Below, piece after piece: positions 1-46,958 of a DNA stretch of 46,958 bases. A program made the translations under genes and the position numbers. How positions within the stretch are numbered: the stretch's first letter is position 1; each line of letters begins with the position of its first letter. The notes beneath the pieces are model-generated. The model did no database searches and was not told the origin of the DNA. It was given only the letters and a program-made list of their open reading frames with translations. This DNA comes from Anaeromonas gelatinilytica (GTDB lineage: Bacteria > Bacillota > Clostridia > Tissierellales > SIT17): contig NZ_WSFU01000099.1 in NCBI RefSeq assembly GCF_016820635.1, positions 1 through 46,958 on the forward strand. The letters run 5' to 3'.

Positions 1-240
1 TTAGTTTTTCTATATTCATTCATATATACATTGTATTAGTTATACTGATAAACCGCAATAACTATTTAAAAAATATCCCTTTCATCTCACATCTGAAGAA
101 GTGGGCTTTCTTGCTCATAAGTTCTGTAAAATTCGGAAAATAGATAATATCAAATAAAGGAAATAATGGAGAATCAGCTAAGTATTATATAAGCGGAAAT
201 GGTTTTGTAGTTTGGAGAAGAATTATAAAAGTTATATAGA
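1..240. other. A/T-rich leader region, no gene seen
   Basis: No convincing reading frame, RNA gene or repeat is visible here. The stretch precedes the first promoter and may hold the end of an upstream transcription unit outside the window. Confidence 0.4.
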
Positions 241-241
241 A

Positions 242-270
242 TTGACAGAATTATAAAACTAATATATACT
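242..270 (+). promoter_or_regulatory. Sigma-A promoter of the kduD operon
   Basis: A consensus TTGACA (242-247) is separated by 17 bases from TATACT (265-270). It lies about 70 bases upstream of kduD and directly before a palindromic operator, so it is the probable start of the kduD-kduI-gntR transcript. Confidence 0.75.
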
Positions 271-271
271 C

Positions 272-292
272 ATTGTATACCACGTATACAAT
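272..292. promoter_or_regulatory. Palindromic operator, probable GntR/FadR-family site
   Basis: Perfect inverted repeat with arms ATTGTATAC and GTATACAAT around CAC, starting two bases after the -10 box. A repressor here would block promoter clearance. The TTGTATAC half site resembles operators of FCD-type GntR regulators of hexuronate genes. The GntR gene at 1991-2695 at the end of the same operon is the natural candidate, which would make it autoregulated; that assignment is inference. Confidence 0.65.
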
Positions 293-340
293 ATATATAA
301 TTATTAAAATTCAAAAAATAATATGAAAAGAGGGAGAAGC

Positions 341-1096
341 ATGAATGATTTTTCACTAGAAGGAAAGGTAGCGATAGTTACTGGTTGTAGAACAGGTCTT
401 GGCCAAGGAGTAGCATTGGCTTTTGCCGAAGCTGGAGCGGATATAGTAGGTGTAGGCTCTACTATTCTAGATGAAACTAAAAACCTTGTAGAAAAGATGG
501 GAAGAAAATTCGTAGGGGTTCAAGCAGATTTAAAGAAAATGGACTCCATTCCAAAGGTTATTGATGCTGCCATTACTAATTTTGGAAAGATAGATATTTT
601 AGTTAACAACGCAGGAATTATTAGACGAGAAGATGCTATTGACTTTTCAGAGAAAGATTGGGACGATGTTATGGACATCAATATCAAAATAGTGTTTTTT
701 CTTAGTCAAGCTGTGGCAAGAGAGTTTATTGACAAAAAAACTGGAGGTAAGATTATAAATATTGCATCTATGCTTTCTTTTCAAGGAGGTATAAGAGTTC
801 CTTCTTATACTGCTAGTAAATCAGGTGTTAAAGGAATTACTATGTCTATGGCAAATGAGTGGGCTAAATATAATATTAATGTAAATGCAATAGCTCCAGG
901 CTATATGGCTACTGATAATACAACTCCTCTTAGAGCAGATAAAGAGAGAAGCACAGAAATATTAGCTAGGATACCTGCAAATAGATGGGGAACACCTGAA
1001 GATTTAGGAGGAACAGCAGTATTTTTAGCGTCTAAAGCTTCGGATTATGTTAATGGATTTACTATTGCAGTTGATGGTGGTTGGCTTGCAAGATAG
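341..1096 (+). CDS. kduD: 2-dehydro-3-deoxy-D-gluconate 5-dehydrogenase (KduD)
   Basis: Short-chain dehydrogenase of 251 residues. It interconverts 2,5-diketo-3-deoxygluconate and 2-keto-3-deoxygluconate (KDG) with NAD(H), the second step after KduI. The Rossmann motif T-G-x3-G-x-G is at residues 14-21, NNAG at about 88-91, and the catalytic pair is Y156/K160 (YxxxK). The C-terminal VDGGW stretch is typical of the family. I chose the ATG at 341 because AGAGGGAGA sits just before it; an ATG at 323 lies upstream of that ribosome site. It is the first gene of an operon with kduI (24-base gap), which strongly supports KduD over a generic dehydrogenase. Confidence 0.9.
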   Translation: MNDFSLEGKVAIVTGCRTGLGQGVALAFAEAGADIVGVGSTILDETKNLVEKMGRKFVGVQADLKKMDSIPKVIDAAITNFGKIDILVNNAGIIRREDAIDFSEKDWDDVMDINIKIVFFLSQAVAREFIDKKTGGKIINIASMLSFQGGIRVPSYTASKSGVKGITMSMANEWAKYNINVNAIAPGYMATDNTTPLRADKERSTEILARIPANRWGTPEDLGGTAVFLASKASDYVNGFTIAVDGGWLAR

Positions 1097-1120
1097 TAAT
1101 TAAAATAAGGAGGGTATTAA

Positions 1121-1957
1121 ATGAATTTAGAAACGAGATATGCAAATCATCCAGGAGATTCAAAATATTATACAACGGAAGAATTAAGACAACATTATTT
1201 AATTGAGGAATTATTTATAGAAGATGAAGTAAATTTAGTATATTCTCACATTGACAGAATTATTGCTGGAGGGATTATGCCAGTCGAAAAGGAAGTGACA
1301 CTAAGTGCTGGTAAAGAGTTAGGTGTCAGCTATTTCTTTCAAAGAAGAGAAGCCGGTATAATAAATATCGGGGGTAAAGGAAAAGTAATCTTAGATGGCA
1401 AAGAGCTTATTTTAAATAATGGTGATGGATTATATATTGGAAAAGGGTCAAAGGATGTTGTATTTGAATCAATAGACACTGATAATCCACCAAAGTTTTA
1501 TTTTAATAGTAGTCCAGCCCATAAATCTTATTCTAGTAGGATAATTACCCTAGAGCAAGCGAGAAAATTAGAATTAGGTGAAAAAGAGAATCTTAATGTA
1601 AGAACAATAAATCAATATATTCATCCAGAGGTATGTGAGAGTTGCCAGCTAGTCATGGGAATGACCATTCTAGCACCAGGAAGTGTGTGGAATACAATGC
1701 CTTGTCATACCCATGAACGTCGCATGGAAGTTTATATGTATTTTAATATGGATGAGGATTCAAGGGTATTCCATCTGATGGGTCAGCCGGAAGAAACAAG
1801 ACATGTTGTTATGGCTAATGAACAAGCAATTATTTCTCCTAGCTGGTCAATCCATAGTGGGGTAGGAACAAGTAACTATACTTTTATTTGGGGTATGTGT
1901 GGCGAAAATATAGAGTTTGATGATATGGACCATGTGGCAATTAAAGATTTAAAATAG
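1121..1957 (+). CDS. kduI: 5-dehydro-4-deoxy-D-glucuronate isomerase (KduI)
   Basis: A 278-residue protein of the usual KduI length. It isomerises 5-keto-4-deoxyuronate to 2,5-diketo-3-deoxygluconate in unsaturated uronate breakdown. The bicupin metal site is visible as [10 protein letters not shown], with H196, H198 and E203 as zinc ligands. The N-terminal METRYANHP-like stretch and the C-terminal WSIHSG and FIWGM segments are family hallmarks. A strong AAGGAGGGT lies before the ATG. It follows kduD and precedes a GntR regulator, a classic pectin or glycosaminoglycan catabolic order. The substrate route is completed by KdgF at 17045-17383. Confidence 0.95.
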
Positions 1958-1990
1958 TAAAATATAGTTTTACTATAAGGAGATTGAAAT

Positions 1991-2695
1991 ATGACAGATT
2001 ATAATACTTATAAAGTGAATACAATTGCGGAAGATGTATATAGGAGTTTAAAGAAAGATATACTTAATTTAATAATAAAACCAGGACAAATTATAACAGA
2101 ACAATATATATGTGAAAAATATAATATATCTAGAACCCCTAGCAGAGATGTACTTAAGAGACTTAAAAATGCTGGACTAGTATTTACCATTCCATATAAA
2201 GCTAATTATGTAACTCTGCTTAATATGGATAATATACGTCAGTTTATCTATATGAGAATAGCAATAGAAACAAAAATTATTAAAGATGTAATTGAGAATC
2301 TTGATGAGGAATTAATTTTAGAGCTTGATAATAATCTGAAATTGCAAGAGAATCTACTAAAATCAGATTTTACTGCAGAGGAATTTTATAAAATAGATGC
2401 TGAATTTCATAAAATATTGTTTGAGGCTAATAAGAAACTAATTATTTGGGAACAAATTCAGAAGTTACAAGTACATTATACAAGATTTAGGATGTTGGAT
2501 ATTGTTGCAATTAAAAACTTTCAAGCCATTTATGAGGACCATAAAAAATTAGTTGAAATTATTAAAAATAGAAAGATCGATGAAGTAGATGTTCTGGTTA
2601 GAGAGCATTTAAATAGTGGAATTAAAAGACTTGGAGATAAAATCTATACTGAGTTTTCACATTACTTTATAACTGAGAAGGAATCTGATGAATAA
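1991..2695 (+). CDS. GntR-family regulator, FCD (FadR-like) subfamily
   Basis: A 234-residue transcription factor. An N-terminal winged helix-turn-helix (about residues 12-75, with the ISRTPSRDVLKRL recognition segment) is followed by an all-helical FCD ligand domain. Candidate metal and ligand residues are in DAEFHKILF, EDHKKLVEII and VREHL. AAGGAG precedes the ATG. As last gene of the kduD-kduI operon it probably senses a uronate intermediate and binds the palindrome at 272-292. It is only distantly similar to the second GntR protein at 9676-10365, so the two probably recognise different effectors or sites. Confidence 0.85.
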   Translation: MTDYNTYKVNTIAEDVYRSLKKDILNLIIKPGQIITEQYICEKYNISRTPSRDVLKRLKNAGLVFTIPYKANYVTLLNMDNIRQFIYMRIAIETKIIKDVIENLDEELILELDNNLKLQENLLKSDFTAEEFYKIDAEFHKILFEANKKLIIWEQIQKLQVHYTRFRMLDIVAIKNFQAIYEDHKKLVEIIKNRKIDEVDVLVREHLNSGIKRLGDKIYTEFSHYFITEKESDE

Positions 2696-2700
2696 GCATT

Positions 2701-2738
2701 AAAATTCTAGTTACTCTTGAAGAGTAACTAGAATTTTT
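2701..2738 (+). terminator. Rho-independent terminator after gntR
   Basis: A 17-bp perfect stem (2701-2717 with 2721-2737) and a TGA loop, with T residues at the 3' side. It begins five bases after the gntR stop codon and ends the kduD-kduI-gntR transcript. The A/T-rich outer stem would allow action in both directions. Confidence 0.85.
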
Positions 2739-2843
2739 CAATATTTAAAGAAATTGTTTCATCTATTGAAATAATGATATATATGAAATATGATAAAGAT
2801 AGTAGTGAATATTCTGAAAGCTACAAAAATAGGAGGGATATTA

Positions 2844-3845
2844 GTGCGTGTATCTTATGACAAACTTAAAAGTGAAGTAAAAAGAGTTCTTATAAGTAGA
2901 GGCTTTGAAGCGGAAGGTGCCGAGATAGGAGCCTCTATAATAGCAGATAATAGCCGGGATGGAGTGTATTCCCACGGCTTGAATAGGTTTCCTGTTATTG
3001 TAAAATTCATGGATGAAGGTAGAATTAAACTCAATAGATATCCAGTGAAGTTGAATAGTGCTGGAGCCCTTGAACAATGGGATGGCAAGCTAGGTTTTGG
3101 TCCGACAAATGCATCTATTGCCATGGATAGAGCTGTTGAATTGGCAGGAAAATATGGGATAGGATGTGTGGCTCTTAAAAATACTAATCACTGGCTTCGT
3201 GGAGGCACTTATGGATTGAAGGCTGCTAATGTAGGGTGTATAGGGATTTGCATGACAAATACATTTCCTAATATGCCACCATGGGGTGGTATCGAAAAAC
3301 GTATAGGAAATAATCCTTTTATAATAGCTATTCCACAAAAAAATGGAGAACATGTGTTGTTGGATATGGCCCAGTCACAATTTTCTTTTGGAAAACTGCA
3401 AACATATTCTCTTGATAATAAAAAATTACCTATTATGGGAGGATATGATAAAAATGGAAATATTACTAATGACCCTGATGAAATATTAGATGACGGTGAA
3501 GCTATTCCTACAGGATATTGGAAGGGTTCTGGACTTTCCATAGCTATTGATATGGTAGTTGCAGCATTATCAGTTGGCAAATCCACATATGATATGAGGA
3601 TGAATAAAGATGATGTAGGAATTTCACAGGTGTTTATTGCAATAAATCCTACAGTCTATGCCGGTGAGGATTATGCTGATGAGTATATAGAAAATATGTC
3701 TCAGTATATTAAAACTTCAGCAAGGAAAAAAGGTGTTGCTGATATTCTTTACCCAGGAGAAAGAGCTGCCAGAGAAAGAGGAGAAAATATGAAAGAAGGT
3801 ATTCCTGTAAATGAGAAAATGTGGGAAACACTAGTGAAGTTATAA
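2844..3845 (+). CDS. dlgD: 2,3-diketo-L-gulonate reductase-like dehydrogenase (DlgD/YiaK, Ldh2 family)
   Basis: A 333-residue NAD(P)H-dependent oxidoreductase of the malate/L-lactate dehydrogenase 2 family. It has the family's SRxxVYSHG-like segment (NSRDGVYSHG), NTNHWLRGGTYG and the late GYWKGSGLSI motif. Length and motif order match E. coli YiaK/DlgD closely. The start is GTG at 2844: AGGAGG sits seven bases upstream, whereas the longer frame from ATG 2790 has no ribosome site. In a uronate island it may reduce a diketo-gulonate or a related keto-uronate; the exact substrate is inferred. It stands between a terminator and the lacI-type gene. Confidence 0.8.
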   Translation: MRVSYDKLKSEVKRVLISRGFEAEGAEIGASIIADNSRDGVYSHGLNRFPVIVKFMDEGRIKLNRYPVKLNSAGALEQWDGKLGFGPTNASIAMDRAVELAGKYGIGCVALKNTNHWLRGGTYGLKAANVGCIGICMTNTFPNMPPWGGIEKRIGNNPFIIAIPQKNGEHVLLDMAQSQFSFGKLQTYSLDNKKLPIMGGYDKNGNITNDPDEILDDGEAIPTGYWKGSGLSIAIDMVVAALSVGKSTYDMRMNKDDVGISQVFIAINPTVYAGEDYADEYIENMSQYIKTSARKKGVADILYPGERAARERGENMKEGIPVNEKMWETLVKL

Positions 3846-3926
3846 TTAAGGTAGTTGGATAAAAAGTGTCTACTTAATAAATTACTTTTCAATAGATAAT
3901 AGGAAAACAATTAGTTAATTAAGTTA

Positions 3927-3955
3927 TTGTTAACGTATGCATAGTGTGATATGAT
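3927..3955 (+). promoter_or_regulatory. Probable promoter of the lacI-type gene
   Basis: TTGTTA (3927-3932), 17 bases, TATGAT (3950-3955), 18 bases before the start codon at 3973. Little room is left for an untranslated leader, but the ribosome site GAGGTGG fits between. Confidence 0.5.
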
Positions 3956-3972
3956 AATATCGAGGTGGTAAG

Positions 3973-4983
3973 ATGAGCGTTACAATAAAAGACATTGCAA
4001 AGATCGCAGGGTTTTCTCATACTACAGTTTCAAGAGCATTAAATGATAGCCACTTAATTAGCAAAGAGACAAAGGAAAAAATAAAAACTATTGCTGAAAC
4101 ATTAAATTATACACCTAATTATAATGCTAAGAGTTTAGTCTTAAATAGGTCTTATAACATCGGACTATTTTTTTCAACAATTAATGAAGGTACATCATCT
4201 AGCTTTTTTTATGAAGTAGTTAAAGGAGTAAATAGTGTTGTTTGTGGAGAATTTAATCTTATTGTAAGTGGAATCGATGAATATTCTAATCCAAATACAA
4301 TAAACAAAAAACATTTTGATGGTATTATCATAATGAGCCAAAGCACAAAGGATGACTATTTTATTTATAATATACTAGAAAAAAAGATTCCTATTGTGGT
4401 GCTAAATAGAGAAGTACAAGATGTTCAGTTAGTTAATATTCTTTCTGATGATCGAAAAGGTGTTGAAAATGCAGTAGAATATCTTATAAATGAAGGACAT
4501 AGAAATATTGCCATTATTGAAGGTAAAAAAGGTTTTAAATCTACCCAAGAAAGAAAAAAAGGGTTTATAAAGGCCTTAATAAATAATAATATTTCAATTT
4601 ATAAAGATTATATAGTCAAAGGAAAATATGATTTAGAAAGTGGATATCAAGGAATGAAACAACTTTTAAATCTTTCGAATATTCCAACGGCAGTATTTTG
4701 TTCAAATGATGATATGGCTGTAGGCGCTATAAAGGCTATCGTAGAAGAGGGATTAAATGTGCCAGAAGACATTTCAATTATTGGTTTTGATGATAACGTT
4801 TTTGCATCTTACTTATCGCCAGCTCTTACTACCATTAAAAAATCTTTTGAAGAAATTAGCATAAGAGGAGCTAAAAAGCTTCTAAAGCTTATTGAGGATG
4901 AAACTTTGGAAAGAGAAAGGATTTATGTTTCTACAGAACTACAAATAAGAGAATCAGTAAAAAGAGTAGGAGGCATAAGTTAA
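3973..4983 (+). CDS. LacI-family transcriptional regulator
   Basis: A 336-residue regulator. The N-terminal LacI helix-turn-helix is clear (VTIKDIAKIAGFSHTTVSRAL, residues about 3-23), followed by the hinge helix NYTPNYNAKSLV and a periplasmic-binding-protein-like sensor domain with FCSNDDMAVGAIKA and SIIGFDDN segments. It sits between dlgD and uxaB and probably controls one or both in response to a uronate or keto-acid. No canonical LacI/CcpA 14-bp operator is obvious in the gap to uxaB. Confidence 0.85.
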   Translation: MSVTIKDIAKIAGFSHTTVSRALNDSHLISKETKEKIKTIAETLNYTPNYNAKSLVLNRSYNIGLFFSTINEGTSSSFFYEVVKGVNSVVCGEFNLIVSGIDEYSNPNTINKKHFDGIIIMSQSTKDDYFIYNILEKKIPIVVLNREVQDVQLVNILSDDRKGVENAVEYLINEGHRNIAIIEGKKGFKSTQERKKGFIKALINNNISIYKDYIVKGKYDLESGYQGMKQLLNLSNIPTAVFCSNDDMAVGAIKAIVEEGLNVPEDISIIGFDDNVFASYLSPALTTIKKSFEEISIRGAKKLLKLIEDETLERERIYVSTELQIRESVKRVGGIS

Positions 4984-5073
4984 TAATGTCGAGGTATATC
5001 CTAACTATTAAGATACTAGATAATTTTTTATTCAAAATGCACACGTGAACAAACGAGAAGGAGGTTAAAGGGA

Positions 5074-6519
5074 ATGAAAAAAATTAATGAATGTTTTGAA
5101 AAAAAATCCTATCCGGAAAAAGTATTACAATTTGGTGAAGGTAATTTTATACGGGCCTTTGTTGACTGGATGATAGCTGATATGAATAAAACGGATAATT
5201 TTAATGGGAGTGTAGTAGTTATACAACCAAGAAAAAATAATAGAGTAAAAATATTGAATGAACAAGATGGATTATTTACCTTATATTTAAATGGAATTAA
5301 AAAAGGAGAAGTTATTAGTGAATATTCAGTTGTAGATTCTATAAGTAGAGGAATAAATACCTATAGTAATTATGATGAGTTTTTAAAGATAGCAGAAAAT
5401 CCAGAATTAAGATTTATTACTTCTAATACAACAGAAGCAGGAATAGTTTATGAAGAAAAAGATAGACTTGAAGATAGACCCCAAAGTAGTTTTCCAGGGA
5501 AGTTAACAGCTTTCTTATATCATAGATACCAAACTTTTAATGGGAACGTGGATAAAGGATTTATTTTCTTACCTTGTGAGCTCATAGATACGAATGGTGC
5601 AAAGCTTAAAGAAATTATTCTGAAATTAGCAAAGCTCTGGGATTTAGAAGAAAAATTTATAGAATGGATTAATGAAGCAAATACATTCTGTAATACTCTA
5701 GTTGATAGGATAGTACCTGGATATCCAAAAGATAAGATAGAAGAGATTACTAAGAAGCTAGGATATAAAGATAAATTAGTAGTAGAAGGAGAACAATTTC
5801 ACCTTTGGGTAATTCAAGGACCTGAATGGATAAAGGAGGAGTTCCCAGCTGATAAAGCGGGATTAAATGTATTATTTACAGATGATATTACACCTTATAG
5901 AACAAGAAAGGTAAGGATATTAAATGGTGTCCATACTTCTATGGTAGCGATTTCCTATTTATATGGAAAGAATACTGTGAGGGAAGCTGTAGAAGATCCA
6001 GTAGTTGGTAAGTTTATTCAAGATATAGTTTTTGAGGAAATTATTCCTACGCTAGAACTACCAGAAAAAGAATTAGAGGATTTTGCACAAGATGTTCTAG
6101 ATAGATTTAAAAATCCATTTATAAAACATTACCTTATGAGTATATCTCTAAACTCTATGTCTAAATTTAAAACAAGAGTTTTACCATCTATTTTACAATA
6201 TCAAAAGATAAACAATAGATTACCTAAAAGGTTGGTATTTTCTCTTTCTGCATTAATCACATTTTATAAAGGTAAGAGAGATAATGTGAAGATTGATTTA
6301 CAAGATAGTTCAGATATTCTATCACTATATCAAAATCTATGGGATAACTATGATGGTACCAGAGAAGGACTAGAAAAGGTTGTTGAAAGAGTATTAGGAT
6401 ATGAGAAAAATTGGGAAATGAATTTAAATGATATAGACGGACTTCATAGGCAGACGACAGATTATTTAGAAATGATATTAGAGAAAGGCATGAAAGAAGC
6501 AGTACAAAGCTTTCAATAA
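5074..6519 (+). CDS. uxaB: Tagaturonate reductase (altronate oxidoreductase)
   Basis: A 481-residue member of the mannitol dehydrogenase family. It reduces D-tagaturonate to D-altronate with NADH, the second step of galacturonate breakdown. The N-terminal [16 protein letters not shown] segment is the nucleotide-binding start typical of Uxa[15 protein letters not shown] and [10 protein letters not shown] follow, and the catalytic segment [18 protein letters not shown] carries the lysine, Asn and His of the family. AAGGAGG precedes the ATG. The downstream uxaC and uxaA set the assignment as UxaB rather than UxuB. Confidence 0.92.
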
Positions 6520-6597
6520 TAATATTGAACTAAATTCAAATTAAGAATTTATTATTAATAATAAAGAGTAAATCAAAGATTAATGAGGAGGATAATA

Positions 6598-8007
6598 ATG
6601 AAGAAATTTATGGATGACAATTTTTTATTAGAGAATGAAACGGCTATTAAGCTTTATCACGATTTTGCAAAGGAAATGCCAATTATTGATTATCACTGCC
6701 ATTTAAATCCTAGGGAGATCGCAGAAGATAAGCGTTATAGAAATATCACTGAAATTTGGCTTGGTGGAGATCATTATAAGTGGAAAGCTATGAGAAGTAA
6801 TGGTATCGATGAAAAGTATATTACTGGTGATGCTGATGATAAAGATAAATTCTTAAAATGGGCAGAGGCAGTTCCCTATACAATTGGAAATCCGCTATAT
6901 CATTGGACTCATTTAGAATTACAAAGATATTTTGGTATAGATAAATTATTAAATTCAGAATCAGCGGAGGAAATTTGGGATGAATGTAATGAGTTACTTC
7001 AAAAGGAAGAATTTACAGCTCGAAAATTAATTGAGAAATCAAATGTAAAGGTAATTTGTACTACAGATGATCCAATAGATACATTAGGATATCATAAGAT
7101 AATTGCAGAAGATTCTAATTTTGATGTAAAAGTATTGCCAACTCTTCGACCTGATAAGGCAATAAATATTGATAAAGAGGAATTTACTACTTGGGTTAAG
7201 AGGTTAGAAGAAGTAGTTGGAAGAGAAGTACAATCCATTGATGTTTTATTGGAGGCATTAAAAGAACGTATTTTATATTTTGACTCATTAGGCTGTAAAG
7301 TGTCTGACCATGCTTTGGATCCAGTTGTATTCGAAAATGCAGATAAGGAAGAAATCAACGATATTTTTACAAAGGCCTTAAATCAAGATGAATTAACAGA
7401 GTCAGATATATGTAAATACAAAACATATATATTATTATTCTTAGGAAGAGAATATGCTAAATTAGGATGGGCAATGCAGCTTCACATTGGCACCATACGA
7501 AATGTAAATACTAGAATGATGAGAACACTAGGTCCAGATACAGGCTTTGATACTATAGGAGATTATGTTTTTGCGAAGGATTTAGCTAAGTTCCTAGATG
7601 CATTAGATACAACAAATGAGTTGCCAAAAACAATTTTATATTGTCTAAATCCAAGGGATAATGAAGTCTTAGCTACTATGATTGGATCTTTCCAAGGAGG
7701 CGGAATACCAGGAAAAATACAGTTTGGATCTGGCTGGTGGTTTAATGATCAAAAAGATGGAATGATTCGCCAAATGATCGCTTTATCTAATATGGGATTA
7801 TTAAGTAGATTTGTAGGTATGCTAACAGATTCTAGAAGTTTTTTATCCTACACAAGACATGAATACTTTAGAAGAATTCTATGTAACTTGTTGGGAGGAT
7901 GGGTAGAAAATGGCGAAGTTCCAAACGATATAGATTTATTAGGAAAAATGGTTCAGGATATTTGCTACAATAATGCTAATCGTTATTTTGACTTAAATGT
8001 ACAATAA
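6598..8007 (+). CDS. uxaC: Glucuronate/galacturonate isomerase
   Basis: A 469-residue uronate isomerase of the amidohydrolase superfamily. It converts D-galacturonate to D-tagaturonate and D-glucuronate to D-fructuronate. The metal motif HxH is at H33/H35 in IDYHCHLNP; MQLHIGTIRN and LTDSRSFLSYTRHEYFRR are family signatures. The start is ATG 6598, preceded by GAGGAGGA; an ATG at 6583 overlaps that site. The one enzyme feeds both branches of the island, UxaB/UxaA and UxuB/UxuA. The gene lies in the uxaB-uxaC-uxaA run. Confidence 0.95.
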   Translation: MKKFMDDNFLLENETAIKLYHDFAKEMPIIDYHCHLNPREIAEDKRYRNITEIWLGGDHYKWKAMRSNGIDEKYITGDADDKDKFLKWAEAVPYTIGNPLYHWTHLELQRYFGIDKLLNSESAEEIWDECNELLQKEEFTARKLIEKSNVKVICTTDDPIDTLGYHKIIAEDSNFDVKVLPTLRPDKAINIDKEEFTTWVKRLEEVVGREVQSIDVLLEALKERILYFDSLGCKVSDHALDPVVFENADKEEINDIFTKALNQDELTESDICKYKTYILLFLGREYAKLGWAMQLHIGTIRNVNTRMMRTLGPDTGFDTIGDYVFAKDLAKFLDALDTTNELPKTILYCLNPRDNEVLATMIGSFQGGGIPGKIQFGSGWWFNDQKDGMIRQMIALSNMGLLSRFVGMLTDSRSFLSYTRHEYFRRILCNLLGGWVENGEVPNDIDLLGKMVQDICYNNANRYFDLNVQ

Positions 8008-8049
8008 AATATAAAGGAATTTAAATTTATACTATAGAAAGGAGCAGAT

Positions 8050-9537
8050 ATGAAAAAAGTTATTAAGATTCACAATAAAGACAATGTGATGGTTGCACTT
8101 ACAGATTTAAAAGCTGGAGAGATATTAGAAAGTGATGGAGTGAAAGTACAAATTAGAAGCGATATTCCTAAGGGTCATAAGGTAGCCATTAAGAAAATTA
8201 GTAAAGAAGAAGATGTGATTAAATATGGTTTACCTATAGGATATTCACTTCAGAATGTAGAACCAGGAGAACATATTCATGTAAACAACACAAAGACAAA
8301 GTTAAGCGGGACGGATGAATATTCTTTTGATCAAAAACTAGTGGATAGAGATATACCCAAAGATGATCGTGTATTCATGGGTTATAGAAGAGAAAATGGT
8401 AATGTGGGTATAAGAAATGAACTATGGATTGTTCCTACAGTTGGTTGTGTGAATGGTATTGGACAAATGATTGTAGATACCTTTAAGTCTGAAGTATATA
8501 TACGATTAATTGATAATATTGAAGTTTATAAGCATAATTATGGATGCTCTCAATTAGGAGAAGATCATGAAAATACAAGGAAAATTTTGGCTGATTTAGT
8601 GAAGCACCCTAATTGCGGTGGAGCACTAGTGTTAGGTCTTGGTTGTGAAAACAATCAGGTAGAAGAATTCAAGGAGCTTCTTGGAGATATAGATGAAAAT
8701 AGAGTGAAGTTTTTAATAACCCAAGAGGTGGAAGATGAGATAGAAGAAGGAGTTCATCTTTTAAGAGAAATATTTGAGGTCATGAAAGAGGATACTCGAG
8801 AAGAAGTGCCTTTATCAGAGTTAAAGGTTGGGTTAAAATGTGGAGGTTCTGATGGACTTTCTGGTATTACAGCTAATCCGTTACTAGGGAATTTCTCTGA
8901 TTATTTAATTGCTCAAGGGGGCACAAGTGTATTAACCGAGGTTCCTGAGATGTTTGGGGCAGAAACCATACTAATGGAAAGAGCAAAGAATGAAGAAGTC
9001 TTTGGGAAGATAGTACATTTAATAAATGACTTTAAAGAGTATTTTTTAGCTAATAATCAACCTATATATGAAAACCCATCCCCTGGAAATAAAAAGGGCG
9101 GAATTACTACATTGGAGGATAAATCTCTAGGATGCACACAGAAAGCAGGACATTCTAAAGTGGTAGATGTACTAAAATATGGGGAGATATTAACGGAAAA
9201 AGGACTTAATCTTCTGAGTGCTCCTGGAAATGATTTAGTGGCTTCAACTGCTTTAGCTGCATCAGGATGCCATATGGTATTATTTACAACAGGAAGAGGG
9301 ACTCCTTTTGGAACCTTCGTTCCAACTATAAAAATATCTTCTAACTCAGAAATTTATAATAAAAAGAAAAATTGGATAGATTTTAATGCGGGAAGCCTAG
9401 CGGAGGATAAATCAATGGAAGAAGTATTGGAAGAATTTATCCCATATATTATTGGAGTTGCTAGTGGTGAACTTGCTAACAATGAAAAAAATGAAATTAG
9501 AGAAATTTCGATTTTTAAAAAAGGAGTAACATTATAG
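8050..9537 (+). CDS. uxaA: Altronate dehydratase
   Basis: A 495-residue single-chain enzyme that dehydrates D-altronate to KDG. The N-terminal SAF domain (about residues 10-90, NVEPGEHIHVNN) is joined to the UxaA dehydratase domain. Signature segments are MGYRRENGNVGIRNELW, HNYGCSQLGEDHENTR, LGCENNQ and KCGGSDGLSGITANP; the conserved Cys residues suit an iron-dependent hydro-lyase. AAGGAGC precedes the ATG. The final GTPFGTFVPTIKISSN segment is also typical. It is the last enzyme of the galacturonate branch, ending 138 bases before the next regulator. Confidence 0.94.
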   Translation: MKKVIKIHNKDNVMVALTDLKAGEILESDGVKVQIRSDIPKGHKVAIKKISKEEDVIKYGLPIGYSLQNVEPGEHIHVNNTKTKLSGTDEYSFDQKLVDRDIPKDDRVFMGYRRENGNVGIRNELWIVPTVGCVNGIGQMIVDTFKSEVYIRLIDNIEVYKHNYGCSQLGEDHENTRKILADLVKHPNCGGALVLGLGCENNQVEEFKELLGDIDENRVKFLITQEVEDEIEEGVHLLREIFEVMKEDTREEVPLSELKVGLKCGGSDGLSGITANPLLGNFSDYLIAQGGTSVLTEVPEMFGAETILMERAKNEEVFGKIVHLINDFKEYFLANNQPIYENPSPGNKKGGITTLEDKSLGCTQKAGHSKVVDVLKYGEILTEKGLNLLSAPGNDLVASTALAASGCHMVLFTTGRGTPFGTFVPTIKISSNSEIYNKKKNWIDFNAGSLAEDKSMEEVLEEFIPYIIGVASGELANNEKNEIREISIFKKGVTL

Positions 9538-9586
9538 AATTAGAATAAAAATTTCTAACAAATTAGATTAATATTCTCCAGAGGGA

Positions 9587-9615
9587 TTGACATCGAAAAA
9601 TTAGTATGGTAGTAT
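9587..9615 (+). promoter_or_regulatory. Probable promoter of the second gntR gene
   Basis: TTGACA (9587-9592) is followed after 17 bases by TAGTAT (9610-9615). Repeats of TATGGTA or CATGGTA run across and just after the -10 box (9606-9630) and may be a regulator site. The start codon is at 9676. Confidence 0.45.
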
Positions 9616-9675
9616 GGTAACATGGTAATATGTGATGTGCAATAGATATAATTATTCTTCTGGGGAAGTGAATAA

Positions 9676-10365
9676 ATGAATTTAGAAATAGAAAAGCAAA
9701 AGTATGGAATCACAGTGGGTGATTACGTATATGAGGTTATTAAAAAAAATATTATTAACCTAAACATGGTTCCAGGGAGTCGTGTGAGTGAAAAAGAAAT
9801 TTCTGATATTTTAAATGTGAGTAGAACGCCAGTTAGAGAGGCATTTATTAAATTGTCTAAAGAAGGCTTACTCTATGTTCGTCCTCAAAGAGGAACCTAT
9901 ATTGACTATATAGACTTAGGAGTTGTTGAAGATGCTAGGTTTATTAGAGAGAGTATAGAAAAGTCTGTACTTAAGTTAGCTATAGAAAAGTTTCCAGAGG
10001 AGTTATTAGATGTACTCCAAGAGAACATAAATGCACAAAAAGATCTAATAGATCAAAAGGCATACTATGATTTCCTTATGATGGATGAAGAGTTTCATAA
10101 AACTATATTTAAGGGATGCAATAAGGAAAGAGCTTGGTCCTTTATAGAACAAATTAATTCAGAGTATAAGCGGGTTCGTATGCTTACCTTTTTTGCAGAT
10201 ATTAATTGGAAAGATGTCCTTAACCAGCATGTTCAGATTCTAGAGAGTATTAAGAATAAAGATGAGCAAATGGGGCAGGAAGTAATTAGTAATCATATTA
10301 ATAAGCTGATATTTGAGCAGGTAGAATTGAAGAAAAAGTATCCTGAGTATTTTAAAGAAGATTAA
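9676..10365 (+). CDS. GntR-family regulator, FCD subfamily (second copy)
   Basis: A 229-residue transcription factor. A winged helix domain (about residues 15-80, with VSRTPVREAFIKLSKEGL) precedes an FCD ligand domain containing MDEEFHKTIF and LNQHVQILESIKN. VRPQRGTYI ends the DNA-binding wing. It sits between uxaA and the TRAP transporter genes and probably controls transport. The promoter of dctP (10406-10435) has a CTAGTA-type palindrome in its spacer that could be its operator. Residue identity with the first GntR protein looks low outside the helix-turn-helix. Confidence 0.85.
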   Translation: MNLEIEKQKYGITVGDYVYEVIKKNIINLNMVPGSRVSEKEISDILNVSRTPVREAFIKLSKEGLLYVRPQRGTYIDYIDLGVVEDARFIRESIEKSVLKLAIEKFPEELLDVLQENINAQKDLIDQKAYYDFLMMDEEFHKTIFKGCNKERAWSFIEQINSEYKRVRMLTFFADINWKDVLNQHVQILESIKNKDEQMGQEVISNHINKLIFEQVELKKKYPEYFKED

Positions 10366-10405
10366 AAAATAAAAATTGTTGTTAAATATGGCATAAAAAG
10401 ATAAA

Positions 10406-10435
10406 TTGACTAGTAATATACTAGTATCGTATCTT
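10406..10435 (+). promoter_or_regulatory. TRAP operon promoter with operator in the spacer
   Basis: TTGACT (10406-10411) and TATCTT (10430-10435) lie 18 bases apart. An inverted repeat with arms ACTAGTA and TACTAGT around ATA (10409-10425) fills most of the spacer, so a bound regulator would exclude RNA polymerase. The same CTAGTA core recurs upstream of uxuA at 14228-14241. Confidence 0.5.
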
Positions 10436-10515
10436 ATAGATAAAGATTTGAAATATAAGCTATCAAGCTTTTTAGTTATCTAAATCATTATATTGATGGC
10501 TCAATTAAGCCTAGC

Positions 10516-10571
10516 AAGTACTTTATGAAATAAAAAATAGTTGTACATCACGAAGTAAAGTGCTTTTTTTT
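10516..10571 (+). terminator. Terminator hairpin in the dctP leader
   Basis: Arms 10516-10525 and 10556-10565 pair over 10 positions with one G-T pair; the loop is 30 bases and eight T residues follow (10564-10571). It lies between the promoter at 10406-10435 and the dctP start at 10671. It may simply end gntR transcripts, or it may be a conditional attenuator of the TRAP operon. I see no named riboswitch class in the stretch from 10366 to 10670. Confidence 0.5.
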
Positions 10572-10670
10572 CAGCTCTTTAGGAAAACATTTTCTAAGCA
10601 TAGTAATAGAAAAGATTTTGGGAAATTTCTACAATGTAAGTATAAAGTTTTAAAAATAGGAGGGGACAAA

Positions 10671-11729
10671 ATGAAAAAAAGTTTTAAACTGTTATCATTA
10701 AGTCTTGTGTTAGTGTTTATTATGGCGGCATTAGCAGGTTGTGGAATGAAATCACCAGAGCAATCATCAGAAAATGGAGAAAATGATCAAGAAAATTCGT
10801 CAGGAACAGAAGCAGAGGTTACACTTGTATATGCAGAGGTTAATCCACTAGATACTATTGCTGGACAGACAGCTACTACATTTAAAGAAAAAGTTGAAGA
10901 ACTTTCAGATGGAAAGATTGAGATTGATGTTCAGGCAAGTGGTGTTTTAGGTTCAGAAAACGATGTACTTGATACAATGCTTGGTGGAGGTGATACAATT
11001 GATATGTCTCGTATATCAGCATTCGCCCTTACAAGTTATGGTGGAGAGAAGTCAAAACTACTTTCTATTCCTTTTACATTTGAAAGTCGTGAGCACTTCT
11101 GGAATTTTGCTACATCTGATTTAGCACCTGAATTCCTTTTAGAGCCGCATGAAAATGATGCTGGAATTAGAGGTTTGTTCTATGGGGAAGAAGGTTTCCG
11201 TCATTTCTTCACAGTTGATGAAATTGAAGGTATGGAAGACTTAGAAGGTATGAAGTTAAGAGTGTCTAATGACCCTGTTATGAATGGTATGGTAGAAGGA
11301 CTTGGTGCTTCACCTACAGTTGTATCTTTTGGTGAACTTTACTCTGCATTGCAAACAGGTGTAGTAAATGGTGCTGAACAGCCTATTGCTAATTACAAAT
11401 CAAATGCATTCCAAGAAGTTGCACCAAACTTAATTCTTGACGGTCATACACTAGGTGCAATCCAAGTAGTTATTACGGATGAAGCTTGGGATGGACTTAC
11501 AGAAGAACAGCAGAATATACTTACGGAAGCTGGAGAATATGCATCAGAATTTAATAGACAAATTTCTGAAGAATCTGAAAACAAAGTATTAGATGAGTTA
11601 AAAGAAGAAGGTATCAATGTTATAGAAGTTGAGGATAAAACACCTTGGAAAGAAGCAGTTAAAGATGTTATCGAGTCTTCTGTAGGCGATGATACTGAGC
11701 TTTATGAAAAAATTCTTAACATGAAATAG
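10671..11729 (+). CDS. dctP: TRAP transporter solute-binding lipoprotein (DctP family)
   Basis: A 352-residue extracytoplasmic binding protein. A signal peptide with a lipobox LAGC (Cys24 is the acylated residue) is followed by an acidic Ser/Glu linker and the DctP fold. The EGMKLRVSN segment supplies the conserved Arg that grips the substrate carboxylate. The start is ATG 10671 after AGGAGGGG; a longer frame from 10560 is spurious and covers the leader terminator. With DctQ and DctM it forms a sodium-coupled importer. The island suggests a hexuronate or keto-uronate substrate; this is inference. Confidence 0.92.
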   Translation: MKKSFKLLSLSLVLVFIMAALAGCGMKSPEQSSENGENDQENSSGTEAEVTLVYAEVNPLDTIAGQTATTFKEKVEELSDGKIEIDVQASGVLGSENDVLDTMLGGGDTIDMSRISAFALTSYGGEKSKLLSIPFTFESREHFWNFATSDLAPEFLLEPHENDAGIRGLFYGEEGFRHFFTVDEIEGMEDLEGMKLRVSNDPVMNGMVEGLGASPTVVSFGELYSALQTGVVNGAEQPIANYKSNAFQEVAPNLILDGHTLGAIQVVITDEAWDGLTEEQQNILTEAGEYASEFNRQISEESENKVLDELKEEGINVIEVEDKTPWKEAVKDVIESSVGDDTELYEKILNMK

Positions 11730-11753
11730 ATTCTAAATAGTATGATTTTAAAG

Positions 11754-11784
11754 GACGCAGAGGAGAACTAAAAACCTCTGTGTC
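11754..11784 (+). promoter_or_regulatory. Intercistronic hairpin between dctP and dctQ
   Basis: Arms 11754-11763 and 11775-11784 (GACGCAGAGG/CCTCTGTGTC) form a 10-bp stem with one G-T pair. No long T run follows. Such stems after a binding-protein gene commonly stabilise or partly end the transcript, giving more binding protein than membrane subunits. Confidence 0.6.
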
Positions 11785-11805
11785 TACTTTTAAAGGAGGT
11801 AAAAT

Positions 11806-12330
11806 ATGCCTAGGGTTTTTAATATAATTGATAAGGTTAAACCTGTATATGATGTGGTCTATAAAATTGTACTTTTTTTATGTAAAATACTTTTAATAAT
11901 AGATATTCTTATTACCGTTATGGCAGTAGCTGGTCGATATATTCCTTTTGTTCCGGATCCAGCCTGGAGTGAGGAAGTTGTCTTAACTTGTATGGCATAT
12001 ATTGCAGTGCTCTCTTCAGCTCTAGCAATTAGAAGAAATGCACATATTCGTATGACAGCATTTGACAGGTATTTACCTAAAAAAGTGGTAAGTGTTCTAG
12101 ATATTGTTTCAGGTGTTGCTGTTTTATTACTGGCTGTCGTTATGATGGTAGTAGGTTGGAATTATGCAGTAACAATTGGTTCAAGAGGAGCTTATGTGAG
12201 CATGCCAAATGTTTCTAGGTTTTGGATGTATTTCCCTATTCCAGTGGCAGGTGTAGCTATGTTCATTTTCCAAATAGAGGATATATATAATCATATTAAA
12301 GAAATTTTTGTGCGAGGGGAGGATGTATAA
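11806..12330 (+). CDS. dctQ: TRAP transporter small permease (DctQ)
   Basis: A 174-residue membrane protein with four predicted transmembrane helices (about residues 18-40, 58-75, 97-118 and 137-155). The WSEEVVLTCMAYIAVLSSAL segment between helices 1 and 2 and the polar RRNAHIRM after helix 2 are typical of DctQ. AAGGAGG precedes the ATG. Its stop codon overlaps the dctM start by one base (TAATG), so the two are translationally coupled. Confidence 0.9.
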   Translation: MPRVFNIIDKVKPVYDVVYKIVLFLCKILLIIDILITVMAVAGRYIPFVPDPAWSEEVVLTCMAYIAVLSSALAIRRNAHIRMTAFDRYLPKKVVSVLDIVSGVAVLLLAVVMMVVGWNYAVTIGSRGAYVSMPNVSRFWMYFPIPVAGVAMFIFQIEDIYNHIKEIFVRGEDV

Positions 12331-13622
12331 TGAGTCCTGAAAGTATGGCAATATTGATTTTGATTGGTAGTTTTTTCTTAATGGTATTTTTAAGATTTCC
12401 TATAGCTTATGCAGTAGCACTTTCGGCATTATTTTCTCTTTGGTATCAAGGACTTCCACTTACAACCATTTCTCAGCAGATGGTAAAGGGAATTAGTTCT
12501 TTTAGTCTGATGGCGGTACCTTTCTTTATCACAATGGGAGTTCTTATGGGCTCTGGTGGTATTTCAGAAAAACTGATTTCACTAGCCAAGGCTTATGTTG
12601 GCTGGATGCGTGGAGGTATGGCGATGGTTAATATCGTTGCATCATACTTTTTTGGAGGTATTTCTGGTTCTGCAGCTGCGGATACTGCATCTCTTGGTAG
12701 TATTTTAATTCCTATGATGGTAGATCAAGGATATGATGATGATTTTTCCACAGCAGTTACTATTACTTCATCTTGTGAGGGACTTTTAGTTCCACCAAGT
12801 CATAATATGGTAATTTATGCTACTACTGCAGGTGGTCTTTCAGTAGGAAGTCTTTTCCTTGCAGGTTATGTACCAGGAGCAATACTAGCAGTATCTTTGA
12901 TGATAGGATCTTATATTATTTCTGTTAGAAAAAATTATCCAAAGGGGGATAAATTTAGTTGGATGAATCTATTAAAACAATTTAGTGTTTCCTTTTGGGC
13001 TCTTGCATCCGTTTTAATAGTTGTTATAGGTGTAGTGGGTGGTGTTTTTACTGCTACAGAATCAGCAGCTATTGCAGTTATTTACAGTTTACTCGTTAGT
13101 GTATTTGTTTATAAAGGTCTTGATTGGAAGGGTGTTTGGAGAGTGCTTGACGATTGTGTGAATACACTTTCTATAGTACTGATTTTGATAGCAACTTCTA
13201 GTATTTTTGGATATTTATTGACACGATTACATGTTCCGACCCTAGCGGCAAATGGAATTATTGGTATTACGGATAATCCAATTATTTTAGCATTACTTCT
13301 AAATCTTATTTTATTGATTCTTGGTATGATTATGGATATGGCTCCAATTATATTGATTGCTACTCCAATTTTGTTACCAATTGCAACTTCAATTGGCATC
13401 CATCCTATTCAGTTTGGGATTATGGTTATCTTGAATTGTGGAATAGGTCTTTTAACACCACCTGTTGGTGCCGTACTATTTATTGGTTCTGCAGTTGGGA
13501 AGACACCGATGGAGCGAGTTGTAAAAGCCACATTGCCGTTTTATATATGTATGGTTATTGCCCTTTTACTAGTTACTTTCTTCCCTCAAGTTAGTTTATG
13601 GCTTCCAACGTTATTTGGGTAA
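12330..13622 (+). CDS. dctM: TRAP transporter large permease (DctM)
   Basis: A 430-residue, about 12-helix membrane protein of normal DctM length. Family motifs include the early FLRFPIAYAVALS, GGISGSAAADTASLGSILIP, the VPPSHNMVIYA transport segment and the late LTPPVGAVLFIGSAVGK. It is the channel-like subunit that moves the substrate delivered by DctP with sodium ions. It is coupled to dctQ by a one-base overlap and followed after eight bases by a YcxB-like gene. Confidence 0.93.
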   Translation: MSPESMAILILIGSFFLMVFLRFPIAYAVALSALFSLWYQGLPLTTISQQMVKGISSFSLMAVPFFITMGVLMGSGGISEKLISLAKAYVGWMRGGMAMVNIVASYFFGGISGSAAADTASLGSILIPMMVDQGYDDDFSTAVTITSSCEGLLVPPSHNMVIYATTAGGLSVGSLFLAGYVPGAILAVSLMIGSYIISVRKNYPKGDKFSWMNLLKQFSVSFWALASVLIVVIGVVGGVFTATESAAIAVIYSLLVSVFVYKGLDWKGVWRVLDDCVNTLSIVLILIATSSIFGYLLTRLHVPTLAANGIIGITDNPIILALLLNLILLILGMIMDMAPIILIATPILLPIATSIGIHPIQFGIMVILNCGIGLLTPPVGAVLFIGSAVGKTPMERVVKATLPFYICMVIALLLVTFFPQVSLWLPTLFG

Positions 13623-13630
13623 AGAGAGAT

Positions 13631-14101
13631 ATGAAATATAAATTCACTTATCAAACAACAGCTCTTGACCTTTGGAAACTATCTATGTACTATACTTATG
13701 GTTCAATAGTAGGTGTATGTAATATTATATTTACTGTTGCTATGATAATTTTAACAGGAAACTTTTGGGGAGATGTAAATATCTTTTTGAAAATACTTTT
13801 GATAATGGGAAGTTGTTTATTTACTGTTATTCAACCAATAATCGTATATATGAGAGCAAAAAAACAGATAGCAAAGGTTTCACAGGATATGGAAATAGGT
13901 TTTGATGATAATGGAATTCATGTAAAGAGTAAAAATCAAAGTTCAGATTTGAAGTGGAAGAGCATAAAGGGAGCATATAAAAAACCAAGTATGATTGTTA
14001 TATATTCAACAGCTAAACGTGGTTTCATACTAACAAATAAAGTGTTAGGAAAACAAAAAGAAGAATTTTATGACTATGTAATTTCAAAAATTAAAAAATA
14101 A
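13631..14101 (+). CDS. YcxB-like membrane protein
   Basis: A 156-residue protein with two transmembrane helices (about residues 24-45 and 53-73) and a C-terminal cytoplasmic beta-rich domain. The pattern IGFDDNGIHVKSKNQSSDLKW followed by a KxxMIVIYST strand resembles the YcxB-like C-terminal domain family. The start is ATG 13631 after AAGAGAGA; a longer frame begins inside dctM. It probably rides on the TRAP transcript. Its function is unknown, and the domain assignment is from pattern only. Confidence 0.65.
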   Translation: MKYKFTYQTTALDLWKLSMYYTYGSIVGVCNIIFTVAMIILTGNFWGDVNIFLKILLIMGSCLFTVIQPIIVYMRAKKQIAKVSQDMEIGFDDNGIHVKSKNQSSDLKWKSIKGAYKKPSMIVIYSTAKRGFILTNKVLGKQKEEFYDYVISKIKK

Positions 14102-14227
14102 ATATAAGTATTCACTATATAAAGATAAAGCCGTATTTATCAAATTGGTATCTGCGACTTTGTTTTTAGATATTTTAATAAAAATAACATGAATAATAAT
14201 TATCCGAACACGTATACATCCGTGTAA

Positions 14228-14241
14228 CTATACTAGTATAG
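14228..14241. promoter_or_regulatory. Palindromic site upstream of uxuA
   Basis: A perfect 14-bp palindrome (CTATACT/AGTATAG) 30 bases before the uxuA start. It contains CTAGTA, also the core of the inverted repeat in the dctP promoter. A shared regulator, likely the GntR protein at 9676-10365, is plausible. A further imperfect repeat, ACACG and CGTGT, flanks a GTATAC-containing stretch just upstream (about 14209-14225). Confidence 0.4.
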
Positions 14242-14271
14242 CTATGCAGATGTCGAGAGGAGAATATAAGA

Positions 14272-15342
14272 ATGAAAATGACATTAAGATGGTTTGGAAG
14301 TAAACATGATACAGTGACTTTAGAGCAAATAAGACAGATTCCCGGGTGTGTAGGTGTTATTACAACTCTTTATGATACTAAACCCGGAGAAGTATGGAGT
14401 AGAGAAGCAATTAGGTCTATGAAGCAAGAAATAGAATCAGCAGGTCTTGAATTAAGTGGTATTGAGAGTGTAAATATTCATGATGATATTAAAGTTGGTC
14501 TTCCTACAAGGGAGCTATACATTGCAAATTATATCGAAACTCTCGAAAATCTTGGTAAAGAAGGAATCGATTTAGTATGTTATAATTTTATGCCTGTGTT
14601 TGACTGGACAAGATCTGACCTTGCAAAAGAAAGAGCTGATGGCTCTACAGTCCTTTCTTATAATCAAGAAATTATTGATAAAATAGATCCAAGCAAGATG
14701 TTTGAAGAAATTGAATCTAATTCTGATGGTTTTGAACTACCAGGATGGGAGCCAGAACGATTAGCAAGAATTAAAGAATTATTTGATATGTATGAAAATG
14801 TAGATGAAGAAAAATTATTTAATAATCTTGTATATTTCTTAAAAGCGATTATGCCAACCTGTCAAAAATATGGAATTAAGATGGCGATTCATATGGATGA
14901 CCCTGCATGGTCAGTATTCAATTTACCAAGAATAATAAACAATAAGGAAAATATTAAAAGATTATTAGATGCAGTTCCTGTAATGAATAATGGTCTTACA
15001 TTATGTACAGGTTCTTTAGGCTCAAACCCTCACAATGATATTCCAGATATGATAAGAAGCTTTAAGGGAAGAATCCACTTTGGACATGTAAGAAACCTTA
15101 TCCATCATGCACCGGGTAAGTTTGACGAGGCAGCTCATCTATCCTCTGATGGATCTTTAAATATGTTTGAAATTATGAAAGCATTTTATGATATTGGTAT
15201 GACCGGTCCTATTAGACCGGACCATGGTAGGATGATATGGGGAGAAAAGTCAATGCCTGGCTATGGTCTATATGATAGAGCCTTAGGTGCAACCTACCTG
15301 CTTGGATTATGGGAAGCAATAGATAAGTTATCTAAAAAATAA
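14272..15342 (+). CDS. uxuA: Mannonate dehydratase
   Basis: A 356-residue TIM-barrel enzyme of the xylose-isomerase-like superfamily. It dehydrates D-mannonate to KDG. Signature segments are KMTLRWFGSKHDTVTLEQIRQIPG at the start (residues 2-25), the YNFMPVFDWTRSDL stretch, MAIHMDDPAW for metal binding, CTGSLGSNP and a final RPDHGRMIWGE. Length fits the family. It is the final enzyme of the glucuronate branch, after UxaC and UxuB. A 57-base gap precedes uxuB. Confidence 0.95.
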   Translation: MKMTLRWFGSKHDTVTLEQIRQIPGCVGVITTLYDTKPGEVWSREAIRSMKQEIESAGLELSGIESVNIHDDIKVGLPTRELYIANYIETLENLGKEGIDLVCYNFMPVFDWTRSDLAKERADGSTVLSYNQEIIDKIDPSKMFEEIESNSDGFELPGWEPERLARIKELFDMYENVDEEKLFNNLVYFLKAIMPTCQKYGIKMAIHMDDPAWSVFNLPRIINNKENIKRLLDAVPVMNNGLTLCTGSLGSNPHNDIPDMIRSFKGRIHFGHVRNLIHHAPGKFDEAAHLSSDGSLNMFEIMKAFYDIGMTGPIRPDHGRMIWGEKSMPGYGLYDRALGATYLLGLWEAIDKLSKK

Positions 15343-15399
15343 TCTAAAGTATTTTAATCCAGTGGGTAAGTATAATATTAGAGAAAGGAGTGGATTAAT

Positions 15400-17013
15400 A
15401 TGAAGTTAAATTTAAATGGTTTAAAGGATGTCGAGGCTTGGGAAAATGCAGAATTTAAGCTTCCTAAATTTAATATTGAGCAGGTTAAAGCAAATACGAA
15501 GGCAAATCCTACCTGGATTCATTTTGGTGCAGGCAATATTTTTAGAGCATTTATAGCAAATGCACAGCAAAGTGTTTTAAATGAAGGGAAAAGTGATAGG
15601 GGAATTATTGTTGCAGAGGGTTTTGACTATGAAATCATCGATGAAATGTATAGACCTTATGATAATTTGGGAGTTCTTGTAACTTTAAAGGCAGATGGCC
15701 ATATTGAAAAGGCAGTTATCGCTAGTATTGTAGAATCATTAATTGTAGATTCAAAGAATGAAGAAAACTGGAAGCAATTAAAAGAAATTTTTATAAGTCC
15801 AAGTCTCCAAATGGTAAGTTTTACGATTACGGAAAAGGGATATAGCTTACAGGATGCTAAGGGTGAATATCGATCTGATGTAGTAGAGGATTTTAATAAT
15901 GGGCCTCAAACTCCAGTAAGCTATATTGGCAAATTAGCTGCACTTGTCTATGAACGATATATAAATGGGAAACGAGCCCTTGCCTTGGTTAGTATGGATA
16001 ATTGTTCTCATAATGGGACTAGACTTTATCAGGCTGTTAGTATTTTTGCTAAAAAGTGGGTAGAAAAAGAACTTGTAGATGAAGGCTTTGATACTTATAT
16101 CAATGATCCTAAGTATGTTTCCTTCCCATGGACGATGATTGATAAAATTACCCCAAGACCAGATCCAAGTGTAAGAGAAATGCTTAAAAAGGATGGTTTT
16201 GAAGATGTAGAGGGTGTAATTACATCAAAAAATACCTATGTAGCTCCTTTTGTGAATGCAGAGGAATCGGAATATCTTATTATTGAAGATCTATTTCCTA
16301 ACGGTAGACCAAATCTTGAAGAGGCTGGTATTATTTTTACAGATAGAGAAACGGTTGATAAAGTTGAAAAAATGAAGGTTTGCACTTGTCTAAATCCCCT
16401 TCACACAGCTCTTGCTATATATGGTTGTTTATTAGGATATACTTTGATTTCAAAGGAAATGGAAGATCATGAATTAAAAAAACTTGTAGAAAAAATAGGA
16501 TATGTAGAGGGGCTACCTGTAGTTGTAAACCCAAAAATTATTGATCCTAAGAAATTCATTGACGAAGTGCTTACGGTAAGAATTCCAAATCCATTTATGC
16601 CTGATACACCACAGAGAATTGCAACCGATACTTCTCAAAAATTAGGAATACGTTTTGGGGAAACAATAAAGGCTTATATAAGCAGAGAAGATTTAAATAT
16701 AATGGATCTAAAGTTTATTCCGCTTGTTTTAGCGGGCTGGTGTAGATATTTAACAGGTATTGATGATTATGGTAATAAAATGAAACTCAGTTCAGATCCT
16801 CTTTTGAAAGAAGTGACACCTTATGTTTCATCAATTTCTCTTGGAGATAAGGGACCTTTTCATGAACAACTTAAACCGATATTATCCAATGTTAAAATTT
16901 TTGGTATAAACCTTTATGAAGTGGGCTTAGGAGAAGTTGTAGAAAATTATTTTGAAGAATTAATAGCATCAAAAGGCGCAGTTAGAGAAACACTAAAAAA
17001 GTATGTTTATTAA
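15400..17013 (+). CDS. uxuB: Fructuronate reductase (mannonate oxidoreductase)
   Basis: A 537-residue mannitol dehydrogenase family enzyme. It reduces D-fructuronate to D-mannonate with NADH. WIHFGAGNIFRAFI at residues about 39-52 is the nucleotide site; the catalytic region has VSMDNCSHNGTRL, DKITPRPDPSVREM and CLNPLHTALAIYG with the expected Lys, Asn and His. It is longer than E. coli UxuB (about 486 residues), as in the Bacillus/Clostridia branch. AAGGAGTGG precedes the ATG. Placement after uxuA separates its role from the UxaB paralogue at 5074. Confidence 0.9.
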   Translation: MKLNLNGLKDVEAWENAEFKLPKFNIEQVKANTKANPTWIHFGAGNIFRAFIANAQQSVLNEGKSDRGIIVAEGFDYEIIDEMYRPYDNLGVLVTLKADGHIEKAVIASIVESLIVDSKNEENWKQLKEIFISPSLQMVSFTITEKGYSLQDAKGEYRSDVVEDFNNGPQTPVSYIGKLAALVYERYINGKRALALVSMDNCSHNGTRLYQAVSIFAKKWVEKELVDEGFDTYINDPKYVSFPWTMIDKITPRPDPSVREMLKKDGFEDVEGVITSKNTYVAPFVNAEESEYLIIEDLFPNGRPNLEEAGIIFTDRETVDKVEKMKVCTCLNPLHTALAIYGCLLGYTLISKEMEDHELKKLVEKIGYVEGLPVVVNPKIIDPKKFIDEVLTVRIPNPFMPDTPQRIATDTSQKLGIRFGETIKAYISREDLNIMDLKFIPLVLAGWCRYLTGIDDYGNKMKLSSDPLLKEVTPYVSSISLGDKGPFHEQLKPILSNVKIFGINLYEVGLGEVVENYFEELIASKGAVRETLKKYVY

Positions 17014-17044
17014 ATAGATCATCTTTTAGAAAGGGGTAATAATC

Positions 17045-17383
17045 ATGAATAAGCCTTTTGCTTTTGCAGAAGATCGTAATTTTGAAACAGTGTCAGAAGG
17101 GGTAAAAAGAAAAATATTAGCATACGGAGATCAGCTTATGGCTGTTGAAGTGCACTTTGAGAAAGATGCTGTGGGAGCTCTACATAGTCATCCTCATACG
17201 CAACTTTCCTATGTTTTGGAGGGTGAGTTTGAGTTTGAAATTAACGGAGTTAAAAAAGTCGTAAAGAAGGGTGATACTTTATATAAGATGCCCAACTTGG
17301 TACACGGTTGTAAATGCACTAAAAAGGGGACACTTTTGGATATATTTACTCCATATAGGGAAGATTTTATAAATAAAAAATAG
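17045..17383 (+). CDS. kdgF: KdgF-type cupin (unsaturated uronate linearisation)
   Basis: A 112-residue single-domain cupin. The motif GALHSHPHTQLSYVLEGEFEF supplies His ligands (cupin motif 1) and NLVHGCKC gives motif 2. Length and the VKRKILAYGDQLMAVEVHF start closely match KdgF, which promotes conversion of 4,5-unsaturated galacturonate to its linear keto form for KduI. AAAGGGG precedes the ATG. Finding it in the same island as kduI and kduD completes the upper unsaturated-uronate path. A generic cupin is the alternative. Confidence 0.85.
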   Translation: MNKPFAFAEDRNFETVSEGVKRKILAYGDQLMAVEVHFEKDAVGALHSHPHTQLSYVLEGEFEFEINGVKKVVKKGDTLYKMPNLVHGCKCTKKGTLLDIFTPYREDFINKK

Positions 17384-17462
17384 TTAAAGTTGTATTTGAT
17401 TAATGTTATTGGTATAATTTTTGTATGTTAGTTTATTTATTGGCATATTTAAATTATACACG

Positions 17463-17493
17463 AAAAACCGAACTCAATTTGAGTTCGGTTTTT
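17463..17493 (+). terminator. Rho-independent terminator after kdgF
   Basis: Near-perfect stem with 15-base arms (AAAAACCGAACTCAA and its complement) around a central T, ending in TTTTT. It closes the uxuA-uxuB-kdgF transcript and the uronate island. The run of A on the left allows bidirectional action. Confidence 0.9.
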
Positions 17494-17567
17494 ACATTTC
17501 TAAGGATTATTTCAATTTAGAATCTATTTTCTATTTTGAGACAGCCTCTTTTATTAAATTCTAATTA

Positions 17568-17596
17568 TTGCATTATTCTTAATATTATTCTATACT
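17568..17596 (+). promoter_or_regulatory. Probable promoter of the ROK kinase gene
   Basis: TTGCAT (17568-17573), 17 bases, TATACT (17591-17596), about 50 bases before the gene. The rest of the stretch 17494-17649 is plain A/T-rich sequence. Confidence 0.55.
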
Positions 17597-17649
17597 TATT
17601 TATTAAGAATACAACAAATATTTAAATAATTGATTAGGGAGTGATGGAA

Positions 17650-18507
17650 GTGTTAGGAGCTATTGAAGCAGGGGGCACTAAATTTGTCTGTGCAGTAAGT
17701 GATGATGATTTAAATATAATTGAAAAAGTTTCTTTTTCTACAACTGATCCAGAGGATACTCTACAAAGAATATTTGATTTCTTTGATGGATATGAAGATC
17801 TAAAATCTATAGGAATAGGTTCCTTTGGACCCATTGATGTTAATAAGAATTCAATAAAGTATGGATATATTACTTCTACTCCAAAACAAAAGTGGATTGA
17901 CTTTGATTTTCTTGGAATGATGAAGAAGCACTATAATATACCTATTGGATGGACTACTGATGTAAATGCAGCTTGTTTAGGAGAATATGAATTAGGAAGT
18001 GCTAAAGAAAATAATAGTTGTATTTATTTAACTATAGGGACTGGGATAGGTGGAGGAGCTATAGTTAATGGAAAGTTTATAGAAGGGTTTGGTCATCCTG
18101 AAATGGGACATATATTGATTAAGCCTGACCCGAAAGATAATTTTGAAGGAGTATGTCCTTACCATGGTAATTGTCTTGAAGGGTTAGCAGCAGGGCCATC
18201 TATTGAAAAAAGATATGGAACAAAAGCTCAAAACCTCTCTTCAGATCATAAGATATGGGGAATAGTAGCATATTATTTAGCTCAAGCCTTAGTAAATTAT
18301 ACTTTAGTATTAAGACCAGAAAAGATAATATTGGGGGGAGGAGTAATGAATCAACCTCATATGCTTGACTTGGTAAAAGAAGAATTTGAGAGGTTATTAT
18401 CTAATTATGTGGAAATTCCTAATATAGGTGCTTACATAGTTACACCTTCCTTAGAGAATGATGCAGGAGTCACTGGAGGATTAATACTAGCTCAACAAAG
18501 TTTATAG
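17650..18507 (+). CDS. ROK-family fructokinase
   Basis: A 285-residue sugar kinase, probably ATP:fructose 6-phosphotransferase of the ScrK/GmuE type. GAIEAGGTKFVCAV is the phosphate-binding start, LTIGTGIGGGAIVNG the second ATP motif, and the zinc site is GHPEMGH plus CPYHGNC. I prefer the GTG at 17650, eight bases after AGGGAG, because homologues begin MLGxIEAGG; ATG 17644 and GTG 17641 are alternatives. It has its own promoter and terminator. It could supply fructose 6-phosphate from free fructose, complementing UxuB/PTS metabolism around it. Confidence 0.88.
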   Translation: MLGAIEAGGTKFVCAVSDDDLNIIEKVSFSTTDPEDTLQRIFDFFDGYEDLKSIGIGSFGPIDVNKNSIKYGYITSTPKQKWIDFDFLGMMKKHYNIPIGWTTDVNAACLGEYELGSAKENNSCIYLTIGTGIGGGAIVNGKFIEGFGHPEMGHILIKPDPKDNFEGVCPYHGNCLEGLAAGPSIEKRYGTKAQNLSSDHKIWGIVAYYLAQALVNYTLVLRPEKIILGGGVMNQPHMLDLVKEEFERLLSNYVEIPNIGAYIVTPSLENDAGVTGGLILAQQSL

Positions 18508-18516
18508 TATAAAGAT

Positions 18517-18554
18517 AGAAAGGAATGAAGTTGAAACTAGCTTCATTCCTTTCT
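18517..18554 (+). terminator. Terminator after the ROK kinase gene
   Basis: A 14-bp perfect stem (18517-18530 with 18541-18554) and a 10-base loop, beginning nine bases after the stop codon. The following sequence is T-rich but broken (GCATTTATAT), so termination may be partial. Confidence 0.7.
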
Positions 18555-18683
18555 GCATTTATATAAAATGTATCCAATATTTACCTTGAAAATAAATTAG
18601 AGATAGGGTAGAAGTAGAGAATCATCTAAAAATTTATAATATTATGTACATTACTTCTGTATTGTTATAGAAGTAGCTTGTAA

Positions 18684-18712
18684 TATTCAAAGGGAAAACG
18701 CTTTGGTATAAT
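18684..18712 (+). promoter_or_regulatory. Promoter of the PTS operon, with a possible cre-like site
   Basis: TATAAT (18707-18712) has a weak -35 (TATTCA, 18684-18689) at 17 bases, as expected for an activator-dependent promoter. Between them lies CAAAGGGAAAACGCTTTGG, an imperfect palindrome with a central AACGCTTT like a catabolite-responsive element. A CcpA or PRD-activator role is inference. Confidence 0.45.
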
Positions 18713-18740
18713 GAATTTAAGAAAAGGGGAAGTGGTCATT

Positions 18741-20582
18741 ATGGATAAACTCAATCAAAGACAAATTAAGCTACTTAAATTATTGATTAGTGATAATTCA
18801 TATAAAGCAATTAAGACATTTGCTAATAAATTAGAAGTTTCTAATAAAACTATTTTCTCAGATTTAAAAGTTATTGAATCTTCAACTGAAAAAATAGGAG
18901 TTACTATAGAAAGAAAAACAGGTAGTGGAATTAAGCTCCTATATGATGATTCTCAATTACTAGAATTGGTAGAAGTAGTTAATGATCAGAATAATCATAA
19001 CAATGGGATTTCTGTTGAGCAAAGAAGGGCTGATATTGCAAGAAGTTTATTATTACACTCGAAGGAATATACGACTATTCAAAAACTTTCTGATAAATAT
19101 TATGTTAGTAGAACTTCCATCCTTAATGATTTAGAGTACATAGAAGAAAAGCTATCAGAATTTAATATTAAGATTATTAGGACCAGGGATGGTACTCGAA
19201 TTTCAGGGAGAGAGGTAGATATAAGACAAGCCCTCGTTTATGTTCTTCAAGAAAATATAAACTATAACTCCTATTATCTTGTAGAGTATCAGATATTAAG
19301 AGATAGTGAAAAGAATATTGAAGGAATAAGCGAAGGAGTGGAAATTACATTTTTCAAGAATCTATTAAACGACTTGGAAAAAGATATAAAAAGGATTATA
19401 TATGAGCCATATTATACAAACCTATTAACTCACTTATTAATAATGACAAAGAGAATTAAGGAAGGTAACAATTTAGAAGATATAAGAGGTAGTAAATATA
19501 ATATTACAAAGATAAATAGCAAGATATATAAAAGTGCATTGATAATAGTGAATAAGATAGAAGATCACTACAGCATAAATATATCAGATAATGAAATATT
19601 TTATATTTATCAGTATCTTACCTCTATTGGATTAAGTAATAATACCGAACAATCAGAAAAACATAATGATGAATTTGATATTACATCAACTATGTTTACT
19701 CGCCAATTAATATCAGTAGTTTCTACTATAAGTGGAATAAATTTTAATAATAAATTATTTAAATCGTTAGTATTACATATTAAACCAATGATTAATAGAC
19801 TTAATTCTAGAATAAAAATTAAAAACCCTCTTCTAGAGGAAATAAGGAAAGAATTTAGTGAACTTTTCTTTATCACAAGAATTGCCTGTAACATTGTGTG
19901 TGAGATGCTAGAGATAAAAAATATTAACTTAGATGAAATAGCATATATAATGACCTATTTCCAAAATGAAATAGAAAAAGGAAAGTCTAATTTAAATAAA
20001 AAGGTATTAGTAATTTGTCATAGTGGATATGGTTCTTCCCAAGTATTAGCCACACGACTTAGAAGATCCTTTAGCAATATTGATGTGGTAGATATTATAT
20101 CTTCTAATAAATTAGATTCTGTTAATTTAGACAATATTGATTTAATTGTTTCTACAATTAAATTGAATTTAGACAAGCCTTATATGCTAGTTTCAGCATT
20201 TTTAAGTGAGGTTGATATCAAAAATATTCAAAATTTACTCAATGATCAATCAAAAGTAAAAGGGAATAAACCAAAGGATAAATTTAAAGAAGCTTCTTTA
20301 GATAAAGTTGAAGAATATAAAGATGAGAAAAAATTAATTAGTAAAATTAAAAAAGATAGATCTATTGATATAAACAAAGATGAAATTATATGCTTAGATG
20401 ATATCACTTGTATATATTTATCTAAAATCAGTAGAAATAGTACTTTCTTGTATAGTGGAATTAAGAATAAAAATAAAAACTTATACTTAATTGAATATAA
20501 AGGTTATGACTATTTGATATTAAAATTAAGAGATATTATTAGCACATATAATAAAAATTATTATAAAGAATTAGTAGATTAA
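18741..20582 (+). CDS. PRD-containing PTS-linked transcriptional activator (MtlR/BglG-antiterminator type)
   Basis: A 613-residue regulator. Two N-terminal helix-turn-helix domains (residues about 3-60 and 90-150), two PTS-regulation domains (about 180-390), then a GatB/EIIB-like domain with the phospho-acceptor Cys in VICHSGYGSSQ (Cys426) and a Lys-rich C-terminal tail in place of a clear EIIA domain. Activity is presumably set by phosphorylation from HPr and from the EIIB encoded downstream. The start is ATG 18741, after AAGGGGAAGTGG; an ATG at 18711 overlaps the -10 box. It is the first gene of the PTS operon (21-base gap). Confidence 0.85.
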   Translation: MDKLNQRQIKLLKLLISDNSYKAIKTFANKLEVSNKTIFSDLKVIESSTEKIGVTIERKTGSGIKLLYDDSQLLELVEVVNDQNNHNNGISVEQRRADIARSLLLHSKEYTTIQKLSDKYYVSRTSILNDLEYIEEKLSEFNIKIIRTRDGTRISGREVDIRQALVYVLQENINYNSYYLVEYQILRDSEKNIEGISEGVEITFFKNLLNDLEKDIKRIIYEPYYTNLLTHLLIMTKRIKEGNNLEDIRGSKYNITKINSKIYKSALIIVNKIEDHYSINISDNEIFYIYQYLTSIGLSNNTEQSEKHNDEFDITSTMFTRQLISVVSTISGINFNNKLFKSLVLHIKPMINRLNSRIKIKNPLLEEIRKEFSELFFITRIACNIVCEMLEIKNINLDEIAYIMTYFQNEIEKGKSNLNKKVLVICHSGYGSSQVLATRLRRSFSNIDVVDIISSNKLDSVNLDNIDLIVSTIKLNLDKPYMLVSAFLSEVDIKNIQNLLNDQSKVKGNKPKDKFKEASLDKVEEYKDEKKLISKIKKDRSIDINKDEIICLDDITCIYLSKISRNSTFLYSGIKNKNKNLYLIEYKGYDYLILKLRDIISTYNKNYYKELVD

Positions 20583-20603
20583 CTAATAAGGGGGTATTCA
20601 TTA

Positions 20604-21077
20604 ATGGATTTAAGTAAAGTGATAAAAGAAGAAAGAATAAATTTAAATCTAAATGCAAAATCAAAAGATGAAGTAATTAATGAATTAACAGATCTATTGG
20701 TGGAAACAGGATCAGTGGCCAATAAGGAAGGGTTTCTAAAGGATGTATATGCTAGAGAAGAGATTGGAGAAACAGGAATGGGAGGATATATAGCTATACC
20801 CCATGGTAAGTCAGCTCATGTTGCTAAAACAGCTATAGCTATAGGAAGAACATATGAGGAAATAGAATGGGGAAGCTTAGATGGTAAAGGAGTAAAGCTT
20901 ATTATTCTATTCGCAGTACCAGAGGAAGATAAAACTTCTGTACATGTTAAGTTACTAGCTCAGGTGGCATCTATATTAGGAGATGAAGAAAAGTGTCAAG
21001 AACTATTAACAGTAAAATCTACAGAAGATATATTAGAGATAATGTCAAATAATAAAAAGGGAAAGGAGGTATGTTAA
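20604..21077 (+). CDS. PTS EIIA component, fructose/mannitol family
   Basis: A 157-residue cytoplasmic phosphocarrier. The phospho-accepting His67 is in AIPHGKSAH, preceded by GETGMGGYIA, the standard EIIA-Fru context. It receives phosphate from HPr and passes it to the EIIB encoded immediately downstream (0-base gap). A GGGGG ribosome site precedes the ATG. Being separate from EIIB and EIIC, it resembles the divided fructose-like systems rather than a FruA fusion. Confidence 0.92.
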   Translation: MDLSKVIKEERINLNLNAKSKDEVINELTDLLVETGSVANKEGFLKDVYAREEIGETGMGGYIAIPHGKSAHVAKTAIAIGRTYEEIEWGSLDGKGVKLIILFAVPEEDKTSVHVKLLAQVASILGDEEKCQELLTVKSTEDILEIMSNNKKGKEVC

Positions 21078-21395
21078 ATGAAAATTGTTGGAATAGCTGC
21101 TTGTACATCAGGAATAGCTCATACATATATTGCTAAGGAAAAATTAACTAAGGCAGCAGAAAGTATGGGTCATAAAGTAAAGATAGAAACCCAAGGAACT
21201 GTAGGAGCAGAAAATAAGTTAACAGATGAGGATATTAAGAATGCAGATGTAGCAATAATAGCCGCAGATATTAAAATTTCTGGAAAAGAAAGATTTAAAA
21301 ATAAAAAAGTTCTTGAAGTACCTACTAACATAGTAATCAAATCACCAAAAGCTCTTATAAAAAAGGTAGAAGAACTTTTAAATGAAAAAGAATAG
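21078..21395 (+). CDS. PTS EIIB component, fructose family
   Basis: A 105-residue protein. The active-site Cys9 lies in GIAACTSGIAHTYIA, a strong EIIB-Fru signature. It takes phosphate from the EIIA and transfers it to the incoming sugar on EIIC. The start follows the EIIA stop directly with AAAGGAGG inside the end of the EIIA gene, so the two are coupled. Confidence 0.93.
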   Translation: MKIVGIAACTSGIAHTYIAKEKLTKAAESMGHKVKIETQGTVGAENKLTDEDIKNADVAIIAADIKISGKERFKNKKVLEVPTNIVIKSPKALIKKVEELLNEKE

Positions 21396-21406
21396 GAGAT
21401 GATAAT

Positions 21407-22489
21407 ATGTTAAAGAAGTTACAACTTAAGAAACATGCATTAACAGCTATTTCTTACATGTTGCCTCTAGTTGTTGCAGCAGGTTTATTAATAGCGATAG
21501 GAAACTTAAGTGGTGGAGCTGTCATCGAAGATTATTCACAATCATATTCAATACCTGATGCCCTTGTTTCTTTAGGTGTTTTAGGAATGGGACTACTGGC
21601 TCCAGTAATTGCAGCAGGTATATCTTACTCAATAGCTGATCGTCCAGGAATCGCACCCGGTTTATTTATGGGACTAATTGCTAATTCTATTGGTGCTGGA
21701 TTCTTAGGAGGTATGCTAGGTGGTTATTTAGTTGGATACTTTGTAAATTGGCTTAAGAAAAATCTTAAGGTGCCAAATTGGGCAGAAGGTCTTATGCCTA
21801 TGATGATATTACCATTAGTATCAACTATAGTTATTGCATTACTTATGTATTTTGTAGTAGGTGTTCCTATTGTTGCAGCTACAAATGCATTAACTGAGTT
21901 CTTAACTAACATGAGAGGTACATCAAACTTTATCTTTGGATCTGTTATGGGAGCAATGGCAGCTTTTGATTTTGGAGGCCCAGTAAATAAAACAGCATCT
22001 CTATTTGCTGATGGATTGTTATTAGAAGGGGTATATGAACCAGAAGCTGTTAAGATATTAGCATCAATGGTACCACCCTTTGGAGTTACATTATCTTGGG
22101 TGTTTTCAAGATTCTTTAAAAAGAAAATTTACTCAAGTAGAGAAGTGGAAAATATCAAGGTAGCATTCCCAATGGGAATAACTATGATTACAGAGGGTGT
22201 AATTCCTATTGCAGCTGTAGATCCACTTAGAGTGATAGCATCTTGTACAATTGGTGCAGCAGTTGGTGGAGGATTATCAATGATGTGGGAAATAGGCTCT
22301 CCAGTGCCATCAGGTGGTATGTTTATAGTACCTGCTATGACAGATCCTCTTAAATTCTGTTTAGCTTTATTCATAGGATCATTAATTACAGGAATACTCT
22401 TATTTGCACTTAAAAAAGAGCCTGTAAAACAAGAAGAATTCTTAGAAAAAGAAGAAGAAATAGATTTATCAGATCTTAAATTATCTTAA
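21407..22489 (+). CDS. PTS EIIC permease, fructose family
   Basis: A 360-residue integral membrane transporter with about ten helices. Fructose-family EIIC marks are YMLPLVVAAGLLIAIG, the DRPGIAPGLFMGL segment, GSVMGAMAAFDFGGPVNK and ITEGVIPIAAVDPLRVI. It moves a ketose or polyol across the membrane while EIIB phosphorylates it. AGGAGATG precedes the start. No 1-phosphofructokinase gene follows; two aldolase genes do, so the sugar may not be fructose. Confidence 0.92.
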   Translation: MLKKLQLKKHALTAISYMLPLVVAAGLLIAIGNLSGGAVIEDYSQSYSIPDALVSLGVLGMGLLAPVIAAGISYSIADRPGIAPGLFMGLIANSIGAGFLGGMLGGYLVGYFVNWLKKNLKVPNWAEGLMPMMILPLVSTIVIALLMYFVVGVPIVAATNALTEFLTNMRGTSNFIFGSVMGAMAAFDFGGPVNKTASLFADGLLLEGVYEPEAVKILASMVPPFGVTLSWVFSRFFKKKIYSSREVENIKVAFPMGITMITEGVIPIAAVDPLRVIASCTIGAAVGGGLSMMWEIGSPVPSGGMFIVPAMTDPLKFCLALFIGSLITGILLFALKKEPVKQEEFLEKEEEIDLSDLKLS

Positions 22490-22543
22490 GATTACATTAT
22501 AACTAAGGAATATATACAGAGTTATTTAAGGAGGAGTGCTAGT

Positions 22544-23395
22544 ATGTATGTCTCAATGAAGCAAATACTTGATAGGGCTAATAGAGAAAATTATGCTGTT
22601 ATGGCAATAAACTGTTTTAATTTAGAGACATCTAGAACAGTAATTAATGCAGCGGAAGAATATAAAGCCCCAATTATTATTAATATAGTTCAAGATCATT
22701 TAGAAACCCATGCTCCAAGCAATTTAATTGCACCTATAGTAAAAGATTTAGCTGAAAAAGTTTCTGTGCCAGTAGCATTAAATTTTGATCATGGAAAAGA
22801 TAAGAAATTATTATATAAAGCTATAGAGGATGGATTTACTTCTATAATGTATGATGGATCTGATTTTAATTTAGAACAAAATATAATGGAAACTAAAGAA
22901 ATGGTGGAATATGCTCACAAAAGAGGAATATCTGTGGAGGCTGAACTAGGAAGTTTAGGTGCAACAGAAGGAGAAGGATATACATCCAATGATATGAAAA
23001 CAAATCCTGAGGAGGCTGAGAACTTCGTTAAGAGAACAGGAATAGATGCTTTAGCTATATCCTATGGAAGTTCCCATGGTAATTATCCAAAAGGTATGGT
23101 TCCAGAGTTTGACTTTGAAAGGTTAAAGGAAATAAAGAAAAAGATTGATATACCTTTAGTTCTTCATGGTGGTTCTGGGTCTGGAGAAGAAAATATTAGA
23201 AAATCAGTTGAGTATGGAATCAATAAGATTAATGTAGGGTGTGATTTTATGAATGCCAATAGAGCTAGTATTCATAAAATTTTAAAACAAAACCCTGATA
23301 TAAACTTTTTTGATATGATGCATCAAGTTGAGAAGGATAATGAAGAAATAATTAAATATTATATTGAACTATCTGGTTCAAAGTATAAAGCATAA
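22544..23395 (+). CDS. Class II ketose-bisphosphate aldolase family protein (first copy)
   Basis: A 283-residue zinc aldolase. The catalytic Asp and zinc His are in NFDHGKD, with VEAELGSLG, SYGSSHGNYP and LHGGSGSG as the remaining metal and phosphate-binding segments. NVGCDF binds the substrate phosphate end. Strong AAGGAGGAG precedes the ATG. It belongs to the FbaA/GatY/KbaY family; the true substrate is unknown but should be the PTS product or a derivative, released as dihydroxyacetone phosphate plus an aldehyde. The paralogue at 23421 is clearly different in sequence. Confidence 0.85.
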   Translation: MYVSMKQILDRANRENYAVMAINCFNLETSRTVINAAEEYKAPIIINIVQDHLETHAPSNLIAPIVKDLAEKVSVPVALNFDHGKDKKLLYKAIEDGFTSIMYDGSDFNLEQNIMETKEMVEYAHKRGISVEAELGSLGATEGEGYTSNDMKTNPEEAENFVKRTGIDALAISYGSSHGNYPKGMVPEFDFERLKEIKKKIDIPLVLHGGSGSGEENIRKSVEYGINKINVGCDFMNANRASIHKILKQNPDINFFDMMHQVEKDNEEIIKYYIELSGSKYKA

Positions 23396-23420
23396 ATACA
23401 ACAATAAAGGAAGTGGTCAT

Positions 23421-24296
23421 ATGTTAATGAACATGAAAGAATTATTAAGTGTAGCTCAAGAAAATAAGTTTGCTGTTCCGGCATTTAACATAGGAAGTGG
23501 ACAACTATTAAAGGCTGTTATTCAAAGTGCTAATGAAAAGAAATCTCCTGTAATATTAGCTATTCATCCTGATGAATTATCTTTCTTGGAGGATAGTTTT
23601 GTAGCATCCTGTATTGAAGAAGCAAATAAAACTAAAGTACCTATGGTGATCCATTTAGACCATGGTGGTAATATGGATCAAGTATTAAGAGCTATAAGAA
23701 CTGGATTTACTTCTGTGATGATAGATGCATCTCATTTATCCTTTGAAGAAAATATAGAAAAGTGTAAAGAGGTAGTATCAATTGCTCATCCACTAAATAT
23801 TTCGGTAGAAGGAGAATTAGGTACTATTGGAAATACTGGAACATCTGGTGAAGGTGGAGATGATCAAATAATATATACTGATCCTACTAAGGCAAGAGAA
23901 TTTGTTGAGAATTCTGGTATTGATTCTTTAGCAGTAGCTATTGGAACAAAGCACGGAATTTATCCATCTGATATGAAGCCTGAATTAAAGTTAGATTTAT
24001 TAAAAGAAATAAAAGAAGAAGTAGATGCACCATTAGTACTACATGGTGGTTCAAGTAATCCCGATAAGGAGGTTGCTGAATCAGTAACTTTAGGTATTAC
24101 TAAGATAAATATCTCTAGTGATATTAAATCTGCTTTCTATAAAAAGGCTAGAGAAATTTTTGATAATAATGAAAATCTTTATGAACCAAATGCAATATAT
24201 CCTGAGTGCATAAAAGCAGCTAGAGAAGTTATTGAATATAAGATGAATTTATTTAATTCAGTAGGAAAAGCAGAGTTATATTATAAAGATTTATAA
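23421..24296 (+). CDS. Class II ketose-bisphosphate aldolase family protein (second copy)
   Basis: A 291-residue zinc aldolase paralogue. HLDHGGNMD, VEGELGTIGNTG, AIGTKHGIYP and LHGGSSNP carry the catalytic Asp and zinc His residues. The start is ATG 23421, after AAAGGAAGTGG; a longer frame from 23364 runs into the previous gene. Only 25 bases separate the two aldolase genes. Loops between strands differ from the first copy, which suggests subunits of a heteromer or distinct stereo-substrates. Family assignment is secure; substrate is not. Confidence 0.85.
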   Translation: MLMNMKELLSVAQENKFAVPAFNIGSGQLLKAVIQSANEKKSPVILAIHPDELSFLEDSFVASCIEEANKTKVPMVIHLDHGGNMDQVLRAIRTGFTSVMIDASHLSFEENIEKCKEVVSIAHPLNISVEGELGTIGNTGTSGEGGDDQIIYTDPTKAREFVENSGIDSLAVAIGTKHGIYPSDMKPELKLDLLKEIKEEVDAPLVLHGGSSNPDKEVAESVTLGITKINISSDIKSAFYKKAREIFDNNENLYEPNAIYPECIKAAREVIEYKMNLFNSVGKAELYYKDL

Positions 24297-24299
24297 AAT

Positions 24300-24332
24300 A
24301 AAAGGGGTGAAGGCAGAAGCTTCACCCCTTTT
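24300..24332 (+). terminator. Terminator after the PTS operon
   Basis: A 13-bp perfect GC-rich stem (24300-24312 with 24320-24332) and a 7-base loop, followed by ATTTTG. It ends the regulator-PTS-aldolase operon four bases after the last stop codon. Confidence 0.9.
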
Positions 24333-24354
24333 ATTTTGTAGAAATTTACAGACT

Positions 24355-24394
24355 AATGGGACATGAGGACACCAGAACCGTCCCCTGTTCCATT
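24355..24394. repeat. REP-like imperfect palindrome remnant
   Basis: A 40-base imperfect hairpin: AATGGGACA at the left pairs with TGTTCCATT at the right (one mismatch), with GAGGAC and GTCCCC inside. GGGAC/GTCCC hairpins of this kind flank IS200-like (REP-associated) transposases in Clostridia. Its end overlaps the stop codon of the tetR gene, placing it between converging transcripts. Confidence 0.5.
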
Positions 24395-24977
24395 ATGATA
24401 AAATATAGTTTAATTCATCATTAATATCTTTGATAAATTCTTTATGATTTTGATTAATTCCTCGCTTAATATAGAATAATAATTTTCCGTGGATATAATT
24501 ACTTACAAGTTCTTTTATAAAATCAATATTTTTATTTGATATTTTTGATTTTTTAGCGTAATTATTAAATTCTTCAGATAAAAGAATAGCAACCCTTGGA
24601 TTTAAGACATTATTAACTATTTCTTCCGGTAATTCTACTGAAATATCTTCTATGAATATTACTTGAAATGATTGAGGGTATTTTAAGAAGTATTCTATAT
24701 AGCTATTTATTAAACTTTTAATTTTATCTATATCATTATTAGGATGTTTTTGAGTTTGAACATATTCATAACAATCTTCTAGAAAATCATTTATACAATA
24801 AAGTATTAATGTATCTAAATCTTTGAAATAATTATATATTGTAGCGTAGGAATATCCTGCTATATCTGCAACTTTTCTGACAGTAACATTTTTTATTCCT
24901 TCTTCTAGTATGATTTTTTTTGCTGCTTTTATAAAATAATTCATTATTCTTTGTCGCTGAATTTCTTTTTTGTTCAT
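24393..24977 (-). CDS. TetR/AcrR-family transcriptional regulator
   Basis: A 194-residue repressor. The N-terminal helix-turn-helix is NVTVRKVADIAGYSYATIYNYF (residues about 31-52); the rest is a helical ligand domain. The start is ATG at 24977, after AAAGGAG; a longer frame to 25004 lacks a site. It is the last gene of a three-gene minus-strand operon with a membrane protein and a flavodoxin. The perfect inverted repeat at 26413-26435 in the operon promoter is its likely operator, giving autoregulation. Confidence 0.85.
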   Translation of the reverse strand: MNKKEIQRQRIMNYFIKAAKKIILEEGIKNVTVRKVADIAGYSYATIYNYFKDLDTLILYCINDFLEDCYEYVQTQKHPNNDIDKIKSLINSYIEYFLKYPQSFQVIFIEDISVELPEEIVNNVLNPRVAILLSEEFNNYAKKSKISNKNIDFIKELVSNYIHGKLLFYIKRGINQNHKEFIKDINDELNYILS

Positions 24978-25009
24978 ATTAATCTCCTTTGTGAATTTTA
25001 ACAATAGTA

Positions 25010-25486
25010 TTAAATATTGTTTATTTTTTTTGCTAATAAATCAATATTTTCATATTTGATTTTATCTTCACTTTTATTGACTTTTGCAACTTTCTTTATA
25101 ATCATTTTTTTCATAAATCCAAGTTTATCAAAATCATAGCTATACCCCATATTTATTTTAGCAAGGGAATGTTCTAATATATCTTTAGGAAAGAAATTTT
25201 TAAAGTATTCATCTATATTATCTTGTTGACCACAACATAGGAATAGAGCTAAATTTTTCTTTAGTAATTCACTTTTATTACTTTGTAAAAATTGTACAAT
25301 TGTTTTTTGAATATTTCCCATATGAACAGAACCACCAATTATAACTGTGTCATAATTAGCTATTTCAATTTTATTATTCTTCTTTAAATTAGAAACATTT
25401 ACGTTTCCATTGATTTTATTTTTTAATAAATTAGCGCATTTTTCTGTGGTACCATGATCTGAGCAGTATAAAATTAATGTTTTCAT
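25010..25486 (-). CDS. Flavodoxin-domain protein
   Basis: A 158-residue cytoplasmic protein. TLILYCSDHGTTEKCA (residues 3-18) is the FMN phosphate-binding loop, and VIIGGSVHMGNIQKTI matches the HemG/protoporphyrinogen-oxidase-like flavodoxin subgroup. The fold is alpha/beta and complete. The start is ATG 25486, after AAAGGA; a longer frame overlaps the upstream gene. Gap to the upstream membrane protein is two bases, so the two are coupled. The electron partner is unknown. Confidence 0.8.
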   Translation of the reverse strand: MKTLILYCSDHGTTEKCANLLKNKINGNVNVSNLKKNNKIEIANYDTVIIGGSVHMGNIQKTIVQFLQSNKSELLKKNLALFLCCGQQDNIDEYFKNFFPKDILEHSLAKINMGYSYDFDKLGFMKKMIIKKVAKVNKSEDKIKYENIDLLAKKINNI

Positions 25487-25488
25487 AT

Positions 25489-26376
25489 TTACATCCTTTC
25501 TATTATATTCTTGGGAGGTTTCACATTTATTAAGAATCTCCATGTTATGATTAGAGCAAATAATGTTAATCCAAGGAATATGACTATTTCACCCATATTA
25601 ACTTCAATTCCTACTAATACTTGAACTATTGCCATTACAGCAACAGCAGTATATAGTGTTAATCCTTTTATCAATAATATCGAGGTAAGTAAATATCCCC
25701 AAGGTCGTTTTTTCAGCAATAATACTCCACTTAAAATGGATAATGGAACTATAAGTCCTAAATCAAAAACTTGTATAGTTAATGTAGAATAAGATTCTAA
25801 ACCATAAGGGATACCACCACTAATTAATGGTGGAATAATTCTTCCTAGCCACATTAGTCCAAGCATTAAACCTACTAGAAAAAGAAATATTACTGTAGAT
25901 TTAATGGGCATTTTCTTAGAAAAATATAATGGTATTTTAGCTATGTTAAATTCCATGAGAGAAAGAATAAATGTAAATAGACTGATCGAAAATAATGCTA
26001 CATATACAAGAAAGAGTTCATTATATGCTGATAAGAATGCATAAGTACCATATGCATACAGGAAATATCCAATTGTACCAGTAAGAAGTAGTTTAGCTCT
26101 TATGCTACCTTTTCTAAAAAATATAATTGAAAATATTAGTAATGGAATTCCTATAAATAATGTTACTCCATCTTGGGCAATTGCTTGCATAGCTACTGAA
26201 ATAGTGTCGTATTTATATAGTCCATGACCATAAAGCATAACTTTCTCTCCTCGGATAGTTGTAAATGCAAATTCATTTCCTTTACCTAGAGATAATAATC
26301 CCATTAATGAAGCTACAGTTCCAAGTATTACAATTATAATGGAAAGGATAGTGATTACTTTAATATTACCTTTCAT
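25489..26376 (-). CDS. Polytopic membrane protein of unknown function
   Basis: A 295-residue protein with eight or nine hydrophobic helices and short loops. An extracytoplasmic loop near residues 30-60 (GKGNEFAFTTIRGEKVMLYG) follows helix 1. There is no motif I recognise. The start is ATG 26376 with TGGAG nine bases upstream. It is the first gene of the TetR-controlled operon and is coupled to the flavodoxin gene. The arrangement suggests an inducible membrane and redox function, but I cannot assign one. Confidence 0.7.
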   Translation of the reverse strand: MKGNIKVITILSIIIVILGTVASLMGLLSLGKGNEFAFTTIRGEKVMLYGHGLYKYDTISVAMQAIAQDGVTLFIGIPLLIFSIIFFRKGSIRAKLLLTGTIGYFLYAYGTYAFLSAYNELFLVYVALFSISLFTFILSLMEFNIAKIPLYFSKKMPIKSTVIFLFLVGLMLGLMWLGRIIPPLISGGIPYGLESYSTLTIQVFDLGLIVPLSILSGVLLLKKRPWGYLLTSILLIKGLTLYTAVAVMAIVQVLVGIEVNMGEIVIFLGLTLFALIITWRFLINVKPPKNIIERM

Positions 26377-26412
26377 AAATAACATCTCCACTCATTGTAT
26401 TAACGATGTTTT

Positions 26413-26463
26413 TTATATTAACATTGTTAATATAATGATATATAATTGATACAATTATGTCAA
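26413..26463 (-). promoter_or_regulatory. Promoter and TetR operator of the membrane protein-flavodoxin-tetR operon
   Basis: On the minus strand TTGACA (26463-26458) and TATCAT (26440-26435) are 17 bases apart. Directly downstream is a perfect inverted repeat with 10-base arms TTATATTAAC/GTTAATATAA around ATT (26413-26435), overlapping the end of the -10 box. A bound TetR dimer would block transcription start. Confidence 0.75.
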
Positions 26464-26574
26464 GTTTTAAATTATTAATAAATACAGGTGTTAATGTTTG
26501 CAGAAAATAGGTTTTCTTGAGTTACATGGCTACACTTTTTATTCGCCTTTTTTATAATAAATTGTATAAAAATA

Positions 26575-26603
26575 TTGAAAAAAGGTTTTCAATAGTATAT
26601 AAT
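26575..26603 (+). promoter_or_regulatory. Promoter of the deoR-dtnK-pdxA2 operon
   Basis: TTGAAA (26575-26580), 17 bases, TATAAT (26598-26603). Between it and the start codon (26676) runs an A/C-rich stretch with repeated ACAAACA/ATCAACA words (26628-26660), which could be a DeoR-type direct-repeat operator; that part is tentative. Confidence 0.65.
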
Positions 26604-26675
26604 TAACATAAATTAACTCAATAAAACACAAACAAACATCAACATTTACATAAATCAACAAAAAGGAGTAATGTT

Positions 26676-27437
26676 ATGCTTAAAGCAGAAAGACATGCAT
26701 ATATTATGAAATATATGAAACGAGAGGGTAGAATAGTTATAGAAGATTTAGCGAAAGAGATAGATGTTTCTCCTATGACTATAAGAAGGGATTTAGATTA
26801 CTTAGAAAAAAATAACAAGGTTATAAGAACTCATGGAGGAGCAATTCCAGTACAAAGTTTACATGAAGAAATTCCATATAATAATAAAAAGGAAAAGCAG
26901 ATAGATGAAAAAAATAGAATAGCTAAGGAAGCAAGGGGGTTAATAAAAGAAGGTCAAACTATTATATTAGATGCTGGAACCACTACTATGGAAATTGCAA
27001 AACAAATAGTAGATTTAAAGGATATTATAGTGGTTACAACGGATTTAATGACAGCTGTATATCTTTCAAGGTATAAAGATATACAAGTATATTGTACAGG
27101 AGGAATAATACAAAGTGAAATAGGTGCTTGTATTGGATGTAAAGCTGAAGATTTCTTATCAGGAATTTATGCAGATATTGCTTTTATTGGTGCAAGTTTT
27201 ATTGATTTAGATAGGGGAATTACATCTCCTACAATGGAAAAGGCTATGATAAAAAAGAAGATGTTAGAAGCAGGTGAAAAGACTATATTAGTGGCGGATA
27301 GTACAAAGTTTGGTAAAAAGGGATTTACAAAGGTATGTTTATTAGAAGATTTAGATTTAGTGATAACAGATAAGGATATTGATGAAGAACTATTAGAAAA
27401 AATAAAAGAGAAAGATATAAATATTAATATAGTTTAG
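26676..27437 (+). CDS. DeoR-family transcriptional regulator
   Basis: A 253-residue sugar-operon repressor. The DeoR helix-turn-helix is at residues about 20-42 (IEDLAKEIDVSPMTIRRDLDYLE), then RTHGGA and a sugar-phosphate isomerase-like sensor domain with ILDAGTTTMEIAKQ and VADSTKFGKKGF. AAAAGGAG precedes the ATG. It probably responds to the phosphorylated acid made by the downstream kinase and represses its own operon. Confidence 0.9.
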   Translation: MLKAERHAYIMKYMKREGRIVIEDLAKEIDVSPMTIRRDLDYLEKNNKVIRTHGGAIPVQSLHEEIPYNNKKEKQIDEKNRIAKEARGLIKEGQTIILDAGTTTMEIAKQIVDLKDIIVVTTDLMTAVYLSRYKDIQVYCTGGIIQSEIGACIGCKAEDFLSGIYADIAFIGASFIDLDRGITSPTMEKAMIKKKMLEAGEKTILVADSTKFGKKGFTKVCLLEDLDLVITDKDIDEELLEKIKEKDININIV

Positions 27438-27456
27438 ATGAAAGGGAGTTTTAATA

Positions 27457-28776
27457 ATGCCAGATGTAGTTATAATAGCAGATGATTTAACTGGAGCTAA
27501 TGCAACCAGTGTATTAATAGCTAGACAAGGATATAAATCAGCTACTTTCCTAAATTTAGATAATTATTTAGAAGAAAAACATAAAGATTTTGATGTAGTA
27601 TCCATAACTACAGATAGTAGATCGATAGAAGAACAGATAGCCTATAAGAGAGTAAAAAAGGTAGTGAATTTTTTTGAAAATAAGGATGTAAAATTGATAT
27701 CTAAAAGGATAGATAGTACAGTAAGGGGCAATATAGGTGCAGAAATAGATGCGGTGTTAGATACCTTATCCTGGAATGAAATTGCCATTATGGTTCCAGC
27801 ATTTCCATCTTCTGAAAGGGTTACTATTGGGGGATTTTTAATGGTAGATTCTATACCATTGGAGCAGACAGATGTAGCGAAGGATCCAAAAACTCCAGTA
27901 TCTATCTCATTCATTCCAAAATTATTGAGGAAACAATCAAAATATAATGTGGGAACTATAGGATTAGATAAGGTATTAGAAGGAGCAGAAGCTGTAAAGG
28001 AAAGGATAATTGAAAATAAAGAAAAAGGAAATAGAATAATTATAATAGATGCTACTACTAATAAGGATATTGAAACTATAGCTAGGGCAAGTAAAAGTAG
28101 TAATTTAAATATAGTTGCTGTAGATCCAGGGCCTTTTACATCAGAGCTTACTAAGGAGTTATTAGGAAAAACCAAAAAAACTCTAGGAAAGAAAGTGATG
28201 ATTACAATTGGTAGTGTAACTAATCTTACTAGAAGGCAGATTGAGCATTTTAGATTGAAATATAATCCCCTTTTAGTATCTGTGGATAGTGAAAAGTTAA
28301 TATATGAAGATACAAGGAAAGCAGAAATAAATAAGGCAGTAAACTATCTAGTTAATAATTTAGAAGATTATGAAGTGATAGGAGTTATAACTACTAATGA
28401 TGAAGGCGAAGTATTAAATTTAAAGGAAATTGCAAAGGATTTAGGAGTTACAGAGGATGATGTGGCTCAGAGAATTTCAACTGCATTAGCAATAATCACC
28501 AGGACGGTGATGGATAATAGTAATAATAAAATTGGAGGATTATATACCAGTGGTGGAGATGTAACTGTGGATATATGTCATGTTCTCAAAACTGTAGGTA
28601 TTGAAGTCAAGGATGAGATATTACCATTGGCTGTTTATGGTAGAGTTATTGAAGGTAAATATCCAGACATGCCTATAGTGACAAAGGGAGGATTAGTAGG
28701 AGAGGATGATGCATTAATAAAATGTGTTGATTACTTACAAACTAAAATATCTAATGACTATAATGATAAAATGTAA
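27457..28776 (+). CDS. Four-carbon acid sugar kinase (DUF1537; D-threonate/D-erythronate kinase type)
   Basis: A 439-residue kinase of the DUF1537/OtnK-DtnK superfamily. The N-terminal domain opens with [15 protein letters not shown] and contains [18 protein letters not shown]; the C-terminal nucleotide domain has [11 protein letters not shown] and [12 protein letters not shown]. It phosphorylates a C4 sugar acid on O4. The pair with PdxA2 immediately downstream points to D-threonate or D-erythronate; the absence of OtnC/OtnI-type genes argues against L-threonate or tetronate isomer routes. Stereospecificity cannot be read from sequence. Confidence 0.85.
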
Positions 28777-28790
28777 AGGAGTGTTTGATT

Positions 28791-29789
28791 ATGAATAGAC
28801 CATATATAGGAATACCTATGGGTGATCCAGCAGGTATAGGACCAGAGATTGTAGTGAAATCAATAGTAGATGAGACTGTAAATGAAATATCTAGACCCGT
28901 AATTGTAGGAGAGAAGAATACATTAAAGCAAGCAATGAAATTTTGTAATATTGATTTAGAAATAAATATTATTGAAAATGTAGAGGAAGGTAACTATAAG
29001 ATTGGAGTATTAAATCTAATAGATCTTAAAAATGTAGATATAGATGAGTTAAAAGTAGGTACAGTTCAAGGAATAGCTGGTAGAGCAGCTTTTGAATATA
29101 TTGAAAAAGTAGTAGAATTAGCTCTTGATAAAAAGGTGGCAGCTATTGCTACAACTCCTATAAATAAGGAGTCTTTAAAGCAAGGAGGAGTAAATTATAT
29201 TGGTCATACTGAAATACTAGAAGATTTAACTAATAGTCATGATCCATTGACAATGTTTCAAGTGTATGATTTAAGGGTATTTTTCTTATCTCGTCATGTA
29301 CCATTGAAAGAGGCTTGTGACATGGTTACAGAGGAAAGATTATATGACTATATTAAACGTTGTGTAGATAGTTTAAATATATTAGGTGTGGAAAATCCTA
29401 AATTGGCTGTAGCCGGATTAAATCCCCATAGCGGAGAGCATGGACTATTTGGAGATACAGAAGTGAAGGAAATGGGACCAGCTATTAAAAGGGCACAACA
29501 GGAAGGAATGGATGTGTTAGGACCTGTTCCTGCAGATTCAGTATTTCATTTTGGATTAAAGAAAAGTTATGATGCAGTATTATCTTTATATCATGATCAA
29601 GGTCATATAGCTACTAAAATGGTTGATTTTGAAAGAACAATATCTATTACAAATAATTTACCATTTTTGAGAACATCAGTAGATCATGGAACAGCTTTAG
29701 ACATTGCTGGGACTGGCAAAGCAAGTTCTGTAAGTATGGTGGAAGCCATACGTTTAGCTGCAGAATATGCACCAAAATTTAATAGATAA
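28791..29789 (+). CDS. pdxA2: 4-phospho-D-threonate/erythronate 3-dehydrogenase (PdxA2)
   Basis: A 332-residue NAD-dependent decarboxylating dehydrogenase. It oxidises 4-phospho-D-threonate or -erythronate, with decarboxylation giving dihydroxyacetone phosphate. [14 protein letters not shown] at the start, the metal His in YIGHTEIL, in [15 protein letters not shown] and in SLYHDQGHI are all present. I chose ATG 28791, nine bases after AAGGAG; a TTG at 28785 is too close. Its place after the kinase distinguishes it from PdxA of vitamin B6 synthesis. Confidence 0.9.
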
Positions 29790-29804
29790 TTTTAATTTGT
29801 CAAT

Positions 29805-29842
29805 AAGTCATAAATCTATTGATATCAATAGATTTATGACTT
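29805..29842. repeat. Perfect 38-bp palindrome between pdxA2 and gntP
   Basis: Arms of 19 bases (29805-29823 and 29824-29842) meet with no spacer; the centre is GATATC. In RNA it makes a long stable hairpin with no T run after it, so it is more likely a partial terminator, an mRNA-stability stem or a protein site than a classical terminator. It lies 15 bases after the pdxA2 stop. Confidence 0.75.
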
Positions 29843-29924
29843 GAAAATTAATAGAATAAACTCGTTATTACATTCACAATATTATATATATTCAAAATAT
29901 TACATTTAAAAAAGGAGGAATAAT

Positions 29925-31304
29925 ATGGATATGACAGTTTCAGGAAATCAAATGATTTTGGGACTAGTTATAGGTATAGCATTATTAATATTTTTAATAA
30001 TGAAAACCAAAATTCACACATTTTTAGCATTAATAATAACAGCAGCAACAACAGGTCTTATAGGTGGTATGCCACCAGATAGTATTATAACATCAATATC
30101 CAATGGTTTTGGAGGAACCTTAGGAAGTATTGGTATAATAATTGGTTTTGGAGTTATGATGGGAGAAATTTTTCAAATTAGTGGTGCAGCAGAAAGAATG
30201 GCTAGGACTTTTATTAAAAGATTAGGAAAAGGCCGTGAAGAGTTAGCTTTAGCTATAACAGGGTTTATTGTAGCAATACCTATTTATTGTGATTCAGGAT
30301 TCGTTATTTTATCACCTTTAGTGAAAGCGATATCCCGAAAGACAAAAAGATCAGCAATTTCTTTAGGCATAGCATTGGCATTAGGTCTTGTAATAACTCA
30401 TTCTCTTGTTCCACCTACACCTGGACCAGTGGGAGTAGCTGGTATATTTGATGTAAGTGTTGGATCTTTCTTATTGTGGGGAATTATTTTTGCAATTCCT
30501 ATGACAATAGCAGGAATGATATATGGAAAATGGATTGGTAAAAGAATATATAGAATGCCAACTGAGGATGGATTAAGTTGGATAACAATTGATCCTAAAA
30601 AGGAATTATTAGGAGAAAACTTCAATATGGAGGAAAATAAAGAATTACCATCAACATTAGCTTCTTTTGCACCTATATTGGTTCCTATAGTATTAATATT
30701 AATAGATACTATAGGAACAGCTGTAGGTTATGAAGGAAGTATGGCTTCTATAATTACATTTTTAGGTTCTCCAGTTATAGCGGTTGGAATTGGACTTATA
30801 GTAGCTATATTTGCATTAACTGGAAATTATAGCAGACAGGAAACATTAGAAAAAATGGAAGTAGGAATTAAATCAGCGGGTATTATTATATTAGTAACTG
30901 GTGGTGGCGGAGCTTTAGGAATGGTATTAAGAGATAGTGGTGCAGGAGATTATATTGCAGAGCTTATAGCCCAATCTAATTTACCAGCAATATTATTGCC
31001 TTTTGTTATAGCTACATTGGTAAGACTTATACAGGGAAGTGGTACTGTAGCTATGATTACAGCAGCATCAATTACGGCACCAATAATAGCAACATTAAAT
31101 GTAAATCCTGTATTTGCAGCAATTGGAGCTTCAATGGGGTCTTTAATGTTTTCATATTTTAATGATAGTTATTTCTGGGTAGTAAATCGTATGTTAGGTA
31201 TAAAAGAAGCAAAAGAGCAAATTAAAGTCTGGTCTGTAACTACAACGATTGCATGGTTTGTAGGCTTAGTTGAATTAATAATAGTAAATGCCATATTCGG
31301 ATAG
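29925..31304 (+). CDS. GntP-family permease (sugar-acid importer)
   Basis: A 459-residue membrane protein with about 12-13 helices. GntP family marks are GFGGTLGSIGIIIGFGVMMG, the YCDSGFVILSPL segment, THSLVPPTPGPVGVAG and the late FSYFNDSYFWVVNRM. It imports gluconate-like acids with protons. In this operon its substrate should be the C4 sugar acid used by the DUF1537 kinase. AAAGGAGGA precedes the ATG. Confidence 0.92.
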   Translation: MDMTVSGNQMILGLVIGIALLIFLIMKTKIHTFLALIITAATTGLIGGMPPDSIITSISNGFGGTLGSIGIIIGFGVMMGEIFQISGAAERMARTFIKRLGKGREELALAITGFIVAIPIYCDSGFVILSPLVKAISRKTKRSAISLGIALALGLVITHSLVPPTPGPVGVAGIFDVSVGSFLLWGIIFAIPMTIAGMIYGKWIGKRIYRMPTEDGLSWITIDPKKELLGENFNMEENKELPSTLASFAPILVPIVLILIDTIGTAVGYEGSMASIITFLGSPVIAVGIGLIVAIFALTGNYSRQETLEKMEVGIKSAGIIILVTGGGGALGMVLRDSGAGDYIAELIAQSNLPAILLPFVIATLVRLIQGSGTVAMITAASITAPIIATLNVNPVFAAIGASMGSLMFSYFNDSYFWVVNRMLGIKEAKEQIKVWSVTTTIAWFVGLVELIIVNAIFG

Positions 31305-31323
31305 ATAGAATAATTAATTGTAT

Positions 31324-31358
31324 AAAAAAGATGGTTAATATAAAGATCATCTTTTTTT
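31324..31358 (+). terminator. Terminator after the GntP permease gene
   Basis: Stem AAAAAAGATG (31324-31333) with CATCTTTTTT (31348-31357), 14-base loop, ending in seven T residues. It closes the C4 sugar-acid operon. Confidence 0.85.
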
Positions 31359-31405
31359 ATGTTATTATATTAGTTAATAAATAATATAACGAAAGGATGA
31401 TATAT

Positions 31406-31903
31406 ATGAATGAATTAAATTATATTTGGGATATATATAATTCATCTTTTCCAGAAGATGAAAAGAGAAGTATAGAGTTGCAAAAGAAAATATTAAAAGA
31501 TTCTCGATATAGTTTTCGACCATTGAAGGATAAGGATGAGATAGTCGGATTTATTGCTATATGGGATTTAGATGATTTTATTTTTATAGATCATTATGCT
31601 ATAGATAAAAAATATAGAGGTAAAGGTTATGGAAAAAGATTTTTAAAAGAATTACTGAATGAGTTTAATAAAATGATTGTACTAGAAGTAGAAAAACCAG
31701 AAAATGATATAGCTAAAAGAAGAATAAAGTTTTACGAGGAATTGAATTTTTATTTAAATAATTTTTCATATAAACAACCAGCTTATGAAAAAAATAAGAA
31801 ATCTGTGACTTTGCTAGTTATGACTTATCCTAAGTCTGTAGACAAGGATACATTTAATAAAATAAAAAATAAACTTTATAATGATGTATATGAGTTTTTA
31901 TAG
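31406..31903 (+). CDS. GNAT-family N-acetyltransferase
   Basis: A 165-residue acetyl-CoA-dependent acyltransferase. The acetyl-CoA loop is DKKYRGKGYGKRFLKELL (motif A, R-G-x-G-Y-G at residues about 72-77), with IDHYAI before it and FYEELNF (motif B) after. I chose ATG 31406, eight bases after GAAAGGA, over ATG 31397. It stands alone between terminators; substrate unknown. Confidence 0.88.
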   Translation: MNELNYIWDIYNSSFPEDEKRSIELQKKILKDSRYSFRPLKDKDEIVGFIAIWDLDDFIFIDHYAIDKKYRGKGYGKRFLKELLNEFNKMIVLEVEKPENDIAKRRIKFYEELNFYLNNFSYKQPAYEKNKKSVTLLVMTYPKSVDKDTFNKIKNKLYNDVYEFL

Positions 31904-31927
31904 ATATAGTATGTTTAAATTTTAAGT

Positions 31928-31955
31928 AGGTATTCTAAAGAATATCTATCTTTTT
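31928..31955 (+). terminator. Terminator after the acetyltransferase gene
   Basis: Stem AGGTATTCT/AGAATATCT (one G-T pair) with a two-base AA centre, so the real loop is larger, followed by ATCTTTTTATTTT. Confidence 0.7.
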
Positions 31956-32158
31956 ATTTTGAAAGAATTTTATATAATCATAATAAAGTTTGAGTATATA
32001 GTAAATATATCATTAATTAAATATAAAAATTATAAAATTACGCCTCTATAGGTTTAATTTAAATCAGATGGAGACTCTACTCCACATGATTTTACTGTAT
32101 TAAGAAAATTACATGCTAAGCGGGTGGTTCCAAAAAGCTTTAGCTATGAGTAAAAAAT

Positions 32159-32213
32159 CTCCTTTGTTATATAATAAAGTCAGGTCTGACCAACCGACTA
32201 AATAACAAAGGAG
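32159..32213 (+). promoter_or_regulatory. IS200-type 5' hairpin hiding the transposase ribosome site
   Basis: CTCCTTTGTTAT (32159-32170) pairs perfectly with ATAACAAAGGAG (32202-32213), burying the AAAGGAGGAG ribosome site of the transposase gene at 32221. This RBS-sequestering stem is a known IS200 feature. Upstream, 31904-32158 holds the IS left end (CGGGTGGTTCC at about 32120) and otherwise no gene; a short open stretch reading DGDSTPHDFTVLRKLHAK (about 32068-32120) may be a gene remnant. Confidence 0.7.
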
Positions 32214-32220
32214 GAGTCCA

Positions 32221-32582
32221 ATGAAGGACATAAATAGTTTATCACATACGAAGTGGAATTGTAAGTATCATATAGTATTTTCACCAAAGTATAGAAGACA
32301 AATTATATATAGAAAAATAAAAAAAGATATAGGGAAAATACTAAGACAATTATGTGAGTATAAGGGAGTAGAAATAATAGAAGCAGAAGCATGTAGGTAG
32401 TATCAATACCTCCTAAAATAAGTATGTCATCATTCATGGTTTATTTAAAAGGAAAAAGTAGTTTAATGATATTTGATAGGTATGCAAATTTAAAATATAA
32501 ATATGGGAATAGACGTTTTTGGTGTAAAGGATATTATGAGTGTTATATATTAGGAAAACCAACAAGCTCTGTTCGTGTGTAG
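32221..32582 (+). pseudogene. tnpA: IS200/IS605-type TnpA transposase, degraded
   Basis: The frame begins with the IS200 TnpA signature (HTKWNCKYHIVFSPKYRRQ) and runs to EAEACR, then a stop at 32398-32400. Homologous sequence resumes in another frame as SIPPKISMSSFMVYLKGKSS and NRRFWCKGYY. About 20 bases that should encode the PDHIHML (HUH) catalytic motif are deleted. The tail after GYY diverges and lacks the catalytic-Tyr helix, stopping just where the integrated element begins. It is therefore inactive; the element appears to have truncated an already damaged IS. Confidence 0.85.
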
Positions 32583-32587
32583 GTGTC

Positions 32588-34267
32588 TTATCCTACCTGT
32601 AAATGCGAGTTGACTTCGATATATTGGATAATGCGGCGTAGCTCGTTGGCAAACTTAAACCGTATGCTGATGTCGCCGCCCTCGTATACCTTGATATGGT
32701 CAACCAGCTCAATCAGGATTTCCCTTGTCAGCTTGTCGATGTTCTCGTATTTTCGGAAAGTTGCTAAAAAAGGATTTTCGGTATCAATGTCATTTTCCAG
32801 TTCGTCCCGCTCTTTTTTCAGATTGGCAATCACTGTGCCAATGGCTTCATTCTGCTGTTCGTAATCTTCGTTCATGTGGCGGTAATCATTATGTGTGATA
32901 TGACCGTCTTTCCAGTCCTGATAAAGTGCTTGCTTATATCGCATGATTTTGGCAAGCTCTTTTTCTTTTGCGGCAATCAGTTCATTCAGTCAAGCCGACT
33001 GACTTTTTTTGAGCGGAGCCAAGTTGATTTTTGATACAATAGCGGAATAGCTGACCGCAAGGTGTACCTGTTGCCTGATTGCATAAAGGACAGCCGCTTC
33101 AAGCCTTGTGCTTTTAATAGAGTGCATGGTACAGGCTTTTTTAGAAAGGCTCTTGTATGTTCCGCATTGGTAGTAAACATAAAATTCCTTGCTTGCTATC
33201 CGCGACATTGCCCTGCCACAATCTGCACAACGGAGAAAGCCGCTGAACAGATAAAGCTGTTTCTGTTTTGGAGAAGTGCGGGTATCACGCTTTAGCAGTT
33301 GCTTGACCTTTTCAAAGGCTTCTCGGTCAATAATCGGTTCATGGGTGTTCTGAACAACAATCCAGTCTTTTTCGGGTACGGCTTCGATTTTGTGTATCTT
33401 GTAGCTTTTCACACGATTTCGCCCCTGTGCCATATCCCCAACATAGACGGGGTTTTTCAGCATATTGCTGATAGTAATGGTACCCCACATAGGCTGTGTC
33501 TGTCCGTTGGGGCATTTGTACTTTAATCCCTGACTTTGCTTGTAAACAGAAGGACACATAACACCGTGGTTGTTTAGATGATTTACAATAGCCCTGACGG
33601 TCATACCGCTTAGACACATGGAAAAAATCTGCTTTACTACTTCTGCGGCTTCGTGGTCTACCAACAAAGCGTGTTTATCATTGGGGTCTTTGATGTAGCC
33701 ATAGGGGGCATAGGAGCCGATAAATTCCCCATTGCGTTTCTTGTAGTCAAATACCTGACGGATTTTCTTTGAGGTCTGGTAGCAATACTGGTCGTTCATT
33801 ACGTTGGTTATAGGAACAAGGATACTGGATACACTGTCAGGATTCAAATAACTGTCTACACCCTCTGCCAAGCTGATAAAGCGTACATTCATCTGAACAA
33901 ACAAATTTTCAATCAGACTTCCTGCGTCCGTATAGTTACGAGAAAGGCGGGAAAGGTCTTTGACAATCACGCAGTTTACCTTTTTCGCGTAAATGTCAGC
34001 CAGTAGTCTTTGAAAGTCAGCCCGGTTGGTGTCTGTACCTGTGCAACCGTCATCAACATAGGTTTCTGCGCTTTCAAATTCATCAAGATGCTGTCTGTAA
34101 TAATCATCAAGTAGTTTTTTTTGATTGGTAACACTGTTGCTGTCGTCCTTGCCACGGTTTAAGTCCTCTTTGGATAACCGGATATATTTTGCAAGATTCC
34201 AGCGTGTAGGATTATACGATAATTGAGAAACGGTCCTATTTGTTTCACTGTTTTTGGTTCGTGCCAT
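32588..34267 (-). pseudogene. Large serine recombinase (TndX/TnpX type) with an in-frame UGA
   Basis: A 560-codon frame. Resolvase domain at residues about 25-170 with catalytic Ser32 in KYIRLSKED and the DLSRLSRNY segment; recombinase domain about 190-310 with PYGYIKDP; zinc ribbon near 345-385 (CADCGRAM, YYQCGTY, KACTMH); Glu/Lys-rich coiled coil and C-terminal domain from about 430. A TGA at codon 426 (32992-32990) interrupts it, and the same frame continues on with recognisable coiled-coil sequence (LIAAKEKELAKI) to 32588. Only one nonsense change is needed, perhaps CGA or TGG to TGA. AAGGAGGAAGC precedes the ATG. The gene ends within ten bases of the element's left end, the usual place for such recombinases. 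Confidence 0.9.
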
Positions 34268-34293
34268 GCTTCCTCCTTCCTATCACATTACAC

Positions 34294-34337
34294 CTATATT
34301 ATACCATTTCAGCATAATGTGAACAATGTTGTCGAGG
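34294..34337 (-). promoter_or_regulatory. Recombinase promoter with a box shared with 42789-42804
   Basis: On the minus strand TTGTTC (34326-34321), 17 bases, TATAAT (34303-34298), about 30 bases before the recombinase start. The 16-bp box AACAATGTTGTCGAGG (34322-34337, plus strand) covers the -35 region and is repeated exactly, at the same offset, in the promoter of the CD1845-like gene. The -10 surroundings (CCTATATT-x-TACCATTT) are also alike. A common regulator is likely. Confidence 0.7.
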
Positions 34338-34372
34338 GCTTAAAAATGCCGTTAGATAGCGGATAGTACCGA

Positions 34373-34395
34373 TTTCGGGCCAACTTGACCCGAAG
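34373..34395. repeat. 23-bp palindrome, copy 1
   Basis: Member of the element's palindrome family with arms CTTCGGGCCAA/TTGGCCCGAAG around one base. This copy has T for C at the first position and A for G at position 16. It lies between the small hypothetical gene stop (34408) and the recombinase promoter. Confidence 0.9.
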
Positions 34396-34407
34396 TGGCA
34401 TGACCGA

Positions 34408-34671
34408 TTACAGGCCGCTTTTCTGCCGTATAAGAAAGTTTGTAATTACATCCTGCAAGGGTGGGCCGTCCTCCAGGAACTCTACCTTTACCGCAGTATC
34501 TCCATGACGGAAGCAGTAAGGGTTTTTTACCTGCTTCAAAATATGTGCCGCACGTTCCCTTTGAGGCAGGCTGTTATCAAAGTCGATTTCGCTAACATCT
34601 GTCAACTGTGATTTATCCACTGTGGCAATATCCACATCTTGCATTGTGTTGATCTGTTCCAGATTCACCAT
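34408..34671 (-). CDS. Small hypothetical mobile-element protein (DUF6870-like)
   Basis: An 87-residue protein without signal peptide or membrane segment. The pattern of an acidic N-terminal half (VDIATVDKSQLTDVSEIDF), then LPQRERAAHILKQVKNPYCFRHGD and a short VKVEF strand, resembles small proteins (DUF6870-like) from Firmicutes conjugative elements. ATG 34671 is preceded at nine bases by AAGGAGG; an upstream ATG at 34692 overlaps that site. It lies between two palindrome copies. Function unknown. Confidence 0.65.
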   Translation of the reverse strand: MVNLEQINTMQDVDIATVDKSQLTDVSEIDFDNSLPQRERAAHILKQVKNPYCFRHGDTAVKVEFLEDGPPLQDVITNFLIRQKSGL

Positions 34672-34692
34672 CACTTTGTACCTCCTTCTCAA

Positions 34693-35264
34693 ATGAAAAA
34701 TGTACTTTCAGTTTCCCGTTTGTCTTATGAGGAAACACAAACAGCCACCACTCTTGTCAGCAAAAGTGATGGCTGTTAATCTTTCCTCACACTTCGGGCC
34801 AACATGGCCCGAAGTTCAAATCTCCATTTATCATCACTAGGGAGGATACCGCGCCGTTATAGGTCGGCTTGTCATAAGACAGAAAGAAGCGACGCGGCAC
34901 TCCCTATATATAAAAGACGATAACCTGGACGGGCGGCGGCAACCGCCCTCATGGGAATTTCACCCCGCTCCATGCTGATGGCGCGACGGTCAATGCTGTG
35001 AAGCGTTCAAACCGTAAGTATCATTGTACCAATCAAAAGATTATCGCCGGGCAGATTGCCGAATCTATCTTGTCACAGTTGGTAGGAATCGCTCACGCTC
35101 CGTTTGGACTTTCCCCCTTTCAACGGGCGGTCTTGGCGTACCCTGCGGCTTGGCTCCCTTATGATTGAACGTATCCGGGTTATCGGTATTCAGTTGTCAA
35201 AGAACAGCAGACGGAGAAAAAAGCTCCTTCTAATAGCCATGTGATTTAAAAGGCAATTTCGGAA
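34693..35264. other. Structured non-coding region of the element
   Basis: No gene of normal size is supported over 570 bases. It contains palindrome copy 2, a GC hairpin GGGCGG-CGGCAA-CCGCCC (about 34934-34951) and, on the minus strand, a short frame of about 33 codons beginning MERGEIPMRAVAAARPGY that might be a leader peptide. GC-rich sequence with several potential stems suggests an RNA element or a recombination/transfer site. Its direction and role are unknown. Confidence 0.4.
34792..34814. repeat. 23-bp palindrome, copy 2
   Basis: Arms CTTCGGGCCA/TGGCCCGAAG are intact; the centre is ACA, so the inner pair differs from the other copies. It lies in the non-coding region between the sigma-like gene and the small hypothetical gene. 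Confidence 0.9.
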
Positions 35265-35690
35265 TCAAAAGTCAGATTTTTTTAAAATTTTTTCCATACT
35301 TTTTAGCGCCTTCTCAATAGCAACTCTGACCGCTTTTTCATTTACACCCTCTGCCCTTGCAATATCAGATTTGCTTATGCCGAGTATGTAATGGGCATAA
35401 ATCCGTTTCCCCTGCTTGTCCGGCATGGAAGCAATTGCGGAGTGCAGTTGTTCGGCAGTAATTTTGCGCTCGTAAATCTCACAAGGGGAAAGGGATACGA
35501 AAAGAATATCCTTTTCAATCCCGTCGTCAGCATCCAGCGAATAGTGGGCCTTGTTATAGAAGCGGCGGCGAATGTAGTTTTTCTCCAAACGTTCCGCTTC
35601 CAGCAAAGCGTCCTTGATTTCATCGGGTATCTCAACCAAAAAGTCTGAATTATAAAACGGGTAATAATCCCGCAGATTGATTTTAGCCAT
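35265..35690 (-). CDS. Sigma-70-like region 4 HTH protein of the element
   Basis: A 141-residue DNA-binding protein. The C-terminal half (residues about 80-138) is a sigma region 4-like helix-turn-helix: IYAHYILGISKSDIARAEGVNEKAVRVAIEKAL. The N-terminal half has the YYPFYNSDFLVEIPDEI segment common to mobile-element sigma-like proteins. ATG 35690 follows GGAGG at nine bases; ATG 35705 overlaps it. No sigma region 2 is present, so it is probably a regulator, not a full sigma factor. A terminator-palindrome leader lies upstream. Confidence 0.8.
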   Translation of the reverse strand: MAKINLRDYYPFYNSDFLVEIPDEIKDALLEAERLEKNYIRRRFYNKAHYSLDADDGIEKDILFVSLSPCEIYERKITAEQLHSAIASMPDKQGKRIYAHYILGISKSDIARAEGVNEKAVRVAIEKALKSMEKILKKSDF

Positions 35691-35767
35691 AGGGCGTTCC
35701 TCCATTTCGATTTTTTAGGGATTAGCGAATCAAAATGGAGAGGGCGGGGAACGACAGCAGAGCCGGA

Positions 35768-35790
35768 CTTCGGGCCAAGTTGGCCCGAAG
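35768..35790. repeat. 23-bp palindrome, copy 3
   Basis: Perfect arms CTTCGGGCCAA/TTGGCCCGAAG around G. It lies 77 bases upstream of the sigma-like gene and just downstream of a terminator hairpin in the direction of transcription. Confidence 0.95.
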
Positions 35791-35837
35791 TGACAGGACT
35801 TATCCCATGCGCTGTTAATGAAAAAATAGTACAAAAA

Positions 35838-35870
35838 AACACCTTTGCGCAAATTAGCACGAAAGGTGTC
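35838..35870 (-). terminator. Leader terminator upstream of the sigma-like gene
   Basis: On the minus strand ACACCTTT pairs with AAAGGTGT across a 15-base loop, followed by seven T residues. It stands about 150 bases upstream of the sigma-like gene and before palindrome copy 3. A very similar arrangement is at 46842-46873, upstream of the VLP gene, suggesting an attenuator. Confidence 0.7.
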
Positions 35871-35875
35871 GAATG

Positions 35876-35908
35876 AAAAATGGCCGCACTGATCGGCCAT
35901 CATTTTTA
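35876..35908 (+). terminator. Bidirectional hairpin TGGCCG/CGGCCA
   Basis: AAAAA-TGGCCG (35881-35886) pairs with CGGCCA (35894-35899), followed by TCATTTTT. It probably ends rightward transcripts. The rest of 35909-36204 has no gene; one further GC-rich stem with a single mismatch is at 36092-36125 (GCGGCGG/CCGCCGC). Confidence 0.6.
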
Positions 35909-36204
35909 TGCTTATTTTGAATTTATAAAGTATTGGAGCGTCAGCTAAGCCAAACCGTTACAGCAAGGCAACGGCTCCTCCCTAAAATGAAATAGCGACT
36001 TCGGATACATAAGAGTCTCCTATCCCAAAGCCGCCCAGCTAAAAAAGGGCGCAATTATCACGTCCCCCGCATTTCCCTTTTTTAAAGGAAAGCGGCGGCT
36101 TTGAATTTAATTTCAAAACCGCCGCCATGCAGGCAATTTATGCCCCAGCAAATATCTTTACTCTGCCGCTACAACAACGGTTTCACATCTAGCGAATATT
36201 TTGA

Positions 36205-36816
36205 TTAGGTTACTTGTGCAGCAACTATATTCATGATTGATTTTACTTCTCCAAATTTATTCCCGTTGACCATTGTTAAGTAACGATTACTCATTGCTTC
36301 AGAATCTACGCTTTCAATCACAGAATATCCAAAACTGTGCAAATAGTTATTGCACTCTTGAACATTTAGGCCAAACTTTATGTTTTCATCTTTTAAACCG
36401 ATATCTATTAGAGTATTCTCATTGTCTCTATGCTGATAATCAAAACTGAGAATACTTCCAGTTGAGGAATGCTGTCTTAATAAACTAAGCATGGAATCTA
36501 CCGATTTCGGTGATAAATAGAAGGTTACCCCTTCCCATATATATAAGGTTTGTAACGTACTTTGATATCCTGCATCGTAGAGCCTTTGGAACCAATCATC
36601 TTGCTCAAAATCTGCGGTTACATATAGGACATTTGAATGGATTTCCAATGCATTATCTTTAAGAATTTGGCATTTCAACTTCTGCGTAGCCGATGTGTCT
36701 ACTTCATAAATTTTAGAATTCTTAATCTGATTGGCATACCGGCAATGCATCAATTCAATACAAAAGCTTGTCCAAGGGGGGCGCGGTAAACTCGGAACAG
36801 GAGAATACTTATGCAA
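36205..36816 (-). pseudogene. Class I SAM-dependent methyltransferase (LCM/PPM family), 5'-truncated
   Basis: The 203-residue open frame matches the C-terminal two-thirds of leucine-carboxyl-methyltransferase-like enzymes: KIYEVDTSATQKLK, VTADFEQDDW, TLYIWEGVTFYLSPKSVD and GSILSFDYQHRD. The N-terminal part with the GAG(F/Y)D(S/T)RAYR SAM-binding loop is missing; sequence before KIYEVD is unrelated (Pro-rich, MHKYSPVPSLPRPPW). The usual insertion after FDY also seems shortened. It is probably an inactive cargo remnant. Its lower GC sets it apart from the backbone. Confidence 0.7.
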
Positions 36817-36854
36817 AAAGCAGAGGTTATGCTTTTTAAGCTCATAGCCTCTGC
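36815..36854 (-). terminator. Terminator of the ABC exporter-tetR operon
   Basis: A 12-bp stem with one G-T pair (36820-36831 with 36843-36854) and, on the minus strand, a CTTTTT tail (36819-36815). It lies about 130 bases after the tetR stop codon. Confidence 0.7.
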
Positions 36855-36983
36855 TGGAAGGATTGCGCTTTCTAGAAAACTTATCACTGCATTAGACTAT
36901 TTAGGCTTTTACGTCAGTTTCTAACAAATCAGAAAAAACGGGACTGGGTATCCGCTTTTTCACTACCGTTTTGCGGATATCAC

Positions 36984-37616
36984 TTACTTTACCGCCGTTC
37001 CATTACGCAATACCGTTATCAGTTCGTCTATCTTGCCCAAAACTTCATAGTCCTGCATATCGGGCATAATGACTCTATCAATCCGTTCAAGTAAGATTGC
37101 AAAGACCTCAGCCATCATCTGCACAGAAATATCACTTCGGATTTGTCCTTTTAGCTGTGCATTCTCGACCATGCGGAGCAAAACATTTTCGGTGACACCG
37201 CCAAAAACGCCAACTACGGTTTCCCGAAAGCTCAATTCCTCAGTCAGAAATCGACGAGAGAGAGCGTTGTATCTTGGCTCTTTCCGCGCAAAGCGGATTC
37301 CCAACATAGCTTTCTTCCTTATGGACGCAAAAAAATCATCTTCTGTATTCGTGTCGTCGTATTGCGCAAACAGCTCCAGTTTTTCCACACTAAGCCGTTG
37401 GAGCAAAGACAGATATAAATCCAGTTTGTCATAAAAGCGGTAGTAAAAGCTTCCCTTGTTCATTCCCGCCGCCTTAATAATATCATTTAGAGAAGCTTCC
37501 CCAAAGGAGTGTGTGGAAAAAACGTCCAACGCAGCTTCGCAAAGTGCCGTATTGCCGTTAAGAGGATTTTCAACGCCCTCATGCTGCCATTTCATTTTTC
37601 CGTTCGTGTCTGACAT
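36984..37616 (-). CDS. TetR/AcrR-family regulator of the ABC exporter
   Basis: A 210-residue repressor. The helix-turn-helix is ASLNDIIKAAGMNKGSFYYRF (residues about 41-61), followed by a helical ligand domain. GGAGG precedes the ATG at ten bases, inside the upstream microprotein gene, whose stop overlaps this start by one base. The paired GACCGACTGGTC sites at 40585-40636 in the exporter promoter are its likely operators. The ligand is presumably the exported compound. Confidence 0.88.
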   Translation of the reverse strand: MSDTNGKMKWQHEGVENPLNGNTALCEAALDVFSTHSFGEASLNDIIKAAGMNKGSFYYRFYDKLDLYLSLLQRLSVEKLELFAQYDDTNTEDDFFASIRKKAMLGIRFARKEPRYNALSRRFLTEELSFRETVVGVFGGVTENVLLRMVENAQLKGQIRSDISVQMMAEVFAILLERIDRVIMPDMQDYEVLGKIDELITVLRNGTAVK

Positions 37617-37756
37617 TAGTCTTCATCCTCCATAATTTTTTCGCGCCTTTCTTTTTTCTCCTTTTGCTTTTTCATCCATGCGCCGCCAACTTTAACCTTT
37701 AAAAAGATAAAACCTGCAAGAGCAACAATAATTAGAACCCACCAATACCATGCCAT
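37616..37756 (-). CDS. 46-residue single-helix membrane microprotein
   Basis: A short frame starting MAWYWWVLIIVALAGFIFL, one transmembrane helix (residues about 4-20), then a strongly charged Lys/Glu/Arg tail ending MEDED. The ribosome site GGAGGTGATTTT before the ATG is excellent. It starts four bases after the upstream permease gene and its stop overlaps the tetR start (TAATG), so it is translated as part of the operon. It could be an accessory subunit or regulator of the ABC exporter, like other small membrane partners of transporters; this is inference. Confidence 0.75.
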   Translation of the reverse strand: MAWYWWVLIIVALAGFIFLKVKVGGAWMKKQKEKKERREKIMEDED

Positions 37757-37760
37757 AAAA

Positions 37761-38750
37761 TCACCTCCAAGTTTTCATTTTTATTTTTTTCGTAAATATA
37801 ATCATTACAGGGATGAACCATACAAATCCTGTCGCAAGAATCATAAGGAGCTGGAATGTTGGTTCTCTGTTAGAAATCACCATGTCAATTGCGGCATATT
37901 GCCAGTACATGGGCAATGCGTAGTATAGAAAAAGCCACTTTTCCGGGATAAAAACAGCGGATATCCCGACAGCCAGAAACAGAGGCATAACAATTTTCAG
38001 GACGCCAACCGCGGCAATTTGATTACTCGCGAAAGCAATAATCAGAAAGATGATCATACTGCTGACAAAAACGCTGCACAGAGCCAGCAGAAGGAATTGC
38101 AGCAGTGCGTCCACTCGACCCATAATCAATGCGCAGGCAGACACCCCAATCATACCAAACAGCAGTGAGGGGATTATTTTTGAGACAACATAACTGCCAA
38201 GCGTCATAGGGCTGACCGAAACCGCGCGGATAACACCGCTTTCCCGTTCATTTACGCCGCTTAGGCCCAATGAGGAGCCACCGATAAACAGGGCAAGCAG
38301 AAAGATGCAGGCCATTGAAATAGTATAAGCCAAAGAATTTTGACCTTCAACCGTTTCAGTCGTATATTGGATAGGCTCGGTATCAAGAGCGGCGTTCACA
38401 AGCTTTTGCCTCAATTCGGCAAACCCTTGCGCTTCATTTCCTTCGACTATCAGCCTGATATTGCCGCCTTCCAGAGTAACACCGGCAATGCTGTCCGCTC
38501 CGCTTACTCTTTCTTTCAGACTTTCAAGATTATCGACATATTCAATATCAGCTACAGCTTCCAGTTTAGTAACCAAATCCCGGGGCAGACTTTTTTCTAC
38601 TGTCAGGGAGATATTCGAATCCTGAACACTGCCAAATACAAACATAAAGATCAGAGCAAGTACCGCCGGGGAAATCGTTAAATAGATTGTAATTCCGTCC
38701 CGAAAAATCAGTTTAAATTCTCGCGTAATCGTCATGATAATACTTTTCAT
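37761..38750 (-). CDS. ABC-2 type exporter permease (second subunit)
   Basis: A 329-residue permease: one N-terminal helix (residues about 17-40), a large extracytoplasmic domain (about 45-130), then five C-terminal helices starting at about 145. The RDGITIYLTISPAVLALIF start and the GVNERESGVIRAVSVSPMTLGSYVVSKI coupling segment are ABC-2/YhgE-type features. Paired with the upstream permease (three-base gap), it should form a heterodimer with the ATPase at 39722. Confidence 0.88.
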   Translation of the reverse strand: MKSIIMTITREFKLIFRDGITIYLTISPAVLALIFMFVFGSVQDSNISLTVEKSLPRDLVTKLEAVADIEYVDNLESLKERVSGADSIAGVTLEGGNIRLIVEGNEAQGFAELRQKLVNAALDTEPIQYTTETVEGQNSLAYTISMACIFLLALFIGGSSLGLSGVNERESGVIRAVSVSPMTLGSYVVSKIIPSLLFGMIGVSACALIMGRVDALLQFLLLALCSVFVSSMIIFLIIAFASNQIAAVGVLKIVMPLFLAVGISAVFIPEKWLFLYYALPMYWQYAAIDMVISNREPTFQLLMILATGFVWFIPVMIIFTKKIKMKTWR

Positions 38751-38753
38751 TCG

Positions 38754-39725
38754 TTATCGCCTCCCTTTTGACAAAAGATATCTTCCGACCACAAATCGGC
38801 TGATTAGATATGCGCCAATGGACCAACCGATCACAGTGAACACTGTGGGAAGCAAACTTCGTCCCATTCCAAATAGAATGTTTTCATAAGCAAATATCAG
38901 GGAATAGGAGGGTATCATTCTGAGCCATAACGGTGAAAAAGACGGCTCCGAATAAGCCACAACTGGAAGCATGTTGACAGATAGCAGGAGGGCCATAGAA
39001 AAGAACCAACTGCTCATATCCCTGAAAAAGGTTGTAAATGCAAGTCCAATCAGGGAGAATATCGAAGCACCAAAAAAACTGAGTAAAACAAAATGAAAGA
39101 TGGAAAAATCAAAACCGATGCAAAAGAATGCCATCAGTAAGGCATATAGTACTGCGATGATTGAAAAAAGCACCGTCTTTGAAATGAGATACTTGTCAGC
39201 CCCCATCGGCGCTATCCGCATTGCCCGAATCGTTCCTTCTTCCTTTTCCGACAGCATCAAGGCCCCGCCCAGAATAAACCCGATAATGAGCGCCTCAAAG
39301 CAAATAAAGACTGGCGTCATGCGCTTGTTAAAAGGGATTGCTGTGTTGTTTTCGTTTATGCTTTCTACTTCTACATAAGTATCGGAAGGATCATGAAGCA
39401 CGGTCATCATTGCACGAACAGTCTTTTCGGATAGGCCTGGATTCAAAACCGTAATACTACCGTCATCGTTTCCGAGCAGGCCGATTGTTCCGTTCTCTTT
39501 GACTGCCTGCCGTAATTCCTCTTCACTGCTTACAGCAGTGGTCTGATCGGCGTAATAGTCTGTATAATACGAAAAGATGTGGTAGCCTTCTTCTGAAATA
39601 TTTTCAGGAAGTGCAAAATTAATGAGTACGATAATGAGTACCAGGGTTGCGGTAATCACCCAAAAAAGGGCGTTTGTTAAAAGGCGCTTGAAATCCTGAA
39701 TGCCCAGTGCGAGAATGCCGCTCAT
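38754..39725 (-). CDS. ABC-2 type exporter permease (first subunit)
   Basis: A 323-residue permease with the same layout: N-terminal helix, external domain (about residues 45-140), then C-terminal helices with the coupling stretch LSEKEEGTIRAMRIAPMGADKYLISKT. It overlaps the ATPase gene by four bases (ATGA), so expression is coupled. Substrate is unknown; an antimicrobial or toxic peptide is typical for TetR-governed systems of this form. Confidence 0.88.
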   Translation of the reverse strand: MSGILALGIQDFKRLLTNALFWVITATLVLIIVLINFALPENISEEGYHIFSYYTDYYADQTTAVSSEEELRQAVKENGTIGLLGNDDGSITVLNPGLSEKTVRAMMTVLHDPSDTYVEVESINENNTAIPFNKRMTPVFICFEALIIGFILGGALMLSEKEEGTIRAMRIAPMGADKYLISKTVLFSIIAVLYALLMAFFCIGFDFSIFHFVLLSFFGASIFSLIGLAFTTFFRDMSSWFFSMALLLSVNMLPVVAYSEPSFSPLWLRMIPSYSLIFAYENILFGMGRSLLPTVFTVIGWSIGAYLISRFVVGRYLLSKGRR

Positions 39726-40570
39726 GACTTTAGCTCCTTCCCGGTAACACGCAGAAATATTTCCTCAAGCGTGGCCTCCTGAGAATGGATTTTGACAGGA
39801 TTTACGCTCAGTAGAAATTCGGCAAGGGCTTTGCGGTCATCCATGTCAAAAGACTTGGAGCGTTCGTTTCCGACCTCGTCATATACGACGGTTACAAGTC
39901 GTTTTCCATATTGGCGTTTCAGCACCTCGGGCGAATCCATTGCCGCAACCTTACCGTTATACAAAAAGGCCACAGTATCACAGAGCGAATCGGCAAGCTC
40001 CATATTATGCGTTGTCAAAAATACCGCCGCCCCGCTGTCCCGTTGTTCCCTGATCAGTTCCCGGACATTTGCCGCCGTGGATGGGTCAAGCCCGCTTGTG
40101 GGTTCGTCAAGGAACAAATATTTTGGCTTGTTAATCAGCGCTCTTGCAAGTGTGAGCCGTTGCCGCATCCCCTTGGAATACTCCGAAGCTTTTTTATGCG
40201 CCGATTCTCTCAGGCCTACTCTGTCCAGCAGTTTCATTGGGTCGTGTGTGGGAACGGAAAAAAGCGCCGCAAAATATTTAAGGTTTTCATATCCCGTCAG
40301 TTTTGCGTAAACGTTAGGTTGTTCAAACGACACACCAATTTGATTAAAAAACTTAGTGTTTAAAGCTTTAACAGATTTACCATCATAGAGAACTTCGCCT
40401 CGCTGTAATGGAATAAGCCCTGTCATAATGTTCTGCACTGTGGATTTTCCTGCACCAGAAGGTCCCAGAAATCCAAAGATTTTTCCACTTTCAACGGAAA
40501 AGGAAATGTCAGTCACAGCATAATGTCCTTTTCCTCCATAGTCGTGGTATACGCTATTAATAGTAATCAT
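39722..40570 (-). CDS. ABC transporter ATP-binding protein
   Basis: A 282-residue ATPase. Walker A is GPSGAGKST (residues about 39-47), Q-loop in GVSFEQPNVY, signature YSKGMRQRLTLARAL, Walker B YLFLDEPTSGLD and the switch His in TTHNMEL. The C-terminal tail (about 220-282) resembles the DrrA/CcmA-type extension. I chose ATG 40570, after AAGGAGG; a longer frame to 40618 runs into the operator. It powers the two permeases encoded downstream. Confidence 0.92.
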   Translation of the reverse strand: MITINSVYHDYGGKGHYAVTDISFSVESGKIFGFLGPSGAGKSTVQNIMTGLIPLQRGEVLYDGKSVKALNTKFFNQIGVSFEQPNVYAKLTGYENLKYFAALFSVPTHDPMKLLDRVGLRESAHKKASEYSKGMRQRLTLARALINKPKYLFLDEPTSGLDPSTAANVRELIREQRDSGAAVFLTTHNMELADSLCDTVAFLYNGKVAAMDSPEVLKRQYGKRLVTVVYDEVGNERSKSFDMDDRKALAEFLLSVNPVKIHSQEATLEEIFLRVTGKELKS

Positions 40571-40584
40571 TATAAAACCTCCTT

Positions 40585-40636
40585 CTTGACCGACTGGTCT
40601 AATGATAGCATAGCACAATTAGACCGACTGGTCAAG
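40585..40636 (-). promoter_or_regulatory. Exporter promoter with two TetR operator sites
   Basis: GACCGACTGGTC occurs twice, as TTGACCGACTGGTCTAAT-type (40585-40603) and its outward-inverted copy (40618-40636), 14 bases apart. On the minus strand TTGACC (40635-40630) and TATGCT (40613-40608) form a promoter with 17-base spacing inside the pair, so bound TetR dimers would cover both boxes. Confidence 0.75.
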
Positions 40637-40934
40637 AGAAAGTTAGAATCTTTGATATTCGTGCTATAAGGGACTTTTATTCGGATTTTCACACTTATGT
40701 ATCACTTCTTACTGTGCCTAAAAAGTATGCACACACCCATGTGAATGCCACAGTAATACGGCAAAAGCAAAACGGCAAGCAGGGCAAGTGTATTGACACT
40801 TGCACATTATTGAGATTTTCTCTTGCGGGAAAACTCAAAAATTGCTTGTTGGGGAGTGCCTTCCCCAAACCCTGCGACTTCGGGCCAAGTTGGCCCGAAG
40901 TCGGTGCGTTGCACCTCATGTTGCGTCATGTTCG
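40637..40934. other. Non-coding junction with hairpins between cargo and relaxase genes
   Basis: No gene is supported. It holds a perfect stem GCAAGTGT/ACACTTGC with loop ATTG (40784-40803), a second stem TTGGGGA/TCCCCAA (about 40852-40871) followed on the minus strand by CAATTTTTG that may end the relaxase transcript, and palindrome copy 4. One of these stems could belong to an origin of transfer, but no nick site can be named. Confidence 0.45.
40878..40900. repeat. 23-bp palindrome, copy 4
   Basis: Perfect arms CTTCGGGCCAA/TTGGCCCGAAG around G, 35 bases after the relaxase stop codon. Confidence 0.95.
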
Positions 40935-42337
40935 CTATCGCTCCATTTCCTTATTTTTCTGCGCTTCCGTCAGGCCGAGCAGATGGTCAATATTGCTTTT
41001 CACTGTAACAATTTCATGCATGGCCTTTTTGGTTTCCCGATACTCCCGATAAGCCTTTTTCTTGTCTGCCGACAACCGCTGAAACTCTGCTTTCAGCGTA
41101 TCCATTTTAGGGAGCTTTGCCGCGGACAGCAAACGTCGGAAAGTATCCTGCGCCGCCCGGTAGGCGGCAATATCCGCTTCATGCACCGCAAGATATTTTT
41201 TGCTGTACTTCGCCGCCTTGTATCCCTCAAACACAGGCCGGGCTTTCGCATAATCTACCACAGCCGCCTTTAGCTCTGCGTTGATGCGCATAGCGGATTC
41301 GGCGGCTTTTATGCTGTCTGAAAGCGTATGGAAACGGTTGGTAAGCTCTGCGGTCTTTTGCTCCAAATCTGCATATTCCAGCAAACCATTTTCCTGCAAA
41401 TACTGTAAAGCTGCCGCCATCTGCTTGAGGTTGAATACCTTTGCCCAGCGTTCATAAGCCGGGCCTTTTCCGGCTTTCATACGGGCTTGAATATCCACAA
41501 TCAGATTGACCTTGCGCCGTTCCTGCGGAGCGGCTTTTCCCTCAATCGCCGCTTGTATATCCTCCTGCCCGTAGCCCCCTTGCCAAGCGTAGAAGCACGG
41601 AGCCGGGTAAAGCGTTCCTGGCCCTCTACCCGAAAGCTGATCGTGCCGCCGCGCCCCTGCTTGATTTCATAACCAGCCGCCGTCATTGCCTGTAAAAAAG
41701 TGTCCATATCCGGCGGCTTCATTGCAAGGCAAATATCAATCTGCGCCTTTAATTTCTCTTGAAAGGTGGGCGTCTTGTGACCGCCGAGCCATTCCCCGTA
41801 ATGCTTGAATTTTCCCTTGCTGTGGCGTTTCGGATTGGTGATGACAGACAGTCCGTTTTCAAGGCATATCCGGTCGGAGAGCCGCCGCACCGCACGGGCC
41901 GAACCGATAAAATCCCGGAATTTCCGGGCGCAGTCCAACGAGGTTGAATTGTAGTAAATATGGCAATGAGGGTGGGGACGGTCAGCATGGGAAACCACGA
42001 AAAAGGCATATCGCCCTTTCGTCCAGCGCAGGGCAAGGTCATAGCTGATTTTAAGGGCGGTTTCCGGGTCTGTTTCACCAGGCAGGAACGCCTGTCGGAT
42101 TTGATAATACAGCACATCATTCTCCCGTTTTTGCTCCCGCCCGGTAATAGCCTTATATTTTGCTTTAGAGAGTAAAAATTCTGCGTCAGCCGTGGCAGGG
42201 TCACATTCATAGGCAAGAATTAAATTGCCGCCCCGGGTCTTATCTGGATTTTTCCCGTAGTCAAAACCGTCCTTTAAAGTTTCCATAATGGTCATGCCAC
42301 TTCCTGTATGACGAGTCATAAGGCGGGTGGTTGCCAT
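40935..42337 (-). pseudogene. MobP/VirD2-like relaxase, frameshifted
   Basis: The N-terminal part (ATG 42337 after AAAGGAGGAA) has the HUH nickase motif HADRPHPHCHIYYN (His122, 124, 126) and an upstream Tyr-rich region. At a run of five C on the plus strand (41575-41579) the frame shifts: the first frame goes on as RRIYKRRLREK to a stop at 41501, while the true continuation (YGQEDIQAAIEGK, then VDIQARMKAGKGPAYERW) is in another frame to 40935. The span of 1403 bases is one short of a whole frame, fitting a one-base loss. Restored length would be about 467 residues. The relaxase would nick oriT with MobC; as read it yields two fragments. Confidence 0.85.
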
Positions 42338-42367
42338 GTGCGTTTCCTCCTTTCCTCGAAAAAACAA

Positions 42368-42390
42368 CTTCGGGCCAAGTTGACCCGAAG
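42368..42390. repeat. 23-bp palindrome, copy 5
   Basis: Arms as in the other copies with A for G at position 16 (TTGACCCGAAG). It lies between the CD1845-like gene stop (42418) and the relaxase ribosome site. Confidence 0.92.
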
Positions 42391-42417
42391 TTGCTCGGCA
42401 GTTCTGTTATGCTGCTG

Positions 42418-42717
42418 TTAGCTTACAATGAAAAAGCGAAGTGAACTATTCAGGCTGTGCAGTCCGTCAATCAGGTATTCCGCAATGGCGGGAATCCCAA
42501 GGGGAGAAATTAAAAATGACAGAAACAGGAACACGCCGAAGCCCAGCTTTTCACCGCTTATCAGCAGGGCAATACTGATAAGAACGCCTATCCCGGAAAC
42601 CACCTGTAAAAGAGCGGCGGCATAGCAGAATACAAATTCAATCATGGGTGTTACTATCGTCAGCAGAACCACAAACGGTGCGGCGATAATCTTAAATATT
42701 AGCTTGATAAACTTCAT
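42418..42717 (-). CDS. Small membrane protein, CD1845-like family
   Basis: A 99-residue protein with two long hydrophobic stretches (residues about 10-65) and a short C-terminal amphipathic tail. The FKIIAAPFVVLLTIVTPMIEF start and the PLGIPAIAEYLIDGLHSLN ending match the CD1845 family of Tn1549-like elements. AAGGAGAA precedes the ATG. It is the first gene of the minus-strand relaxase operon and is driven from 42760-42805. Role unknown. Confidence 0.75.
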   Translation of the reverse strand: MKFIKLIFKIIAAPFVVLLTIVTPMIEFVFCYAAALLQVVSGIGVLISIALLISGEKLGFGVFLFLSFLISPLGIPAIAEYLIDGLHSLNSSLRFFIVS

Positions 42718-42759
42718 AAAAATTCTCCTTTTATTGAGTGGCTTTCTTGTTGTATCCTA

Positions 42760-42804
42760 CCTATATTTTACCATTTGAGGCAGGGTGCAACAATGTTGTC
42801 GAGG
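42760..42804 (-). promoter_or_regulatory. Promoter of the CD1845-relaxase operon, with the shared 16-bp box
   Basis: On the minus strand TTGTTG (42793-42788), 17 bases, TAAAAT (42770-42765). The box AACAATGTTGTCGAGG (42789-42804, plus strand) matches 34322-34337 exactly and at the same offset to the -35. The AAA ATPase cargo begins just beyond it. Confidence 0.7.
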
Positions 42805-42836
42805 CCGCACCGATATAGTTTTATACTCATCTTATA

Positions 42837-42865
42837 TTGTATTATTTTGGTACATGTTGTATATT
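42837..42865 (+). promoter_or_regulatory. Probable promoter of the AAA ATPase gene
   Basis: TTGTAT (42837-42842), 17 bases, TATATT (42860-42865), 27 bases before the start codon. It diverges from the relaxase operon promoter. Confidence 0.55.
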
Positions 42866-42892
42866 ATTATTAAAGAATTGGAGGTGTACAGC

Positions 42893-45010
42893 ATGCATAA
42901 TGTCGAAATTAAGAATTGTAATAATATTACTATGGGACATTTTAAAATATGTCCAGAGAAGCTAAATATCAAATATGGAATTAACGGAACTGGAAAAACA
43001 ACAATTTCAAAAGCAATTGATTATTTTAGTGACAATGATAAACTGCAAACGCTAAAATCCTTTTATAGTGAAGATTCAGCCTCTATTACAATAGCCCCAG
43101 CTTTCAATAACGTCTTGATTTTTGATGAAACTTTTGTAAATCAAGTGGTTTTTAAAGAAAGTGAAGTTATAGGAAAACCCTTTGAAGTGTTCATTAAAAC
43201 ACCAACCTATGATTTGAGAAAAGCAAAATTAGATGAACATCTAGCAACGTTGAGAAAACTAATGGAAGAAGATAACGAAGTTGTCGAACTAAGGGACAAG
43301 TTATCAAAGTTACTCGGAAAGTTTACCACAACTGCCAGCGGAAAACTTAGCAAAAAAGGTGCATTAGGTAGTCTTTTATCTAAAAACAATCTTTATAATA
43401 TACCAACTCAATTAGAAAGTTATCGACCATTTATTTCGGATTCAGATAACAACATAAATTGGATTGCATGGAAAACGCAAGGTGACAAATTTGATACTAT
43501 TGATAAGTGTCCCTTTTGTGCAGAATCATTACCTCAAACTCACGAGGAACAGAAAAAGGTCTTTTCTCAAACATTCAAAAAAAGCGATAGCCAAAATTTG
43601 AAAGAAGTTATGGATTTATTGGAAAGTTTAGAGGTTTATCTTGACCCTATTCAGTTTAGTACGCTTATTTCCTACATAAAACAAGATACTCCAGAAGATA
43701 CAATACAACTGGTTATTAACAAGTTATACACTGAATTTGATCTTCTTTTAAAAAAGTTCGATGCAATGATTAATTTCGGTAAAAAACAAATCGCAATTGC
43801 TGATATATCTACTCTTGATGCCCAAATAAATAATATGGAGATACCCGCTGAACTTTTAGTGTATTTTGGTGGGGACTTAATTACTGGCATAGTTGGTCGA
43901 ATAAATGCAAATGTCGAAAGCCTAAAGGCAGAAGTCGGAAAAATCAAAGAAGAAATGGGTTCTTTAAAGGGTGTTATGCAGGCCACAATAAAGGAGTCTC
44001 AAGATGATATTAATAGGTTTTTGAAAACAGCAGGTATTAACTATGAGCTTGAAATACAAGCAGAGGACGAATCCAACAGTAAAACAATATTAAAACAGTG
44101 CTTTAGCAACGAAAAAACAGATGTTTCAAATATCAGAAACCATTTAAGCTGGGGAGAAAAAAATGCATTCTCGTTAATATTGTTTATGTACTATGCAAAA
44201 TCGCAAAATCCAGATCTAATAATTTTAGATGACCCTATCTCGTCATTTGATAGCAATAAAAAATTTGCAATATTGCATAGATTGTTTAAAAAAGATATAG
44301 GTAAAAAGGATGTTTCTTTTGCTGGTAAGACAGTTCTATTGTTAACCCATGATTTTGAACCAATTATTGACTTTGTGATTATAGGGAAACTATCGGGTGA
44401 TTCTGTTACATCTTCTTTTATTTGGAATGATGGCGGAACAGTTGAAGAGGAAGAAATTGACCCTGCTTCTGACGTAAAGCTAGTTCTTACAGAGAATAAA
44501 GAGATTGCTTCAAACCCGGATATTAATATTATAAGCCGAATTGCCGCTCTTAGAAAATGCTGTGAACTAAATGGCTGTGTTGGGGCGTGGGGGTATGCTT
44601 ATGAAATATTGTCATGCCTAATTCATGGTAATGAAATAAAAAGAAAAATTGCAAATGAACAGTTTGAGGATATGCCACACCAGGAAATTGAATCAGGAAT
44701 CCAGTTAATAAAAGAATACATTTCTGATTTTGTTTACGAAACATTGAAAGAGCATACATATACCCAACAAGGTATTAAGGAACTTTATCAGCAAGAGCAC
44801 AATTCCTATTTTAAACTTCAATTGTTTCGAGCCATGTGTGAAATTTGCAATAAGATTAGAATGTGTCCGCAAGACAATGCATGGTACAAATTTATTGATG
44901 AAACCTACCATATTGAAAATGATTACTTGCATTACCTAGATGTTCGGAAATTTAATATTGTGCCAACATATATAGCAAGTAAAGTTGACGAAATGATGGC
45001 TCCACTATAA
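42893..45010 (+). CDS. AAA_13-family ATPase, PrrC/RloC-like; candidate defence protein
   Basis: A 705-residue protein. Walker A is GINGTGKTT (residues 29-37). A long helical region (about 100-390) contains a Rad50/RloC-style CPFC zinc-hook pair (Cys206, Cys209). The ABC-type signature LSWGEKNAFSL (418-428) and Walker B LIILDDPISSFDS (442-454) complete the ATPase head, with LLLTHD as switch. A C-terminal domain (about 540-705) follows; R554-x3-E558 with His578 recalls the Arg-Glu-His set of PrrC/RloC anticodon nucleases, though the His spacing differs. ATG 42893 follows GGAGGTG. It is the only plus-strand gene of the element, is far more A/T-rich than the backbone, and has no restriction-modification partner nearby. 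tRNA cleavage is a hypothesis. Confidence 0.75.
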   Translation: MHNVEIKNCNNITMGHFKICPEKLNIKYGINGTGKTTISKAIDYFSDNDKLQTLKSFYSEDSASITIAPAFNNVLIFDETFVNQVVFKESEVIGKPFEVFIKTPTYDLRKAKLDEHLATLRKLMEEDNEVVELRDKLSKLLGKFTTTASGKLSKKGALGSLLSKNNLYNIPTQLESYRPFISDSDNNINWIAWKTQGDKFDTIDKCPFCAESLPQTHEEQKKVFSQTFKKSDSQNLKEVMDLLESLEVYLDPIQFSTLISYIKQDTPEDTIQLVINKLYTEFDLLLKKFDAMINFGKKQIAIADISTLDAQINNMEIPAELLVYFGGDLITGIVGRINANVESLKAEVGKIKEEMGSLKGVMQATIKESQDDINRFLKTAGINYELEIQAEDESNSKTILKQCFSNEKTDVSNIRNHLSWGEKNAFSLILFMYYAKSQNPDLIILDDPISSFDSNKKFAILHRLFKKDIGKKDVSFAGKTVLLLTHDFEPIIDFVIIGKLSGDSVTSSFIWNDGGTVEEEEIDPASDVKLVLTENKEIASNPDINIISRIAALRKCCELNGCVGAWGYAYEILSCLIHGNEIKRKIANEQFEDMPHQEIESGIQLIKEYISDFVYETLKEHTYTQQGIKELYQQEHNSYFKLQLFRAMCEICNKIRMCPQDNAWYKFIDETYHIENDYLHYLDVRKFNIVPTYIASKVDEMMAPL

Positions 45011-45045
45011 TCATAATTTTCTTTAATAAAAAGTTTTCTTGTCAA

Positions 45046-45086
45046 AAAGCGGGGAGCGGCGGCATTGTGCCAACGCTCCCCGCTTT
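45046..45086. terminator. Bidirectional terminator between the AAA gene and mobC
   Basis: A 13-bp GC-rich stem (45046-45058 with 45074-45086). On the minus strand a CTTTTTG tail follows, on the plus strand CTTTCCTT. It separates the converging AAA and mobC transcripts. Confidence 0.85.
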
Positions 45087-45088
45087 CC

Positions 45089-45436
45089 TTATAGCTGCAC
45101 TACCGCCATAAGCTGTTTAAGTACCTCTGAAACCCGGTTCCATAACTCGGTATAATCTTTTTGCAGGGCAGCAATTTCGGACGGATAAACGCCGTAGGTA
45201 TTGGCGTGAATCGCAACCTGATTCAGATTGTTGGCACATCTGCGTTGCAGGGAAACCAACTCCCGAACAGGAGCAAGGTCAACATTCAACACATAACCAT
45301 TGAGTGCCATTTTGCGAATATACGCACTTAAATTCTGCGTTCCAGCCTGTGCCATACGTTCCCCAATGGCGGCGTATTCTTCATCACTCACCCAAACATA
45401 AAGAGGAACGCCCCGCCTGCGTTTGGAGCGGCTCAC
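45089..45436 (-). CDS. mobC: MobC-like relaxosome accessory protein
   Basis: A 115-residue DNA-binding protein. It starts with a basic SRSKRRRG stretch and a ribbon-helix-helix-like region (VPLYVWVSDEEYAAIGERM, then GTQNLSAYIRKMAL), followed by the MobC helix segment RRCANNLNQVAIHANTYG (residues about 66-83). MobC proteins bind oriT and help the relaxase. Its start overlaps the upstream gene by four bases. The relaxase gene is separated from it by the AAA cargo, which seems to have split an ancestral mob operon. Confidence 0.88.
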   Translation of the reverse strand: MSRSKRRRGVPLYVWVSDEEYAAIGERMAQAGTQNLSAYIRKMALNGYVLNVDLAPVRELVSLQRRCANNLNQVAIHANTYGVYPSEIAALQKDYTELWNRVSEVLKQLMAVVQL

Positions 45437-45615
45437 CGTTCCTCCCGTTCCCGGCTCCTGCGCTTTGCCGGCGGCTCCTTTACCCGGTCTTTCGGCCTTT
45501 CCTCCGGCATAGCCTGCGGAACAGGCAGAGGCGTGTTATTCGGAATCCCATCAATCATGTTGTAATTCTGCTCGGTCGAAAGCTCTGCATTTTTCAAATA
45601 GTTATCCTTTTCCAT
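45433..45615 (-). CDS. Small mobile-element protein (DUF4316-like N-terminus)
   Basis: A 60-residue hydrophilic protein. MEKDNYLKNAELSTEQNYNM resembles the start of DUF4316-type proteins of Tn1549-like elements, but the rest is a short Pro/Arg/Glu-rich tail (RVKEPPAKRRSREREER). It may be a reduced member of that family. AAAGGAGG precedes the ATG. Overlap with mobC (ATGA) shows translational coupling. Confidence 0.6.
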   Translation of the reverse strand: MEKDNYLKNAELSTEQNYNMIDGIPNNTPLPVPQAMPEERPKDRVKEPPAKRRSREREER

Positions 45616-45639
45616 TCTAAAAAACCTCCTTTTTTATGA

Positions 45640-45662
45640 CTTCGGGCCAAGTTGGCCCGAAG
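45640..45662. repeat. 23-bp palindrome, copy 6
   Basis: Perfect arms CTTCGGGCCAA/TTGGCCCGAAG around G. It lies three bases after the stop of the gene at 45666 and just before the ribosome site of the 60-residue gene. Confidence 0.95.
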
Positions 45663-45665
45663 TGA

Positions 45666-46271
45666 TTATCGGTCTTTTTCTGTGCCTTTTTCGGGAGCAG
45701 GACGGGTGACGTTGTCTTGTGCCGCCTGTTTTGCTCCCTCTACCAGCCGGGCGGCAATGGATTTACTTTCTCCCGGTTCCCACATGGGGGCTTTTCTGTC
45801 GGGATTGCCGGGAGTCGCCCGAAGCTCATAGTCGGTCATCTGCTTTTCTGTCAGAGGTGCGTCATATACAAGATAGCCCCATGCCAGAAAACGGCCCTGT
45901 TCCACACTTTCCCGCTTATCAAAGTTCACAAGATACAGTGGGCCGTTCTCCGTTTTGGGGAACGTACCAATGTCCACCGGCCTTTGTGTGGAATAATACT
46001 TGTAAGCTGTTTTTTCGGATACGCCGTAGTCATACTGATATTCGGAAACACGATTCTCATAATCCCTTGTGGCGGCGGCTTTATCGGTGGTATAGTATCC
46101 CCAATAATAATCGCGCCTGCCGCTTGCGTCCTCGGTAAACTGCCATGTGGCAAAGTGCTGTACCGCCTGCGGATTTTCCCCAAGAGCAAAACCCCGGTCA
46201 TTCTCAAAGGCAATGGCCCGTTTGATTTCATGTCCTTTTACGTTATCGCTTATTTTTTCCTCCGTTTTCAT
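45666..46271 (-). CDS. Hypothetical mobile-element protein, uncertain start
   Basis: A 201-residue soluble, Tyr/Arg/Glu-rich protein with no motif I can name; segments such as WGYYTTDKAAATRDYENRVSEY and PLYLVNFDKRESVEQGRFLAWGYL suggest a mixed alpha/beta fold. It probably belongs to the element backbone. The start is a problem: ATG 46271 has no ribosome site, whereas GGAGG lies just downstream, five bases before an ATA codon at 46253 (IleSerAspAsn). The original start may have been ATG at that place, now mutated to ATA. ATG 46313 is a second upstream option. Confidence 0.55.
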   Translation of the reverse strand: MKTEEKISDNVKGHEIKRAIAFENDRGFALGENPQAVQHFATWQFTEDASGRRDYYWGYYTTDKAAATRDYENRVSEYQYDYGVSEKTAYKYYSTQRPVDIGTFPKTENGPLYLVNFDKRESVEQGRFLAWGYLVYDAPLTEKQMTDYELRATPGNPDRKAPMWEPGESKSIAARLVEGAKQAAQDNVTRPAPEKGTEKDR

Positions 46272-46394
46272 ACATGAAAATGTCACGCTGTTACACCCAA
46301 AAAGCGGGGACATGAAGCATAGATACCTTTTCCTTGAAACCGGGGCCGGAAAACCCCGGAAATCAAGGCTTTTTCAAGCAAACTTCGTGACACC

Positions 46395-46771
46395 TTACCC
46401 CTTGTTTTTGCGCCTGTGCCGCTGTTGGCGGCGGCGGTCTGCTTCGCGTTTTCCTTTCCGGCGGCAGGCTTCGGAGCAATAGGTCTGACTGGTGACAGGA
46501 AGATAGGCCGCACCACAGACCGGACAGGTCTTACGGGAAAGCACCGCAGGGTTTCCGGCTAAATCAGCTTCCAGCACTGGGTCAAGCGTAAGCACGCCTT
46601 TTTAAAATACTTGCAGTATGCGCCCGTCCAGTATTTATCCAGCATATAACAGCCGCCGTAATCAAGGGGCAGACAGCCATATTCCGGGTCATAGTTGGCG
46701 CACATACCTGTTACCAGCCTGCGGATTGCGGTGCGTTCCCGGCGGGTCAGTTCCCGGGGTTCGGCACTCAT
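46395..46771 (-). pseudogene. Cysteine-rich VLP-domain protein, frameshifted
   Basis: The N-terminal part (MSAEPRELTRRERTAIRRLV, then GMCANYDPEYGCLPLDYGGC and YCKYFKKA) and the C-terminal part (LDPVLEADLAGNPAVL, CPVCGAAYLPVTSQTYCSEACRRKG) are joined by a one-base loss near 46594-46597, where GCG-GTG is expected but GCGTG is read. The span of 377 bases fits a lost base. As read the first frame ends at 46559 with QCWKLI. The Cys pairs suggest two small metal-binding sites, one a C-terminal zinc ribbon. The start at 46771 lacks a clear ribosome site and lies just after palindrome copy 7; the frame is open further upstream. Confidence 0.8.
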
Positions 46772-46779
46772 AGGTCTGA

Positions 46780-46802
46780 CTTCGGGCCAAGTTGGCCCGA
46801 AG
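46780..46802. repeat. 23-bp palindrome, copy 7
   Basis: Perfect arms CTTCGGGCCAA/TTGGCCCGAAG around G, eight bases upstream of the VLP start codon. It follows a terminator-like leader hairpin in the direction of transcription, exactly as copy 3 does. Confidence 0.95.
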
Positions 46803-46841
46803 TTGCGCAAAGGCTTGTCCCAAAGACCAGCAAATAAAAAG

Positions 46842-46873
46842 ACACCTATCCGAGAAAAGACTCGAACGGTGTC
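46842..46873 (-). terminator. Leader terminator upstream of the VLP gene
   Basis: On the minus strand GACACC pairs with GGTGTC (outer stem) and CGAG with CTCG (inner stem), followed by TTTTTATTTG. Its surroundings match the hairpin at 35838-35870. From about 46895 to the window end the sequence is A/T-rich with no gene, probably flanking chromosome. Confidence 0.65.
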
Positions 46874-46958
46874 GCATGAAAAATGGGCGCAGTAGCCTTC
46901 TAGTGTTGCATTAAAGAAATAATTACAGTTTGACATGGAAAAAATTATATAATGAAAA

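Follow-up and report, generated by a model that had tools for sequence, protein, structure and literature searches.

The gene at 42893-45010 of the window (the whole 46,958-nucleotide stretch of Anaeromonas gelatinilytica DNA that was analysed) encodes a 705-residue protein and, on balance, appears to be a stand-alone defence gene that travels in a mobilisable element as exchangeable cargo and joins an ATPase to a C-terminal effector which the ATPase would gate. Its probable role is phage defence, within a broad class that is already known, although its killing part is unexplored; we read it best as a toxic effector gated by a RloC-like ATPase and equipped with an effector domain of its own kind. 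The observations behind this reading are the homology of the head and hook, strict conservation, purifying selection, exchange of modules in one slot and the restriction-modification neighbours of some relatives. The gene and its surroundings are arranged as follows:

32990-34264, minus strand: serine recombinase of the element (profile scan)
41501-42334, minus strand: relaxase gene, PF03432 (profile scan)
42418-42717, minus strand: DUF5699 gene, left neighbour of the slot (profile scan)
42815-45044, plus strand: content of the cargo slot, an insert relative to sister elements (breaks of flank identity, aligned junctions)
42880-42884, plus strand: GGAGG, probable ribosome-binding site, 8 bases before the ATG (read from the letters)
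42893-45010, plus strand: gene of the 705-residue AAA_13 / PDC-S06 protein (ORF list, Pfam, PADLOC)
45044-45088, minus strand: hairpin behind mobC, probably the mobC terminator and part of the backbone (folding, sister alignment)
45089-45436, minus strand: mobC/NikA-like gene, right neighbour of the slot (profile scan)

The element begins near 32.6 kb and extends to the end of the window. Window positions 40767-42814 and 45045-46804 align with the sister element L085 (genome G238) at 93% and 91% DNA identity. The left-flank identity ends at a single base, 42814, for both L085 and a second sister, L014, and the right-flank identity restarts at 45045 (L085) or 45089 (L014). Between these junctions L085 carries 3.5 kb of unrelated DNA coding for a 446-residue SIR2 protein and a 679-residue HerA ATPase (PADLOC SIR2, E 9e-168, and HerA, E 2e-248; Pfam SIR2_2 and HerA), a pair listed as the defence system GAO_19 in the accessible text of PMC11514479. 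The same element was found in L014 (Sporomusa ovata), L015 (Clostridium tetanomorphum), L013 (Caproicibacter fermentans) and L025 (C. thailandense), with amino acid identities to the window of 94% for the relaxase, 97% for DUF5699 and 93-94% for MobC; here the slot holds another member of the ATPase family, 33% identical to the window protein and in L025 broken into two frames. Since L013, L014 and L015 show 99.9% identity across most of the length they share, they were counted as one event, and such identity among these three hosts indicates very recent transfer between distant genera. The window and L014 proteins are widely separated in a quick tree of 34 proteins, and a topology that groups them was rejected (p-AU 0.0002), suggesting that the site acquired such a gene twice.

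The more distant L121 (genome G318; relaxase 70%, MobC 71%) has a 481-residue TIR/SEFIR protein encoded in its slot, which here is bounded by relaxase and mobC; the gene again runs opposite to the backbone, and DUF5699 gave no match in this locus. Two distant sisters, L242 and L125 (MobC 45% and 38%, DUF5699 27% and 33%), have no cargo, the distance between their DUF5699 and mobC genes being at most some 250 bases; the slot can thus be empty, a point that we count against the defence reading. No MobC was seen in the relaxase-matching loci L120, L122, L123, L124, L126, L127 and L243, some of which lie at contig ends, and these loci carry no weight for the slot. The sister elements thus confirm the view, put forward in a preliminary description made from the sequence, that the gene is cargo in a likely defence slot between mobC and the relaxase genes: the ATPase gene is not constant there, and SIR2-HerA, TIR/SEFIR or the 33% relative is found in its place. 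The A/T-richness noted at the same time was also borne out: the slot has a G+C content of 0.322, whereas the element has 0.448 over 32601-42814 and 0.508 over 45045-46958. The cargoes of L085 and L121 have values of 0.350 and 0.342, and their flanks 0.50-0.54; the slot value is near that of window positions 1-32000 (0.311).

The gene lies on the strand opposite to the relaxase, DUF5699 and mobC genes, in agreement with the orientation first described. The Pfam family AAA_13 matches the protein with 87 bits (cut-off 36). A longer open reading frame with a GTG start at 42785 was disregarded because it begins to the left of the cargo boundary and homologues begin at the ATG. The promoter and the terminator at first ascribed to the gene were not supported. 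Promoter-like sites numbered 10 in the region compared to 10.4 +/- 3.2 in shuffled sequences, and a consensus scan revealed none on the plus strand between 42650 and the start codon, and no terminator-like site. The hairpin at 45044-45088, the candidate for such a terminator, is directly 3' of mobC on the minus strand, where there is a T tract, and was assigned to the backbone on the strength of an identical copy in L085, which carries other cargo; L014 and L121 have a different sequence at this place. The viral contigs scanned with the hairpin gave no match.

Other parts of the element were also inspected. Positions 36984-40618 code for a TetR regulator, two membrane-like proteins (by eye) and an ABC ATPase, probably an efflux module that forms a second cargo; L085 contains nothing that matches 35889-40766. 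A palindromic repeat roughly 27 bases long, with the core ACTTCGGGCCAAGTTGGCCCGAAGT, is present in seven window copies with up to 5 mismatches (34370, 34789, 35765, 40875, 42365, 45637 and 46777), all within the element, with 9 copies in L085 and 7 in L014. One copy folds strongly, and short matches to one copy were found in several other genomes of the class. A copy begins about 10 bases inside the left slot edge in L085 and L014, and the window has no copy there.

The motifs of the protein, all on the plus strand, are:

42977-43003, plus strand: Walker A, GINGTGKTT (residues 29-37), conserved in homologues
43508-43519, plus strand: CPFC hook (residues 206-209), both Cys in 33/33 homologues and aligned by hhalign with the RloC-type CxxC
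44144-44164, plus strand: ABC signature LSWGEKN (residues 418-424), conserved in homologues
44216-44251, plus strand: Walker B / D-loop LIILDDPISSFD (residues 442-453), conserved in homologues
44348-44350, plus strand: H-loop His486, invariant in homologues
44459-45007, plus strand: C-terminal domain, putative effector (residues 523-705; separate model)
44552-44566, plus strand: R554-x3-E558, 33/33 homologues
44624-44626, plus strand: H578, 30/33 homologues, Lys in L019, L044 and L046
44888-44920, plus strand: motif K666 ... H673-I-E-N676, with K666, H673 and N676 each in 33/33 homologues

The open reading frame, the AAA_13 match and the motif positions all agree with the PrrC/RloC-like plan originally proposed, an ABC-type ATPase head with a CPFC pair and a distinct C-terminal domain. 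Conservation was read from a 33-row alignment that used 19 of the 27 genome loci (the eight dropped being the duplicates L013 and L015, the contig-end copies L011 and L029 and the interrupted copies L024, L025, L028 and L030) and 12 of the 28 viral loci, the rest being near-duplicate, incomplete, interrupted or ABC-only. For comparison, 14 copies were chosen by the pattern R-x3-E...SH and 13 of them aligned, L177 being excluded; "RloC-type" is here a label based on the hook, the R-x3-E...SH triad and the PADLOC model, and the set holds no annotated RloC. The head and hook matched the profile of these 13 proteins over residues 22-489 (hhalign 99.8%, E 2.1e-27), and the CxxC of the 33-member family profile aligned with theirs. 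The family therefore has the CxxC pair characteristic of RloC, a putative zinc hook. The whole-protein model (pLDDT 85.8) had Rad50 as its closest fold (3qku_A, Z 17.3, rmsd 5.5, 289 aligned), and the matches shown were to SMC, Rad50, RecN/RecF, Lamassu and other ABC-type heads.

The C-terminal domain behaved differently. Modelled alone it gave a pLDDT of 90.6 and a pTM of 0.88, and the model matched nothing in PDB or BFVD at E <= 0.001 and nothing in the VIA comparison at Z >= 5, where the best row had Z 3.0. Amid unrelated rows there was a single weak match to a HEPN protein (4nqf_A, Z 2.1, rmsd 6.6, 92 aligned), and the fold could not be linked to nucleases. Assignment to HEPN by fold found no support, the whole-model rows being ABC-type heads and the C-terminal model having no PDB or BFVD match, though a missing match does not speak against such a fold. 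Against the 13 RloC-type C-termini the hhalign probability was 0.2% (E 0.32); a forced alignment superposed both R-x3-E motifs, not significantly. No Pfam family was found in more than one of 32 C-terminal sequences and none matched HEPN; the single-member matches, AIPR_N (0.0015) and Cas_Csm6_6H (0.078) among them, were taken as chance. The match in PHROGs was to one family, phrog_2801 (E 1e-40), which has no known function and aligned best in the ABC part, and a PDB sequence search with the RloC-type profile returned ABC and PARIS AriA chains and no RloC. The domain's lack of a RloC-type, Pfam, solved or viral fold match is counted against the defence reading. Stand-alone C-terminal domains were not seen among 388 genomes of the phylum and the viral contigs: in the genomes there were four matches in frames of 707-743 residues and two weak ones in short stop-containing frames, and nine of the ten viral matches lay on contigs already in the full-protein viral set, the tenth being L252.

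Eight residues are invariant in all 33 homologues (C206, C209, R554, E558, R646, K666, H673 and N676), and S574 is conserved in 31. The set R554/E558/H578, earlier likened to the nuclease triad, stood in its first two members; H578 as third catalytic residue was weakened, Lys replacing it in three homologues while H673 is invariant. The H673 region reads KFIDETYH or KFINESYH in the family and resembles the triad-His strings (R/K)FINxYSH of the RloC-type L165, L166, L168 and L169, such as KFINEYSH in L165, a by-eye lead without profile support. This likeness together with the conservation makes H673 a better active-site candidate than H578. The HEPN motif R-x4-6-H is absent among the conserved columns of the 33 homologues, the nearest being K666-x6-H673. 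The end (NEFNHFEMDM) of a 717-residue ABC protein on a viral-collection contig (L054:4870-7023) also resembles the H673 region by eye, and this protein may be a bridge between the family and further PADLOC candidates, PDC-S46 for example.

The protein resembles RloC in its ABC head, CxxC hook, stand-alone gene and separate C-terminal domain with an R-x3-E helix, and differs in that this domain has no detectable homology to RloC-type C-termini. The accessible text of PMC2610378 gives the RloC triad as Arg-X3-Glu-X36-52-His; the Glu-His spacing was 28-50 in the 14 RloC-type copies, which were selected by that motif. In the family E558 and the non-invariant H578 are 16-21 residues apart, and E558 and H673 are separated by 114 in the window protein. 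One could suppose that the protein is a genuine anticodon nuclease of RloC type, with an insert in a HEPN domain too diverged to be recognised and with a triad of R554-x3-E558 and H673. The invariance of R-x3-E, the KFIDETYH likeness as a lead, the RloC-like head and hook and the placing of both groups under PDC-S06 by PADLOC would fit this supposition; we nevertheless consider it rather unlikely, given that hhalign finds no C-terminal homology even when forced, that the spacing is far beyond the published x36-52 and that no HEPN family of Pfam matches. By the C-terminal comparison and the triad spacing the protein is not a member of RloC, although it may work like RloC.

Other known systems share less with the protein. 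PrrC also joins an ABC ATPase to a C-terminal domain, and the relatives L004 and L010 lie, like PrrC, inside type I gene sets, with L026 beside HsdS giving a partial linkage; on the other hand, the window copy has no restriction genes among the window proteins scanned, and the CxxC hook insert of the 705-residue protein is, in the accessible part of PMC2610378, a feature of RloC and not of PrrC. The ABC-HEPN families APECO1_4465 and ERFG_01251, as described in the available text of PMC3710099, combine an ABC ATPase with a C-terminal effector and occur in prophages and islands; they were compared by description only, and a HEPN assignment is unsupported for the 705-residue family. The SIR2-HerA and TIR/SEFIR genes occupy the same slot and are unrelated proteins. 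ColIb IbfA, considered as a tested relative, was set aside, R64-type IbfA being an ATPase-TOPRIM protein. IbfA / HEC-04 is likewise a plasmid-borne single ATPase-effector defence gene, differing in its 518 residues, TOPRIM domain and OLD-like ATPase (PMC12111858, in the text available).

Relatives were found at 27 loci in genome contigs, 19 with an intact frame of at least 691 residues, three at contig ends, one without the first in-frame codons and four interrupted, and at 28 loci in viral contigs, six of them weak and ABC-only. Their hosts range from archaea to Pseudomonadota. A search of 50,697 phage records (E 1e-5) returned no relative, which we count against the defence reading. Interrupted copies also occur in G018 and G158; the copies of L025, G018 and G158 are split or contain stop codons, and near-identical sisters of L025 are intact. 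Such copies are frequent for costly genes. In five gene pairs of relatives dN/dS was 0.08-0.23 across the full gene and 0.09-0.22 within the end domain, indicating that the head part and the end domain are both maintained by selection. This purifying selection and the Rad50/SMC-like head would also suit a DNA-repair or housekeeping ATPase without immune role. We consider such a role very improbable, as the gene is scattered in its occurrence (within the host's order, 9 of 249 genomes have it at E <= 1e-40), other modules occupy its site in sister elements and interrupted copies exist in several hosts.

The neighbourhoods of 18 relatives were listed as open reading frames, and 20 neighbours from eight of them, chosen by eye, were scanned. 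Restriction-modification genes were present at 7 of the 18 loci, a lower bound and not a rate, because the neighbours were picked by eye and no background rate stands alongside. L004 and L010 have type I restriction gene sets around the ATPase and L026 an adjoining HsdS gene; L005 has a C5 methylase and a MvaI/BcnI nuclease upstream, L006 two methylases nearby, L016 two D12 methylases and an AlwI nuclease downstream, and L018 a type III res subunit nearby. The window proteins scanned (9 including the ATPase in one set, 10 in another) included no restriction-modification genes, so that their reported absence from the vicinity holds for these proteins and fails for the family; an anti-restriction protein, DarA_C, is encoded at 45666-46313. 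An Arcobacter plasmid (L235:2897-15375) has a row of SbcCD-like genes, the ATPase relative, a DUF2779 protein and a dGTPase that looks like a composite defence operon. Given the exchange in the slot and the restriction-modification neighbours, the gene keeps the genomic company of defence genes. Two pairs of loci, L014 with L022 (88% DNA identity) and L005 with L009 (85%), have the ATPase gene and a little flank in common and nothing found beyond, so the gene also seems mobile by itself.

Plasmids are a frequent location. Relatives were found on 888 plasmids, 774 of them with at least 80% query coverage and all below 60% identity; 615 of the carriers are conjugative and 150 mobilisable. When the DNA of an E. 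coli homologue was used to search 5,426 E. coli genomes, 802 gave any match and 544 a match with at least 80% coverage, and 756 of 852 places of any size were on plasmids. The E. coli relative is about 32% identical to the window protein, and most of the E. coli relatives listed are annotated as AAA family ATPase. On two IncF plasmids, L060 and L234, VapC(B) and CcdAB genes lie near the copies, one of which is near a SIR2 gene and the other near a type I restriction gene; a chromosomal copy, L233, is near an integrase. In the manner of SMC-type systems, which act on incoming DNA, the gene might guard its element against competing plasmids or integrative elements, or stabilise it, rather than act against phages, as could be argued from the many transmissible carriers, the toxin-antitoxin genes near the two IncF copies examined and a weaker match to LmuB (E 1.4e-12). 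This seems to us unlikely, with copies also on chromosomes and prophage-type contigs, and with anti-phage or restriction types among the slot partners (SIR2-HerA, TIR) and many of the neighbours.

The gene had been proposed as a new single-gene system, and in this respect the proposal has to be revised, since PADLOC already lists it as PDC-S06. Its model PDLC04889 matched residues 3-703 of 705 (E 7.8e-208, 690 bits, model positions 2-688 of 693), and the E. coli plasmid homologue matched PDC-S06 with 948 bits. PDC-S06 belongs to a list of candidates and is not a tested system, the PDC label itself being a prediction. It mixes different C-terminal domains, as other PDC-S06 models, such as PDLC04894, match RloC-type proteins (517 bits for L057). 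The accessible text of PMC11811056 describes PDC-x systems as unpublished candidates of Payne et al.; the term PDC was not found in the PADLOC papers searched. PDC-S06 is merely listed or counted in the available portions of PMC11514479, PMC11811056 and PMC11878078, and the available text of PMC10855318 reports it as predicted in 38 P. aeruginosa strains, 74.4% of which were phage-resistant. No experimental or phage test of the family was found in the literature searched, which is also counted against the defence reading.

For RloC, the text available from PMC2610378 reports tRNA cleavage by the end domain, inactive triad mutants and a hook mutant with gained activity, and that from PMC3874168 reports activation by an inducer of DNA breaks. 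By analogy, the Rad50-like ABC head and the hook of the 705-residue protein probably hold the C-terminal domain inactive, a RloC-like gating that we infer from the homology of head and hook. On binding invader or damaged DNA the head would cycle ATP and release the C-terminal domain, which would then probably cut nucleic acid, most likely RNA and perhaps tRNA, using a putative active-site set of R554, E558 and H673 with K666, R646 and N676. Growth of the infected cell would thereby be stopped, as in abortive infection.

A wider reading, offered tentatively, is that the RloC plan is modular, the same head and zinc hook being joined to an effector of new fold, with an active site of R554, E558, R646, K666, H673 and N676, in a broad defence family. 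This family would be found in Bacillota, Pseudomonadota and archaea as well as on several hundred plasmids of enterobacteria, and SIR2-HerA and TIR modules would be its competitors for one slot in a lineage of mobilisable Bacillota elements. The combination of relaxase, DUF5699 and mobC genes provides a simple marker for finding more defence genes. The family represents a probable immune gene that is widespread in E. coli and for which no test was found in the literature searched; with a relative in 544 of 5,426 genomes of this species, it is open to immediate testing in laboratory strains. Should the end domain prove to have a new effector fold, the head of RloC would be a general sensor module that takes different killing domains.
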